Translations under genes and position numbers: made by a program
From: Sacculina carcini
Lineage: Eukaryota > Arthropoda > Thecostraca > Sacculinidae
Length of the DNA stretch: 64,000 bases
Direction of reading: 5' to 3'
Assembly (NCBI GenBank): GCA_916048095.2
Contig: OU696584.1
Location: 2,623,317 to 2,687,316 of the forward strand
The notes under the pieces: generated by a model
What the model was told of the DNA's origin: nothing
Databases searched by the model: none
Seen by the model: only the letters and a program-made list of their open reading frames with translations
In this document: in pieces, positions 1 to 64,000 of the stretch
Position numbering within the stretch: the first letter of the stretch is position 1
Layout: each line of letters begins with the position of its first letter

Positions 1-213
1 ATAAGAACTAGCACACAAAGATCACACATACAGCGCACGTGGCAGCAACACGTATTTCGCACACAGCGGTACAGCTTGGTCACACAGACCGAACACACAC
101 AGTGAAGCCTCGCTGAGCAATACTCAGCAACCAGACTCATACACTCACACATAAGTAATACAAAGCTCTCACAGCTCGCGCAACTAGCAATCGTTAACTC
201 CTAACAGCCACTC
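1..213. other. CA-rich flank, no gene seen
   Basis: Low-complexity CA-rich sequence between the window edge and the 3' end of LINE-A copy 1. Both strands are broken by stops and I see no motif. The open frame here on the minus strand is a by-product of the CA/TG composition. Confidence 0.6.
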
Positions 214-3200
214 AGCGACGACACACATGACACACAGACATACAAAGATACACAGACACAGACAGACAGACATACATACATACAGACAGACACACAGACA
301 TAAGCACGGGCAACTTGACGTTCGCTCAGCTCCATGACGCGTATCAAATGAACATATCAAATGAATCCTCACATATCAAATGAACAAATCGAAATGCACG
401 CAACGCAAATACCAAGCCCATAACAGTAGCATTTCATTGACCTTGGCCATGAATTTGTTCAAATTGTTCTGCGAGATAGCCTCCTCCTTCAACGTGTTCC
501 AAGTAGACACAGTGGCCGGAAAAAAGCACCGTTGGAATTGCTTTGTACGACAACGAATTGGAGCCATGCACTGGGAATGCTGTTTGGACGTAAACCGTGT
601 GCTTCTTGCTGCCACGAAATCATCAGCAATTTACTTGCTCATCGGATGATGGTCGTTGTGCTTGATCTTGTACAGCATGCACACGCCGCTGACCTTTCGA
701 CGATGGCCAAGATCACCAAGAACCAAGTCACCACAGAGGAACTTGCAAGTTCTAACAACTCTGTTGATGAGCTTGAGGTGACAATCCGCAGCAGAAGACC
801 ACACGGGGGCGCAGTACTCCAGAATTGGCAAAATGAAACAGCGAACACAACTTTTTGAGATTGTGCTGCTACCGAACATCCTATATGCCTTCCTTATAAT
901 TCCCAGTTTACGCGATGCCGAACAAACTAGCTTCCTAATGTGACTCTCAAATGTCAGTTTTGAGTCTACATGTACTCCAAATATTTTGACCTCATCACAC
1001 AAGCTGAGTTGGGCGCTATTTATGAGGATAGCTCCATGTGAAGGTTGAAAAGTGCGTGACCTAGAAACCGACAAGCTTTTATATTTCGAAGTGTTCAGCA
1101 TCATATTCCACCTCTCACACCACTTCAGGACGCTGCTGAGATCGTCGTTGACCGTTTGACGCACCTGTGGTTTGTCCGATGGAGATGAAATTACAGCCAC
1201 CAAGGTGATATCATTAGCATAACCATATACAGGGTTGCGTGTGCTTATGTACAGGTCAGCGGTGTAAATTTCGAACAAAATAGGACCCAATACACTTCCC
1301 TGCGGGACACCGGACACAATGTTCTGCCAGCGACTGTATGCTCCATCGATGAAAGCACGTTGTACGCGATTGGAGAGAAATTGATGCAAAACAATCAGCA
1401 AGCGGCCGCCGATTCCAATGTTTCTCAGTTTTTGCAACAGACCCTGGTGGCTCACACTGTCCAATGCTGCCGAGAAATCCAACTGCACAATCCAGGCTTC
1501 ACTGCCTTTGTCTAGCACTTGCTGGAGCTCGTGCGTGATAGTAAGCAGAGCGTCAGTAGTGCTGAGTTTTAAGCGGTATGCAAATTGGTTTTCCGACAGC
1601 AGATTGTTGCTCTCCAGGACAGACTGGAAGATATGAAGATTTTGGCTCGAATATTGAAGATATAAAGATATGAAGGCTCGAATATTTTGGACAGAATCGG
1701 CGTAATTGATATCGGCCGGTAGTTTGCAGCATCAGCTGAATTGGTTCCTTTTGGTATGGGCGTGATATTCGCAACCCGCCAACAGGATGGAAACGAACCA
1801 GTCTTCATCAAGCGCCTGAAAACAGCACTAAGCTTCGGAGCTAGAGTATCTGCTTTGTTCTTGAAAAATAGCGGAAACATATTCAGAGGGTCTGTTCCTC
1901 CATTGGTTATTTGCTCAATGCATCAATGGGGTATTCCTTCTGCAGCAAGTTTGAAACTTGAATGGCTTTCAATACATCATTCACCTTCACCCAGTCAGCA
2001 TTGAACTTCATGTGCACGAGCCTTGAAATCGAGTAAGGAGAAACCTTCTGTCTCAATGTCAACTTCGCGGACAGCGACGAGTGATCTGAACTTACTATTG
2101 GAGCTTCCACGTTTACACTCACGATATCTGAGACGTCTGTCATAACCAAGTCCAGTTTGCCGCTTGATGTGTGGGACCGGACACCATTTGGGAACAGCCA
2201 GAAATGTTGCAGAAATCATATGCTGCTCTACCATGGGCGTCTGTAGGGGATGTCGACAAGAGCAACTCACGGTGATGGGCGTTTATGTCCCCCACAAATA
2301 CAAACGCTGACTTGGTGTCCTTCTCCTAAATTGTTGACATGGCTGACAAGAGACATTCATAGATAGAGTCGTTACTGTCTGTATTTCGGTAGTCTCCAAT
2401 GATGTAAAAATTCATCAACGCAGGTGTTGACACGCAGCAGCATAACTCCATGACAAGTGCAGTCGTGAGCTGTAATTCTCGTTGCTGAAAAGCATTTGCG
2501 TACGTACACTGCCATGCCACGCCGCCTGTTTTTGAGTCACGTTTCGGCACAGATAACGATGTCCTTGGAGCGACTCGCTGCTGTCAAATGTCTGATATTC
2601 TTATACAAGCATCTGATGTTGACGAAAAGTATATTTGAAAATCGTGTTTGTGGTCGAGCAGGACCGGGATTCATTTCAACATCGCCACACATCATCAGCA
2701 GAAGCGACAAATCCACGGTGTGAGAAGGCACACACACAACGCAAAACAAACATACAAATAAACACATAATGCACGACGCATGCGAGCACAAAAACACAAC
2801 ACATAACACATGCATACGAAATGTCACAACAAAAAACAAGCATACAACACACACAATACAAAGCAAACATACACACAAATACACACACAACAAGGAAAAC
2901 ACTAGAAAACACATGTGAGAACAATTTATTGAGAGCTCATTGTTGAGCACATATCGCAAGGCAAAATGTCCAATGGGCGACAACAAAGACAGAGTATGAG
3001 AGCAACACAGAATTAGTTGGCACCTCAGTGCGAGGAAAGAGCTGGGCGCTGACGGAAAACGGGAAAACCGGCCGTTAGCCGTCGGGGCGGGGATACAATT
3101 TTCAGCCCGCCACATCAACAAGCCAGACATGAGGCAGAAAATAATACATATATTCATGAACAGCACTTATATTTATAGACAAAGTTAAATTAAATAATAT

Positions 3201-3656
3201 ACAAACTGAACTGAAAAGTGACGAAAAAGAATGCGATGAGAGAATTCAGCAGGAAGATTGCAAAGCAACTATGGCTGCGAACCCTGATTCTCAATCACAT
3301 TCAGAAACAAAATATAAATATTCAAATATATAACCTGAAACAAAAGAAAGATTAAATGACTTAAACAAAAAACAGTCTTATAAGTAAATGAATGAGTTCG
3401 CAAGAAGAAAATATCCGCCTTTAAAAAGGCAAATATTCTCAATGAACTAAACGAGTAATGGAAAATGAAAATAACGCTAAATAAAATAAAATAATAAAAC
3501 AACTGAAATATAACTCAATGAACACTCAACGTTAGAAGAAAGCAGGATCTGTTCCGAAACTATAATTGGTGGCGGTGAGCGTCAGCGAAGCGTAGACAGC
3601 CGGGCGCGAACGAGCGACGGTAAGCACGTGCACACTCAGCGAGGGTTAGTCAGAGA
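214..3656 (-). mobile_element. LINE-A copy 1, near full length, decayed
   Basis: APE-type non-LTR retrotransposon on the minus strand. Its 5' end is placed at 3656 because it matches LINE-A copy 2 (30158-34694) up to that base, after which both flanks diverge. Its 3' end is placed near 214 because it matches LINE-A copy 3 down to that base. The 3' UTR is rich in CA/GACA repeats. The copy carries the same leader, 2A motif, endonuclease and reverse transcriptase as copy 2 but is broken by frameshifts and small deletions. A deletion near 1910 has removed most of the block between endonuclease and reverse transcriptase. The 3' UTR is unrelated to that of copy 2. Confidence 0.88.
376..3166 (-). 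pseudogene. LINE-A ORF (leader-2A-APE-RT), broken
   Basis: Degenerate LINE-A protein. The first open block (3166-2537) starts with MLFMNI and holds about 160 residues of hydrophobic, Cys/Val-rich leader. It then reads in one frame through a 2A motif, GDVEMNPGP (residues about 161-169; 2660-2686), into the start of the endonuclease (FSNILFVNIR). Endonuclease fragments follow at 2550-2326, 2270-1995 and 2149-1907, and reverse transcriptase fragments at 1880-1569 and 1518-631. The latter shows GVPQGSVLGP, but the catalytic YADD has become YAND (GYANDITL). The C-terminal tail after NEMLL differs from copy 2. This copy cannot make the protein. Confidence 0.85.
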
Positions 3657-4399
3657 ATGTTCTAGTGAGAGTCGTTCTCATATTAGCCCTGTTTTCTCCA
3701 ACGACACTTGCTTTGTACGCCCATGTGATATTCTGCACGGTCTTGTAGTCGTCGGTGGAGGAGGGAGCATATCCGGTCGCGCGTAGTACAATTGTCACAC
3801 ACGTTCAAGCACCTCTCGACCAAACACCACCGTTCAGGTACGTCCGGTAATTTCGTCTAGCAGGTGGTATTGTTGACAATTAATTGGATCCATAATGCAG
3901 ACCAGAGATATTAGCATAGACGGCAGTAACATGCAGCTACATGTATCCAACATCCATCTAGCTGCAACTCTCCTACAAACGTGTTTCACTGATTCTGTTT
4001 GTTTCTTCTTTCGACTTATTGTCTTGTTTCTCCCTGTTAATGTACTTGCTTTTCCCCAGTGCTTCATAACCAGTTTTTCTCGCCAGTGTATAAACGAGTT
4101 TGTATACGTACACTATAGAAAAAATACGTGGTATTTCAAGTCAAGTATTTTATGCTGTTGTCAGCATAAAATACTTGACTTTCTTGGCAAAAACTGTAGT
4201 GGGCATACATTCATTATCGAGGCATGTTTCTTAGACGGGCTTTACACATGCTTTTTCCTTCAATAATGTAAGTTGGACACACGTGGAATCCTACTTTAAG
4301 CATGACGCAGTTTACATAGCTCTCATCAGCTACTCAATCTAGACAAATAAGCATAATGGCGAGTAATTCGCTGAGAAACAACCGCATATTTGAACGCAG
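3657..4399. other. Region upstream of the GPCR gene
   Basis: Non-coding. It holds a perfect inverted repeat (listed separately). The small open frame at 3895-4266 lies across that hairpin and has no recognisable domain. Promoter or 5' UTR sequence for the GPCR is expected here, but I see no clear TATA box or initiator. Confidence 0.5.
4138..4181. repeat. Perfect 20-bp hairpin with 4-nt loop
   Basis: The arm AAGTCAAGTATTTTATGCTG (4138-4157) is followed by loop TTGT and an exact reverse complement (4162-4181). It lies 218 bp upstream of the GPCR start codon. It could be a pre-miRNA-like stem, a small MITE relic or a structured 5' UTR. The sequence alone does not decide. Confidence 0.9.
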
Positions 4400-6538
4400 A
4401 TGGCGTTTATCATTGGTGGTGTTGCCTTGCAATCTTCAAGCGCAACGAAGTTTGACAACATTTCGGCTTCCAATGCAACTATCACCGATTCTCTGACCGC
4501 GCTCGGCAATCTCACCAACAGTAGTGCTCAAAGTTATGTAAGCGTTGCTGAGATCATCCCGCGTCCTTTCTTTGTGTCGCTCATGCTAGGACTGTTGATA
4601 CTGGCAATCGCTGTAATCGGCATTGCTGGCAACGTGTTGGTGGTGATTGTGACCAGCGTGGACCATGTGCTCAAAGAGTCAACTAGCAATATCATTATCG
4701 CCAACTTGGCCGTCACCGACACGTGTACCTCGGTGCTGGTGATGCTTCCTTCGGCCACAGCCATTATCAACGAGGCGTGGCCGCTGGGCCCGTGGCTGTG
4801 TATGGCGCATTGTTTTTCCAACTACTTGCTCATCATTGTGTCGATGATGTCGTTGGCGCTGATCGGCTGGGATCGCGGAGCATCCATCAGGAGACCATTT
4901 GAGTATATCGCTCAGTCGGAGCCGAGTCGCATGGTGCCTTGGCTGGTGGTTGTGTGGCTGGTGGGGTGCGTGTTCGGAGTTGTGCCAGTGCTGCTCGACT
5001 GGGTGCACTATGACTACTGGGAGGGCGTGTGTGCCATCGACTGGTTCGTCCACGAGTCGGCCTATATCTACGTGATTGTCGCGTTCATTGTGTGTTTTAT
5101 GATGCCGGCCGTGTCAATCGTATGGAACAATTCCAGCATTGCTCAGGTTTCGCACCGGTCGTCAACGATAAATGCCAAAGCGATGAGAGGCCCGATGATG
5201 ACTACTTGTAATACCATGTCAACGAATGCAGTGAATAAGGCAACCAAACCAATCTCAGTGGTCACTAGGTCTCAGTTCTTAACATTAACTCATAGTCCAG
5301 CCAACACTCGTAGATCATGCTCACTCCATCACCACAAGCAACGTGCTACTCGTTCAGACGATCGTTTGAGTACGTCACATTCTACTAGGAACAAGCTAAG
5401 AACTCGATTGCATACTAAAGCTGATGAAGATTACTTGGACGAGGCGATCGATGGTGTTGAAGTGTTCAATCACTGGAAGCCTACAAAGAGTAAATATCGA
5501 CGAACCAATAAAATAACACCCTTAGACAATCGTGAACAATCACATGCAAGTTCACAGTCCCAAGTAAACTTGTCTCGACCTGCTGTCTCTGAATCAAATA
5601 GTCCTGTAGTTCGAATGTGTGGAAAAATTGGACAAACATCAACAAGAAACACATTTCCGCGCCGAAGCAATGCATGTCTCAACAAGTACCAAATGTCAAA
5701 CTGCTGTGAAGATTGTCATTCAAGATATAGTAGCAAACGATTAAACAGGGATCACAATAGACATATGACTCGAGGTCTTGGTCATTTTAGATCTTTTTCA
5801 GATCCCGAACTAACATCATTGGGCTTGAGAAATAAGACGTTTGCTCATAGACTTTTCCAGCCAAATGCACAATTGTCATTGGATATATATAAGCATGCAA
5901 GAACATATCACAACGTGCGCATTTCCGAGCGATCTGATGTCAATAAATCTCATTTTGAAGTGACAAAATCACCAGTGATATCCGATAGAGCCTGCCAATG
6001 GGAAAAATCAAATCCAATGCAAGCTCAATCAAACAGACCAGCCGGAAATATTTGCGTGAATTTGCCTGAAATTACGTGTGATAATAACCAACAAGTTGAG
6101 ACGACACAGCACGCTCCCTCATCAATGTGTATTACATCGGATGATCACCGTTCCCGCATCAACACACACCAGCCACTCACAGCAACATATCCCAGTCGAT
6201 TTCAACTACCCAGCACGGAATTCAACAGCCAAACTGCGCGGATAATATACACAGAAGAGCAGCATAGACACTTACTCGAATCCCACAAAAAAGTTGTGCG
6301 ATCAGTCGCCATCGTAGTAGGTCTATTTTTTGTCTGCATGACACCATTCTGCGTAACCAAACTGATCAAGATAATTGTCAAGGACAGTACATTCGTAGCC
6401 GGATGGATGAATATGTTGTCGACTATTTTGCAGTTCAGCGCCTCCGTAGTCAACCCATTCATCTACGCAATATTTAGAGACGATTTTCGTGCCGCATTCC
6501 AGCGTATATATCGCTCCATTATCACATGCCTTCATTGA
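4400..6538 (+). CDS. Class A (rhodopsin-like) G-protein-coupled receptor with very long third intracellular loop
   Basis: A 712-residue seven-transmembrane receptor for the plasma membrane, in one exon. The start ATG at 4400 comes just after an in-frame TGA (4391). The N-terminus (about 55 residues) has several N-glycosylation sites. TM1 is about 58-85 with GN (N78). TM2 is about 96-120 with LAVTD (D107). C134 and C211 are placed for the TM3-ECL2 disulfide. TM4 is about 178-200 and TM5 about 219-242. TM6 is about 631-656 with CMTP in place of CWxP, and TM7 ends in NPFIY (685-689) followed by FRDDF. Two features are odd. The DRY motif is DRG (158-160), and intracellular loop 3 is about 385 residues, rich in Ser, Asn, His and basic residues. 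The position equivalent to the opsin retinal lysine is Phe, so it is not an opsin. The ligand is unknown; an amine- or melatonin-like subgroup is only a guess. Confidence 0.93.
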   Translation: MAFIIGGVALQSSSATKFDNISASNATITDSLTALGNLTNSSAQSYVSVAEIIPRPFFVSLMLGLLILAIAVIGIAGNVLVVIVTSVDHVLKESTSNIIIANLAVTDTCTSVLVMLPSATAIINEAWPLGPWLCMAHCFSNYLLIIVSMMSLALIGWDRGASIRRPFEYIAQSEPSRMVPWLVVVWLVGCVFGVVPVLLDWVHYDYWEGVCAIDWFVHESAYIYVIVAFIVCFMMPAVSIVWNNSSIAQVSHRSSTINAKAMRGPMMTTCNTMSTNAVNKATKPISVVTRSQFLTLTHSPANTRRSCSLHHHKQRATRSDDRLSTSHSTRNKLRTRLHTKADEDYLDEAIDGVEVFNHWKPTKSKYRRTNKITPLDNREQSHASSQSQVNLSRPAVSESNSPVVRMCGKIGQTSTRNTFPRRSNACLNKYQMSNCCEDCHSRYSSKRLNRDHNRHMTRGLGHFRSFSDPELTSLGLRNKTFAHRLFQPNAQLSLDIYKHARTYHNVRISERSDVNKSHFEVTKSPVISDRACQWEKSNPMQAQSNRPAGNICVNLPEITCDNNQQVETTQHAPSSMCITSDDHRSRINTHQPLTATYPSRFQLPSTEFNSQTARIIYTEEQHRHLLESHKKVVRSVAIVVGLFFVCMTPFCVTKLIKIIVKDSTFVAGWMNMLSTILQFSASVVNPFIYAIFRDDFRAAFQRIYRSIITCLH

Positions 6539-7090
6539 TGTATAGTAATAATCACCTGATTATGCGCACCATCGTTCCCTTATTCTTTACAATTGTCGTT
6601 TTACCACAATTGATGTGTTCCGTTTTTCGCGCTTGTGTTTTACCGGCGCTATAGCAAATACACGTTGTCGTTGTCGTTTTTTGTTTCAATGTTCACTCCA
6701 TACCCCGCCATTGTTTTCGTTCAAACCTGTACGTCTCTTTCGACTTACAGTGTTCCTTGTGCATATACAGACGTGTGAAATAATTGTGTGAGATGATGGT
6801 CTTCTATAGATCAGTTCTGGGATTTTTTCGATGGGTCACAGCTTGACCCTGTGGCGCGACATGTGTGGCATGCTGAACCCTCCTGAAGTGTTCGCGCACA
6901 TCTGTATGTATATCTGTTTTGTTTGGTCATGTGTGTGCACGCTGTGTTTGATCACGTGTATGTGTATTTTATCTGTACGTATACTATGTTAGTTCCGTCA
7001 TGTGTGTGTAAATACAGTCGGTCCAAAAAATCGTGCTGCACCATGGCCGAGTAGAATATCAGGCCTGGGCTATGCCACCTAGACTACAGG
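6539..7090. other. GPCR 3' flank
   Basis: Non-coding sequence downstream of the receptor stop codon, with some TGTGTA-rich stretches. No AATAAA poly(A) signal is obvious close to the stop. No gene seen. Confidence 0.5.
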
Positions 7091-7370
7091 CCCTTTCACG
7101 AAAGTGTGACGTCATCGATTGGCGGTGCTTCACTCGTACGGGCGATACGCGTTGTTATTAGAAATTATACTTAGTGCGGGTGTTTAACTTGCATTCCAGC
7201 TCAATTAAGTTTGAAAATCATGTTACAAACATAAACAGCTTTAAATACAATTGCAAATTGAATAACTGAATATATTATAAGCCCACACAGGCATAAAACA
7301 GTCAAAACACAAACATGCAACGACCATACACCATATAATGTGGAAGTTTTCGCTTCAATTTCTCTCTTAT
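7091..7370 (+). repeat. Direct repeat R, copy 1
   Basis: A 280-bp block nearly identical to 12115-12384, starting CCCTTTCACGAAAG and ending CTCTCTTAT. Both copies carry a full palindromic CRE-like site, TGACGTCA, near the start. The second copy lacks about 10 bp just after that site. It may be a fragment of an unrecognised element or a local duplication. Confidence 0.85.
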
Positions 7371-7855
7371 AAATAGGGCTGTCAAAAGTTAATAAAGTTA
7401 CTTTTTCACCTAAAGGTCACTTTTTATATGCTACCTAAAACTGCATGAAAAAGGTGTGTACGATAATTATTAAAAAACTTATTAGGTTACCAAAAGTTAC
7501 TTTTTCATCGTTAGGTTACTTTTTTGCTTTTAAGGTTAATTTTTAATCGTCAGGTCACCTTTTGTTATTTTTCTTGTTATTAGGTAATTTTACCACGAAG
7601 TTTGGTGACTTTTTGCAGATAAGAGGCACACAAACGGTATATATGAGGATAAAATAGGAAAAGAGATTTAATATTAGGTATGAAGATCAAGAAATGCCAA
7701 AAGTTCTGCTGTTAGGATTTAGCAATTGATATTCATCTTAATATCTGTGCTATTCGATATTTATACGTTTTTGGGTACGCAGGGTAGTGCCATTCCATTT
7801 TAGGAAATGTCCACGAACTGGAGGGTGCCGTGAGATGTTTGGAGCGTGGTATAGT

Positions 7856-8152
7856 CCGCCTCGTAGCCGAGTGGCTAAGACACACGCTCTGTGCACGAAA
7901 GGTCCAGGGTTCGATTCCCTGGCGAGGTGAAACGGATGGGTTCGTTTCCTAAAGTGATATCCCAAATGCCGCAAGGCGGGCTTCGTGTGTGCGCAGCCGT
8001 ACAGTTTTCTGTGCTGGCCGTGACTGCGATAACCTGTGTGTGGCGGCCGGACCTGCGGTGTGCCAGCCGGGGCCGTGAGGCTTTGCCCCCGCAAAATTAC
8101 ACGCGAACACAGCCTTCTCTACTGCTGTGTTCAAATGCGTAATTATTATTAT
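7856..8152 (+). mobile_element. tRNA-derived SINE with (ATT)n tail
   Basis: A 297-bp insert flanked by a perfect 6-bp TSD, TATAGT (7850-7855 and 8153-8158). The head is tRNA-like with A and B boxes, the body is unrelated and GC-rich, and the tail is ATTATTATT. The matching element at 61975-63232 shows the uninterrupted site (GGTATAGTACGATG near 62460), which fixes both ends of the insertion. Confidence 0.9.
7858..7929 (+). ncRNA. tRNA-like head of the SINE (Pol III promoter)
   Basis: It begins GCCTCGTAGCCGAGTGGCTA (A-box-like) and contains GGTTCGATTCC (perfect B box). The ends GCCTCGT and GCGAGGT can pair as an acceptor stem, and CCAGG/CCTGG pair as the T stem. The A-box region resembles Ser/Leu tRNAs. 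The anticodon arm does not fold well, so this is a SINE promoter and not a working tRNA gene. Confidence 0.75.
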
Positions 8153-9041
8153 TATAGTACGATGTGTGAGTTCTCTATACCAGATACTGCACTGTAGCAC
8201 TTGACAGTACGTATTTACTTGAACAGGAATTAGCACGTGATTTTCAGGGCGCGAGACAGCGCCATTTTCCCACGTTTGACATTTATATGACTGTGAGCAC
8301 AGGGTGCTACATTTGGGAGGACGGGGGCATTCACACATGCAGTGTTTGCGCGCACACTAATATACAAGCTGTAGTACGTGATATTTGATCAAAAGTTCCA
8401 TTGGAACAATATAAAGAACATTATTGCGACCATTACTAAAATATTTACATTTGCAATTAGTGTAATTTGCATTTGTATTAGCTTTCCACTTTAAATTATA
8501 TGTTGATGTTTATGCTCCTTTTTGCGATGTTAGCTGAATTATGTTAAGTCAATTATGGTGGCTTGTTGTAAAAATGGTACCAGATCGGAGAGAGGATGGG
8601 AAAATAGTACCAACTCGAAAAGAGGATAGAAAAGAAGGACTGGTGTATTTTCTTTCTTCAGAACCTCAAAAAGAAATTGACCTTTTTTGAAAGAGGTTAT
8701 TTTTAGGTTACTTTTTATTGGTTATCAGGTTACTTTATATGTTCACAAACAAACAACAAACACACCGTGTATTTCATATAGCGCACTAATCAACAAAGGC
8801 GTGATAAACATGTGATAAAGCGATACAAAAGTGATAATTACATTAAAACTCAGGATATTTTTAGGTTACTTTTTAGGTTACCTTTTTAGGCTACTTTTTC
8901 TCGAAAATAAAGTTACTTTTTTCTGATTTTTAGGTTAATTTTTTGACATCCCTACTTATTAGCCATAAACGCCCGCATACTCCCATACCCTGCAATAGTG
9001 TAATATGTTCACCTCGACCAGTGTAGTGTTAAAGGCGTATT

Positions 9042-9178
9042 TGCATGAATCTTCAAAAAAAACAAAAAGAACTTCTTTTTTTTTTGGTCGCGGTTATTTT
9101 TTGGCAAAAAAACCGCGACCAAGACTAGAGATGCGAACTCACAAAAAACCGTCGGTTTTTTTTAGGTCGCATCTCTAG
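9042..9178. mobile_element. hAT-B terminal fragment with hairpin
   Basis: Matches the right end of hAT-B at 55282-55388 (TGCATGA, poly-A/T, GGTCG, AACCGTCGGTTTTTT, TCGCATCTCTAG). It holds an exact inverted repeat GGTCGCGGTT/AACCGCGACC (9086-9120). It also holds a 54-bp unit bounded by CTAGAGATGCGA and TCGCATCTCTAG (9125-9178), which looks like an extreme deletion product keeping only the two termini. Confidence 0.65.
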
Positions 9179-9229
9179 CGACGACGCACATGACACACAG
9201 ACGTACAAAGACAATTTGGGTTCACATCT

Positions 9230-10409
9230 GGCTGCTCCACAGAGTCGGCTATTTTGGATTTTGTCAATGGAGTTTATGAATGCTTAGAGAGAAAACATCT
9301 TGCTGCTGGTATTTTTTTAGATTTTTCAAAAGCATTTGATAGAATTAACCATTCAAAATTATTACATAAATTGGAACATCTGGGTATAAGGGGTGTAGTT
9401 CACAAACTTTTTGAGAATTATTTAACTGACCGTACACAGAGAGTGTACTGTAACAAGTGCTACTCTTCTGTCATGAAAATTACTAAGGGAGTGCCACAGG
9501 GATCTGTTTTGGGGCCATACTTTTCTTGGTATATATAAATGATATTGTTTACTCTAGCCCTGTAATTAAATTCACAATATATGCAGACGATACAACTCTA
9601 TTGTTAACAGACGAAAATGTTAAAGGTTTGCATCATAAAATGTATATGGAACTTAAGAATGTATATAGCTGGACCCAGGCCAACGACCTTACGATAAATT
9701 TGAAAAAAACATCCTATATAATATTTCAAAATCGGTCCGTAAAACACGACTTCCCTAGAATTCTATTAGATGGTGTATACTTGAAACAAAGTCATTCTAC
9801 CAAATTTTTGGGTGTTTTCATTGATGAGAACTTGAATTGGAATATTCATATAAGTGAACTTTGTTCAAAACTGGCAAAAATAATGGGAATTATGTATCGG
9901 GTTCGGCACAATTTTACACATGAGGCTAAAATGTATGTTTACTATGCACTTTTCTACCCTCATTTGACCTATTGCGTCTCAATTTGGGCGAATACCTATA
10001 GTTCATTTTTAGCACAAATTAATGTTGCGCAGAGAAAATTTTTACGTTGTCTTTTTCACAGAAAAAAATTTGATTCCACAGAAGACATATTCAGGCAAAA
10101 AACATTCTCAAGTTCTCATCCATCCATAAATATTTCACAATCCTGCTTATATACAAACTGATCGGACATAACTCTATTTTTCGAATAAATGACCATGCTT
10201 GTAACACTAGAAATAATAACGTGAACTTGATACTACCGAAATTCAGGACCACACTGTTTAAAATGTGCGTTGTGAGTTATGGACCGGAATTGTTCAATAG
10301 CTTACCTACTGAGATAAAAAATTTAGTAAATTGTAGTAGCCCCCACCAGTTTAAAAAGGTTATACGAAAGTATGTTCTTGACAAACAATGCTCACCATAT
10401 TTATGTTAA
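9230..10409 (+). pseudogene. LINE-B reverse transcriptase, frameshifted
   Basis: RT palm and thumb without fingers or endonuclease. Visible are the LDFSKAFDRINH motif with the first catalytic Asp, GVPQGSVLGP, and YADDTTLLL with the catalytic Asp pair. The open blocks are 9254-9538, 9526-10161 and 10221-10409. A one-base deletion just after GSVLGP shifts the frame near 9520, and another break lies near 10160. The C-terminal block ends in the usual NSLPTEIKN-type LINE tail. Confidence 0.85.
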
Positions 10410-10604
10410 CTGCGATTGTCTCATACGTGTTTTCTTCTGCATTTCATTGTGTGTTGAAATATATGAATGGGAATCCATTGTGGTGCATAGTGGATGTCCA
10501 CATCGGGCCAATTAATCAGAATAATCATTAGTGCTTGGAACTAAGAGATGTATTATTGTTCTGTGTTATCATTTGTATACCCATTGTCGAATTTGCATTA
10601 CCTT

Positions 10605-10712
10605 TATGTGTGTGTGTGTGTGTGTGTGTTTGTGTGCGTGTGTGCGTGTGTGTGTGTGTTTGTGTGTGTTGGTGCCTGTAAGTGTGAGTGTGTGTGTGTG
10701 TGTGTGTGATTA
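10605..10712 (+). repeat. TG microsatellite in LINE-B 3' UTR
   Basis: Imperfect (TG)n of about 100 bp. The open frames here on both strands are microsatellite artefacts. Confidence 0.95.
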
Positions 10713-11075
10713 TATTTAAGTCTAGATATTCAAGTCTCTTTTGTATCTCTTTATTTGAATGTAACCATGATCTATCGTGTGATGTGTCCCATGTGATGTT
10801 GTACATTTTTACTCCCGTCAGTATGAAGTATTAGTGTATTAATTTGTCTGTTGAGAAGCCACAATTTGGCTTGACAGACTATGCTGCTGTATTTTATCAT
10901 GTTTTGTGTGTGTTTTTGATGCGGTGGCAATAAATTACAATAAAATTACAATAAATTACAATAAAAGACACACAGACACAAACAGACAGACATACATACA
11001 TACAGACAGACACACAGACATAAGCACGGGCAACTTGACGTTCGCTCAGCTCCATGACGCGTTATTCCTCACATA

Positions 11076-12113
11076 TCAAATGAACAAATCGAAATGCACG
11101 CAACGCAAATACCAAGCCCATAACAGTAGCATTTCATTGACTTTGGTCATGAATTTGTTCAAATTGTTCTCCGAGAAAGCCTCCTCCTTCAACGTGTTCC
11201 AAGTAGACACAGTGGCCGGAAGAAAGCAACATTGGAATTGTTTTGTACGACAACGAATTGGAGCCATGCACTGGGAATGCTGTTTGGACGTAAACCGTGT
11301 GCTTCTTGCTGCCACGAAATCATCAGCAATTTACTTGCTCATCGGATGATGGTCGTTGTGCTTGATCTTGTACAGCATGAACACGCTGCTGACCTTTCGA
11401 CGATGGCGAAGATCACCAAGAACCAAGTCACCACAGATGATCTTGCGAGTTCTAACAACTCTGTTGATGAGCTTGAGGTGACAATCCGCAGCAGAAGACC
11501 ACACGGGGGCGCAGTACTCCAGAATTGTCAAAATGAAACAGCGAACACAACTTTTGGAGATTGTGCTGCTACCGAACATCCTATATGCCTTTCTTATAAT
11601 TCCCAATTTACGCGATGCCGAACAAACTAGCTTCCTAATGTGACTCTCAAATGTCAGTTTTGAGTCTACATGTACTCCAAATATTTTAACCTCATCACAC
11701 AAGCTGAGTTTGGCGCTATTTATGAGGATAGCTCCATGTTAAGGTTGAAAAGTACGTGACCTAGAAACCGACAAGCTTTTATATTTCGAAGTGTTCAGCA
11801 TCATATTCCACCTCTCACACCACTTCAGGACGCTGCTGAGATCGTCGTTGACCGTTTGACGCACCTGTGGTTTGTCCGATGGAGATGAAATTACAGCCAC
11901 CAAGGTGATATCAACAGCATATCCATATACAGGGTTGTGTGTGCTTATGTACAGGTCAGCGGTGTAAATTTTGAACAAAATAGGACCCAATACACTTCCC
12001 TGCGGTACACCGGACACAATGCTTTGCCAGCTACTGTATGTTCCATCGATGACACCACGTTGTACGCGATTGGAGAGAAATTGATGCAAAACACTCAGCA
12101 AGCGGCCGCCCAT
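11076..12113 (-). pseudogene. LINE-A reverse transcriptase fragment
   Basis: Two open blocks (12113-11739 and 11702-11331) give the RT thumb and C-terminal region, with GVPQGSVLGP visible. The catalytic YADD is changed to YAVD (GYAVDITL). A further block (11315-11076) gives the C-terminal tail, which has the copy-1 type ending after NEMLL. A stop separates the two main blocks, so it is inactive. Confidence 0.85.
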
Positions 12114-12114
12114 T

Positions 12115-12384
12115 CCCTTTCACGAAAGTATGACGTCATCGTTCACTCGTACGGGCGATACGCGTTGTTATTAAAAATTATACTTAGTGCGGGTGTTTGA
12201 CTTGCATTCCAGCTCAATTAAGTTTGAAAATCATGTTACCAACATAAACAGCTTCAAATACAATTGCAAATGGAATAACTTAATATATCATAAGCCCACA
12301 CAGGCATAAAACAGTCAAAACACAAACATGCAACGACCATACACCATATAATGTGGAACGTTTTCGCTTCAATTTCTCTCTTAT
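12115..12384 (+). repeat. Direct repeat R, copy 2
   Basis: Second copy of the block at 7091-7370, abutting the truncated 5' end of LINE-A copy 3. The CRE-like TGACGTCA is kept. The sequence after its end is unrelated to the flank of copy 1. Confidence 0.85.
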
Positions 12385-12536
12385 CAATCGTAGATGAATT
12401 TCTGTCACAACACTTATTATTCAGAAGAACATTTACAGGGGTGCATACAATTTTTCTGCAACAAATTGTAAATTACGATGTTGAGAACAGTACAAGTAAA
12501 CAAGCATAACACCGCAATCACTCAGTTTTTCTAGTG

Positions 12537-12795
12537 CATGTGAAATCCTTTTGCTCAGTTTTCGCTATATTTAATATAAAAATACACGATGAATAACGAC
12601 AACTATCTCCTAATACAACAAATTACAGCGACAATCATTCCATCCTCCACACTCCACTCTCTTACTTCAGCCAACTAAACTCGCTCATCTCGCGACATTG
12701 TTGATTGCTGGTTGCTATGGCAACCAGCATACACGCAGCAAATCCATACATACAAATGAAACAAATATGAACGCACAAACAATTGGAAGCGATTA
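12537..12795 (+). repeat. Inverted arm L (X-box arm)
   Basis: About 250 bp matching the reverse complement of 17555-17803 at high identity. It contains the near-perfect palindrome GTTGCTATGGCAAC (12711-12724), a good match to the RFX X-box, and CATCTCGCGAC nearby, close to the TCTCGCGAGA promoter motif. The two arms face outward and enclose LINE-C. Confidence 0.85.
12711..12724. promoter_or_regulatory. X-box-like RFX site, left arm
   Basis: GTTGCTATGGCAAC fits the palindromic RFX consensus (GTTGCCATGGCAAC) with one change per half. Such sites drive ciliary genes in animals. No ORF starts next to it here, so whether it functions is open. Confidence 0.5.
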
Positions 12796-13082
12796 ATTGA
12801 ACAGTTAAGAATACAATAAATAGTAAATACAGCATGAAACCTATCATCGCGCTGGTTTCCAATAATACACAATTTATCATGCTTAATATACCTCTGCACA
12901 GTTAAAATCAAAGCAAAACAATATTATCAACATAAAAATAATACGCCAATCTTCGGCGACAGATTTCTCTCGAATACGAAAATTTTCGGATGACATAGTT
13001 TCACTTCGCGCAGCCAAAATGTTTCACATGAATGACAATCCTGTTTTGAGAAGAAAAAAACAACAATAACCCGCAATATATA
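12796..13082. other. AT-rich spacer
   Basis: AT-rich non-coding sequence between the left X-box arm and LINE-C. Nothing recognised. Confidence 0.5.
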
Positions 13083-13105
13083 CGATCATTGGATGATGGG
13101 AATAT

Positions 13106-13552
13106 GAAATACCAGCGTCACATAAAAAATTCTGAACTTGCAAAATTAAATGAATGGTTAGAAATTAATAGACTGGCGCTGAATATTGAAAAACACTCAC
13201 TATATAATCTTTGCTTAAAGGCGTTTAGAAGACTTGAACTTGAAAATATATGACAAACAGATCAAAAGAGTCTCACAGATGAAATACTTGGGTGTATTTT
13301 TTCAAGAAAACATCAGTTGGAAAGGGCATATCAAGAACTTGGAAGGAAAAATTGCAAAAATAGCCTTTATGTTAAGACAGGTCAGGCCACTATTAAATAG
13401 TAAAACTTTCTTATTATTATAGAATTGCCTAGTGAGATCTCAATTGTCTTACTGCAATGAAACATGGGGATCAACATTTAAAAGAAATTTGGAAACATTA
13501 TGTAAATTGCAAAAGAGAATAATTAGATTAATTGAGTTTATATCTTCAAGAG
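13106..13552 (+). pseudogene. LINE-C reverse transcriptase fragment (5' part)
   Basis: Thumb and connection region of an APE-type LINE RT downstream of the lost YADD. A frameshift lies near 13230 and a stop near 13422. The fragment ends at the Gypsy insertion (LQKRIIRLIEFISS). Confidence 0.8.
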
Positions 13553-13562
13553 TGTAGCAGCA

Positions 13563-15664
13563 GTGCCCACACCGATTCTCGGCGCAGATTTCCTACGTGA
13601 GTTCGGACTGCTGGTAGATATGCGCAGTCACCGGCTAACCGATAGCGCGACGTTTCTGTCAACTGTCAGTTACATACACAAACATGACAGTCATCCTCTG
13701 CTTGCACATGTTCGATCTGATGATCAGAAGGAAGGCGACGGCAAGTTATTCTGTGACATACGCTTTTCGAGTGTGTTCAAGCAGCTGTCGACTCTCCCGT
13801 CCGGATTCCCCGCCGTCACAATTCCAGGAGTTGAGCACCGAATAATAACTCGCGGAAATCCGGTACACGCCCGACCACGTCGCCTCATGCCGGCAAAATT
13901 GACAGCAGCGAAGAAAGAGCTGGAATATCTGGTCAGTCAGGGTATTGTCGTGCCATCTTCATCTCCGTGGTCCAGCCCGATCCACCTAGTTGACAAAAAC
14001 GGAGGAAGGTCCTACCGAATGGTGGGGTGCTATGAGCGTCTCAACGCACTCACTGTTCCGGACCGGTACCCGGTACCTCACCTACAGACCTTTGCAGATC
14101 GGCTGTGTGGAGCAACAATCTTCAGCACTGTCGACCTCGCACGGGCGTTCTCTCAAATTCCTGTGTACGGACCGGACCAGAAGAAGACAGCGATCACAAC
14201 CCCGTTCGGTCTGTTTGAATACCGACGCATGCCATTTGGCTTGTCCAACGCTGCGCAGACGTTTCAGCGACTGATGGATTCAGTGCTTCGCGGTATGTCC
14301 AATGTTTACGTGTACATTAACGACATCCTGATCTACTCACCGGATGCTGAGCAGCACCGTCGCGACCTTTACGAGCTGTTCCGCCGCCTCCAAAAAGCTG
14401 GCCTGGTCATCAAACCAGAAAAATGTGTTTTTGGTAGGTCTGAGGTGCGCTTTCTCGGCCTGAAAGTTTCCGCCGACGGCATCGAACCCCTGCCGAACAA
14501 AGTGGCCGATCTTGTCGCTGTACATCCACCAGGAAACGTTCATGAGTGTAAACGCTATTTGGGTATGATCAATCATTTTCATCGATTTATCCCAGGCCTT
14601 GCAGAGCTGGTACAGCCACTCCATGACGTGTGCAGTTCCGGTCAGCGCACCTTTCACTGGACGGAGGCTCAAAACTCTGCTTTTGAGGCGAGCAAACGGG
14701 CGCTAGCCCACGCATCTCGTCTAGCGTTTCCTTGGAACGATGCCCCGACCAGAGTGGTGGCCGATGCCTCTGATACAGCTGTGGGAGCGGTGATATTGCA
14801 GAAGCAACGTGGAGTGTGGGTTCCTCTAGCATACCACTCACGGAAGCTTCAGGGTGCCCAGCTTCGCTGGTGTACAGGCGACAAAGAACTCCATGCGCTC
14901 TTTAGTGCCATAAAACGTTTTCGCCACTTGCTAGAAGGCCGCCCAGGACTCCAACTGTGGACTGACCACAAGCCGCTCACATACGCCTTCACCAGTTCAT
15001 CCGAACGTTCGCCGCGCGTACAGAGACAGCTTGCGTTCATTAGTGAATTTTCGACCGACATACGTCACATCAACGGACTCGACAATGTGGTTTCCGACTG
15101 TCTGAGTCGGCCACCGACGCCCGTCTCCAGAGAATCTACGCACCATTCGTCCGTCGTGTACACGGAAGCGCAGCAGAATATGGATTCGTCGCGTTTGGCG
15201 AAAGCACAGCAGACCTGTGAAGAAGTGGCGTCTCTGGCAGCATCTCCGTCGCTCAACATCGTGCGACGTAGCGTTGACGGTGATTCGACGTGCCTCATCG
15301 TCGACATTTCGACCGGTGTAGATCGTCCTTTAGTACCAGTGTCCCTGCAACGTGAGGTGTACGAGCGGTTCCACAACATGCACCATCCCAGCGCCAGAGT
15401 GACACGCCGCTTGATCTCAGAAAGATTTGTGTTTTCTCGGCTCTCCTCGAAAGTTGCCACATGGGCCAAAAGCTGTTTGCATTGTCAGCAGTGCAAAGTC
15501 GCGCGGCACCAGCGTACTCCTCTTCGTCGCCCACCTCTGCCTTCCGGTCGATTTGAAAGTCTCCATGTGGACATTGTAGGCCCTCTACCCGAGGTCAGCG
15601 GATACCGGTACATATTCACCGTGATTGATAGGTTCACTCGCTACCCGGAGGCGACCCGAGCAGA
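13563..15664 (+). pseudogene. Gypsy pol fragment (protease end, RT, RNase H, integrase start)
   Basis: Open from 13563, and the frame runs on to 15863 through non-pol sequence. It begins at the end of the protease (PILGADFLREFG; the catalytic DTG part is missing). RT follows with FSTVDLARAF and MPFGLSNAAQTFQRLMD. The catalytic box reads YIND (14313-14324), so the first Asp of the usual YxDD is Asn. RNase H is recognisable (VVADASDTAVGAVI, TDHKPLTYAF). The integrase zinc finger (two His, then CLHCQQC) and the start of the catalytic core (VDIVGPLPEVSGYRYIFTVI) follow. It then breaks into LTR sequence. The core lacks its later catalytic residues, so it is inactive. Confidence 0.9.
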
Positions 15665-15796
15665 CCCGCTCGTCGTATATTTATATGGATATATGGCAGT
15701 GGCCAGTGTGTTGGCTATCCATACTGAGGTCACTGCGTGTATGAGTGTGTGTGTGATATTGTTTGTATGCCTGTGTGCATGTGCGTGTCCACTGTG

Positions 15797-15964
15797 TCGG
15801 TCCACTGCAACCGTATCTTCCTTGCCGTTATTGTTTATCACAAACGCCTTCTCCCCTCGATGAATCACCGCATATGGTCCTTGGTATGGAGGAGATAGCG
15901 GAGCTCTAACGCTGTCCACCGGGTCTGCTGTAGTCTGCTCCTCAATCTGCGCCGCAGAAGATCG
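15797..15964 (-). pseudogene. Gypsy integrase C-terminal fragment
   Basis: The minus-strand frame contains PLSPPYQGPYAVIHRGEKAF and then INNNGKEDTVAVDR, typical of the small domain after the Gypsy integrase core. It is in the opposite orientation to the pol block and probably belongs to the same element. Confidence 0.75.
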
Positions 15965-16017
15965 TAGCAGTATGAAGCAAGAGGCGACTGAGACACAATG
16001 TCTTTTACAAGTCGGAA

Positions 16018-16209
16018 TTAAGACGGTGGCAGTTTCGCGAGCAATTTGCGGAACTTTGTTGTCTGCGTAGAAATGCCTCCGTCTTCCAGCAGATTGTCGC
16101 ACATTAACAGCCATGTGTCAATGTCGATCTCATCAAAAGCTGGCAATTCAACGCGAACTGGAGCGCAAAAAACATCGGCTTTTTCATCCGGCATGTTGGC
16201 TGTTGACAA
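16018..16209 (-). pseudogene. Gypsy gag N-terminal fragment
   Basis: The frame starting MSTANMPDEKAD has VELPAFDEIDIDTWLLMCDN and GGISTQTTKFRKLLAKLPP, matching the start of Gypsy gag proteins. It lies just downstream (on the minus strand) of the LTR and a TGGTGACCCC PBS-like sequence, as expected. Confidence 0.75.
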
Positions 16210-16268
16210 GAAGTTAATCTCGTTTGGATCACTGAAAAATTCGTTCGAAGAAAGTCGGGGTCACCACT

Positions 16269-16517
16269 TGTAGCAGCACGGCGGATGCAAACACTGGCGT
16301 GGCTGATGAGCGAATGAATGTATTACACAGTGAAGGGTGAACGAACGTACAACGCAACTTGTGTCCGGTGACACTCACACACACGCACATGCACACAGGC
16401 ATACAAACAATATCACACACACACTCATACACGCAGTGACGTCGGTATGGATAGCCAACACACTGGCCGCTGCCATATATCCATATAAATATACGACGAG
16501 CGGGGTCACTGGCCACA
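16269..16517 (-). repeat. Gypsy LTR
   Basis: On the minus strand it reads TGTGGCCAGTGACC...GCTGCTACA, 249 bp, bounded TG/CA and followed by a PBS-like AGTGGTGACCCC. Part of it recurs inverted at about 15667-15786. Confidence 0.75.
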
Positions 16518-16803
16518 AGAGAAAGCACAAGACCAAAATTTGTAAAATATAGAGTTCTACCACTGGAAAAATTGGTTACTTTAAATAGAATAACTACTTT
16601 ATATAAAGCCCACAACAGCATGCTGCCAAAGGTACTGCAAAATATGTTCATTGTGAACAAACGTCATGTTCATAATTTCTTGGTACAGTCCTGTAGAACA
16701 AGATGTAGAAGATTTTGTATAACTCACGATAGAGTCACTTGCTGGAATAACTTGAAAAAGAGATCAAGCAAATACCTAGACTTGCATTATCTAAAAAACA
16801 AAT
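16518..16803 (+). pseudogene. LINE-C C-terminal fragment (3' part)
   Basis: Continuation of the LINE-C protein after the Gypsy insert. The open part, 16572-16803, ends FCITHDRVTCWNNLKKRSSK and then a stop, typical of a LINE C-terminus. Confidence 0.75.
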
Positions 16804-16964
16804 GATTGCCAAGCTGATGGACGACTTATAAAGACCATTTGCTTCCTCAAGGTAGATGCTATCATTCATTATCATATCATATCATTGTGATACAAATTCG
16901 TTGGTGTTGTTCGTTTATGCATGTTAATGTTCAGTATGGTATACAAGTTTATGTGTCGTACAGT

Positions 16965-17335
16965 CTAAATAATGGATTCATGTATGAGTGTGCGAGCGTG
17001 TGTGAGTGTGTCAGTATATATACACGCATGCATGTATGAATGTGTGTATATGTATGTATATATATGTATATATATGTATATGTATATATATGTATATATA
17101 TGTATATGTATATATATGTATATGTATATATATATGTGTGTGTGTGTATGTGTGTATGTATGTGTGTATATATGTGTGTATGTGTATATATGCATATTCA
17201 GGGTGTATATGTGTATATGTACGAGCATATGTGCATATGTATGTACTCGTATATGAGTGTGTGTTTATATATATTTGTGTGTATGTATATACATATATGG
17301 GTGAGTGTATGAATGTGTATATATTTATGTAGTAT
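16965..17335 (+). repeat. TATATG/TG microsatellite
   Basis: Long compound simple repeat in the LINE-C 3' UTR. All open frames here are simple-repeat artefacts. Confidence 0.95.
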
Positions 17336-17554
17336 TCACACCATTATCAGCAATGCTTTTGTGTGGATTAATACACTTGAACTTGAAAACAATATCACGA
17401 AAATATTCCGCAGAACAGGTAAAAAGTTTAAGTCAATAGTGCTTGATGTGATTAAATCAATATTGCCTGATGAAATCAACCTAAATAGATAATATTCGAT
17501 TTGATAATTGTTTTTACCATTTGTTGTATTGTTAATTTTTCATTTAATCGTTTC

Positions 17555-17803
17555 CAATTGTTTGTACGTTCATATTTGTTTCATTTGTATGTATGGATTT
17601 GCTGCGTGTATGCTGGTTGCCATAGCAACCAGCAATCAACAATGTCGCGAGATGAGCGAGTTTAGTTGGCTGAGGTAGGAGATTGGAGTGTGGAGTATGG
17701 AATGATTGTCGCTGTAATTTGCTGTATTAGGAGATGGTTGTCGTTGTTCATTGTGTATTTTTATATTAAATATAGCGAAAACTGAACAAAATGATTTCAA
17801 TAA
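17555..17803 (-). repeat. Inverted arm R (X-box arm)
   Basis: Reverse-complement match to 12537-12795, with X-box GTTGCCATAGCAAC at 17616-17629. It ends next to a P-element-like transposase fragment. Confidence 0.85.
17616..17629. promoter_or_regulatory. X-box-like RFX site, right arm
   Basis: GTTGCCATAGCAAC, one base from the symmetric RFX consensus. Conserved in both arms although other bases have changed. Confidence 0.5.
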
Positions 17804-18059
17804 TGTAAAATAAAAAATCCTTCACAAAATACTTCGTGATCTCACAGAGCGCATATGTTGTGTGATACACAGCCAAAACGTCTCTAGTCAAACTGAACAT
17901 ATTCCCGTCTGACATCCACCAATCCAAACATCTCATGAAATGCTCTAAAAACAAAGGCCTGTCATCCATAGCTGAATCAGTCAGCGGATGAGAATAAACA
18001 TTTCTCAGCCTTGAGTCATTATACGGTGTCATTACATTACGAATAGTCCACCAACGCAC
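17800..18059 (-). pseudogene. P-element/THAP9-like transposase fragment
   Basis: A minus-strand frame of about 85 residues has the pattern W-x-I-R-N-V, then PLTDSAMDDRPLFLEHFMRC, then LTRDVLAVYHTTYALCEITK. This resembles the region of P-type transposases where a TFxALxHTT motif follows the GTP-binding/insertion domain. No THAP finger or catalytic block is nearby, so it is one exon-sized relic. Confidence 0.55.
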
Positions 18060-18218
18060 TATTATTTAAATAAAATGAGCAGTATCTTAAGATAAATCAG
18101 GATTATTTGTAGCACCTGTAATATCCAATTGACACTCTGGATATTTCCATACAATGTAATTAATTATCTGCACGACAAAATATCAAATAAAACGATACTA
18201 ACACAACCAAAAATATAC

Positions 18219-18978
18219 GTTGTTGTTGTTGTTGTTGTTGTTGTTGTTCCTCAAGTTGTCTGGCCGAGCAACTTCGAGCTCCTGAGGAAAGACACGGCAC
18301 CGATCGGGTTGTTCCACAGGTCTCTGACTGTATTGATTTTGTGTTGGCGTCTGAGTTGGGTGTGTGCTGTGCAGTGTTGCATGATGTGTGTGACGGTGTG
18401 TGGTGCTGAATTGCAATCTGGACAGGTGTCATCGATTGAGTCATTCAACCTTTTCTGATATGACAGAAGGGCAGGATGATGACCGCATCTCAACCTGGCC
18501 AGATGCACCTTGTATTCCCTTGTGAGTGTGTTTTCTGATTTGTGTATGTCCGGTGGGTGTCTTTGTAGGAGTGTATTGTGTTGTAGTGAGTGTATGGCTT
18601 TCCGTGCGATCTCTGTGTGTATGTGTTTCTTGATTGATGTGCGTGGGGGAGCTGGTGGAAGTGATGTGAGAATTTGGCTGTGGTAAAGTGTGCTTGGTGT
18701 TGTTTTTATGTTTCTGTCTGTGTTGTATTGTGTTGTGAGGTGATGTAGTGGATGTGCTGTGTTGGTGACTACTGCTGCAAGTGTTTGTGTGCCTCTCATG
18801 TCTAGGTGATGTGTCAGTTTGAGTATTTTGGTTTCGTGATGAAGGTGGTCCACTGGTGTGGTGGCTGTGCATCCTGTTATTGTTCTGAGTGCGGTGTTTT
18901 GAAGTGTTTGAAGTGTGTTTGTGTGGCGTGTTGCGAGATTGCTAGCCCATGCGGAGCTAGCATATTGATATATATAGC
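18219..18978 (-). mobile_element. LINE-D, 5'-truncated, (CAA)n tail
   Basis: Minus-strand LINE 3' fragment ending in a (CAA)n tail (18219-18248 as GTT on the plus strand). A second GTT run at 18979-19008 abuts its truncated 5' end and probably belongs to an older element. Confidence 0.7.
18251..18960 (-). pseudogene. LINE-D RT C-terminus with Cys/His tail
   Basis: The frame reads RT thumb-like sequence (ASNLATRHTNTLQTLQNTAL, upstream of the annotated Met) and then LARLRCGHHPALLSYQKRL. It ends in a CPDC...H...H...C zinc-knuckle-like block (CPDCNSAPHTVTHIMQHC). The tail is shared with I/Jockey-type LINEs. The catalytic part is absent. Confidence 0.75.
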
Positions 18979-19012
18979 GTTGTTGTTGTTGTTGTTGTTG
19001 TTGTTGTTATTG

Positions 19013-19269
19013 GTTACTGCATATAGCACAGGTTAGGCTCAGATTCAGGGATCACACAATGCAACTCTTTTGTTACACAAGCATCATAGATGCATGCTAC
19101 TCGTGTTGCCTTAACCTAAAGCTATAAAAATAACTCAAGTTAGAGGGAATATCTAGAGCAGTAATACGATTATCCTTATGTGTACAGATACTATATATTA
19201 GTTGAAATGAAGATATAATTGAATTGAGTTCATGGTGAGAAAAAAAAAACAGATACATGACGCAACGGC
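19013..19269. other. Spacer, nothing recognised
   Basis: Non-coding, with a poly-A/T tract at its right end marking the 3' tail of LINE-E. Confidence 0.5.
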
Positions 19270-19393
19270 GCTTTTTTTTTTTTTGGTTTTTTGTTTTTTT
19301 TCAATCAAGAAAGAAGCATAGGAAAAAAAATCAGAGAAAGTGATGTATTACTTATTGTAGACAATTTGCAGTGATGACAATGTTCTGAAGTAA

Positions 19394-20773
19394 TCATATT
19401 TCGTTTGTAAGTCCAGTGTCTGTCAAGAACTTCAAGGTGTGAGGAACATATCTAGGGTTGTACAGAAGCAGATCCAGAGATATGGATGTATTTTGAGGAA
19501 AGCTGTGTAATAGGAGGTGACGTTGAGTTCTGTATTTGGGACAGTGGAGCAGAACGTGTTGTATGTCGAGCGTAGCGCTGCATATGGCGCATAGTGCAGG
19601 AGGATTGTGTCGAAAGATGTGGCTGTGTGTGAGAAAAGTGTGCCCGATGCGGAGTCTGGTGAGGGCTGTGTGTAGACGGCGGTGACACGGAGGATCTTTG
19701 TGGCCGCGTGTGATGTAATGCCTAGACTGATGAGAGAAAGGTGCTGATGGATACGGCATGGTATCAAGACAGTAGGAGGAGACGCGGTGTGAAGGAGTAT
19801 TCATGAGATCTGATGCAGATAGCGGAGGATAGGTGATGTGTGTGTGCTGTAAAGCCTGTTTGGCAACGGAGTCGGCCAGGTCGTTTCCAGTGATACCGGA
19901 GTGACTGGGGACCCATAGGAAGAATATGTCAAATTGGGATGCCAAATCAGTGTAAAGAGTAGCCGATTTAATTGATAGAGCGCTGTGAGGATCTGTAAGA
20001 GATTTAATTGCTCTTTGCGAGTCAGAGACAATGATTGAACGGTTGAATTTTTCAGTTTGGACAATTTCGAGGGCCTGATATAAAGCAAACTGTTCAGCAG
20101 TGTAAATTGTAGTGTGATTTGGGAGACGGTGATAAATTTCGATGGAACGGCGAGGTACAACTGCAGCACAGGCCGACAGGTTAGACTGCACCGAGCCGTC
20201 GGTGAATATGAACGTAGAATCAGAATGAGTTGATTTGAATTCATAGTAATTTTGCAGAATTTCGGTTCGAATTGCAGATTGTGTATTGTGAATGAGGAAT
20301 TTCATACCAGGTGGAGTGTAATTGAGCGATACATTTTGATGTAAAACGAGTGAATACGGGTAGAAATTTAGAAGCTTGCATGCGGTTCTGTAGGCCAGTC
20401 CTAAGCTGAACCCACATAACCGGTTTACAAGAGCGGGCCGAAAGTTGTCGAAATTTTGTAGACTGAGAAGAATGTGAAAACATGGATGATCAGGATCTGC
20501 AAGAATTTTCATGCAATACTTGATAATTTGTTGTAATATGCGAGAATGAAGAGAAGTGACACCGAGCTCCAGATGTAGTTTTTGTATAGGGGAGGAACGT
20601 AGAGCGCCAGTCGCCAGACGAAGACAGGAATTTTGTAAGATATCGAGATTGACTAATGTTGAATTAGGAGAAAATATAAAGACGCTGGAATAGTACTCTA
20701 ATATTGGGCGGATTAATGTATAATATAGTTTGATGAGAATTTTGTGATTTGTGCCCTGAACTGGATGTGATAG
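19394..20773 (-). pseudogene. LINE-E RT end and RNase H
   Basis: Continues the RT (LSHPVQGTNHKILIKLYYTL, then RPILEYYSSVFIFS) after the Polinton. A long open block (20512-19394, 372 residues) carries RNase H with FTDGSV (Asp), TAEQFAL (Glu), SDSQRAI (Asp) and HSGITGNDLAD (Asp). It ends with a Cys/His tail, CAICSATLDIQHVLLHC. The RNase H block itself is uninterrupted. RNase H downstream of RT places the element in the I group. Confidence 0.88.
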
Positions 20774-20778
20774 ACATT

Positions 20779-20822
20779 AGTAGAAGGCTTCACGACTTTG
20801 TCACATTTGTTTACATTACTTA
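20779..20822 (+). repeat. Polinton left TIR
   Basis: 44 bp starting AGTAGAAGGCTTCACGACTT. The inverted partner is at 27001-27044. Confidence 0.9.
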
Positions 20823-21086
20823 TTACGGGGAATGTTTAATAGGGCTAAATATCATTTTGTGTTGTCTTTAAAAGCCATTTTGCGTCACATTTGTATTCAA
20901 TAACTATTTCGCGTCACATTTGTTTGCGTCACGATATATTGGCATCGCCAAGACGATGTTTTGCAGAGGCGTGAATAGAATAATTTTCAATTATAGCCGA
21001 AATGGGTGCCCTCTTCATACAAAATGATTTGACTAAATCAATAATTAAAACGGTCGCAAAGACAATGTACAATATTCATGTTGTAT
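20823..21086. other. Polinton sub-terminal non-coding region
   Basis: Contains further copies of the TIR core GTCACATTTGT (near 20887 and 20923). No gene. Confidence 0.6.
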
Positions 21087-21883
21087 TCAAACACGTTCTT
21101 GATAGCAAAATGTCCCGGTAATCAAATGTCCATCATCATCACACAGCTTATACATGGGAATTGACCGACGTTTGTATATGGAATCAATTTTGAACGTTTC
21201 GTTGGTAAATGTCTGTCGATATCCTTTTTCAAATAGAGTTTTCGGTATAAATTATTCGCACATGATCGCCTACGCGAAGCTTTGGTGTTTGCTTTTTGCG
21301 CGACAATGTGTTGACCAAGTGTTGATTTGATGAAGTTACAGCGCCAGGTGCCATACCGATTGATCTATGTACAGTGCTGTTATACAAATTCACCAATCGA
21401 GGTAAATTTTTGACAAAGTGTTTTGTGTTGTTTTCGGTCATAAACTTGTGTATCAGCGAGAGCAGAGTACGGAAAAATCTTTCAATTATCCACGCCTCCC
21501 GTATGATTGTAGATGTCGTATAATGATACACGTTGTGCTCTTTCATTACACGTTGAAATTCTCTCCCTGTGAATTCACCACCATGGTCGCTCATTTTGCA
21601 TCGGTGTGCAATTGTTGGTGAGAATATGGTTCATTGCTTTGGCCACGGCAGGTCACCGTTTACTATGTAATGCACGCACATTTGCCTGTCTGCTAAATAC
21701 GTCAATTACACCCAACAAATAACGCACTTGTGTGTTATGGCCACGCAGACGTGAAACATCGCACAAATCAGCTTGCCATGTATCATTTAGTCCAGTGGAG
21801 GTGTATGCATTGCGTACGAAGCGCTTACGTACTGGACGATGAAGTTGTTTTGTTCTTTGCGACCAGGTCAGCTTACTATCCAT
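21087..21883 (-). pseudogene. Polinton integrase (rve family), broken
   Basis: Retroviral-type integrase core that would join the element to host DNA. The block at 21883-21653 has TWQADLCDVSRLRGHN with the first catalytic Asp and YLLGVIDVFSRQA. The block at 21594-21229 has SDHGGEFTGREF (second Asp) and REAWIIERFFRTL (catalytic Glu), then LRVGDHVRI. A chromo-like tail (ETFKIDSIYKRRSIPMYKLC to the TGA at 21087) follows in the same frame after an in-frame stop near 21228. A frameshift lies near 21600-21650. All three catalytic acids survive, but the frame does not. Confidence 0.88.
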
Positions 21884-22399
21884 TTGCGCGAGATATTTGC
21901 CGATCGTTGGTCGACTTTCGAAACTCGCTGCCCGTGAATACTCGGGGCAACTTCTCGCGGTAAATTCAACGACTCAATCAGTTGTCGCAGTTGTGCCCAC
22001 CCTGTTGGCTCAGGAACACTTTTACGACGTCGAACGATATAGCTTACCACGTCGACAATATTGCTCCGAGGAATTTGTGTGTTATTGAGATAAATGATAC
22101 CGGTGTTGTTGTCCCATCTCAGCACAGTACTCAATTGGGAAAGCACGAATTGTGCGTGTTTTTTATAGCTTGACGGTACAAGTTGGAGCCATTTATCAGA
22201 CTCTACAGACGAAGCAGCCTGTTCAGGTGGCCTGTTCAGGGCGCCAGGCGTTCATGTACTCGATGCGTTTCGCTTCGGCATTCCCTGTAGGTTTATCGAG
22301 AATTTGCTCTAGAGGGGATGTGGTTGTGGACATGGTTCCACCTAGCATTTCATCATATGTGGCTTGCGATATGAGAACCATTCGTTGGAAGGCGCTCAT
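21868..22399 (-). pseudogene. Conserved Polinton protein of unknown function, broken
   Basis: The start ATG (22397-22399) overlaps the stop of the upstream gene as TAATG. The first part reads MSAFQRMVLISQATYDEMLG, then SPLEQILDK, and stops at 22223. The second part (22146-21868) has LRWDNNTGIIYLNNTQIPRS and PEPTGWAQLRQLIESLNLP, matching a small protein I recall as common in Polintons. A tandem duplication of CCTGTTCAGGTGG next to the stop may be the inactivating change. I do not know its function. Confidence 0.6.
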
Positions 22400-22728
22400 T
22401 ATTTTTCAGACAGTATACAGCTTATAACCGATGCAACCACGGGTATAAGGGCGGATAAGAAATTTCCTCTTTGCACCAGCACTCGTTGTTTTTTCTTCAG
22501 TGACGGACGTTTGTCACCTAATTTACGCAGTATTTTCTTGTATTTGGATAGGCGACGCTTTTGTTCTTTTTCCAAAGGGACGCGGTCTTGCAGCAGGTTA
22601 TGACAAATTTCACAAATAGCCCGTATCAGAGCAGGGTCGTACGTGTTGAGAACGGCTATTTGTTGACGGTGTGTGAGACGCGGAAGTGCTTCGATTGTCG
22701 GCCAACAGCGTTGCAGCGTCGACGACAT
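22399..22728 (-). CDS. Small basic Polinton protein
   Basis: 109 residues, intact: MSSTLQRCWPTIEALPRLTH start, a helical first half (IRAICEICHNLLQ), a Lys/Arg-rich middle (EKEQKRRLSKYKKIL), the motif KKKQRVLVQRGNFL, and a hydrophobic end (ALIPVVASVISCIL). Similar short proteins recur in Polintons and related DNA elements. A DNA-packing or membrane-active virion role is possible but not shown. It is the only complete gene left in this element, and with its partners broken it is probably not functional. Confidence 0.65.
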   Translation of the reverse strand: MSSTLQRCWPTIEALPRLTHRQQIAVLNTYDPALIRAICEICHNLLQDRVPLEKEQKRRLSKYKKILRKLGDKRPSLKKKQRVLVQRGNFLSALIPVVASVISCILSEK

Positions 22729-22762
22729 GTTGACAAATGATTCACTTGTTCAACTATATGTG

Positions 22763-23421
22763 CTATTTATACCTCAAAGCGGGGAGATAAACTGTTATGG
22801 GCTGTTTCGACACATTGCTACACACACGGAGTCTGTTGTCAGTTTGTTGACGCAAATCCACAAGCAAATGACCGTACATTTTCTTCATTACGTCTCTATA
22901 AACATCCATAATGAACTTGATATTATCTGGCATGTACTGCTGAGCAAATGCGCGCAGTGGTGTTTGATCTCGAAAATTACGGAAAAATACATAATAATTT
23001 GTATTGAGGCTGATTGTCCGGTAGTTTGGCGACTTGAGAAAAGTGTTTTGGGTGACAAATAGTACACTCGTGTTGTCGTGACGCGACGTTTTCGTAAAAA
23101 TGTCGCGTACAACAGGTCCTCCACAGCATCCAGTAAGTCGTCGATAATGACCATGCAACCATTACCGTGTTTATGTTTGCTTGCCAATCGTTGAATTTCC
23201 TCATGTGATGGCACTCCGTACTGAATCTCGTTAACTAAATTCTTATCTATATGATCGGGCGCTGCAGTTCCGTGGCAATACAGTACATAATCGGGGCTTA
23301 GGGTGAGCACTTGGTCCGCCCGTGTCAGCATGTCGACTATAAATTGACTCTTGCCGGACCCTGAAGGACCAGACAAGATCATTGTGAACGGTGTAACAAG
23401 ACGTGCGTCAAGCGTTTCCAT
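22763..23421 (-). pseudogene. Polinton DNA-packaging ATPase (FtsK/HerA type), frameshifted
   Basis: The N-terminal block starts METLDARLVTPFTMILSG, with Walker A GPSGSGKS (residues 18-25) and Walker B MVIIDDLLD (about 90-98). The frame is lost near 23070-23100. The downstream part is in another frame (23158-22763): SVLFVTQNTFL, then YVFFRNFRDQTPLRAFAQQY and YGHLLVDLRQQTDNRLR. The order matches Polinton packaging ATPases, which power genome loading in virus-like relatives. A single frameshift separates the two halves. Confidence 0.88.
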
Positions 23422-23719
23422 ACCTCCGTAACGATGAAACTGATCTACGTTTAACTATAGCGGTATTATATAAAGTATTTGCTGTATAAAGTATTTTTCC
23501 TGATGTGCGACCGGTTTTGCGCTGAGCATCAGCGCCCAAACGTCCCCGGCGCTTAATTCAATCATATAACAATGCCACAATTACCAACTGCGCAATTACA
23601 TATTCATCATAGTTGACAAGGAGCAATAGCGATAATAGGAGCAACAATATATACGTCACCATCTCGGTGATAGTCGATCAAATGACACGTTTACACATCA
23701 ACTCTTGTATATTAAAGCC

Positions 23720-24060
23720 TGCACAACTAACACATACACACACACACACACACGCACACACCAACGCATATACTTATATAACACACACATACACACCAGC
23801 ACTTGTATATTTATATAACGCACACACACACACATACACACACACACATACACACACACACACACACCAAAACATGTATACACACCAACACTTTTATATA
23901 TATATAACACACACACACACCAACACTTTTATATTTATATAACACACTAACACAACTAACACGCTAGCACAACTAACACACTAACACAACTAACACTTTT
24001 ATATTAAAAACCAATACATCTGCACAACTAACACACCTAGCACAACTAACACTAACTAAC
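23720..24060 (+). repeat. CA/ACACT microsatellite inside the Polinton
   Basis: Imperfect (CA)n, then repeats of TAACACACTAACACAAC and TATATAACACAC. It occupies the gap between the polymerase and ATPase genes. The open frames in it are artefacts. Confidence 0.95.
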
Positions 24061-24086
24061 ACAACAAATAAATAGCAATAAATAAC

Positions 24087-24130
24087 GATGATGATGATGA
24101 TGATGTCGGTCGGTCGGTCGGTCAGTCGGT
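24087..24130 (+). repeat. (GAT)n and (GTCG)n tracts
   Basis: Short runs of GATGATGAT then GTCGGTCGG overlapping the end of the polymerase frame. Confidence 0.9.
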
Positions 24131-26515
24131 GAAGCCATACGGGAAGGTACGATAATCGGGAAGGACCCTGCGTTTGCTGGAAGCTAACCTATTAATATTT
24201 TCCCCTCCTACCGTAATTATCTTGAAATCTACAGTTTTTTTAATCTGCCGAAAGGGGACTTTGATTGTGGACCCAGGCGCCTCTAACAGGGATCGGAAAG
24301 AGTCCAAGGAAATAAGCTGCTGCGTGTCGTGTGTTTGTGTGATGCCGCGCATTTTTACTATGGTCTTGGTGCGCCCGTCTGGTGTGTGTACAGTAAAAGC
24401 GTAATTTTTGGGAGACAGACAGACTATATGAGAAATATAGCTGCCTGCCCCGAAACAAGCCACTTCGTCAGTCATGTCGCCGAGAAAGTGTGATGTGTGT
24501 ATGCGCGGCATTTCTGGTGATACTTTGTAAATGACTGAATCTGTGTCACAGTATATTAGCTGGGAAGGATTAAGGCGTTGCAGGAAAGAGTAAAGATAAA
24601 GTCGGGATTGGCAAGTGGCAAAAGCAGCAAGGATGATGTTAGTCTTGAGCGGACCGACCACAGTCTTGTCTTGTCGATGTGAATACGTCAGCCTCCATAC
24701 ATCTTGCATTATGCTGTCCCCCTCACTATCGTCAGCCACCGATATGAGGTCACACGTGGAGAAATCCATGTCCATGAATCCATGGATCCTCCAGCAGATC
24801 GTAAACACGACGCATGGAAGTGACGTATTCAGTCTGCCCCAGGTTTACGCGCTGAGCCAGCTTGCCCCATTGGCTGTTGAGGCACAATTTGGCCACAGCT
24901 CTCAGGCCCGGTTTCCTCTCAATGGTCGGCAGGGTTATACCCTCACGCGCTTCGAGAGTCGGTCGGTAGTCAAGTCGGTCGTCATCAGTCTGCACGTGAG
25001 CGGGATAACCCTCGGCGCCGACCTTGAGGGCGTAAAACTTGTTTAAACATTCTGCAAACAGTCCGCCTGCCTCGCCGTCGTTGAGCTGTGTGGTGTTGGC
25101 GAAGTGCCAGAACTCGTGGATGGAAGTGAGCCGCTACCCCAACCCCAAAGCTTTTGCTACTTCTAGCGACACCCAGCTGGAAGTGAGACTGCGCTCCTCG
25201 TCCGAATGGTGACACGGCTGCGACCTCGTGGTGAAATTGCCACCGATACCCTGCTCGGCAAATGTTCTACACAGGGTGAACATGAGGCGGTCGTTGATGC
25301 GTGCGGGAAGGACGGGAACGTGAAGATTCTGTGGAGGGAGAATTGTGCAATAAATGATGCCGAAATATTTGTGAAAATCTGTGATGGGAGGACGAAAAAT
25401 GTGAGAAGGATGACCAAGATATATTTGCCGTTTGTAAGGATGTAAGTATACAAGGAGCACACATCAACGTACTCGATCCGCTCGTCACCAGCATATTCGG
25501 CATAGTGACGAAACACCTCTGTTCGCCCTCCTCTGTTCTCCTCGTCATCGTCTCGAAGCAGTGCATCAAATTCACACTCCCAGATGGTGATGAGAGTTGT
25601 GTCGGGTCGGGCTCGCAGTATCGCCAGACGAGCCATGGTGCCATCATATAGATGGCGCGTTGATGGAGCCCCACTGTTCATCACATAGCGACAGTTTTTG
25701 CTGGCGCAGAGACACTTACCAGAATGCCGATGACCATGAAAAAAAAACCGAGAATCTCGAAAAGCAGGTGTTGGTCTCCCAATTTGGCATAGCCGTCCAC
25801 TTTGTACGACCCAATACGCACCTCACCAGAGTTCAATGCGTGCTGGATATTGATGTCGCGAGACGACGCCTCCAGTTCCAGCCACTGGATCGATTTTTTC
25901 CAGTAGTTGCCACATGGTCGCTAGTGCTCATGGCTCAGTATCAACGCGACGCTGTCTTTGCGCAAAAACTTTTGACGCCACATCTCATGACACGCAGATG
26001 GAAGCGTGATGCTCTGAAATGGGTCCACCTCAGTCACCTCGATGAATTGTTGGCGGGACCGCATACTACCGAGACGAAGTACATTGACATCGTCGCGGCA
26101 GTACGCTCCCATTTCCTGGCGCAGGTCATACTGCCGGCCCACCTGCTAGGCATGCCAAGTGAGAAACTCGGCGTGCTGTTCGGTGGACATGCGACCCGGG
26201 TCGAGAATATCGGCTGAAGGAAGAGGACCTACATAATTTTGATTGTCCGCAGTGTTGAGGAGGTGAGGGAAGAAACCTTTACGGACAGGAATGTTGAACG
26301 TTTTGGAAAATTTCGCGAGAGGCATAGGAAGGAAACTGAAGGAATCAATGAAATGGAGTTTGGAGTTGGAGAAGCGCATGGAGAGGATTTTTCTGCCGTT
26401 CATGATTAGGTCTGGCACCACACCTTGGTTCAGCGCGTAATTGGCAGCAATGTTGTTGTCATAACCTTGGGCATAATGGGCAATGGCTTTCGCGTCCTTG
26501 AACGTGAAAAGCTGA
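24122..26515 (-). pseudogene. Polinton protein-primed family B DNA polymerase, truncated and frameshifted
   Basis: Replicative polymerase relic. Exonuclease-side blocks lie at 26421-26146 (LHFIDSFSFLPMPLAKFSKT) and 26142-25921 (YCRDDVNVLRLG, an Exo III-like Asp). Motif A is at 25684 and below (EYVDVCSLYTYI). The conserved PPQNLHVPVLPARIN and CHHSDEERSL follow in another frame, then motif B KLCLNSQWGKLAQR (24995-24750) and motif C IYCDTDSVIYK (24808-24122). Four or more frameshifts are needed to link them. The N-terminus is missing beyond about 26515, where a tandem repeat begins. Confidence 0.88.
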
Positions 26516-26516
26516 A

Positions 26517-26738
26517 GGTGGCGCTAAAGAGACAAATAAAATAATTTAGAGACCAATGTGGCGCTAAAGGGACAAATAAAATAATTTAGAGACAAATGTG
26601 GCGCTAAAGAGAAAAATAAAATAATTTAGAGACAAATGTGGCGCTAAAGAGAAAAATAAAATAATTTAGGGACAAATGTGGCGCTAAAGAGACAAATAAA
26701 ATAATTTGAGACAAATGTCGCGCTTAAGAGACAAATAT
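26517..26738 (+). repeat. 40-bp tandem repeat, about 5.6 units
   Basis: The unit begins GTGGCGCTAAAGAGACAAAT and continues AAAATAATTTAGAGACAAAT. Units differ by 1-3 bases. It replaces the polymerase N-terminus. Confidence 0.95.
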
Positions 26739-27000
26739 GTCTAGTTCCTCCAGCAAGCGCTATATATACACCTATTACACATCACCTGTAAAACGCTGCT
26801 GCGGCCGATCTCTGCAGACGCTGGCTCGGAGACACGAGGACCACGGTTCGAAACCCGTCAGGTATGTATATTTAAAATACCTAAAAATAAAAAAAATAGT
26901 TATAGAACAAAGAAAAAGTTAGATTAGGTTAGGTTAGGTTGGGTTAGGTTGGGTTAGGTCATGTTGAGGCAAAACAAAAAAGTGACGTCAGAGGGGGGCC
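26739..27000. other. Polinton right sub-terminal region with TTAGGT run
   Basis: Contains GGTTCGAAACCC (26851-26862), a B-box-like remnant with no matching A box, and an imperfect (TTAGGT/TTGGGT)n run at about 26920-26960. No gene. Confidence 0.5.
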
Positions 27001-27044
27001 TAAGTAGTGTAAACAAATGTGACAAAGTGGTGAAGCCTTCTACT
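27001..27044 (-). repeat. Polinton right TIR
   Basis: Inverted partner of 20779-20822. The ACATT TSD follows. Confidence 0.9.
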
Positions 27045-27049
27045 ACATT

Positions 27050-28480
27050 TGAGAATGCTGATGCGCAGTAAGACCCGGAATTTTATATGTTGGATATGGG
27101 ATCGAAAAGAGAGTTGTGGACAAAGGATAATCCCCAAGAATTTGGTGTATTTTTGGAATTTAATGGGGTGGCAAGACAAAGTCAGTGAATTTTGAAGATT
27201 TGGTTGTGTAGAACAATTTTTCCGAAAGAGAGTGGCTGCTGTTTTCCCAGGTGAAATGAGGAGACCGAAACGGGAGCAATTTTGTGACACGGTGTTTATG
27301 GCCAGCTGAAGTACACTTATCATGGAGGATATGTGCACTCCAGTAGTCCACAACACTATGTCATCGGCGTATGTGCATAATTTTACGCCAGAGGGAAGAC
27401 TCCTAGTGACCTGATCTATAACTATGTTGAAAATGATTGGTGAGAGGACTCCTCCCTGGACGACTCCGTTTTCTTGTGTGAATGTGTCAGATAGTTGTGT
27501 GGTGCGTACCTGGAAAGTTCTATTGGAGAGATACCCTTTTATGAAGTTGAGCAAGTGTCCCCGTAGGCCATGTGATTTTAATAGATGGATAGTAGCAGTT
27601 TTGGAAACTTTGTCAAAAGCAGAAGACAGGTCTAAGAATACGGCCAGAGTGGAAAGTTTGTTTTGGAAGCCGATGCGAATGTGTGATGTTAGAAGATTGA
27701 CATTGTCGGAAGTAGAGCGATGTTTTGTGAAGGCAGTCTGCTCAGGAGAAATGAGATTTGTGATAGAAGCGAAATGATTGAGGCGAGGAAGTACAAGTCT
27801 TTCGAATAATTTCGAGAAGCAAGAAGTGAGTTGGATAGGACGGTAGGATAACTGGTAAGTGATTTAGACTTTCCCGGTTTGAGTATGGGGATAATTATGG
27901 AGTGATGCCATGATGGGGTAAAAGTAATTGATCCAAAGTTGATTAAAACACGACAACAGGATAATTTTGTTTGTTGAGCTCATTTTTTTAATAAGGCGTA
28001 ATGAATGCCATCCGGCTCTGGTGATGTAGAATTACATTGAGAGAGACCTTTGAATAGCTCTAGAATAGTAAAAGGAGTATTGTAGGATGATACGGTAAGA
28101 ATAGAGGATCCGGTAGTAACAGAAGTGGTAGGTGATAAAGTGGATGGATGACTTGAGGTGGATGAACTTTTTGAGATTTGCGAGTAGTGTGTAGCAAGTT
28201 GATGGAGTACTATTGGCTGGTAAGTGATGAGTGTGTTACCTATATATGTTACTGGAGGGGAGGTTGGTGGTCGGTGTGTTTGGCGGAAAGAACGGACTAT
28301 GTGCCATAGTTTAGTAATGGGTGTTCTGTGCGTGAAAGAGTGAGTGAGGTGAGACCAGCTGTCACGTTTGGCGCGCGGATCGTCTTGCGCGCCATTGCTT
28401 TGGCCCTCTTGTAGGTGTCAAGAGATGATGTGGTGCGGCGGGACCGGAAGAAGCGCAGGGCTCTTTTGCGTTTCAGCACT
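27050..28480 (-). pseudogene. LINE-E reverse transcriptase, 5' part
   Basis: RT fingers and palm spread over several frames. PDGIHYALLKK is near 28010. FLDLSSAFDKVSK with the first Asp is near 27620. A block at 27554-27000 has GVVQGGVLSPIIFNI and CTYADDIVLW with the catalytic YADD, and ends at the Polinton insertion (LLRISILKC). At least two frameshifts and one stop make it inactive. Confidence 0.85.
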
Positions 28481-28767
28481 GCCTCTCTGCAGGCTTGGTT
28501 CCACCATGGACAACTACGTCGGGCTTTGTGATGGGTCTTAGAAGAAGGAATGGAATGTGTGGCAGCATAAATAAGAGAAGATTCTACGTGAACGGCTATT
28601 GTGTAATCGGATTCAGTGTATTATTGTGCGAATATACTGTTGAACAATGTCCAGTTGGCGTGTGCAAATTCCCACCTGATCTGCTGTGAAGGTATGATTG
28701 AGAAATGTGATAGGAGAGAAGTAATAACAGGACAGTGATCACTAGAGAGAAATGAGTCGTGACACTG

Positions 28768-29400
28768 CTAGTGCAATAAAGGAGCTAGAATTGAGGAGCA
28801 TAGTGTAATATCGAGATGTGTTAGTGTGCCGTTGTATTCGTGTAGACGTGTTGGTGAGCCATCGTTGAGAATGTTGAGTGTGTGATTGGTGATGGAGGAG
28901 ACCAGCTCGCGGCCTCGAACGTCTGAGGCGGCCGAGCCCCAGAGGGGGTGTTTGGCATTAAAATCGCCACAGAGGATAAAGGGATGCAGAAATTGTTGGA
29001 TAAGAGAATCAAAAAAGAAAGAATCTACGATTTGTTGTGGTGGGATGTATAAACTGCATATGATGATTGTTTTGTTATATATAGTTATTTGAACGGCTAC
29101 AGCCTGATATGGTCCGGTGAGTGTGATGCGATGATGTGGAAGAGAGGACTGAACGAAGACGCTGGTACCGCCCTTACGCCTGACGTTATCAGCACAGAAG
29201 TGGTGTGCGTGGTAACAGTTGAGCATGAAGCGAAGGTTGTCAGTTGGGAGGAGATGTGTTTCTTGTAGACAGACGGTGTGTGGAAGAGTACAAGAGAGAA
29301 GTTGTTGGAGCTCTGATCGTTTGTTGTCAAAGCCCCTACAGTTCCATTGAAAGATTAATGGATGCATGTGATGATGACGTTGTGTTAGGTGTGTATACAT
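28768..29400 (-). pseudogene. LINE-E APE endonuclease domain
   Basis: 210-residue open block starting MYTHLTQRHHHMHPLIFQWN. Apurinic-like endonuclease motifs are visible: N-CRG near the start, LQETHL with the catalytic Glu, CGDFNAKHPLWG with Asp/Asn, and HLDITLCS near the end. It is the N-terminal domain of ORF2. The frame breaks after it. Confidence 0.85.
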
Positions 29401-30540
29401 TTATTTGTGTGATGATAGAGGTGATTGAGTATTGGATGATTTTTTTGCTTGTTTATTTATTTTTCTTGCGCGTGTATGCTACCCTGGGTGTCTTGGTAGT
29501 ATTCGTGGAGATGGTTGATGTGGGTTCGGGAGTGGAATAGGAGTGATCAGAGGACCCTGACTCATTTCTTTGAGCCGGTGTGTTCATTTTGTTGGCGTTT
29601 TCATCGGCAGAGCCGGTAGTGGGATCTTCAGCGGTGTCCTTGCTGGTGTTGTCCTGAGATGAGGTTTCGATGGGACGCGGCAACTCCGTCTGATGTTCAG
29701 TGGTGAGGGCGGTTGGTGTGGCACAAGGTGATGGTGCTGGGAAGTTTTTCACCAATGTCGCTACGACAGTAGTGAGTTGCGTCACTGATTCAGAAAGGAA
29801 TGCCAATTGCTGTTGCATTTTGATTAGCTCTGGTGATGGCGAGCTTTCAACTGGTTGATGTTGTTGTTGCTGTTAGTGTTGTTGGTAGTGTTTTCTAGCC
29901 ACGGCGGCGGTCGATGTTGTGTTGACCTTCTCGACTGCGGATTCGGCGTCATGGTATGAGGATTTGGTCCTGTATTGGTATTCGAGGATCTATTTTTCCT
30001 GTATATATCTTTTACATGTCATTGAGGTAGCTTGATGTTCGCCACCGCAGTTCACACAGTGAAAGGAGCACTCATCTTGATGAGATTTCTCCCCACATTT
30101 CAAGCACGATGATGGTTTTGTGCACTTGTCCCTTTTGTGGCCGATGTGGCCACAGTTATTATTATTATTATTATTAATTACAGGCAAATCCAGTAGCATG
30201 GGAAGAGTGCAAGCACTATTACCACCCTAAGGTGGCCCCATGTACCGGAAGCGCCCAAAAGATTAAGAGAGAAAGAGAGTTCGAAGAGAAATAAGTCTAG
30301 AAAGAGAGTTGGAAAGAAAATAATAAATAAATAACAATAAATAATAAACCATCATCCGATAACAATCCATAATGTCACTCCGCCCACGTTCCTCAATAAA
30401 TAATAACAATCAACAATAAATATGTGATTCATTAAAAAACAGCCATCAATAAATAAGAATAAATATTAATAAATAAGTAATAAATAACAATCAAGAACAA
30501 TACATATGATTCAAAAAAGAAACATCCAACAATAAATATA

Positions 30541-30760
30541 AATATGATTCAATAAGTAACAACAACACAAATAAATATGATTCAATAAACAATAACACCA
30601 ATAATTATGATTCAATAAACAACAACAACAATAAATATGATTCAATAAACAGCAACAACAATAAATATGATTCAATAAACAACAACAACAATAAATATGA
30701 CTCAATAAACAGCAACAACAATAAATATGATTCAATAAACAACAACAGCCAACACTGAGT
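30541..30760 (-). repeat. 30-bp minisatellite in the LINE-A copy 2 3' UTR
   Basis: About seven units, approximately ATAAATATGATTCAATAAAC plus AACAACAACA. The minus-strand open frame with LLNHIYCCCC repeats is a by-product of the 30-bp period. Confidence 0.9.
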
Positions 30761-30916
30761 AAAAGTATAATTTAATAAATAACAACAACCAATGATAAAT
30801 AGTAATAAATAGAGAGTAAAATAGGAATAAATATAAATAAATAGAAAATAAATAACAATAAGCATGAATAAATAACAATAAATATGAATAAATATACAAT
30901 TAATAAGACTCAACAG

Positions 30917-33900
30917 TCAATTCCGCTCTTTCAGTAGCATTTCATTTACTTTGGCCTTGAATTTGTTCAAATTGTTCTGCAAGAAAGCCTCCTCCTTCAA
31001 CGTGTTCCAAGTAGACACAGTGGCCGGAAGAAAGCAACGTTGGAATTGTTTTGTACGACAACGAATTGGAGCCATGCACTGGGAATGCTGTTTGGATGTA
31101 AACCGTGTGCTTCTTGCTGCCACGAAATCATCAGGAATTGACTTGCTCATCGGATGATGGTCGTTGTGCTTGATTTTGTACAGCATGCACACACTGCTGA
31201 CCTTTCGACGATGGCAAAGATCACCAAGAACCAAGTCACCACAGAGGAACTTGCAAGTTCTAACAACTCTGTTGATGAGATTGAGGTGACAATCCGCAGC
31301 AGAAGACCACACGGGGGCGCAGTACTCCAGAATTGGCAAAATGAAACAGCGAAAACAACTTTTTGAGATTGTGCTGCTACCGAACATCCGATATGCCTTT
31401 CTTATAATTCCCAGTTTCCGCGATGCCGAACAAACTAGCTTCCGAATGTGACTCTCAAACGTGAGCTTTGAGTCTACATGTACTCCCAATATTTTGAGCT
31501 CATCACACACGTTGAGTTGGGCGTCATTTATGAGGATAGCTCCATGTGAAGGCTGAACGGTACGTGACCTAGAAACCAACAAGCATTTAGATTTCGAAGT
31601 GTTCAGCATCATATTCCACCTCTCACACCACTTCAGGACGCTGCTGAGATCGTCGTTGACCGTTTGACGCACCTGTGGTCTGTCCGAAGGAGATGAAATT
31701 ACAGCCATCAAGGTGATATCATCAGCATATCCATATACAGGGTTGCGTGTGGTTGTGTACAGGTCAGCGGTGTAAATGTTGAACAAAATAGGACCCAACA
31801 CACTTCCCTGCGGGACACCGGACGCAATGCTCTGCCAGCCACTGTATGCTCCATCGATGGCAACACGTTGTACGCGATTGGATAGAAATTGATGCAAAAC
31901 ACTTAGCAAACGGCCGCCGACTCCAATCTTTCTCAGTTTTTGCAACAAGCCCTGGTGGCTCACACGGTCAAATGCTGCCGAGAAATCCAACTGCACAATC
32001 CAGGCTTCACTGCCTTTGTCTAGCACTTGCTGGAGCTCATGCGTGATAGTAAGCAGAGCGTCAGTCGTGCTGAGTTTTTTGCGGTATGCAAATTGGTTTT
32101 CCGACAGCAGATTGTTGCTCTCCAGGTACTTGGACAGTCTGGAAGATATCAAGTGCTCGAATATTTTGGACAGAATCGGCGTAATTGATATTGGCCGGTA
32201 GTTTGCAACATCAGCTGAATTGGTTCCTTTTGGTATGGGCGTGATATTCGCAACCCGCCAACATGATGGAAACGAACCAGTCTTCATCAAGCGCCTGAAA
32301 AGAGCACTGAGCTTCGGAGCTAGAGTATCTGCCGTGTTCTTGAAAAATAACGGAAACATATTCAGAGGGTCTGTTCCTCCGTGGGCATCAAGGTCTTTCA
32401 TGAGATTCGCCACTTCTTTTGATCGGAAGGCAATGCCTTTGATTTTCGGGGCGAGGACAGATGAATCGTCAGACGGAATGGACCCTTGACATTGCTTGGT
32501 ATTGAAGTAATCCATAAGCAACTCTGCCTTCTCTGTTGGGTTGATTTTGAGCTCACCGTTCGCTGAAAATAAAGGAGGGACAGACAGGTCATGTCCAAAC
32601 ACTGACGATTTCAACGTTGACCACCATTTGTGGGCGTCATTGGCAGATGTTAGCTTTTCAGCAAGTTTCTTTGAGTGACGTGTTTCCGCTTCTGAATACA
32701 CATGCTCAGCATGCCGTCTGGCCTCAGTGTAGACATTCCATGAATCGGCTGAGCGTGATTGGAGCCACTTGTGGTAAGCCTCCTGCTTGGATTCACGAGC
32801 GCTGCGACATTCGTTGGTGAACCAGGCTTTGTCATCAGAGCGAAAACGTAGTTTTTTAGTAGGCACTCTCCTTGAGATGACATCGGTAATGTATTTGTTC
32901 AATGCATCAATGGGGCATTCCTTCTGCTGCAGATTTGAAACTTTAATTGCTTTCAATTCATCATTCACCTTCACCCAGTCAACATTGTTCTTCATGTGCA
33001 CGAGCCTTGAAATCGTGTAAGGAGAAACCTTCTGTCTCAATGTCAACTTCACGGACAGCGACGAGTGATCTGAACTTCCTATTGGAGCTTCCACGCTTAC
33101 ACTCACGATATCTGAGACGTCTGTCATAACCAAGTCCAAACAGTTTCCCGCTTGATGTGTGGGACCGGACACCATTTGGGAGCAGCCAGAAATGTTGCAG
33201 AAATCATATGCTGCTCTACCATGAGCGTCTGTAGGAGATGTCGACAAGAGCCACTCACGGTGATGGGCGTTCATGTCTCCCACAAATACAAATGCTGACT
33301 TGGTGTCCTTCTCCTGAATTGTTGACATGGCTGACAAGAGACATTCGTAGATAGAGTCGTTACTGTCTGGATTTCGGTAGGCTCCAAAGATGTAAAAATT
33401 CATCAAGGCGGTGTTGACACGCAGCAGCATAAATTCATGACAAGTGCAGTCGTGAGCTTTAATTCTCGTTGCTGAAAAGCCTTTGCGTACGTACACTGCC
33501 ATGCCACGCCGCCTGTTTTTTGAGTCACGTTTGATTAGCAATGGCTTACTGAAACCTGGCATCAAGAGCTCAGATTGGTCCCGATAATCGGACACAAGCG
33601 TTTCGGCTAAGATAACGATGTCTTTGGAGCGACTGGCTGCTGTCAAATCTCTGATGTTCTTATACAAGCCCCTGATGTTGGCGAAAAGTATATTTGAAAA
33701 TCGTTTTTGTGGTCGAGCAGGACCGGGATTCATTTCAACATCGCCACACATCATCAGTAAAAACGACAAATCCACGGTGTGAGAAGGCACACACACAACG
33801 CAAAGCAGACATACAAATAAACACATAATGCACGACGCATGCGAACACAAAAACACAACACATAACACATGCATACGAAATTTCACAACAAAAAACAAGC

Positions 33901-33943
33901 ATACAACACACAATACAAAGCAAACATACACACAAATACACAC
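30917..33943 (-). CDS. LINE-A protein: hydrophobic leader, 2A peptide, APE endonuclease, reverse transcriptase
   Basis: Open frame of 1008 codons. Residues 1-66 are hydrophobic and Cys/Val-rich. GDVEMNPGP at 67-75 is a perfect 2A motif, which would separate the leader from the enzyme at Gly74/Pro75 during translation or leave an uncut signal. The endonuclease follows (about 82-300), with AETL (E114), VGDMNAHHREW (D223, N225) and SSDHSSL (D292, H293). The RT is about 560-810: LDFSAAFDR (D653), GVPQGSVLGP and GYADDITL (D741, D742). All visible catalytic residues are present, so the enzyme could be active. In copy 1 the leader extends upstream in frame to MLFMNI. Here that longer start (34220) is out of frame through a small change in the simple-sequence tract, so the true start is uncertain. 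Confidence 0.92.
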   Translation of the reverse strand: MCICVYVCFVLCVVCLFFVVKFRMHVLCVVFLCSHASCIMCLFVCLLCVVCVPSHTVDLSFLLMMCGDVEMNPGPARPQKRFSNILFANIRGLYKNIRDLTAASRSKDIVILAETLVSDYRDQSELLMPGFSKPLLIKRDSKNRRRGMAVYVRKGFSATRIKAHDCTCHEFMLLRVNTALMNFYIFGAYRNPDSNDSIYECLLSAMSTIQEKDTKSAFVFVGDMNAHHREWLLSTSPTDAHGRAAYDFCNISGCSQMVSGPTHQAGNCLDLVMTDVSDIVSVSVEAPIGSSDHSSLSVKLTLRQKVSPYTISRLVHMKNNVDWVKVNDELKAIKVSNLQQKECPIDALNKYITDVISRRVPTKKLRFRSDDKAWFTNECRSARESKQEAYHKWLQSRSADSWNVYTEARRHAEHVYSEAETRHSKKLAEKLTSANDAHKWWSTLKSSVFGHDLSVPPLFSANGELKINPTEKAELLMDYFNTKQCQGSIPSDDSSVLAPKIKGIAFRSKEVANLMKDLDAHGGTDPLNMFPLFFKNTADTLAPKLSALFRRLMKTGSFPSCWRVANITPIPKGTNSADVANYRPISITPILSKIFEHLISSRLSKYLESNNLLSENQFAYRKKLSTTDALLTITHELQQVLDKGSEAWIVQLDFSAAFDRVSHQGLLQKLRKIGVGGRLLSVLHQFLSNRVQRVAIDGAYSGWQSIASGVPQGSVLGPILFNIYTADLYTTTRNPVYGYADDITLMAVISSPSDRPQVRQTVNDDLSSVLKWCERWNMMLNTSKSKCLLVSRSRTVQPSHGAILINDAQLNVCDELKILGVHVDSKLTFESHIRKLVCSASRKLGIIRKAYRMFGSSTISKSCFRCFILPILEYCAPVWSSAADCHLNLINRVVRTCKFLCGDLVLGDLCHRRKVSSVCMLYKIKHNDHHPMSKSIPDDFVAARSTRFTSKQHSQCMAPIRCRTKQFQRCFLPATVSTWNTLKEEAFLQNNLNKFKAKVNEMLLKERN
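33719..33745 (-). other. 2A ribosome-skipping motif
   Basis: Encodes GDVEMNPGP, fitting D-V/I-E-x-N-P-G-P. The same nine residues occur in copy 1 (2660-2686). 2A motifs at the N-terminus of CR1-type LINEs in marine invertebrates have been reported. Confidence 0.9.
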
Positions 33944-34694
33944 ACAAGAAAAACACTAGAAAACACATGTGAGAACAATTTATTGAGAGCTCATTGTTAA
34001 ACACATATCGCAAGGCAAAATGTCCAATGGGCGACCACAAAGACAGAGTATGAGAGCAACACAGAATTAGTTGGCACCTCAGTGCGAGGAAAGAGGTGGG
34101 CGCTGACGGAAAACGGGAAAACCGGCCGTTAGCCGTCGGGGCGGGGCTACAATTTTCGGCCCGCCACATCAACAAAACAGACATGAGACAGAAAATAATA
34201 AATATATCCATGAACAACACTTATGTTTATAGACAAAGTTAAATTAAATAATATACAAACTGAACTGAAAAGTGACGAAAAAGAATGTGATGAGAGAATT
34301 CAGCAGGAAGATTGCAAAGCAACTATGGCTGCGAACCCTGATTCTCAATCACATTCAGAAACAAAATATAAAAATTCAAATATATAACCTGAAATAAAAA
34401 AAGATTAATTGACTTAAAAGTCTTAAACAGTCTTAAAAGTAAATGAATGAGCTCGCAAGAAGAAAATATCCGCCTTTAAAAAGGCAAATATTATCAATGA
34501 ACAAAACGAGTAATGAAAAATCAAAATAACGCTAAATCAAATATAATAATAAAACAACTGAAATATAACTCAATGAACACTCAGCGTTAGCAGAAATCAG
34601 GATCTGTCGTCGGTGAGCGTCAGCGAAGCGTAGACAGCCGGGCGCGAACGAGCGACGGAAAACACGTGCACACTCAGCGAGGGTTAGTCAGAGA
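33944..34694 (-). other. LINE-A copy 2 5' region
   Basis: 5' UTR and upstream leader. An alternative frame (34220-33735) starts MLFMDIF as in copy 1 but does not reach the 2A motif in frame. It should contain the internal Pol II promoter; no core element is obvious. Confidence 0.6.
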
Positions 34695-35205
34695 CAGTTG
34701 TCGCAGATGGTCGGTTTCGGGTACCACGGCCGCACATCGTACTTGATGTAGTCGAACTTCAGTTCGGTCGGGCAGGAGAGACGGGAGAATGTCAGCATCA
34801 GCACGGGCGATGGTCTTTCCCGGCTGGACGATGGGGACGGCGGACCTCGGTGACTCCGAAATCCTTCATCCATTCATTGAGTTCGTCGATCGGAATGTCA
34901 ATGAGGTCTGGTGCGTACACTGAGCCTTTGGTGTAGTTCAGTGTTATGTGAAGGCTGATGTTCGCCTCTAGTCCTCCGATAGTCGTCTGGGAAAGAAATA
35001 ATTTGGTTTGTTTTTCGCATGTCGTTTTGACCAGAAGTTGACCGCCTTTGATGATCTTCACGCTTTCGGCCTTGGTCGGTGTGATGTTACGAATAGCTCT
35101 CTCAATTTTTGGCCATCCTAGGCTGTTGATAGTTTCTGTATTTGTTTTGATGAGGATAAAAGCGCCCTCATCGGGTACGCCATCAGAGAAAAATGTGGGG
35201 TCAAC

Positions 35206-35741
35206 TTGACCCCTGTTTTACCCACCATTGGGTGGGGAGAACTTGAGTTCTGTCAGAGAAACTTTGTATATGATGCAAAAAAACAGATTAGTGAGAAGAG
35301 CCGAGATAGCAAGACTTATTTCGCCAAAAGTACGTAGTACACACCTATTTTATAAAACAGCCATGAAATCCACATTGTAGAGACAGACCAGGAAGGAATA
35401 CACCCTAGAATACGATATAGAACACGAAAAACTAGAAAAACTAGAATACGATATAGAATTTAGAAGAAAAAAAACTAAAATTTTGGAATGTGTACACCTG
35501 TTTATCCTAACACGGCAGAAATTAACCACAAAACACCCAAGAAAATCCACAAAAGCAGATTTGAGCACAGCCCTCAACCGAATCCAAATCAAAGTAAAAA
35601 CCCATCGTACTAGTAATAAAAAAAATAATAAAAAATAAAAAAATAAAAAATACACGCAGTCCAAACACACCACCAACGTCCTCACTGCGTCGTCACTGCC
35701 GGAGAACGGATATTACATAGATAAATAATAGTAGTCACAAC
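35206..35741 (-). repeat. Probable Gypsy LTR and spacer
   Basis: Directly after a Gypsy pol stop (35749) the minus strand reads TGTTGTGACTACTATTATTT, typical of a Gypsy LTR start. The LTR end is not defined; CATATACA near 35265 is one candidate. The palindrome GGGGTCAACTTGACCCC is at about 35200-35216. The minus-strand open frame in this stretch has no domain. Confidence 0.45.
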
Positions 35742-35748
35742 ATTACAT

Positions 35749-35885
35749 TCACTCCACTTTTGAAAAGAAATATCTATATCTCTCTGGAGGGCGTCGTGGT
35801 CTTGTAGATCGACGTGGTGCAGGGACAGTCTCCTCCGGCCAGACTGCTTCCTCCGTCGGATAGTCAGGAACTTGCTCAGCGCAAA
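35749..35885 (-). pseudogene. Gypsy pol C-terminal tail
   Basis: The frame VPDYPTEEAVWPEETVPAPR, then RRSTRPRRPPERYRYF and a stop, is the usual end of Gypsy integrases just before the 3' LTR. It is cut off upstream by hAT-B. The matching upstream integrase piece lies at 37876-38186. Confidence 0.7.
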
Positions 35886-37875
35886 GGAACTTGTTCAGCG
35901 CAAAAAAATGTTTTTGTGCAAAAAACATGTTTTTTAGGTTTTTTTGTTTTTGTTTTATTAGAATTAGCCCCAATTGTCATCGGATGTAGGATTTTAGTAC
36001 ATAGAATCGAGTTTAATTAACGTTTTGTACATCTGTTCGTGTCTTATTTCAAAGATAATTTGATAATAGTATGCAAAACATGAATATTTATCAATAAATA
36101 CTTCAGGAGACTGTTTGAAAGTGCATCCGGGTCCGGTGGTTTTTTTTCATTGAGAAAACCCATGTTTTTAAAAATGGTTTTAATTATGTGGATATTTTAA
36201 ATAATTTGTCAGCAGAACAAAACAAATTCATTGAGTAATCATGTGTTTTTTTTTAAAAGAAACCATGTTTTTTATGAAAAAATGCAATGATGTTTTTCAA
36301 ATTGGTTTTAAATTCGTTTTATTGTACAGATTCAGAAAATGTTAACAGCAGAACAAGACAAGTTAATTGGTTGGTCAAGTGTTTTTTTCGACAAACGCTT
36401 GTCGTTTATCGTTTATCGTTTGTTTTTTTCGACAAACGTAAAGAAGCCTGCTGGTACGTATAAGCGGCTGGTTAAACCACTTGATATATACTGTTTTTCT
36501 AAGCCGTGATTTTTTTTCAAAATAATTTTTTTTGTATAGATTTTAATAGATGTAAAGATTTAGAAAAAAATTGGCGGCAGATCAAGGAAAGTTGGACCAA
36601 ATTTATTGGTTTTTCATTAGTAACCTGTTTTTAGAACTGGTTTTATGGATGATGGTTTCTTTGATGTAGTTATTTGTGTTCAAATACCTTTTTACACATT
36701 AAATATATTACATCAGTCGTTTTTTTCCTACACGAAAATATTCCCCGTTTTTTGGTCAGGATTACCACTCTGAATAATGCGACCCGCTTTTATTCGTAGT
36801 CTCATTAGGGACACTAAGTTTGTGTGCATATTTGTAGTATTCGTGTAAATATTTGCGGTGTTTGTACTTTTATATTTGCAAATAATTTATCTGCTGAATG
36901 AAATGATGGAACTTATTATATTCAACGTAGTTCATTTCTGGTAGGAAAAAGGTAATATGTAAAAAAGAATACAAAATTATGCCACCTGTTGTTTTTGTCA
37001 AACAGTTTCAGATTTTAGCATAAAAAACGGTTCTCAAACCCTGCTTTCTTACACAATGATTAACTCAATAATTGAATGCAAAACTTTACTGTATTATTAT
37101 TATTATTATTATTAACGTTTATTTGTATAGCGCACATTAAAACACTGTAGTTGTATTGTTCGATTATAACTTGTTATATGCTGTGTGTATATATATATAT
37201 ATATATAAGTATGTGTGTATGCATGTATGTGTGTATGTATGTATGTGCGTGTGTGCAAGACTGAAGAAGTGCTTTTGCAACGAGACCTGGAATGCTGATG
37301 CAGCTCGTGTTACACTGTCGGTGCGAGATGTCAGTGATATGCAGAGGGTGGGTGTATGATTATGAGAGTTGTTGAGTGTGTGTGTGCAAGATGACACTTG
37401 ATATAGTTTGGCGTACTGTATCATGAAGTGAAGGGGAGTTGAGATATGTGTGCTGTGCGGGTGGGAGTGTTTGGTGTGTTCTTGTGAGTGTTACCGGTTG
37501 TGTGGAAATATAATCAAGTTCATTCATTGGAAGCTGCCTGTTACAAACACACGCGCGAAAAGACAAATCTTTGTGCAAAAATAAAAACAAATAAGTAAGA
37601 CACGCCGCTTAGGGAAAACAAACATGCGGACAACACACACACCCAAAAGCATAGGAGTGCCGCATAGTACCGTGCAAGCAATGCTATTAGGGCTTTCAGA
37701 CACATTATAACACTTTTATTGTGCATATTTAATGATAATTCAATTTGATAGGGTCACTAATAGCACAAATAACTCATGTGTTGATAAAATAATTCATTTA
37801 ACATCCCAAATATATCATTTCCATAATTTGAATTATTTGAATAATTTGAATTTGGTTTTTGAGGTCGCATCTCTA
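35886..37875. mobile_element. hAT-B copy (AT-rich, non-coding), inserted in Gypsy
   Basis: Near-identical in order to 54150-55388, including ATTAGCCCCAATTGTCATCG, AGTGCATCCGGGTCCGGTGG and the right end GGTCGCATCTCTA. A 580-bp insert (37092-37675) interrupts it. The left edge is a direct repeat TGCGCTGARCAAGTTCCT and lacks a clear TIR, so the copy is truncated or the end is rearranged. The flanking Gypsy frames resume on both sides. Confidence 0.7.
37092..37675 (-). mobile_element. Insert with (AAT)n tail inside hAT-B
   Basis: Absent from the second hAT-B copy (empty site near 55090). The minus strand ends GTGCGCTATACAAATAAACG then (TTAATAATAAT)n, like the 3' tail of SINE or LINE families common in marine invertebrates. 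It includes a (TATA)/(TGTA) microsatellite. No coding domain. Confidence 0.6.
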
Positions 37876-38186
37876 CCTGGAGCGTGGTCGGCGCTGGTCG
37901 GAGTCACAAGTCCTTCCTCCTCCTCTTCAGCAGACGAACCTGTTGTGTGGTTCAGGTTGACGTTTGGACATGGTTTGAAGAGTGACCTGTTTCGCGTCAC
38001 GGTATGATGTTTGCGTCGAGCGGTTATCATTGTACCCTTCACTCAATCGACAGTATATGGTGTCGGTTTGAAATTTGGAGTCAGCTTGTCCTTTTTGGCT
38101 GCTGGTACGAGGACTTGATCTCCTACTCTCAGTCGTTGATGTTTGCTCCTTTTGTCGGCATGAAATTTTATCTTGGTCTTCGCGGA
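37876..38186 (-). pseudogene. Gypsy integrase C-terminal region
   Basis: The frame TKIKFHADKRSKHQRLRVGD, then QVLVPAAKKDKLTPNF, then a stop and ARRKHHTVTRNRSL, is the post-core region of a Gypsy integrase. It leads into the Gypsy tail at 35885-35749 across hAT-B. It begins exactly at a hAT-C terminus (38187). Confidence 0.7.
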
Positions 38187-38250
38187 CAGAGCCGTAGCAA
38201 CCGCCCCCGTACCCCCCGGCCGGGGGGCCCCCGAGTGTTGAGGGGCCCCT
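38187..38250 (+). mobile_element. hAT-C remnant
   Basis: Begins CAGAGCCGTAGCAACCGCCC, the form of a hAT terminal repeat, and runs through GGCCGGGGGGCCCC to GTGTTGAGGGGCCC. Related pieces are at 44126-44181 and 48541-48608, both in the opposite sense. Confidence 0.5.
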
Positions 38251-38308
38251 TGCGAGTGTGTACTCACAGTTGTACTCACAGTTGTAGCTTACAGGAAATG
38301 AGCAGGGC

Positions 38309-40463
38309 TCAGACTGTCCTGTCTCCATACCCACATTTATCTAACCTATGCTTGAACTGTGCTATACTGTTTGATTGAACTATTTCTTTACCCAGACGGT
38401 TCCATATATCTATACACCTACTTGGAAAACTGTACTTCATTATATCCCTTAATACCCGGGTCTGCTGTAGACATTTATTGTGTCCCCTATGGTCCCTCGT
38501 ACTCCAAACCACCCAATCTTTCCTATCCAATCGTTCCATACCAACGCTGTGCTTGAAAACGCTTATTAAATCCCCCCTTAACCTTCTCTTTTCCAGTGAC
38601 GTCAATCCAATTTTCTCTAACCATTTTTCATAATTTAACGAACTCAATGATGTTAACAGCTTAGTCGCTACTTTTTGGACTTTCTCTAACCTAGCGATAT
38701 GTTTTTTATTGTGGGGAGCCGAAATTACTGCCGCGTATTCTAGTGGGTGCCTTATCACATTTTTTATCAATTTTTTTACCACTTCCTCATCCATGAAGTT
38801 AAATGAGACCCTTATATTCTTTATGGTTCTATACGCCGCATTCACTACTCTGGTTATATGCCTCTCCGGCGACAGATCATCCTCAATAGTTACACCCAAA
38901 TCTCTTTCGGCAGTCACCTTCTGCAGTTTGTGCTCGCCCAACATATAACATCTCGATGGTCTGAGTTTTCCTTTACCAAATTCCATAACGTGGCACTTGC
39001 TGGCATTAAACTCCATGCCCCATTCTCTACTCCACTCACATAGCCTGTCTAGATCCTCTTGCAATTCTTGGCAGCTGGTCCGATCTTTCACTCTTCTCAA
39101 AATTTTCGCATCATCTGCAAACATGTTCACGTAACTGCCTATTCTCTCCGTCATTTGATTTATGTACACCAGGAACATTATCGGTCCAAGCACTGATCCT
39201 TGAGGGACGCCACTTGTGACTTCTCTCCACGTCGATTTGGCACCTCTTACAACTGTTCTCATTTTACGTCCGGTCAAATAATCTCTCATCCAATCCAAAA
39301 GCTTTCCACGTATTCCTCCTCCATGCTCAATTTGCCACAATAACTTGTTTCGTGGAACCCTGTCGAACGCCTTTTTCAGGTCCAGATATACACAATCGAC
39401 CCATCCATCTCTTTCCTGCACTGTGTCTATCACCCTAGAATAAAAACTCATCAAGTTCGCAACACAAGACCTTCCACTCCTGAATCCACACTGTGTCTCA
39501 TTTAAAATACTGTTATCCTCCAAATATGATACCCATCTGTCCTTACTGATCGACTCCACCAATTTACACATGACGCTTGTTAGTGAGATCGGCCTGTAAT
39601 TCAACGGTTTGTCTCTCTCTCCTCCTTTGTATATCGGTATTATATTCGCCAGCTTCCACTCCTGGGGAAGAATTCCTTGTGACAGGCTACCTTGGACAAT
39701 ATCGAACACCGGTGTGAGGAGTTCATATCTACATTCTTTCAGGATCACCGCGGCGATATCATCTGGACCAACTGCTTTTCTGCATTGAAGACCACTCAGG
39801 CGCCTCTCAATCTCTTCGCGATATACTTCAATATAGTCGATTCCCAGTCTGGTATCAACTATCACCGGAGTTTCCAATCCGTCCTCAGTCGTAAATACTT
39901 CTTGAAACTTCCTGTTCATGACTTCACAAATATCTCCTGCTTCCTCGTAAATTTCGCCATCCACAATCAATTTGTCTATAGCAACCTTACTTTTCAATTT
40001 TTTGTTTAGAAACTTGTAAAACAACTTTGGTTCATATTTAATCTTGTCTACAATGCTTTTATCATATTGTCTTTCCTCCTGCCTTCTCACACTCACGTAA
40101 TGGTTGCATGCTTTTTTAATTTCTTCCTATTTCTCAACGTATTCCGTCTTCGCATTCTGTTCCAAACCTCTTCTTTTTGCACACGTGCCCTCGTTCTTTC
40201 ACATTTTTTATTGAACCATTCTTTTTCAACCGCATTTTTTTCTTTGAATTTTGGTACGAATTGTTGCACACCCCTTTTGTAGATCTCTAAAAAGGCATTG
40301 TATTTTCCTTGTACACTTTCTGCTTCCAGCAAGTCTTTACAGTCTACTTCTGCGAAATATCTCTTCATACCGTCAAAATTACTTATAGCGTAGTTCAATT
40401 TTGCCTGCGGTGGTACTCCTAAGCTTCCTGACCCTTCATTCGTTCCTATTGTTGTAATCTCTA
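38309..40463 (-). pseudogene. LINE-F ORF2, reverse transcriptase part
   Basis: The linker (40463-40093) reads QAKLNYAISNFDGMKRYFAE and a Lys/Arg-rich stretch. A one-base frameshift near 40105, in a T-run, leads into a clean 595-codon block (40096-38309). That block has LNYRPISLTSVMCKLVES, DCVYLDLKKAFDRVPR (Asp), GVPQGSVLGPIMFLVYI and NMFADDAKIL (catalytic Asp pair), and ends in a normal LINE C-terminus. Apart from the LTR insertion and the frameshift the RT is well preserved. Confidence 0.88.
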
Positions 40464-40745
40464 TGTAAAAGCAGACATAAAGAACAAACACAAAAGATGT
40501 ATAGAAGACGGGCGTGCGGGGGCATTGCATCCCCACGCGCGCCCACAAGAAACCGCACACCGACACACACTCTACGACGCTCACGCAACGACTCCCAGAA
40601 AACATGACGCCACCACGTGGCACGCGCAGTCAGCAAAACGAACAATCCACCATTCAAACGCACGCTCATATACACATACAGCACCTTCACTCGCACTCAT
40701 ACAAAATAGTCATTCATACACAATATCCAGTACTAATCTATCACA
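40464..40745 (+). repeat. Left LTR of the TRIM-like element
   Basis: 282 bp, TG...CA. Differs from the right LTR at only a handful of positions. Confidence 0.9.
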
Positions 40746-41439
40746 TCTCCCCCTGTTTCTCAGGAAACAAAACTGAAAGTTGAACTGAAAATACAAGCCG
40801 AAAAATAAACGCGGAATAAAAATAAACGAGGAATAAACAGGACGAAGACTTCCGACTCCACGACCTCCAGCAGGCGTGCACCATGACTGCGGCGAAGCAC
40901 AACACGGCTAGCCCCAGCGTCGACCGCGCTCCCGCTTCCGCCCGTGCTCTTCAGTGCTCCACCGCAGCCTGCCGTCCTCTACATCACCGGCTGCCGCGAC
41001 AGGGCACAACACCTCGACCCCAGTGCTCTTCAGCACCCTGCCGCAGCTAGCCGAGACCGCCGTCCACACAGACCACGTCGTCTCGCCTTTCTTTCTTCCA
41101 GATCCCCGGCTTCAGCAGCTCTCGCTCCACCAGCCCTCCAGCACCAGCAGCTTCCACCGCCAGCTCAGCGACGTGTCCAGCTCCAATACGGACGGAGTGA
41201 GCATGATCCGCCACAGCTTCCCCGCTGCCTTCAGCCGGCACCATGCTTCACCGCCGTCCCTACAACACGCTGCTGACACGCCACTGCGAGCCTCCACTGC
41301 TGCTGTCCTCCCCTGGTGCTGAAGGCATCACCACTGCTGCTGAAGCCGGAACAAAATTTTCAACGAATTCAAATTTCACCAAAACTTCATTCAAACCGAA
41401 ATGAAATAGCCGAAATAGCTTGTTACAGGCCGGTTAGCT

Positions 41440-41722
41440 TGTAAAAGCAGACATAAAGAACAAAAACAAAAGATGTATTAGAAGACGGGCGCGCGGGGGC
41501 ATTGCAGCCCCACGCGCGCCCACAAGACACCGCACACCGACACACACTCTACGACGCTCACGCAACGACTCCCAGAAAACATGACGCCACCACGTGGCAC
41601 GCGCAGTCAGCAAAACGAACAATCCACCATTCAAACGCACGCTCATATACACATACAGCACCTTCACTCGCACTCATACAGAATAGTCATTCATACACAA
41701 TATCCAGTACTAATCTATCACA
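41440..41722 (+). repeat. Right LTR of the TRIM-like element
   Basis: 283 bp, TG...CA, followed by CTCTA. Confidence 0.9.
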
Positions 41723-41727
41723 CTCTA

Positions 41728-42496
41728 TCATTATGTGATCACTCTTACCCAGAGGGCTTTCATAGTGAATATCCACTATCTCACCGGGATGACCTGTGAA
41801 AACTAAATCCAACCTTGAGGGTTCATCATCACCTCTATACCTAGTAGGTTGCGTTACCCATTGCGTCATAAAGCCCTCAGTCATTAATTCTAGCAACATA
41901 TATCCCCAGGAATTTTCATTACCATTGGTGACCCAATTTTCCCAATCTACTTCTTTACAATTGAAGTCTCCCATGAGTATAATTTCTCTCTGTCTCCCCA
42001 TTATATTTGCTAACTCCTCCTTTGATTCAAATAACATCTCACTATATTCTTCCTGCTTCCACGCAGCAGTTTTTGGTGGAACATACATTACTCCAATACA
42101 TTTAACATTTGTACCATGTCTAATTTTCGTGCTCAAAAACTCTGCCTTACTTTTTTCGAAATGCGTATCTTTTATTGCTATATCCTTTCTCACACACATC
42201 ATAACACCTCCCCCAATTTTACCCATCCTATCCCTTCTGATCACATTATAGTCGTCCTCCCTGAGGATAACATCAAAGTCCCGGGACAATTTCGTTTCTG
42301 TCATGCAAACAATATGAAGTTTCATTCTTCTCAAATAATCTTCCAATTCACTTTTTATTGACATGAATCCATCTACATTTGTATAAACAATCCTCAACCC
42401 ATCTTCTCTAATGACCATTCCACCATTTTTTGTGCCTTTATTCAGTCGTGTCTCGGTTTGTACCATTTTCTGAGTCTTCCTTCCAGCACCCGCCAT
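41728..42496 (-). pseudogene. LINE-F ORF2, APE endonuclease part
   Basis: Starts MAGAGRKTQKMVQTETRLNK. Endonuclease motifs: IVYTNVDG, CMTETKL (catalytic Glu), LMGDFNCKEVDW (Asp/Asn), RLDLVFT and GKSDHIMIE (Asp-His). The frame runs into the LTR element at 41722. The protein continues at 40463 as ITTIGTNEG. Confidence 0.88.
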
Positions 42497-42558
42497 TAAA
42501 AAACTTTCTTCTCCTTCTCAGTTCTTTGCATGTTCCTCTTCTTAGACTCCTGAAACAA

Positions 42559-43499
42559 TTATCTTCTTTTTTGCCTTTCCTCCTCATTGAGGTCCTCTCT
42601 TACCCAGACATTTTTCCATTTTTCTTCGTGTGACAACTTCCATGTCTTTCTTAGTACTTTGCTAGCCATCTCCTGACTTCTGAACTTGAGCTTAAGTGGT
42701 CTCATGCTACCTTTATCGTACTTTCCAAGTCTGAATACTTCCTGAATATCCCCTCCCAATCCTTCTTCAACAGCACCAACAACGTCTTCCACCACTTTCA
42801 TCTCACCCTTCTTTCTTTCCCACCAGTTTGGGTACTCAGCCTCCTTCACTCCGAACAAAATGACACTCTGCTTTTTTCCACAATGCCCCTCACGACGTTT
42901 TCTTTTTGCTTCAGTACATGCACTACTTCCTTTTCGATTTTAGTGTCTTTTTTTTCTTTTTGCTGCCTCATGACTTCCTTGAAATCCTGTATGACCTCTC
43001 CTTGTTCTTTTGCCCATACTTCCTGGTTTTTCTTCAATTTCCCCAAGTCATCATCTTGTTGTTTTGCGGCATCCTCTCTCATTTTGAGCCTTTCTTTCAA
43101 CCTTTCATTCACCTGCAATACTTCTTGAATTCGATCTTCAAGTCCTGCATTTTCACTTTTCACTTTTTGATTCGTCTCATTCAACTCCATCACTTGATTT
43201 CTCAATTCTTGCATCTCCTTCTGCATCTCCCCCATAACCACACCCAAGTCATTTTTCTCTCCCTCCTCACTTGGTCTCACTCTTTCTCTCAACTCTTTCA
43301 GGTCCCTCTCCAACTCCCCAATTCTCCTGGCGATGTCTGCTACTTCTTTCTCAAACCCACGCTTTTCGGCGTCCGCCCCCCTCTTTCTTCTACAGGTCTT
43401 CCCACCTCCAGCTGGCTTTCCTCTGTGCTCACGCTGGTCTGTTTCTTTCTCCTTCCTGTCATTTTCCCTTGGAGACAGAACTGCTTTTGCCCCACTCAC
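42559..43499 (-). pseudogene. LINE-F ORF1, coiled-coil RNA-binding protein, one frameshift
   Basis: Starts MSGAKAVLSPRENDRKEKET, Lys/Arg-rich. A long coiled coil follows at about residues 45-200 (heptads such as IGELERDLKELRERV and LEDRIQEVLQVNERLKERL). A frameshift near 42870 moves into a second frame (42858-42559), which reads SVILFGVKEAEYPNW, VFRLGKYDKGSMRPLKLKF and then KWKNVWVREDLNEEE. That is the RRM-like/CTD arrangement of LINE ORF1 proteins. Confidence 0.8.
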
Positions 43500-43699
43500 C
43501 TGTTAATACAACTCGTTATGTTCAGTTGTTGATACAATGCCGAAATTTGAAGGCCACTGGCGCAACTTTCAAACCACAACACACACACAGATTCACAATT
43601 CACCAGGACACAACCGCACTCTAACACAGTCAAACAAACAGTCAGTGTGTGTGTGTGCGTATGTGTATCGGTCGCTTACTTATTTAATTTGTATATCCT

Positions 43700-43855
43700 T
43701 TACCTTTTTGCTAAGATGTTCAACTCCACTTTCTCCAGCCACTCACTCACTGGTGCAGACGAGCCATCAAACTCAGGAATAAGTCGCAAATCAGCACTGG
43801 TCTCACTGTTACTCATCTTAGCCGAAATAGCTTGTAGAAGTATATTTAACAATAG
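43700..43855 (-). pseudogene. Gypsy gag N-terminal fragment
   Basis: The frame reads MSNSETSADLRLIPEFDGSS and then APVSEWLEKVELNILAKR, a typical Gypsy gag start, and is cut off next to LINE-F and a TG tract. It may be the 5' part of the Gypsy whose integrase tail lies at 38186-35749, but no matching LTR is visible here. Confidence 0.6.
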
Positions 43856-44125
43856 TAAAATACAAAACAGGAACAAGTCAATCACGCAAACATTATAGAC
43901 ACTATCACACCACGCTACAACATATTACCATCCTCTCTAGCACACTCACAAATTTCTAACCTCCGCGAGTACCGTTAATTCTAATCACGGCAAAGTGTAA
44001 ACAATAACATCATGTGACATATTGATCAAATCACCTCTCTCATATCAACATCTGAATAAACTCACAGCTTTCATTATGAGTTTATGTCTAATAAATAAAT
44101 TAATTATTTGGTGCTTTATTTATAA
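43856..44125. other. Spacer
   Basis: Non-coding, nothing recognised. Confidence 0.4.
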
Positions 44126-44181
44126 TGGGGGCCCAAGTGTTACCTTCGGGGGGGCATAAGTCCTCGCAACGGCTCTGAGAG
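44126..44181 (-). mobile_element. hAT-C remnant, decayed
   Basis: GGGGGCCCAAGTGTTACC... to CAACGGCTCTGAGAG, related to 38187-38250 in the opposite sense. Confidence 0.4.
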
Positions 44182-44863
44182 CAAGACGAGGGAGGAGAAG
44201 ATGTGTGGAAGAGTTTATATACAATGCAACACAGCTTACCCTAAATGCTCTATTCATCCGACAGGCTCTAATAATCCGGCAGGCTCTAATAATCAGGCAC
44301 CCTCAGGTATGGGTTAAAAATAATCCGGCAGGCTCTGATAATCCGGCACTACCTGGAAAGGCTTATTGAAACTGCAACCAGGATTCAGTTATAGTTCAGC
44401 AACAGTATTTAGCAATCCTCTTATAAACCGGCACTCATTAATCAAAGCAGAAATCATCGTCTTCATGTGTCCTCTTTCCTGTTAACAGTGCACTATTTTT
44501 TGTGTTGCAGTTTTTGCGCAATCCTACCGTGTGGAGTGACCAAAAATAATCCGACAGGCTCTAATAATCCGGCAGGATCTTATAATCCGGCACCATACGC
44601 AGAGGATCGAAAAACAATCCGTCATGTCGGATAAAAAGAGCATTTACGGTATGTTGTATCCTTGAAAGAGCTGGCAGCCAGCCGAGTTCTCGGATATGAG
44701 CGGAGGTGGGTGTCTTAGGAGGAAGGCGAAGAACGAAATGACAAGAAATATTGATGATAGATTGAAGAGAGCGAATGTAATTCTTAGGAAGGTGAAAGAA
44801 TAAGGAATTACAATAATCGAGACAAGAAAAAATAAGTGAGCACATACGCACGTGCACGCACAA
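44182..44863 (-). pseudogene. LINE-G RT C-terminal fragment, split by a pogo-like MITE
   Basis: The frame reads IFSCLDYCNSLFFHLPKNYI, then SLQSIINISCHFVLRLPPKT and IRELGWLPALSRIQ, the conserved thumb/tail region of CR1/L2-type LINEs. It is interrupted at 44651 by the MITE and resumes briefly left of 44237 (CCIVYKLFHTSSP). Confidence 0.75.
44237..44651. mobile_element. pogo-like MITE, 415 bp
   Basis: Ends are TACCCTAAATGCTCTATTCA and the inverse TGTCGGATAAAAAGAGCATT-TACGGTA, pairing over about 27 bp. TA flanks it at both ends, as for pogo/Tc1 elements. The interior repeats CTCTAATAATCCGGCAGG many times. No transposase. Confidence 0.75.
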
Positions 44864-47260
44864 ACCTAACTACGAACTAACAACACCTATTGTTAATTTA
44901 CACACTACTTTTTATGCAACACGCGCGTGGGAATATTTAGTGTAGCTGCTAAACTAGCCTAATAGAAACGCAACACAAAGCAAATAAAGAAACAGAAAGT
45001 CTGGTCCGACCGAAACTTTGTTACACGTGCTATATATTATACTTTGATTATTCATGATGTTATTTTACTTCATGTGTTATTGCACAAGCCAGTTATATCG
45101 GCGAAAAGTAAAACAGTCAAGCCAGACTTCTCGGAGTCCTAGCCAGTAGAATTGACACTCTGGGTGTTAACTGCCTGTGGTTTCGTGGGAAGTCGGAAGT
45201 TCAAACTCAAGGACATATTTTCCTTATAAACAAGAATGAAGTAATTAGCGAGATCGCACGTGTTCACAATGCACTTTGGCGCCATAGTTTGCAGCATGCT
45301 AATTGTTAGTGCTGGAGTATAACTATTCAATATTCCACCTTGCTAATTCACCGGTCAATATTGTCAAACAAAATCACAAACGAGAGCGCAAATTTGCATT
45401 TCATTTCTGAATTTCGCGTTATATTTGTGAAGGCGCATATTCTTTTGCATGGGTAAAAATTCAGTTGACACCCCGCACTAATCGACAGCGTACACTGAAG
45501 AAATCGATAAATGTGTGTTTCGGCCCTACTGGTTGTGAAAATGTCCGGGCGATGGCGCTGTTGTCGTGACAGCTGGCGAACACATTGCGCAGCGTCCAAC
45601 CAATGAGCGCTCGAGTAGTTCAGGCTGAATACGTGGGCCAGTTGAGGCAAATGGGGTGCGTGTTTTATACGATAAGTGACGCACTGTGCACTGTTGTGTT
45701 TTGCGCTCTTTGAGGTCGTTTTCTGTGCGTGTTTCTCCACAAGTTCTGTTCGAGAGTGGGATCGCTTTTCACAAATATTTCATGGTGAGTACTGTCATGT
45801 TTTCTTTTCAGTTATGCCAAGTTCTTTTCGGATGCTTCCGTAGTGCTTGCAACTGTTTTAGTCATTGAACTGGTCTGCTATGTACTGTAAAAATGAAGCT
45901 CACTGCTGTGCTCATCACTCAAGGTAGAATCTTGGAATATGTATGTGTGACCCTCAAATGGTCAGTTGTAAGTTTATTACGTGTTTTTCCATGTTTCAGC
46001 ATGTTTTCCATTTTGTTATTCATGCGAGATCAACAACTTCATTTTCTTTGAAACAACGTTGAGATATCTGATATATTTTGATCTATTCAGCAAACTTGTA
46101 ATTTAGGCATAACTCGAGTCTTAAATTTCACAACTTTGTTGATTCAATAGTGTGTTCTTTTGTGGTTTAATCAGCCTGATGCATTTTCTTATTTTTATGC
46201 TTATTTCAATCTCTGTGCACTATCTTTGTTTTGCTTTTACGAATCATATGTATTAGCCTGAAGGACTTCATTTTGGCTGTGTGCTATTTTCATAATCAGT
46301 GTAGAACTTCTGACGATATTTTTCTCTACAGAAATAACTCCCGCTATATACGAATGAACATTTTGATCAAACAATTCTTACTGATTCTTTCTATTTCATC
46401 TCTCCGAACAGATGAAATTTCACGAATGTAGTGAAACCAACTAGCAAAAACTATTTTGTACTAATATAAGTGTATTTTTATAAAAATGCTGCATGGGTGT
46501 AAATGATAAGTTCTTGCATCTTGGTTGTTATGATATCATGTAATGTAACGTGGTCCGATGCGGTCTGTACATAAGCTTATTGTGAAGTCAGGAATGACAA
46601 AACCAAGCGAAAATATGTGGTGGTCGATTTTAATACACCTGTTTTTGCATAGCATAAACTAGCGACTATTATGTGCACGTTGTTAATTTGTTGGAGTAAG
46701 ATGTATCATTTTAGCGAAGCAAATTGTTCACCGCTGGCGTTTTGGTGTTCTAGCAGTAAGTAATAATATTTTGTCAAATATTCACTGATGTTTGCTCACT
46801 TGAAATTGGTCCAATTCTGCTGGAGCAATTATCACGCGCAAGTGATAATCGTAAGTTTTATGTGCTTTGCTTAATGTACAAATATGTGTAATAGTTCAAT
46901 GAATAAGGTAAATTAACACGTAAATGATAAGGAATGATGGATTTTTCTCAACATATTGCATATGTATAACAAAAAGATCAATTGAAAAATACTAGGGGAG
47001 AAAAGTTCAAATTTTGAGTGAGTTTATTGGACCTAACTACTGAAAAGCTAGTATTTCAGGAGTGAAGAGTGGCATGAGCTTAATGGCCGACAACTGCGGT
47101 GCTAGGAATATTCTTGCGGCTTATTTCGCGTGAAAACTGGTCCATTACTGAACTAATTGGTAGAACTAATGAGGGCACTAATTGGTGGCAGGTGAATGAC
47201 AGGTAGCAGACACACAACTCCGCACAGAAATATCCGGCTCTGGTGAACCAAAGAGAACTA
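44864..47260. other. Long non-coding stretch with a possible promoter and first exon
   Basis: No reading frame with a recognisable domain. ATGGTGAGTACT at 45782-45793 is a start codon directly followed by a consensus splice donor, preceded by GCGCTCTTTGAGG; genes such as ribosomal protein genes often look like this. No downstream coding exon could be linked, so I do not call a gene. Confidence 0.35.
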
Positions 47261-47269
47261 ATACGACAT

Positions 47270-47600
47270 TGCCTCCCAACCCAGGGGCAAATTACCCCTG
47301 GCGGAATTTTGCAATTTTCCGAGGTAATTGAGGGCTGAGCGAATAGTTGGTATCAGGATGAATGTTGACTTAGTCCTAGTGTTTCAAGTTGTACAGTAAA
47401 ACTATAATAAGTGAATAACAACTGTAAACAAAATAACAAGCTTGAAATATCAATATATATAATACAATAAATGATAACATGTTTTTATTTTAACATGTTT
47501 TAGCCGTATGTATCGATGTTGACATTTTGTGAAAGCTGTAGCATTCTTAATGTGACATGCTCAATTGGGTATCAAGTTGAAGTAGGTTGGGAACCACTGC
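47270..47600. mobile_element. Decayed hAT-like miniature element
   Basis: The right end GGTTGGGAACCACTG is a classic hAT terminus read outward. CTCCCAACCCAGGGG near 47273 may be the other end. No TSD seen. Confidence 0.4.
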
Positions 47601-47856
47601 ACTCGTAGCCCCCTGACCCCTGGGTCACTACCCAAAGTTGGGTCGCTTAGCTATTTTATTGGGTTGCTACGGGCTCGTAAAAATAATTATTTTGCTACGA
47701 AATATATTATAATTATATAATGTAATATTTAAAATACATTGGGCCTAGTGTTAGTGTTCTAATCAGATCATGATTGAGTTATGGTAATCATTTGATCCAA
47801 GCAGACTATGGACTTATGATTACACGCATAATCATTACATATAGAGACATTACACC

Positions 47857-48144
47857 CAGGGTTCCCAACCGGTGGGTCGCGACCCCCAGGGGGGTCGCGA
47901 GACCACTTCAGGGGGTCGTGAGAGCAACCTGAAAATATTTGCATCGGTCAAAATTAGCATTAAATTATTCTGTTTTTTCTTTGTATTTTCGCATACATTC
48001 AATAACGATGGCATTAAACTATTGAATGTGATAATAATTCAGTATAAAGGTGTTTTTATAACTTCTCTAATTTTTACTGGGGGGTCATGGAGCCCCCCAG
48101 ATCTCTCCTGGGGGTCGCGGAGCTAAAAAGGTTGGGACCCCCTG
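47857..48144. mobile_element. hAT MITE, 288 bp
   Basis: Starts CAGGGTTCCCAACCGGTGGG and ends AAAGGTTGGGACCCCCTG. The 8-bp TSD CATTACAC is on both sides (47848-47855 with one extra C, and 48145-48152). No coding capacity. Confidence 0.88.
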
Positions 48145-48540
48145 CATTACACAGATGGTGCACTAATGTTGGCTGGCGGTAGTAGCAAGGCACACTGACA
48201 GATGGCCGAGTCAACTGCCAGTGTATGCAACACTGCCGATATGTGGCCGCTGTCAACACAACGCTGGCTCACAAGTTGATCTTTGAATGCCTTCTGCCTG
48301 CCTTCTCCTGCCTTCTCGATCTTCTTGATGTTTTATCCCTTCATTATTTAAATTGATGTATGCATATCTCTTCGTACACTGTACTGGGGAGGCAATACTG
48401 ACACTTGCGTTATAAGTAAATCACCATTTTAATAGTGGTCCGACTTTTGGAGGACGCAGTTACGAGTATCCTATCGGTCTACATCAAGCTGGACACTTTT
48501 ATACGCTGCTTTGTGGCGAGTTTTAACAGTACGCGTGAGG
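48145..48540. other. Spacer
   Basis: Nothing recognised. Confidence 0.4.
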
Positions 48541-48608
48541 CAATGGGCCCCTCAACACTCCCCTCCCCGGCCGGGGGCTCGGGGGGAGGCGGCTGCTACG
48601 GCTCTGTA
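48541..48608 (-). mobile_element. hAT-C remnant
   Basis: GGGCCCCTCAACACTCCCCT ... GGCTGCTACGGCTCTGT, inverse of 38187-38250. Confidence 0.5.
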
Positions 48609-48631
48609 AGTACTGGTCCCAGCAGCAATGC

Positions 48632-48668
48632 TGTACAGTGTACCGTACAGTGTACTGTACACTGTACA
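48632..48668. repeat. GTAC palindrome cluster
   Basis: Overlapping copies of GTACAGTGTAC and its complement form a strong self-complementary stretch of about 36 bp. Confidence 0.85.
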
Positions 48669-48839
48669 CTCACCAGCCTGTTGAACCACGTGTTCATCGT
48701 ATTTCAAATGCCATCAATGCTTGTGCTGATGTGTGACTTTCAATGCCACCTTTCTTGCTGCACAAATCATGTGCTACAGAGTGGAAGATCTCGCAGTATT
48801 GCTTCAGTTCCTAGCACCGTGAACTTGCGTGTCTGTTAG

Positions 48840-49031
48840 TTGTTTAGTGTATGTGTATGCATGTGTATATGTTAGTTAGTTAGTGTATGTGTGTATGTAT
48901 GGGTGTGTATGGCGAGTTGAAAATTGAGATGTGTGTGTGTGTGTGTGTGTTTGTGCACAGTGGTGAATTAACGCTGAAACTATGTTTTGAGAGGGCGCGA
49001 AGTCGTGAAATGTCTGGTTATGCTCTTATTC

Positions 49032-49066
<35 letters not shown>

Positions 49067-49075
49067 TGCGTGCGT
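48840..49075 (+). repeat. TG microsatellites
   Basis: Two (TG)n tracts around a short unique piece. The open frames are artefacts. Confidence 0.9.
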
Positions 49076-50329
49076 TGCCTTCTGTTGTAGGCGACATTAG
49101 AGTAGCGAGAAATTGTGATTGGAAGTTGTCAAAGCTGGGTCAGATCAGCGAGCTCACTTGATTAACACAGTGCCCATCGATTGCCTCTCCTTCTGAACAT
49201 GCCCATGTTTAGCGATGATGTAGGCAGCTTTTTCAGCGCACTGACAAGTGCATGGATATTTTTCAACATCAGCGGGTTGAATCAGTTATATCGTATCGTT
49301 TGCCTGTTGTACATCGTGTATGAATGTATCAACATGGAATGCCTTATTGTTTGAGAAATGCATGAATCACTACATCGCCTGTATGTTGAGTAATTTCGTT
49401 GAAGTAGGCGATCTCTCACGCGCTATTTATTCGTTTCATTGAAATTGTTTTGTATTGTTGAGGTGTTGCTTCGTTGTGTTTCCTGATTAATTCCTTATGC
49501 TTGTCGTCGTGTTATGAGCCTAAACAACTTCTAACGCTAATATATTTACGCTTTTATCTCGTATAGCTGATGTTTAATTTCTTTCTCTTCGTCCAAGTGG
49601 ATTACTTTTTGGTTTAATTCGTAACGATTAATTAACGTTGAAACAAATATCAAAATTTTAATGCAAGCACATATTATTCTTATTTGTAATTGCAAATGTT
49701 TTTGCAGGATCTTTTTACGCCTGTCGTACTTTTCTCGCATTTAGAAGACGTGTTCTGCTATGAAACAATATTAATTGGTATATAAATAGGTAATAGTCAC
49801 CGCTCAGAATCGCTTTTCGACACTGTTTGATCCAGGTTTGGGTCACAATCTGGAGGTAGGTTTTTGTCGCGATCACGTGTGTCTGCAAGATTGGTGTCAA
49901 ATGCTCTGCCAGGGATGAATTTAGAATGGTGTTTCATACCATGTTTTATGTACATGAGTGTATTATGTACATGTACATATTAGGTTTGCTCATGTACATG
50001 AGTGTATTATGTACATGTTTCATGTACATGAGTGTAAAAGGTTTTGAATCGTGTAAGCTTTGAAAGTACAGCAGCGATAGGCACGCCTCTGTGCGACTCA
50101 GTTGCTTGCAAACTCTTCGCGTTCTCTTAATCAGAGGCGTATCCAGTTTGTGGAGAGATGAAGTTCAGTGGATAATAGTTCCTATTTTGAATTTGGACTG
50201 ATCATGAAATTGACGATGAGTAATGTGATTGATAATTTTCCATATCCTCGTTCTTATCCCTGCCGATTTGGTCCTGCATGCGCCACTGTGCTATATCTAC
50301 CACCCCTTTCGTCAAGACGAGTCCACTTC
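49076..50329. other. Non-coding stretch with ATGTACATG repeats
   Basis: At 49940-50036 the unit ATGTACATGAGTGTATTATG recurs three times with palindromic CATGTACATG cores. Otherwise nothing recognised. Confidence 0.5.
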
Positions 50330-50655
50330 AAAGCGCGTTGGCACGTGCAGTCGGCGTTTTATTTGAAGTCGGCGTCATGAGGACTGTATGCCACCAGCTT
50401 GTCGAGGGCACCTCCGCGCAACTGGTTCTCGTTGCTGATTGGTGGAAAATTGTTTGAAGTGCACAGGCCAGTTTCTTTGGTGCGTGGACAATGTTTTTTT
50501 CGAGCAATGCCATGTGTGCAGTGCTTTCGATTGTTGCGGCCGTTTGTGCTGCCGTTGCCGTTTGTTTGATTTGGAGCGAAATTGTAGATTTAGCGCCGCT
50601 TTTTCGCTGCTTCTGTTGGTGTGCAATGTTTTCGCCGCGTCTTGATGAGTCTGTG
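50330..50655 (+). promoter_or_regulatory. Probable promoter/5' UTR of the gene starting at 50656
   Basis: Locally CpG-richer than its surroundings (GCGCCGC, TTGCGGCCG, CGCCGCGTC) and directly upstream of a plausible first coding exon. Confidence 0.35.
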
Positions 50656-50754
50656 ATGGCGTCCTTACGCCGCATGCGCGTTCATACGTTCAATTTGAAC
50701 GAGCTGAAATTGGAAGTAGACTGTGAGTGGTGCGATTTGGACCGGGAAATTTGG
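50656..50754 (+). CDS. Candidate first coding exon of an unknown gene, partial
   Basis: 33 codons from ATG (context GTGATGGCG) to TGG, followed by the splice donor GTAGGT at 50755. The residues run MASLRRMRVHTFNLNELKLE and then VDCEWCDLDREIW. The Leu-rich stretch followed by CEW-x-C looks like the start of a Cys2-type zinc finger interrupted by an intron, but this is only a guess. No later exon was found with confidence among possible acceptors near 50885, 51120 and 51415. Confidence 0.4.
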
Positions 50755-51643
50755 GTAGGTTGCACGAGCCATTATCATTTCTATTCTAGGTGTAGTATTT
50801 GCTTGTTTCGCTTTTAGCAAAATTTACACATATTTATTCTTTTTTCACTTGTTTCGCTTGAACAATATGTTTTAGTTTGGTATTCGTATTGTCTTGCTGT
50901 TCTAAACTCTTAATAATAAGTATTATATGCTTATGTATTCTAATTTTTCCCATAAATTGCATTTGTATCTTTCATATTGTCAATTTGGGCATTTTTAGTT
51001 GACCAATGTGTTTCGGCAGTGTCTGTTGTGACATGTGGTATGGGCAATTGGGCACTTTTCTCGATAAATCCTGCTCTTATTGCGTTCATGAAGTCACGCA
51101 TGCTATTCCTCCGTTTTTAGCTGTGAAAATAATAACGGAAAATACGCTTCACTTAGTAAAATAGACAGTTTGAAGAGTAAAATTGATTTAGTTTGTAGAT
51201 ATAAAAATTACTGTTCTCAGATCAAAGTCAGTTCTAATTCATTAATAGCCAAAGGGGGCTGTTTTGTCCCCAAATAGATAAATTAGTTTAAAACTGCTAT
51301 AAAATGTGGCAAACTTATTTTGTTTGTTGTAAATGAACGTCATTGGTAAGCAGTTTGGTCTTGTCTTTTATGTTTGATAAGTGAAAACGTCCTACTGTTG
51401 TCATCTTGAATTTTAGGCTGAATTATTTTTTAATGAAATATTGACGTTTATCGGGTTTATTGGGTATTTTCACCAGGAACTGTTATATGACCAGGCTTCC
51501 AGGTTATAACACGCACTGTCACAGACAAACAACGTTTGAAGAGAGGACTTTTGTCTATTTGAAATTATAACTTAATTTTGTGGAATTTCGGCTGTGAATT
51601 AGTGGAATTTTAGCAACGGAGAGATTTGTAAAAGCGACTGAGC
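50755..51643. other. Possible intron
   Basis: AT-rich, several TTTTAG acceptor-like sites, no domain. Confidence 0.35.
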
Positions 51644-51979
51644 GTGGAAAATAATCGCGTGTGCTTTCAAGTAGTTTCTAGTAGTTACACTTTCCAACGG
51701 TTTATAGAGACATACAGTGAGGTTTTGAAAGTAGTCGGTTCATATAGATTGGAAGAACGGGCTGCTAAGAAGAAGCCGAAACTTATGAGAGGCACATATT
51801 CCCCCTGCAGCTCGCTGCCTCCGCGGAACCGACCATCCTCACGCTATGGCGCCACAAGGACGCAATACGTATTAGAGAGGGCCACCTCCCCAGAATGCAT
51901 GGCACCACACATGACTGATATCTGGTACAATTTACTTCTGGGTGGACAGGGGCTGTTGGATTATACAAAAACTAAATAA
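51644..51979 (+). CDS. Hypothetical open frame
   Basis: 111 codons from a TTG (no ATG at the start): VCFQVVSSSYTFQRFIETYS, then LEERAAKKKPKLM, then a Pro/Ser/Arg part ending TDIWYNLLLGGQGLLDYTKT. No family recognised. The basic KKKPK stretch could be nuclear targeting. It ends next to a tRNA-like SINE head, so the 3' part may be transposon-derived. Confidence 0.2.
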   Translation: MENNRVCFQVVSSSYTFQRFIETYSEVLKVVGSYRLEERAAKKKPKLMRGTYSPCSSLPPRNRPSSRYGATRTQYVLERATSPECMAPHMTDIWYNLLLGGQGLLDYTKTK

Positions 51980-51984
51980 ATTCT

Positions 51985-52057
51985 CCGCCGGGTTTCTAAC
52001 TACGGACCCGCCGCTTCGCTTGTGAGGCGGGTGTGCTACCACTACACCACCGAGTCC
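51985..52057 (-). ncRNA. tRNA-like sequence (SINE head or tRNA relic)
   Basis: The minus strand reads GGACTCGGTGGTGTAGTGGT with a clear A box, then AGCACACCCGCC and an 18-nt GC hairpin in place of the anticodon arm. The B box is degraded (GTAGTTAGAAACC). Most like Val/Gly/His-type tRNA. Not a working tRNA. Confidence 0.5.
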
Positions 52058-52124
52058 AAATTGTCACTCATGAAAGTGTGTATGCTTGGTTTTATATTCC
52101 AAACCCTTTTTAGGTATGAAAACA

Positions 52125-52240
52125 TGGGCGTAGATTTGGAGGGTATAGGGGTGTGTATACCCGGCAAATTGACTGGGGGTGTGAGTATGCAATTTTACCC
52201 CCGATAATTCTGGTGAGTTCGGTTGATTCATTATATTGAC
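52125..52240 (+). repeat. Dispersed repeat Q, copy 1
   Basis: GGGCGTAGATTTGGAGGGTA ... related to the reverse complement of 58050-58155 (GCGTAGATCCTGGGAGTATG ...). Probably the end of a DNA transposon. Confidence 0.55.
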
Positions 52241-52318
52241 ATCAAAATCAACATAGCAAAAAGTAACAAAACACGACAAATGTGTCTGTATGCAATATAT
52301 ATTTCATTGGGGTATGTG

Positions 52319-52350
<32 letters not shown>

Positions 52351-52784
52351 AATTATATTTGACCAGCTGAGTCAACTTTGAACACTAATGCATAATGGCT
52401 GTCATACCCGCCGAACCTCTACACAAATCTACACCCTAGCATGAAGCGACACAAATCTACACCCTTGCAGTTGGAGGTGCAAGGTGCAATTGAAGGTGAA
52501 AGTTTTTGCGTGTTCTACACATCTGAATCACATTTCACCCGCTTCTTTCATCATCTGTTTCTCGCTCAGAATGTGTAATTTTCGTGTGTAGATTAGAGTA
52601 GCGTTATGACTGTGTTTGGTTATAGTTTACACGCCACCAGTTTTTCATTAACGGAAACCTTTCTCGTAATATTAATACCATTTATAATATGAGGCGAATA
52701 TTGAGTATTGCTGTATTGTGAGTAATGCCGCCTCACCAATACTTTTAATTTAGTAGGTATATATATACACATATATATACAGGA

Positions 52785-53540
52785 TGACCAAAAAATGTAT
52801 CTCTTAAAACATCCATGAAATATTCATTATTTAACCAATTGTCCTTGTTTTTCGGGTTTTTGAAGATAAATAATGCAAGGTGGAATTGCACAGAACAATT
52901 TCGTAAACGCCTCGGACACTTCAAGAAAAGACGTTTTGTGTAGAGACCCACTTTGAGACGCAGTCAATGGTTGCTGTGCAGGCGCGCTTCAAAAGACGAT
53001 TTGGATGTCGTCATTATCCAGCAAACAGGGTCATGTACAGATGGGTGCATAAATTCAGGGACCATGGAACAGTCTTATGCTAAATGCTAAGGATAATAGA
53101 GCTTTCTTAGTCATGTTGGCCCAAGACTTCTCGATCGATCGCTCTGATATTGATGATGTCAGAGATTATGTTGGCCACAGTGCCCGCAAGTCATTACGCC
53201 GTCGCAGCCAAGAACTTGACATTCCTAGGGAATGAGTTCGAAGGATCTTGGTCCAGGATCTGCAATTGTACCCCTGTAGGATACATATATAACATCAGCT
53301 TACTCAAAGGGACAATAATTTGCGATGTGTCGATGGTTCTGTTACAAGATCGATGAGAATCCAGACTTTCTGAAGGATGTTTGGTTCTTTGATGAGGCTC
53401 ATTTTTTACTGTCTGAACATGTGAACTCAAAGAACAACATCTTCTGGGGAAAACCCCCACCAGAGGGTTGTCTCCGAAGGCCGATGCACTCGGTGAAATG
53501 CACAGCATGGTGGCAATTTATAAGCATGGATTGATTGATT
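52785..53540 (+). pseudogene. mariner-like (IS630-Tc1) transposase relic
   Basis: The helix-turn-helix part reads MVAVQARFKRRFGCRHYPAN, then RVMYRWVHKFRDHGTV at 52965-53075. The catalytic side has VWFFDEAHFLLSEHVNSKN, then NIFWGKPPPEGCL, and RPMHSVKCTAWW at 53378-53520, where the Asp of FDEAHF is a DDE residue. Stops and a deletion separate the two parts. It is cut at about 53525 by a (GATT)n tract. Confidence 0.8.
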
Positions 53541-54023
53541 GATTGATTGTGGTTTGAAGATATAAAACAACCTTCAGTCATATTCAATACTGTCAATATA
53601 GTCACAGCCATACTGATATGCTAGACATAGGCTAGAGTTTATTTGTACAAAGCTTAGTTTGATTGCAATACAAATTGTGAATTTTATCGAGGTTTTTGTG
53701 AGAGACACTTTTGGGTCATAGTGGTGTCTGCGATAAAAAATTTTCAACTTGCGATAACGATAAAACGATAATTTTTCACCCAACCTGCGATAAACGATAA
53801 ACAATTTCAAAACCCAACCTGCGGTAAGCGATAAACGATAAAACGATAACGATAAAAATGTTAACTTTCGATGACAAAAGCGATAAAGGATAATTACCCT
53901 TATTTAGTTAAAATATTTTTTTAAACTCGAGCATAATATAATACAAACTCTTTCCACAGTGAAAATTAATTAAACTAGACAAAAACTGTCACTGAAACCA
54001 TGGCCTACAAGCTCTTTTCCATA

Positions 54024-54233
54024 TTAGTCTCTCTGGCTCAAACCTGTGGCTGCCACGCATGCACGCTTGCGCCTGAGGACGTATTCAGCAGTGCTGAACA
54101 TGCGCTCCACGGCAGCTGAGCTGGGCAAGGCCGTGCTGTACTTATTGATGCAAAAAACGGTTTTTTGGTTGTTTTTTGCAAAAAATGTTTTTTTATGTTT
54201 TTTGTTTTTTTTAGAATTAGCCCCAATTGTCAT
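54024..54233 (-). pseudogene. hAT transposase C-terminal dimerisation fragment
   Basis: The frame KYSTALPSSAAVERMFSTAE, then YVLRRKRACVA, matches the conserved P-x-S-S-x-x-E-R-x-F-S region at the end of hAT transposases. Upstream of it on the minus strand is AT-rich non-coding DNA. The rest of the transposase is missing or was spliced. Confidence 0.8.
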
Positions 54234-55388
54234 CGGATGTTGGATTTTAGTACATAGAAACGAGTTTATTTGACGTTTTGTACATATTTACGTGTCTTAT
54301 TTCAAAGATAGTTTGATAATAGTATAAAGAACAGAAATATTTATCAATAAATACCTCAGGAGACTGTTTGAAAGTGCATCCGGGTCCGGTGGTTTAGGTT
54401 TTTTTCATTGAGAAAACACATGTTTTTAAAGATGCAGCGCTCAAAACATGATTTTAATGATGTGGATATTTGAAATAATTTTTCAGCAGAACAAAACAAA
54501 TTCATTGAGTAATCATGTGTTTTTTTTAAAAGAAACCATGTTTTTAATGAAAAAATGCTATGATGTTCTTCGAATTGGTTTTAAATTTGTTATATTAATG
54601 TACAGATTCAGAAAATGTTGGCAGAACAAGACAAGTTAATTGGTTGGTTAATTGGTTAAGTGTTTTTTTGAGAAACGTTTTAAACTTTTAAAGAAAGGTT
54701 TAAACTAACGCTTTTTCAATAAAACAATGCTTTCTATAACAGTCTATGGAAGATAGATTTGATTTATGTACGTTCAAATACCTTTTGTATAGCAAGTAAC
54801 CTGCTGGTATAAGCGGCTGGTTAAACTACTTGATTTAAACTGTTTTTTAAACCATGGTTTTTCAAAATATTTTTTTAAAAAGGTTTTCGTAGATGTAGAG
54901 ATTTAGAAAAAATTGGCGGCAGATCAAGCATTTTCTGGTAGGAAAAAAATAATATGTAAAAAATAAAAAATAATTATGCCACCTGTTGTTTTTTTCAAAA
55001 CAGTTTCAGATTTTAGCATAAAAAACGGTTCTCAAACCCTGCTTTCTTACACAATGATCAACTCAATAATTGAATGCAAAAATGTACTGTACATAGAAGT
55101 GCCGCACAGTACCGTGCAAACAATGATATTAGGGCTTTCAGATACATTATAACAATTATATTGTGCATATTAAATGATAATTCAATTTGATAGGGTCACT
55201 AATAGCATGAATAACTCATGTGTTGATAAAAAATAATTCATTAACATCACAAATATATCATTTCTATAATTTGAATTCTTTGCATGACTTACAAAAAACG
55301 AAAAAACGTGTTTTTTGGTCGAGGGTTTTTGGCAAAAGAAACGGGTTTGAAAAAAACCGTCGGTTTTTTGTTGAAGTCGCATCTCTAG
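54150..55388. mobile_element. hAT-B second copy
   Basis: Matches 35900-37875 without the 580-bp insert. The right end is GTCGCATCTCTAG (TIR of the CTAGAGATGCGAC type). Confidence 0.7.
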
Positions 55389-56154
55389 TTGTACTTGATG
55401 AACAGCGAGATCACTCAGGGGGCTGTTTCCAAAAATATTGTTTCTTTCAACTCTTCATAACCGAGAGGTTCACTGAAAGAGGTCAAGAGATATAATTGTC
55501 TGCAGAATCTGTTGATATAAGCATTGTCACAAAGGTATTGCATAATTATGCATATACACGACTGGCCTCCCCTCAAATTTCAGCCCCTCCCAAAATTGCA
55601 CTTTGGATCGGCCACTGTTAGGTGAGGATTTCCATGATGAACCTCTCTTTGATGGACCTCCTCTTCTTCAAGGACAGGGGCCACATGCTTCAGCATGAAG
55701 GGGCCATGGTTGGGGTAGGTCAAGGTGTATGGGAGAGAGCGGCACACACCCTCCTAACTCGAGAACTCCAGCAAGACTGGCGCACTGCAGCTGTGAATAA
55801 TAATGTTATTGGCCAGCTACACACACACTTGGCAATTCTCATATGAGGTTTTTCAGGATTCACTTGTAAGACAGTGTTGATCCTTCTAGTATCTACCCCA
55901 TATATACTCTTAGCTTAAACTGGTCTGAAATCGTCAGGCGGGCTGTTGTGACTATTGCCGCCGTTCACATTTTTTATATTTACAAAAGTCTTAGTTACAA
56001 AAGTTTAGAACTCATCGTTTGCCGTTCCTCATTTTTGGGACTAGGGATATGTGAATGAGCGATAAGCTTAGAACACTGCGATAAACCATAAAAGGTTTGA
56101 TATCAGCGATAGCGGTTTGATATCGTTTATCGCTCATTTTTATCGCACGCGGCA
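55389..56154. other. Spacer with transposon relics
   Basis: A terminus GGATCGGCCACTG near 55602-55614 looks like a hAT end. The open frame 55622-55846 has no recognised domain. Confidence 0.4.
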
Positions 56155-56600
56155 ATGAATATATATACAGTGGTTACGCCGCTCATCTGTATACATCACT
56201 CATCTGTATGTCTGTATGTCTGTATTCGCTCATCTGTATGTGTTTGTGTATACATGCATGAGTTGTGTGCATGTGTATACATGCATGAGTTGTGTGCATG
56301 TATATACATGCATGAGTGGAGTAGATTATATGAGTATGTTCCGGTCGATGTATGTGTGTGTGCACTTGAGCGTGTATGCTTGTGTTCAGGGTGATAACGA
56401 CACACACACAACTGATGAAGACGGAAGTGTGTGTCGGTGTGCGTGTGTGTGTATGTGTGTCGACTTTTTCCCAGCGCTCTGTTTGTCTTTTTCTCGGTGC
56501 GTCGTGTGAGCGTGTGAGTTGATACAGTGTGGTGTTGGTGGCTGTGGTGGTGGTTGATGTGTGTATGTGTGTGTGTGTGTCGTCAAGCTGGACGACAGTC
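56155..56600 (+). repeat. TG-rich microsatellite cluster
   Basis: Repeats of GTATACATGCATGAGTTGTG and (TG)n. The open frames are artefacts. Confidence 0.85.
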
Positions 56601-56643
56601 GTGTGACGGTTGCTGTGCTGTGAGTTTGTGTGTGTTGGACATC

Positions 56644-57173
56644 ATGCAGCATCATCAGCACGAGGGATTGGTTTCTTGTGTGTCTCCGCTGGTCAGTCAG
56701 CTGTTGCATGTATTGCCTGGTGTGACGGTGCCGTACCAGGTGCGTGCTGCGTCCAACTTGCTCTGCCATCTCCTTCCATGTTCCTGCCAGTGCTAACTGA
56801 AACCTTCCAGTATAATTTGTGTTGCATACAGCTTGGGTGTCTCGCTGGGAAAGGTGTTATGTGTGTAGTTGACATGTGTTTTTTGTGTTGCGAATTCGTG
56901 TAAAAATGTACTATTTCAATATTGCTTGCCTTCTTGCAGGGACAATATTGCTGCAATCTTTTAGTGGAGCCATGTTATTTTAGGGTCCGGTTTCAGCAAC
57001 ATACAAATCCGTCTATTTCCCCTGAATCAAACCTACTCCTCGCTGTGTGTGCTCGACTGTCGCTGTTTATTGTAGACAAATCATGTCAGTGCGGAGTGCA
57101 GGCTCAACATTTAGCACTGCTGTCGTATTGCTTGCTACAGCTACGTTTAGTGTTAGCGTGCGATGTAAACTAA
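56644..57173 (+). CDS. Candidate two-exon gene, 110 codons
   Basis: Exon 1 (56644-56739) reads MQHHQHEGLVSCVSPLVSQL, then LHVLPGVTVPYQ, and ends at CAG followed by donor GTGCGT. The intron is 200 bp and ends TTCTTGCAG at 56939. Exon 2 (56940-57173) continues in the same phase: GQYCCNLLVEPCYFRVRFQQ, then SNLLLAVCARLSLFIVD, and ends LVLACDVN with TAA. Phase agreement and good splice signals support it. No family is recognised, and exon 1 borders simple repeats, so this is tentative. Confidence 0.3.
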
Positions 57174-57440
57174 TATAAAAAGTTATAAGTTAAAAAAACT
57201 GATCAACTCAAGATGGACAAACGTCAAATCACTTAATTGTATTCTACATGTCTTCTTTTTCTATGTTTTTTTCAACTGATTTTGGCACGTTTTGGTGCTC
57301 ATATTCGGCCCCGCTGTGTCCAACACTGAACTCAACACACGGTACAAGCGCTCTATGTTGTGTTAAACAATTTGTCAGTGAATGATTAGAGAAGATGATT
57401 GAATTTGCCAGCCAAATGATATATCATTGAAAGTCTATAG

Positions 57441-57773
57441 CAGGGGTTCTGTTGATGATCCCATACCCCCAATGGATTGTCGAATATGGTCCCATACCCC
57501 CTTTACTTGACTGTGTAAATAATTATCACCAATCCTATTATTTTCTAGTATGTTTTCAAAATCCACGGGTGTTTAATTGCTTGAATTTATTGTACTTTAG
57601 ATACGGATTACTAGTAAAACATTACCATTGATAATTTCATTATTTATAAGCCATTAATAATTTATGTCAGTAACCAGAAATCGAGTCCCATATCACCGCT
57701 TTTGGGTCCAGTACCCCCACTTTTGGGTCCAATACCCGCAAGTGGTATCAATACCCCCGGTTAAGAACCCCTG
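57441..57773. mobile_element. hAT MITE, 333 bp
   Basis: Starts CAGGGGTTCT and ends AAGAACCCCTG. The flanking 8-mers GTCTATAG and TTCTACAG agree at six positions. The interior has repeats of CCCATACCCCC and TTTTGGGTCC. Confidence 0.75.
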
Positions 57774-58049
57774 TTCTACAGTATACTGGTCTCGTTTTTC
57801 AGTCATGTGTGAATGTGCAGTGTGCAGGCTCGGGGAGATGACAGCGCTGGTGTTCAAAGTTGACTCTGTTGGCGAATTGCATGGAACCCTCAACCATTTT
57901 GTGTCGATTCAATTACAACTAATGTAGCCAAATGAAAAGTATTGCCTATGACGCATTTACATACACACGTACACTTGTGTATTACTGTTTTGCTATGCTG
58001 GTTTTGATGACAATATACCCAATTAGCTGAACTCAGCAGAATTCTACGA

Positions 58050-58155
58050 TAATATAATTGCATATTTACCCCCTGCCAATTTGTGGAGTATGTATACCCC
58101 AGCCAGTTTGTGGGGTATATGTATATACCCCCATACTCCCAGGATCTACGCTTAT
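58050..58155 (-). repeat. Dispersed repeat Q, copy 2
   Basis: Reverse-complement relative of 52125-52240, with runs of ATACCCC and CCAATTTGTGG. Confidence 0.55.
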
Positions 58156-58233
58156 GGACAGTAGACAATTACGTATAGATGTATTTCGCTGTTATCTCTG
58201 AATATCACGCCTGTTGTTTAGTGCTGAATCGCA

Positions 58234-58264
<31 letters not shown>

Positions 58265-58639
58265 TGTGTGTGATCATGTGCCATGCTTATTTGCGTTCCG
58301 CTGAACCGTTATAATGCCTTCTAACGCACACGCGTACACACACACTCTTGTCTTTCTCCTCTTCCTCTGCTATTCGTTGCTCTGTTGTCTCATATTTTCT
58401 AGTTTGGTGTGGCCCTGGCTGGTTGATTGATTATACTTGTGTGCTGTGTTGCTGGCGGTCACGCATCGCCCACGCTCTTGTTACCATTTCTCGTCAGGCG
58501 CGCGGTCATTTCGTCTCTGTTAGCGACTCTTCTGGGTGCGCTAGTATGTAGCTCAATAGCAAATGATATATTTCAAGTTTATTGCTTGTGCGTGTACGCC
58601 CACGTGTGTGTTGTGTCTGCATGCGTTTGTGTACGTTTG

Positions 58640-58682
<43 letters not shown>

Positions 58683-58964
58683 ACTTGGCACGGTTCTCTC
58701 CGATGTTGGTTCGGTGATCGTCTGTTTCCGACTTTCTTGCGCATGTGTGAGTGTATGTGAGTGTGTTGTGTCCCATTTATCGCGTGTTCTACTCTTGCTC
58801 CGCACTCTTTCTTCCTTCTCACCCTCCCACCCTCTTTATCTGTTGGTGACTGTCGCTGGTTGGTTGGACAGTCGTGTCGTGGTGTCGTGGTGTGCTGCTG
58901 CTGATCATAGTGCTAGTGCTGTGTGTGTGTGTATGGTAAGTTACCATTGTATCTCGTGTGCGTG

Positions 58965-58995
<31 letters not shown>

Positions 58996-60018
58996 GTGTG
59001 TGTGTGTTTGTCTTCGTTTGTCGCCTACTGACACTGCATTATTCAACGCTATCGATCGTTGTGTCGCGCGTGTCACGCACTCTGGCCTGTGTGTGTGTGT
59101 GTTAATTGCACGTGAGCGTATATACATGTGTGTGTGTGTACCAGTACGACGGCCATTTTCTGCCTTCATTCTGGACTGTTATTGCTCGATATGGCGGCCG
59201 TATAGAATATGGATATTGCCAATATATTGGCAGCACGCGCATATTGCAATATCCCAGACTGTCTGCGTTGTCTCTTCGAATGAGGCGTGTAAAACCGTAC
59301 TGCGTAGTGTTTATACGACACCACGGCGTGTCAGTGTTTATACGACCATATATTTTGTTATGTGTGTGTGTGTCCTCTGTTGTCCCTGCTTGTGGAAGCA
59401 TACTGATTATTTCAGTTGCGCTCTCAATGAACACGTCTCGTCGTTCGCCTGCACACATACACACACACAAACATACAAACATACAAACTCAATCATGTGC
59501 CAGTTTGCACATGCACGTTTTTGCTTCAGTGAGCGCGAGTCGTGTGGCTGCCGGGGGAGGGGGTGCGTGGTGCGTTGGTCCAATCAGCTAGCGTTTATGT
59601 GCTGTGCTGCGTCCATTTTGCTCCTGGCGTGGTTGTGTCATCGCTGTCGTGTGGATGTGTGTGTGTGTGTATGTTGGGAGATGGAGAATAGTGTCATTGA
59701 AATTCCGGTGTGTATCTGTGTTGTATTCATGCATGCGTTGGCTTCGTTACACACGTCCTTCTTCGTTTCACATCGTCTTATATGTCGTAAAATTCCATCT
59801 AATTCGAGTTGTGTTTGATACAAGACGTCAGGCCAGATGTTTTCAAGCGGGAATTCGAGAAGATTTTAGCTTGAACATTGGTGCGTAACGTGTGGAAAAT
59901 CCTTGTGAATGGAGGGATCATCAAGTTGTTAGAGGTCGGAGAGAAGAACCAATGTAATGTCGGCCATCCAAATATACAGTCGCCTGTATAAGGTGTATAT
60001 GCAGTCGTCATTTCAAAG
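58156..60018. other. Non-coding stretch rich in TG/TA microsatellites
   Basis: (TG)n at 58231-58271, 58641-58681, 58980-59010 (with TA), 59090-59100 and 59656-59670. Open frames over these tracts have no domain. No gene is supported. Confidence 0.5.
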
Positions 60019-60535
60019 CAGACTCGAAGGGACCGAGAAAAAAGTCCACTATTAGGAGGGTTCCGCTATTTGAAGGTGTGCTCTGCTGCAATGGTTATCA
60101 ATATTTCTACTGTGCATCGTTCATTTTTCACAAAATATTTCAGCTTGCGTCACAAACAATTTAACAGTTTGCATTTTTATCAAATGACTGCACCAATGTT
60201 TCTATAGCCCCAGCCACTTATTCGGTTGCGTGAAGTTCTCCTGTGTGCGCCATGGCTGCAGTTTGCAGGAGAGGCCCGTTTCATCAACGTTGGACACACC
60301 ATTATTCTCCAATGCAATAGTAATCGGAATTGTTAATTTTATACGAAGGTCTATATTCCCGTATGAGTTTTGTGCGAGGCCTCCACCAATCTGGGGTCCT
60401 AGGCGGCCGCCTAGCTTCCGTAATAAATTTATATTGTGTGAAAAGTCAACGATTCACAAGCAATGCTTCAGAGTACACCTCCAAATAGCCGATTTTTTCA
60501 CGTTCTTTCGAGTCCGCTATTTATAGGAGAGACTG
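60019..60535 (-). mobile_element. pogo/Tigger-like element, truncated
   Basis: The right end (reverse complement CAGTCTCTCCTATAAATAGC then GGACTCGAAAGAACGTG) is followed by TA. A related inverted piece (GCAGACTCGAAGGGACCGAG ... CCGCTATTTGAAGGTGTGCT) begins at 60019. A transposase fragment lies between. Confidence 0.65.
60200..60312 (-). pseudogene. pogo/Tigger transposase fragment
   Basis: The minus-strand frame reads GVSNVDETGLSCKLQPWRTQ, then ENFTQPNK. The N-x-DETGL core carries the first catalytic Asp of pogo DDE transposases. Only about 35 residues remain. Confidence 0.7.
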
Positions 60536-61974
60536 TATTTTGGATTCTTTATAATTGCAGCGATAGATTGTATGCGTCAGAAGACATCTTCGTTGTGGAA
60601 TGCATGCGTGTATGCTCTTGGTGTGCGCTTGTATGTGTATCTTGCCGGAAATTGATGGTCTCAGACTGTTTATTTGTGTGTGTTTGTGTGTGTGTGCGGG
60701 CGTTCATGCATGTATGTTTGCTGACATGCATAATGACCACGTGTCAGCGGCATGCTGGTGTCGCATGACATTGCACAGATGATGTGCCGCTGTTCATTAG
60801 TGACCTTCAGTGAACCAGAGGCGAGGCCAGACTACATCACCCGGTTGTCCCATCACTTGATTGGCACTGTTTCAACATTTGCCGCTCCGATCTGAGCCTA
60901 TCGATTTCGCGCGCAATTAGCTACGTGAAAAGTGTACAGTGCCGTGCATATGCCAATCAGATGAAGAAAAGTTATCGGCCTAGTAATGGCGTCGTATTAG
61001 CGGCGTGAATACGTTGTTATGCAGTCATTGTGTCAAATTGTGATAGAAGTATGCTGGTGAATTGACAGTGGTCCGTCAACTGTTCTCTCTTAATGGACCA
61101 ACTCTTCATTTTGTACTACAGTACCGATAAATGCAGTATATTCAGTTGCTCTATTTAATCCCATCATCTAGCTAGTCAGCCAAGTTACTGCAGATTTAAT
61201 TCAATAACAACTACAGTTCTCATTGACAAGGAGCCATTTTTTATGTTTTACTTCCATTTGTGGGCCAATAATTTTCGTTGTGGTCTCCATACAGTCCTTC
61301 ACAAATTGACTTTTAGAATAGGTCTTTTAGAATTTATTCCTAGGAAGTTACGTACGTCGGAAGGGAGTTCTACGAAAGAAGTTGCGTCCACGCAGCCCAT
61401 TGGCTAAGGCTAAAAGTAGCAGCCATCACGCACGCACGCAAGCACACACACATACATACACACGTACTTGTATCACGGATGCCCGTGTAATAAACTGCCA
61501 CCCCACAGAATTAACGCGCTTCATTCAGGCCGAATACGTGTTAGGAGCCTCACAAAAGATGCACTGCTCGCGAGTCGAGTCGTCTCATTGCCGGGTACAT
61601 ATTATCTCCTTGATGAGTGTCATTGAGGCGGTGCTAGTAGGCAACCACGAGTGTTGTGTGTGTATGTTTACATTTGCCGTGCGTGTTCTCATTGAGCCAT
61701 GCCGTTGTCCACTGGTGCCGATATCCAACTGTCTATGTTTGTTGCATGTGTATGTATGTTTGTGTGTTTGTGCTCAATTTCCCGCCAACACGACTCCATT
61801 TTAGATTTTCTTTCGTACGATGCTGTTTCATTGTTCACTTTGTTATGGTAGTGTTCAGTTGGTTCATTTCAGTATACTGGTCTCGTATATCATGTGTCTA
61901 TCAGTAATCGTGCATGCATACGTGTGTTGGCATGAGCGCAGTGTATGCTAGAAATCGGATCAAAATGTGATTAC
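60536..61974. other. Non-coding stretch
   Basis: TG-rich segments and short frames only (for example 61382-61804, no domain). Nothing supported. Confidence 0.45.
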
Positions 61975-63232
61975 TAGGGCTGTCAAAAGTTAATAGAGTT
62001 ACTTTTTCATTTAAAGGTCAATTTTTCATAAGCTGCCTAAAACTGCATGAAAAAGTTGTGTACTATAATTATTAAAAAGGTTATTAGGTTCCCAAAAGTT
62101 ACCTTTTCATCGTTAGGTTGCTTTTTTGCTTTTAGGTTACTTATATCGTCAGGTAACCTTTTGTTATTTTTCTGGTTATTAGGTAAGTTTACCACGGAGT
62201 TTGGTGACTTTTTGCAGATAAGAGGCACAAAAACGGTATACATGTGGAAAAATAGGAAAAGAAAGATGAGAAAGATTGGAAAGATGAAATATTAGGTCCG
62301 AAGATCAATAAATGTGAAAGTTTCTGCTGTTAGGATTTAGCAATTAGTATTCAACTTAATATATGTGCTACTCGATATTGATAAGTTTTTCGGTACACAG
62401 GATAGTGTTATTTTAGGAAATGTCCACGAACCGGAGGGTGTCGTGAGATGTTTGGAGCGTGGTATAGTACGATGTGTGAGCTCTCTTCACCAGATACTGC
62501 ACTGTAGCACTCGACAGTACGTATTTACTTTAAGAGGAATTTGCACGTGATTTTCAGGGCGTGAGATAGCGCCATTGTCCCACGTTTGACATATGGGAGG
62601 ACGGGGGGCATTCACACATGCAGTGTTTACGCTACTGTAATACGTGCTATTTGATAAAAAGTTCCATTGAAACAATATATATATATATATAACATTATTG
62701 CGACCATTACTAAAAATAATTACATTAGCAAGCTGTGTATTTCGCATTTGTATTAGCTTTCCACTTTAAATTGCATTTTGATGGTTATGCTCCTTTTTGC
62801 TATGTTAGCCAAATATTAATAAGTCATTTTTGGTGGTGTGTTGTAAAAATGGTACCAAATCGGAGAGAGGGTGGAAAAATAGTACCAACTCGGAAAGAGG
62901 ATAGAAAAGAAGGACTGGTGTATTTTCTTCCTTCAGAACTGCAAACAGAAATTGACCTTTATTGAAGGTTATTTTTACGAAGGTTAGGTTATTTTAGGTT
63001 ACTTTTTATAGGTTATTAGGTTACGTTTTATGTTCACAAACAAACATCAAACACACCGTGTATTTCATATAGCGCACTAATCAGCAAAGGCGTGATAAAC
63101 ATGTGATAAAGCGATACAAAAGTAATAATAACATTAAAACTCATAGGTTACTTACTCATAGGTTATGTTTTTAGGTTACTTTTTCTCGAAAATAGAGTTT
63201 CTGGTTTTTAGGTTACTTTTTTGACAGCCCTA
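61975..63232. mobile_element. hAT-A: non-autonomous hAT-like element, copy 2
   Basis: 1,258 bp, starting TAGGGCTGTCAAAAGTTAA and ending TTTTTTGACAGCCCTA, with a perfect 8-bp TSD GTGATTAC (61967-61974 and 63233-63240). Matches 7374-8954 and lacks the SINE. Carries a short conserved frame (about 62849-62965; MVPNRREGGKIVPTRKEDRK, then EGLVYFLPSELQTEIDL). Confidence 0.9.
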
Positions 63233-63240
63233 GTGATTAC

Positions 63241-63708
63241 TGATTGGTTCCTGTTCGCTCTGCCAGCAGTGGTTCCACGTCATTTTGTTTGTATGAGAGA
63301 CCGCTGTGGATGGCCACAGGGCAGATCATATTTTCTCATACAGCTAGCGCGTGGGCGATGATGTATTGCTTTCCGGTAGTTTTTTATCATGAATATGTGT
63401 GTATCTGTGTTGGTTGTTTGTGTGTGTATCTGTGTTGGTTGTTTGTGTGTGTATCTATGTTGGTTGTTTTTCACTTTTCTGCTTCGCATTGTCTCCAGTA
63501 TCTTGGGTGGCTCTATATGGGATCGACCACTGGGACGAGCATCTGATCACTTGATCCTTTCATCGTGATCCTAGTTGCAATATTGCCGTGTGAACCACAC
63601 TCGATCTGATTCAAAATTATTGTATCAATAGACTGAGCTCACACCACGCATGTGTGTGTGTGTGTGCGCGTGTGTGAGCAGCAGTTAGTACAAACATCAG
63701 CCGCACAG
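63241..63708. other. Spacer with 27-bp tandem repeat
   Basis: At 63393-63470 the unit GTGTGTATCTGTGTTGGTTG recurs about three times. A (TG)n lies just before the gene start at 63709. Confidence 0.6.
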
Positions 63709-64000
63709 ATGGCAGCACCGTACCAGCAACAGTCGGCAGGAGTGGCCGGCGACAGTGCGACCAATGGCAGCGCTGCGGATGCTGCCGCCACCACGGTCGT
63801 GTCGTCTGGTGTCAAGAGCGAGCCTGTCGACGGTGTATTGAAGGAGGGTGGAGGTGGCGGGGACGGTGGTGTCATGGTGAATGGTGTCGACCCTTCCTCC
63901 GCGGTCAGTCACCACGTCCACCTTCACGCCCAAATTGTCCTTCATGTCGTATTTTCCTCTCTTCTTGCTCTTCCTCATGTCCACACTCCTTGTTCGTTGC
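63709..64000 (+). CDS. N-terminus of an unknown gene, runs off the window
   Basis: Open from ATG (context CACAGATGGC) to the window edge. It reads MAAPYQQQSAGVAGDSATNG, then SAADAATTVVSSGVKSEPVD and GVLKEGGGGGDGG. The composition (Ala/Gly/Ser/Gln, low complexity) and the SUMO-type site VKSEP suggest a nuclear regulator, but no domain is reached. A splice donor may lie at GCGGTCAGT (about 63900), so the last 100 bases may be intron. The minus strand is also open there (KSKKRGKYDMKDNL), which makes this less certain. Confidence 0.4.
   Translation, partial: MAAPYQQQSAGVAGDSATNGSAADAAATTVVSSGVKSEPVDGVLKEGGGGGDGGVMVNGVDPSSAVSHHVHLHAQIVLHVVFSSLLALPHVHTPCSL

What the first reader, a model, noticed from the sequence alone, without database searches (positions are those of the whole stretch)
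30917..33943. 2A peptide behind a hydrophobic leader at the front of a LINE protein
The LINE-A ORF reads hydrophobic leader, GDVEMNPGP (33719-33745), then APE endonuclease and RT. The same nine residues are kept in decayed copy 1 (2660-2686), so the motif was under selection in the family. In other animals, 2A motifs at the start of CR1-type LINEs are known and some act as signal sequences when not cleaved. Here the leader has several hydrophobic runs and no separate ORF1 is present, so the leader peptide may be the only other product of the element.
Basis: partly seen in the sequence, partly recalled or inferred. Interest (0 to 1): 0.75.

Follow-up and report, generated by a model that had tools for sequence, protein, structure and literature searches.

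The report
2A skip site in crustacean LINE
A recently active jumping gene of a probably barnacle-like crustacean carries, between a hydrophobic leader and its copying enzyme, a peptide signal of the kind that makes ribosomes release one protein and start the next; the arrangement is of a known kind, but the leader is about twice as long as it looks in this copy, which has a small deletion.

Summary
The 2A motif is real. GDVEMNPGP lies exactly where stated, and its pattern has 217 exact matches in the genome (reversed control 0). Of 120 protein relatives listed, 93 carry a 2A core or close variant near the N-terminus. Skipping itself was not tested.

The leader was misread. The window copy has a 2-nt deletion near 33905. 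In 22 of 32 other copies spanning start to stop, one ORF of about 1,098 aa begins MDICIIFCLMSV and reads 157-aa leader - 2A - endonuclease - RT. The start at 33943 belongs to this damaged copy; the family ATG is 34211.

The hydrophobic runs are what T-rich DNA gives: the LINE-A leader equals its dinucleotide shuffles (z=0.2), and another 2A LINE family in this genome has a leader of little hydrophobicity. Best reading: 2A sheds a variable, 5'UTR-like extension, so the enzyme always begins with Pro, without a second ORF. Dual targeting, known from sea-urchin NLRs, stays open.

2A in single-ORF LINEs is already published (Odon 2013; not held, content recalled). New member of a known kind.

The parts
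30155..34695 (-). full-length LINE-A copy (about 4.54 kb) ending in (TAA)n, inserted in the ORF1 zinc knuckle of another LINE; short target duplication, probably AACTGT
   Evidence: many copies share the 5' end at 34695 and the same 3' end; junctions read directly
34212..34695 (-). 5'UTR, 484 nt, T-rich (45% T in its last 471 nt in L048); one upstream ATG in L048, a start-stop ATGTGA
   Evidence: ATGTGA in 26 of the 26 full-length copies covering that place
34209..34211 (-). family start codon, context TTCATGG
   Evidence: of 33 full-length copies 27 have TTGTTCATGG, 5 a one-base variant, 1 is partly covered; all 22 intact ORFs start here
33743..34211 (-). leader, 157 codons in the reference copy up to the Gly before DVEMNPGP; broken here by a 2-nt deletion near 33905, so its N-terminal half lies in the frame that stops at 33737-33735
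33719..33745 (-). 2A/StopGo core GDVEMNPG|P behind LLMMCG (whose Gly is the first residue here)
30917..33721 (-). APE endonuclease and reverse transcriptase, beginning with the Pro of NPG|P
   Evidence: Pfam PF03372, PF14529, PF00078
30155..30916 (-). 3'UTR with a 30-bp tandem array (30527-30747) and a (TAA)n tail
   Evidence: copies differ by 30 or 60 nt
2660..2686 (-). second copy of the motif, in a decayed LINE-A copy (L050)

Best explanation
LINE-A makes one polyprotein of about 1,098 aa from one ORF: a 157-aa leader plus DVEMNPG (164 aa), then endonuclease-RT starting with Pro (934 aa). Shown: this architecture in most full-length copies, conservation of the 2A core and of an L-rich upstream hexapeptide, weak signs of purifying selection on the leader as coding sequence, no other ORF of note. 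Inferred: the nascent LLMMCG-DVEMNPG chain stalls the ribosome at the Gly-Pro step, the leader is released and translation goes on to give endonuclease-RT with a constant Pro N-terminus. Inferred further: the leader is mainly an N-terminal extension drawn from T-rich 5' sequence, and 2A makes it dispensable by shedding it; start codon, length and sequence of the leader can then drift, and the enzyme is spared a hydrophobic anchor. On this reading the leader need not be a functional ORF1 substitute.
For: 217 exact motif copies, control 0. 22 of 32 loci spanning ATG to stop have the uninterrupted leader-2A-enzyme ORF, all from the same ATG. NPGP invariant in the 16 sequences I aligned, query included; motif or close variant in 93 of 120 relatives, 92 of them at 44-58% identity and one at 27%. 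Upstream hexapeptide mostly L-L-L-L-(S/C/A)-G-like; PMC12846837 (section 10) found one member of its L-rich classes active in vitro. Variants shared by 3 or more of 67 copies: leader 14 synonymous, 17 non-synonymous, no stop (p=0.019 against mutational expectation); ORF2 25, 22, none (p=8e-5). For shedding rather than targeting: annotated leader length 2-108 aa in 41 representatives, sequences unlike each other by eye; leader make-up of relatives fits translation of random 47%-T DNA (r=0.963); LINE-A leader hydropathy equals shuffles (z=0.2) and is like that of other frames; the PHD-type 2A LINE family of this genome keeps 2A behind a leader of little hydrophobicity.
Against: No translation data. 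The selection test on the leader is weak (31 variants, copies not independent). In 33 full-length copies frame-breaking indels are about six times denser in the leader than in ORF2 (19 against 3 per 100 kb, p=0.04) and sparser than in the 5'UTR only at p=0.07 (63 per 100 kb); the share of 3n indels does not differ significantly from the 5'UTR (p=0.13); 2 of 5 leader indels shared by two or more copies break the frame. LINE-A's own leader fits the random-DNA model less well than relatives do (r=0.847), and T is slightly highest at codon position 2 (0.43, 0.47, 0.41). In 36 of 39 representatives with 12 or more leader residues the best 15-residue window is TM-like, as targeting would also predict. 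T-richness could itself be kept by selection for hydrophobic residues. Eight relatives share an 18-residue leader segment, which pure drift does not predict.
Confidence: 0.6

Rival explanations
1. Dual targeting: the leader is a signal or anchor sequence. Chains that skip give soluble endonuclease-RT; chains that do not skip give a membrane-bound fusion at the ER or nuclear envelope, as shown for a sea-urchin NLR 2A leader.
For: Hydrophobic core right after the start (MDICIIFCLMSVLLMW) and TM-like windows in 36 of 39 relatives; same arrangement as SpNLR2A6, whose leader, translated from the primer in PMC4981915, has mean hydropathy 1.63 and works both as 2A and as signal. PMC2978324 reports that ER translocation of the upstream chain can inhibit 2A.
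Against: Hydrophobicity is not above the composition null; the PHD-type 2A family in the same genome has little of it. In short leaders (20 residues up to the Gly in P0006) the chain should still be inside the ribosome when skipping is decided, so SRP could not act first (inference). No signal-peptide predictor was available.
Confidence: 0.22
2. The leader is a second functional product, a short ORF1-like protein that acts in the RNP or at membranes.
For: 157 codons open in most full-length copies and weakly constrained; Cys-rich (22 of 157, 16 of them in the last 82).
Against: No Pfam domain (best E 3.9); relatives have leaders of very different length, P0006 only 13 residues, and of different sequence.
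Confidence: 0.1
3. The motif is retained but skipping is not the point; the enzyme is made by internal initiation or reinitiation at the AUG that codes the Met of DVEMNPGP.
For: In this window copy the shifted leader stops at UGA 33737-33735, one base before that AUG (33733-33731), a layout that could allow reinitiation.
Against: Met at that position in only 3 of the 93 relatives with the motif; intact copies read straight through.
Confidence: 0.04
4. Chance motif in a decayed repeat.
For: None found.
Against: 217 copies with 0 in the reversed control; conserved in relatives at about half identity.
Confidence: 0.01

Closest known systems
2A-bearing single-ORF APE-type non-LTR retrotransposons (Odon et al. 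2013, Mol Biol Evol 30:1955; not held; seen as a reference only, content recalled)
   Same: APE endonuclease and RT, 2A near the N-terminus, no separate ORF1
   Different: host probably a barnacle-like crustacean; 157-aa leader and many young copies; clade not tested here
SpNLR2A leaders of Strongylocentrotus purpuratus NLR proteins (PMC4981915; abstract, first part of results, discussion and passages read)
   Same: N-terminal hydrophobic leader running directly into D(V/I)ExNPGP
   Different: 26-aa leader on an immune receptor; activity and targeting measured there, not here
[quoted passage not shown] Heras et al. 2006 itself not held)
   Same: 2A in frame in a LINE ORF
   Different: other hosts; details recalled only
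Viral StopGo sites of the L-rich upstream class (PMC12846837; abstract, sections 9 and 10 and passages read)
   Same: L-rich hexapeptide ending (A/S/C)G before the core; core D(V/I)ExNPGP
   Different: viral polyprotein context

Membership tests
2A/StopGo element | core D(V/I)ExNPGP | tested here: met
   DVEMNPGP
2A/StopGo element | upstream hexapeptide of a known active class | tested here: met
   LLMMCG against the L-rich class ending (A/S/C)G in PMC12846837; compared by eye
2A/StopGo element | core in frame between an upstream start and a downstream protein | tested here: met
   22 of 32 other copies; not met in the window copy from its main ATG
2A/StopGo element | two products without the Gly-Pro bond | not testable with these tools
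   needs a translation assay
APE-type non-LTR retrotransposon | APE endonuclease followed by RT in one ORF | tested here: met
APE-type non-LTR retrotransposon | hallmarks of target-primed insertion: simple 3' tail, 5' truncations, short target duplication | tested here: met
   (TAA)n tail and AACTGT on both sides of this one copy; several 5'-truncated copies
single-ORF 2A LINE | no separate ORF1 in full-length copies | tested here: met
   484-nt 5'UTR; one start-stop upstream ATG in L048
CR1 clade | RT phylogeny within CR1 | not tested
2A signal sequence (SpNLR2A type) | hydrophobic N-terminal leader abutting 2A | tested here: met
2A signal sequence (SpNLR2A type) | hydrophobicity beyond what base composition gives | tested here: not met
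   z=0.2 for LINE-A, 0.7-1.0 for the DIETNPGP family
2A signal sequence (SpNLR2A type) | routes the unskipped protein into the ER | not testable with these tools
   needs a localisation assay

The most novel reading that the evidence does not exclude
A whole clade of animal LINEs uses 2A as an N-terminal shedding device: any T-rich 5' extension may precede the enzyme, because ribosome skipping restores one constant Pro N-terminus. When skipping fails, the extension anchors the enzyme at the ER or nuclear envelope, so 2A efficiency sets how much endonuclease-RT is free to reach chromatin.
Probability: 0.25. Interest if true: 0.65.

Novelty: new member of a known kind. Interest (0 to 1): 0.38.

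Why it matters
It gives a young, multi-copy LINE family with intact leader-2A-enzyme ORFs, and two contrasting 2A leader types in one genome, which makes the open question of what N-terminal 2A does for LINEs testable (shedding against dual targeting). It also shows that hydrophobic leaders in such elements need a base-composition null before they are called signal peptides.

Tried and rejected
Selection from motif retention in one decayed copy: uninformative at about 5% divergence. A separate ORF1 or an overlapping second gene: the other-frame ORF at 33735-34220 is the N-terminal part of the leader, out of frame in this copy. Three copies lacking the motif (L013, L025, L037) looked like leader swaps but are 5' truncations at one A-run just after it. 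DNA of relatives: viral contigs gave none; genome contigs gave 10 loci at 25-32% identity, none with the motif in the DNA held; so the composition test on relatives rests on fitted amino-acid frequencies (all motif-bearing relatives, not dereplicated). Host by COX1: no match. By one BiP exon: nearest named by identity are the barnacles Amphibalanus and Pollicipes at 90-91%, though four other proteins of 69-84% identity score higher in bits; 'barnacle-like crustacean' is likely, not proven. The third NPGP-like DNA match in the window (7901-7911): the frame I translated there has no 2A core. Limits: the endonuclease-probe set favours young copies (40 of 398 candidates scored); L051-L070 were picked from motif-pattern lists, 16 of 20 for variant spellings, so they say nothing on how often the motif is lost; annotated starts of relatives are choices of an ORF caller; the 217 and 326 counts are whole but only 100 places each were listed. 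L003=L049 and L006=L048 were counted once; test fetches L009 and L010 were left out.

Full report
Observation. In the genome behind the window (264 Mb, 43 contigs) the degenerate pattern for GDVEMNPGP has 217 exact matches and 0 in the reversed control; the wider D(V/I/M)ExNPGP pattern has 326 and 0.

The element. This copy sits inside the ORF1 zinc knuckle of another LINE (host ...CDNC | GHIGHKRDKC; read). Many copies share its 5' end at 34695 and its (TAA)n 3' end, so it is full length, about 4.54 kb, with endonuclease and RT behind the motif. Among L011-L049, found with an endonuclease probe that favours young copies, most are about 99% identical to it, so the family moved recently; the other copies fetched range up to 14% from L048.

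The leader was misread. Of the 39 copies L011-L049, 36 reach the motif: 32 GDVEMNPGP, 2 GDVEMNPGH (L038 and L039, perhaps one duplicated insertion), 1 DDVEMNPGP, 1 GDVEINPGL. Of 32 loci spanning start to stop, 22 have one uninterrupted ORF of at least 1,080 aa with NPGP, all starting MDICIIFCLMSV; L038 and L039 are uninterrupted too but have NPGH. Of 54 copies covering the leader, window included, 10 have a frame-breaking indel in it. The window copy is one: it lacks 2 nt near 33905, and from ATG 34211 it reads 158 codons to a stop at 33737-33735. So the 1,008-codon frame from 33943 is not what the family makes. The family leader has 157 codons (158 in some copies): a hydrophobic start of 16, a stretch of 59 with near-neutral hydropathy, and a hydrophobic part of 82 that holds 16 of the 22 Cys.

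Is the leader coding? Variants shared by three or more of 67 copies are 14 synonymous, 17 non-synonymous and no stop in the leader (p=0.019 against mutational expectation) and 25, 22 and none in ORF2 (p=8e-5). In 33 full-length copies frame-breaking indels per 100 kb are 63 in the 5'UTR, 19 in the leader, 3 in ORF2 and 148 in the 3'UTR (leader against 5'UTR p=0.07, against ORF2 p=0.04). The share of 3n indels is not significantly higher in the leader than in the 5'UTR (2 of 5 against 0 of 8, p=0.13; in all 67 copies 16 of 45 against 5 of 32), and 2 of 5 shared leader indels break the frame. The leader behaves as weakly constrained coding sequence.

Relatives. A protein search found 128 relatives (120 listed), the best at 57-58% identity, most without a name; one is named from the crab Petrolisthes cinctipes. 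93 of 120 have the 2A core or a close variant near the N-terminus, 92 at 44-58% identity and one at 27%. Of the 27 others, one starts inside the motif, one (P0036) reaches its place without it, 17 start after it, two have another N-terminus and six are distant at 24-31%. NPGP is invariant in the 16 sequences I chose to align, query included. Eight of the 93 have His in place of Glu at the third core position, a change that PMC12846837 found active in a viral site (section 9). The hexapeptide before the core is mostly L-L-L-L-S-G-like, a class of which that paper tested one member, active (section 10).

Why hydrophobic? The LINE-A leader is 44% T; its hydropathy equals that of its dinucleotide shuffles (z=0.2) and is like that of its other frames. 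T is high at all three codon positions, slightly most at the second (0.43, 0.47, 0.41). The DIETNPGP family, by eye a relative in the same genome, gives z=0.7-1.0. Leader make-up in relatives fits translation of random 47%-T DNA with r=0.963, against 0.872 for the sequence behind the motif; LINE-A's own leader fits less well (0.847). A further family in the genome places 2A before a PHD-like finger (22.3 bits against a cut-off of 24), followed in one copy I checked by endonuclease and RT in the same open frame; 150 places match its front part, 28 of these rows with open frames above 1,200 codons and no stop. The five of its leaders that I measured are 20-28% T and of little hydrophobicity. So N-terminal 2A does not need a strongly hydrophobic leader, and the hydrophobicity seen here is by itself no evidence of targeting. 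It does not exclude targeting: 36 of 39 relatives have a TM-like 15-residue window, and a sea-urchin NLR leader of the same build does both jobs (PMC4981915).

Mechanism. The likeliest reading is skipping at Gly-Pro, releasing a 164-aa leader and a 934-aa endonuclease-RT that begins with Pro. What the element gains is inferred: a fixed enzyme N-terminus whatever precedes it, with no second ORF to start. If the N-terminal hydrophobic segment does recruit the ER before 2A is reached, possible here because the leader is long, PMC2978324 (abstract and passages) suggests that skipping could be inhibited, giving a membrane-bound pool.

Known or new. 2A in non-LTR retrotransposons is in print: passages of the reviews PMC5972666 and PMC11512398 say so, and Odon et al. 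2013 on APE-type, often single-ORF elements is cited in PMC11512398 and PMC12846837 but not held; its content is recalled. 2A signal leaders are in print for NLRs. My five searches of the held library listed no paper that I could tell describes this crustacean family or a composition test of such leaders; I judged from listings, and that library lacks most subscription papers. I rate it a new member of a known kind, with interest in the contrast of leader types.

Noticed in passing
L071-L082, L102; A second 2A LINE family in the genome places D(V/I)EPNPGP directly before a PHD-like zinc finger, with endonuclease and RT in the same frame, behind a leader of little hydrophobicity.
   Followed up: partly
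P0017, P0038, P0054, P0057, P0063, P0064, P0095, P0112: Eight relatives share an 18-residue leader segment (APSPQQxFxGQGVLRISG) although the rest of their leaders differs and 23 of 28 pairs are only 52-61% identical behind the motif; it may be a protein motif or a conserved DNA/RNA element.
   Followed up: partly
window 30140-30200 and 34690-35061: LINE-A is inserted in the zinc-knuckle part of ORF1 of another LINE on the same strand.
   Followed up: partly
L013, L025, L037: Three copies are 5'-truncated at the same A-run just after the motif, a possible preferred stop of reverse transcription.
   Followed up: partly
L088, L089: Two places on contig C6 carry GDVEENPGP followed by a different Cys-rich stretch (STCQICSG); nature unknown.
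   Followed up: no
window 30527-30747: The 3'UTR holds a 30-bp tandem array; LINE-A copies differ there by 30 or 60 nt.
   Followed up: partly
window 33731-33737: In this copy the shifted leader frame stops (UGA) one base before the AUG inside the 2A core, a layout that could allow reinitiation.
   Followed up: partly
relatives: Natural changes at core positions among 93: His for Glu in 8, Gln in 2, Asn in 1; His or Asp for the Asn of NPGP in 3.
   Followed up: no
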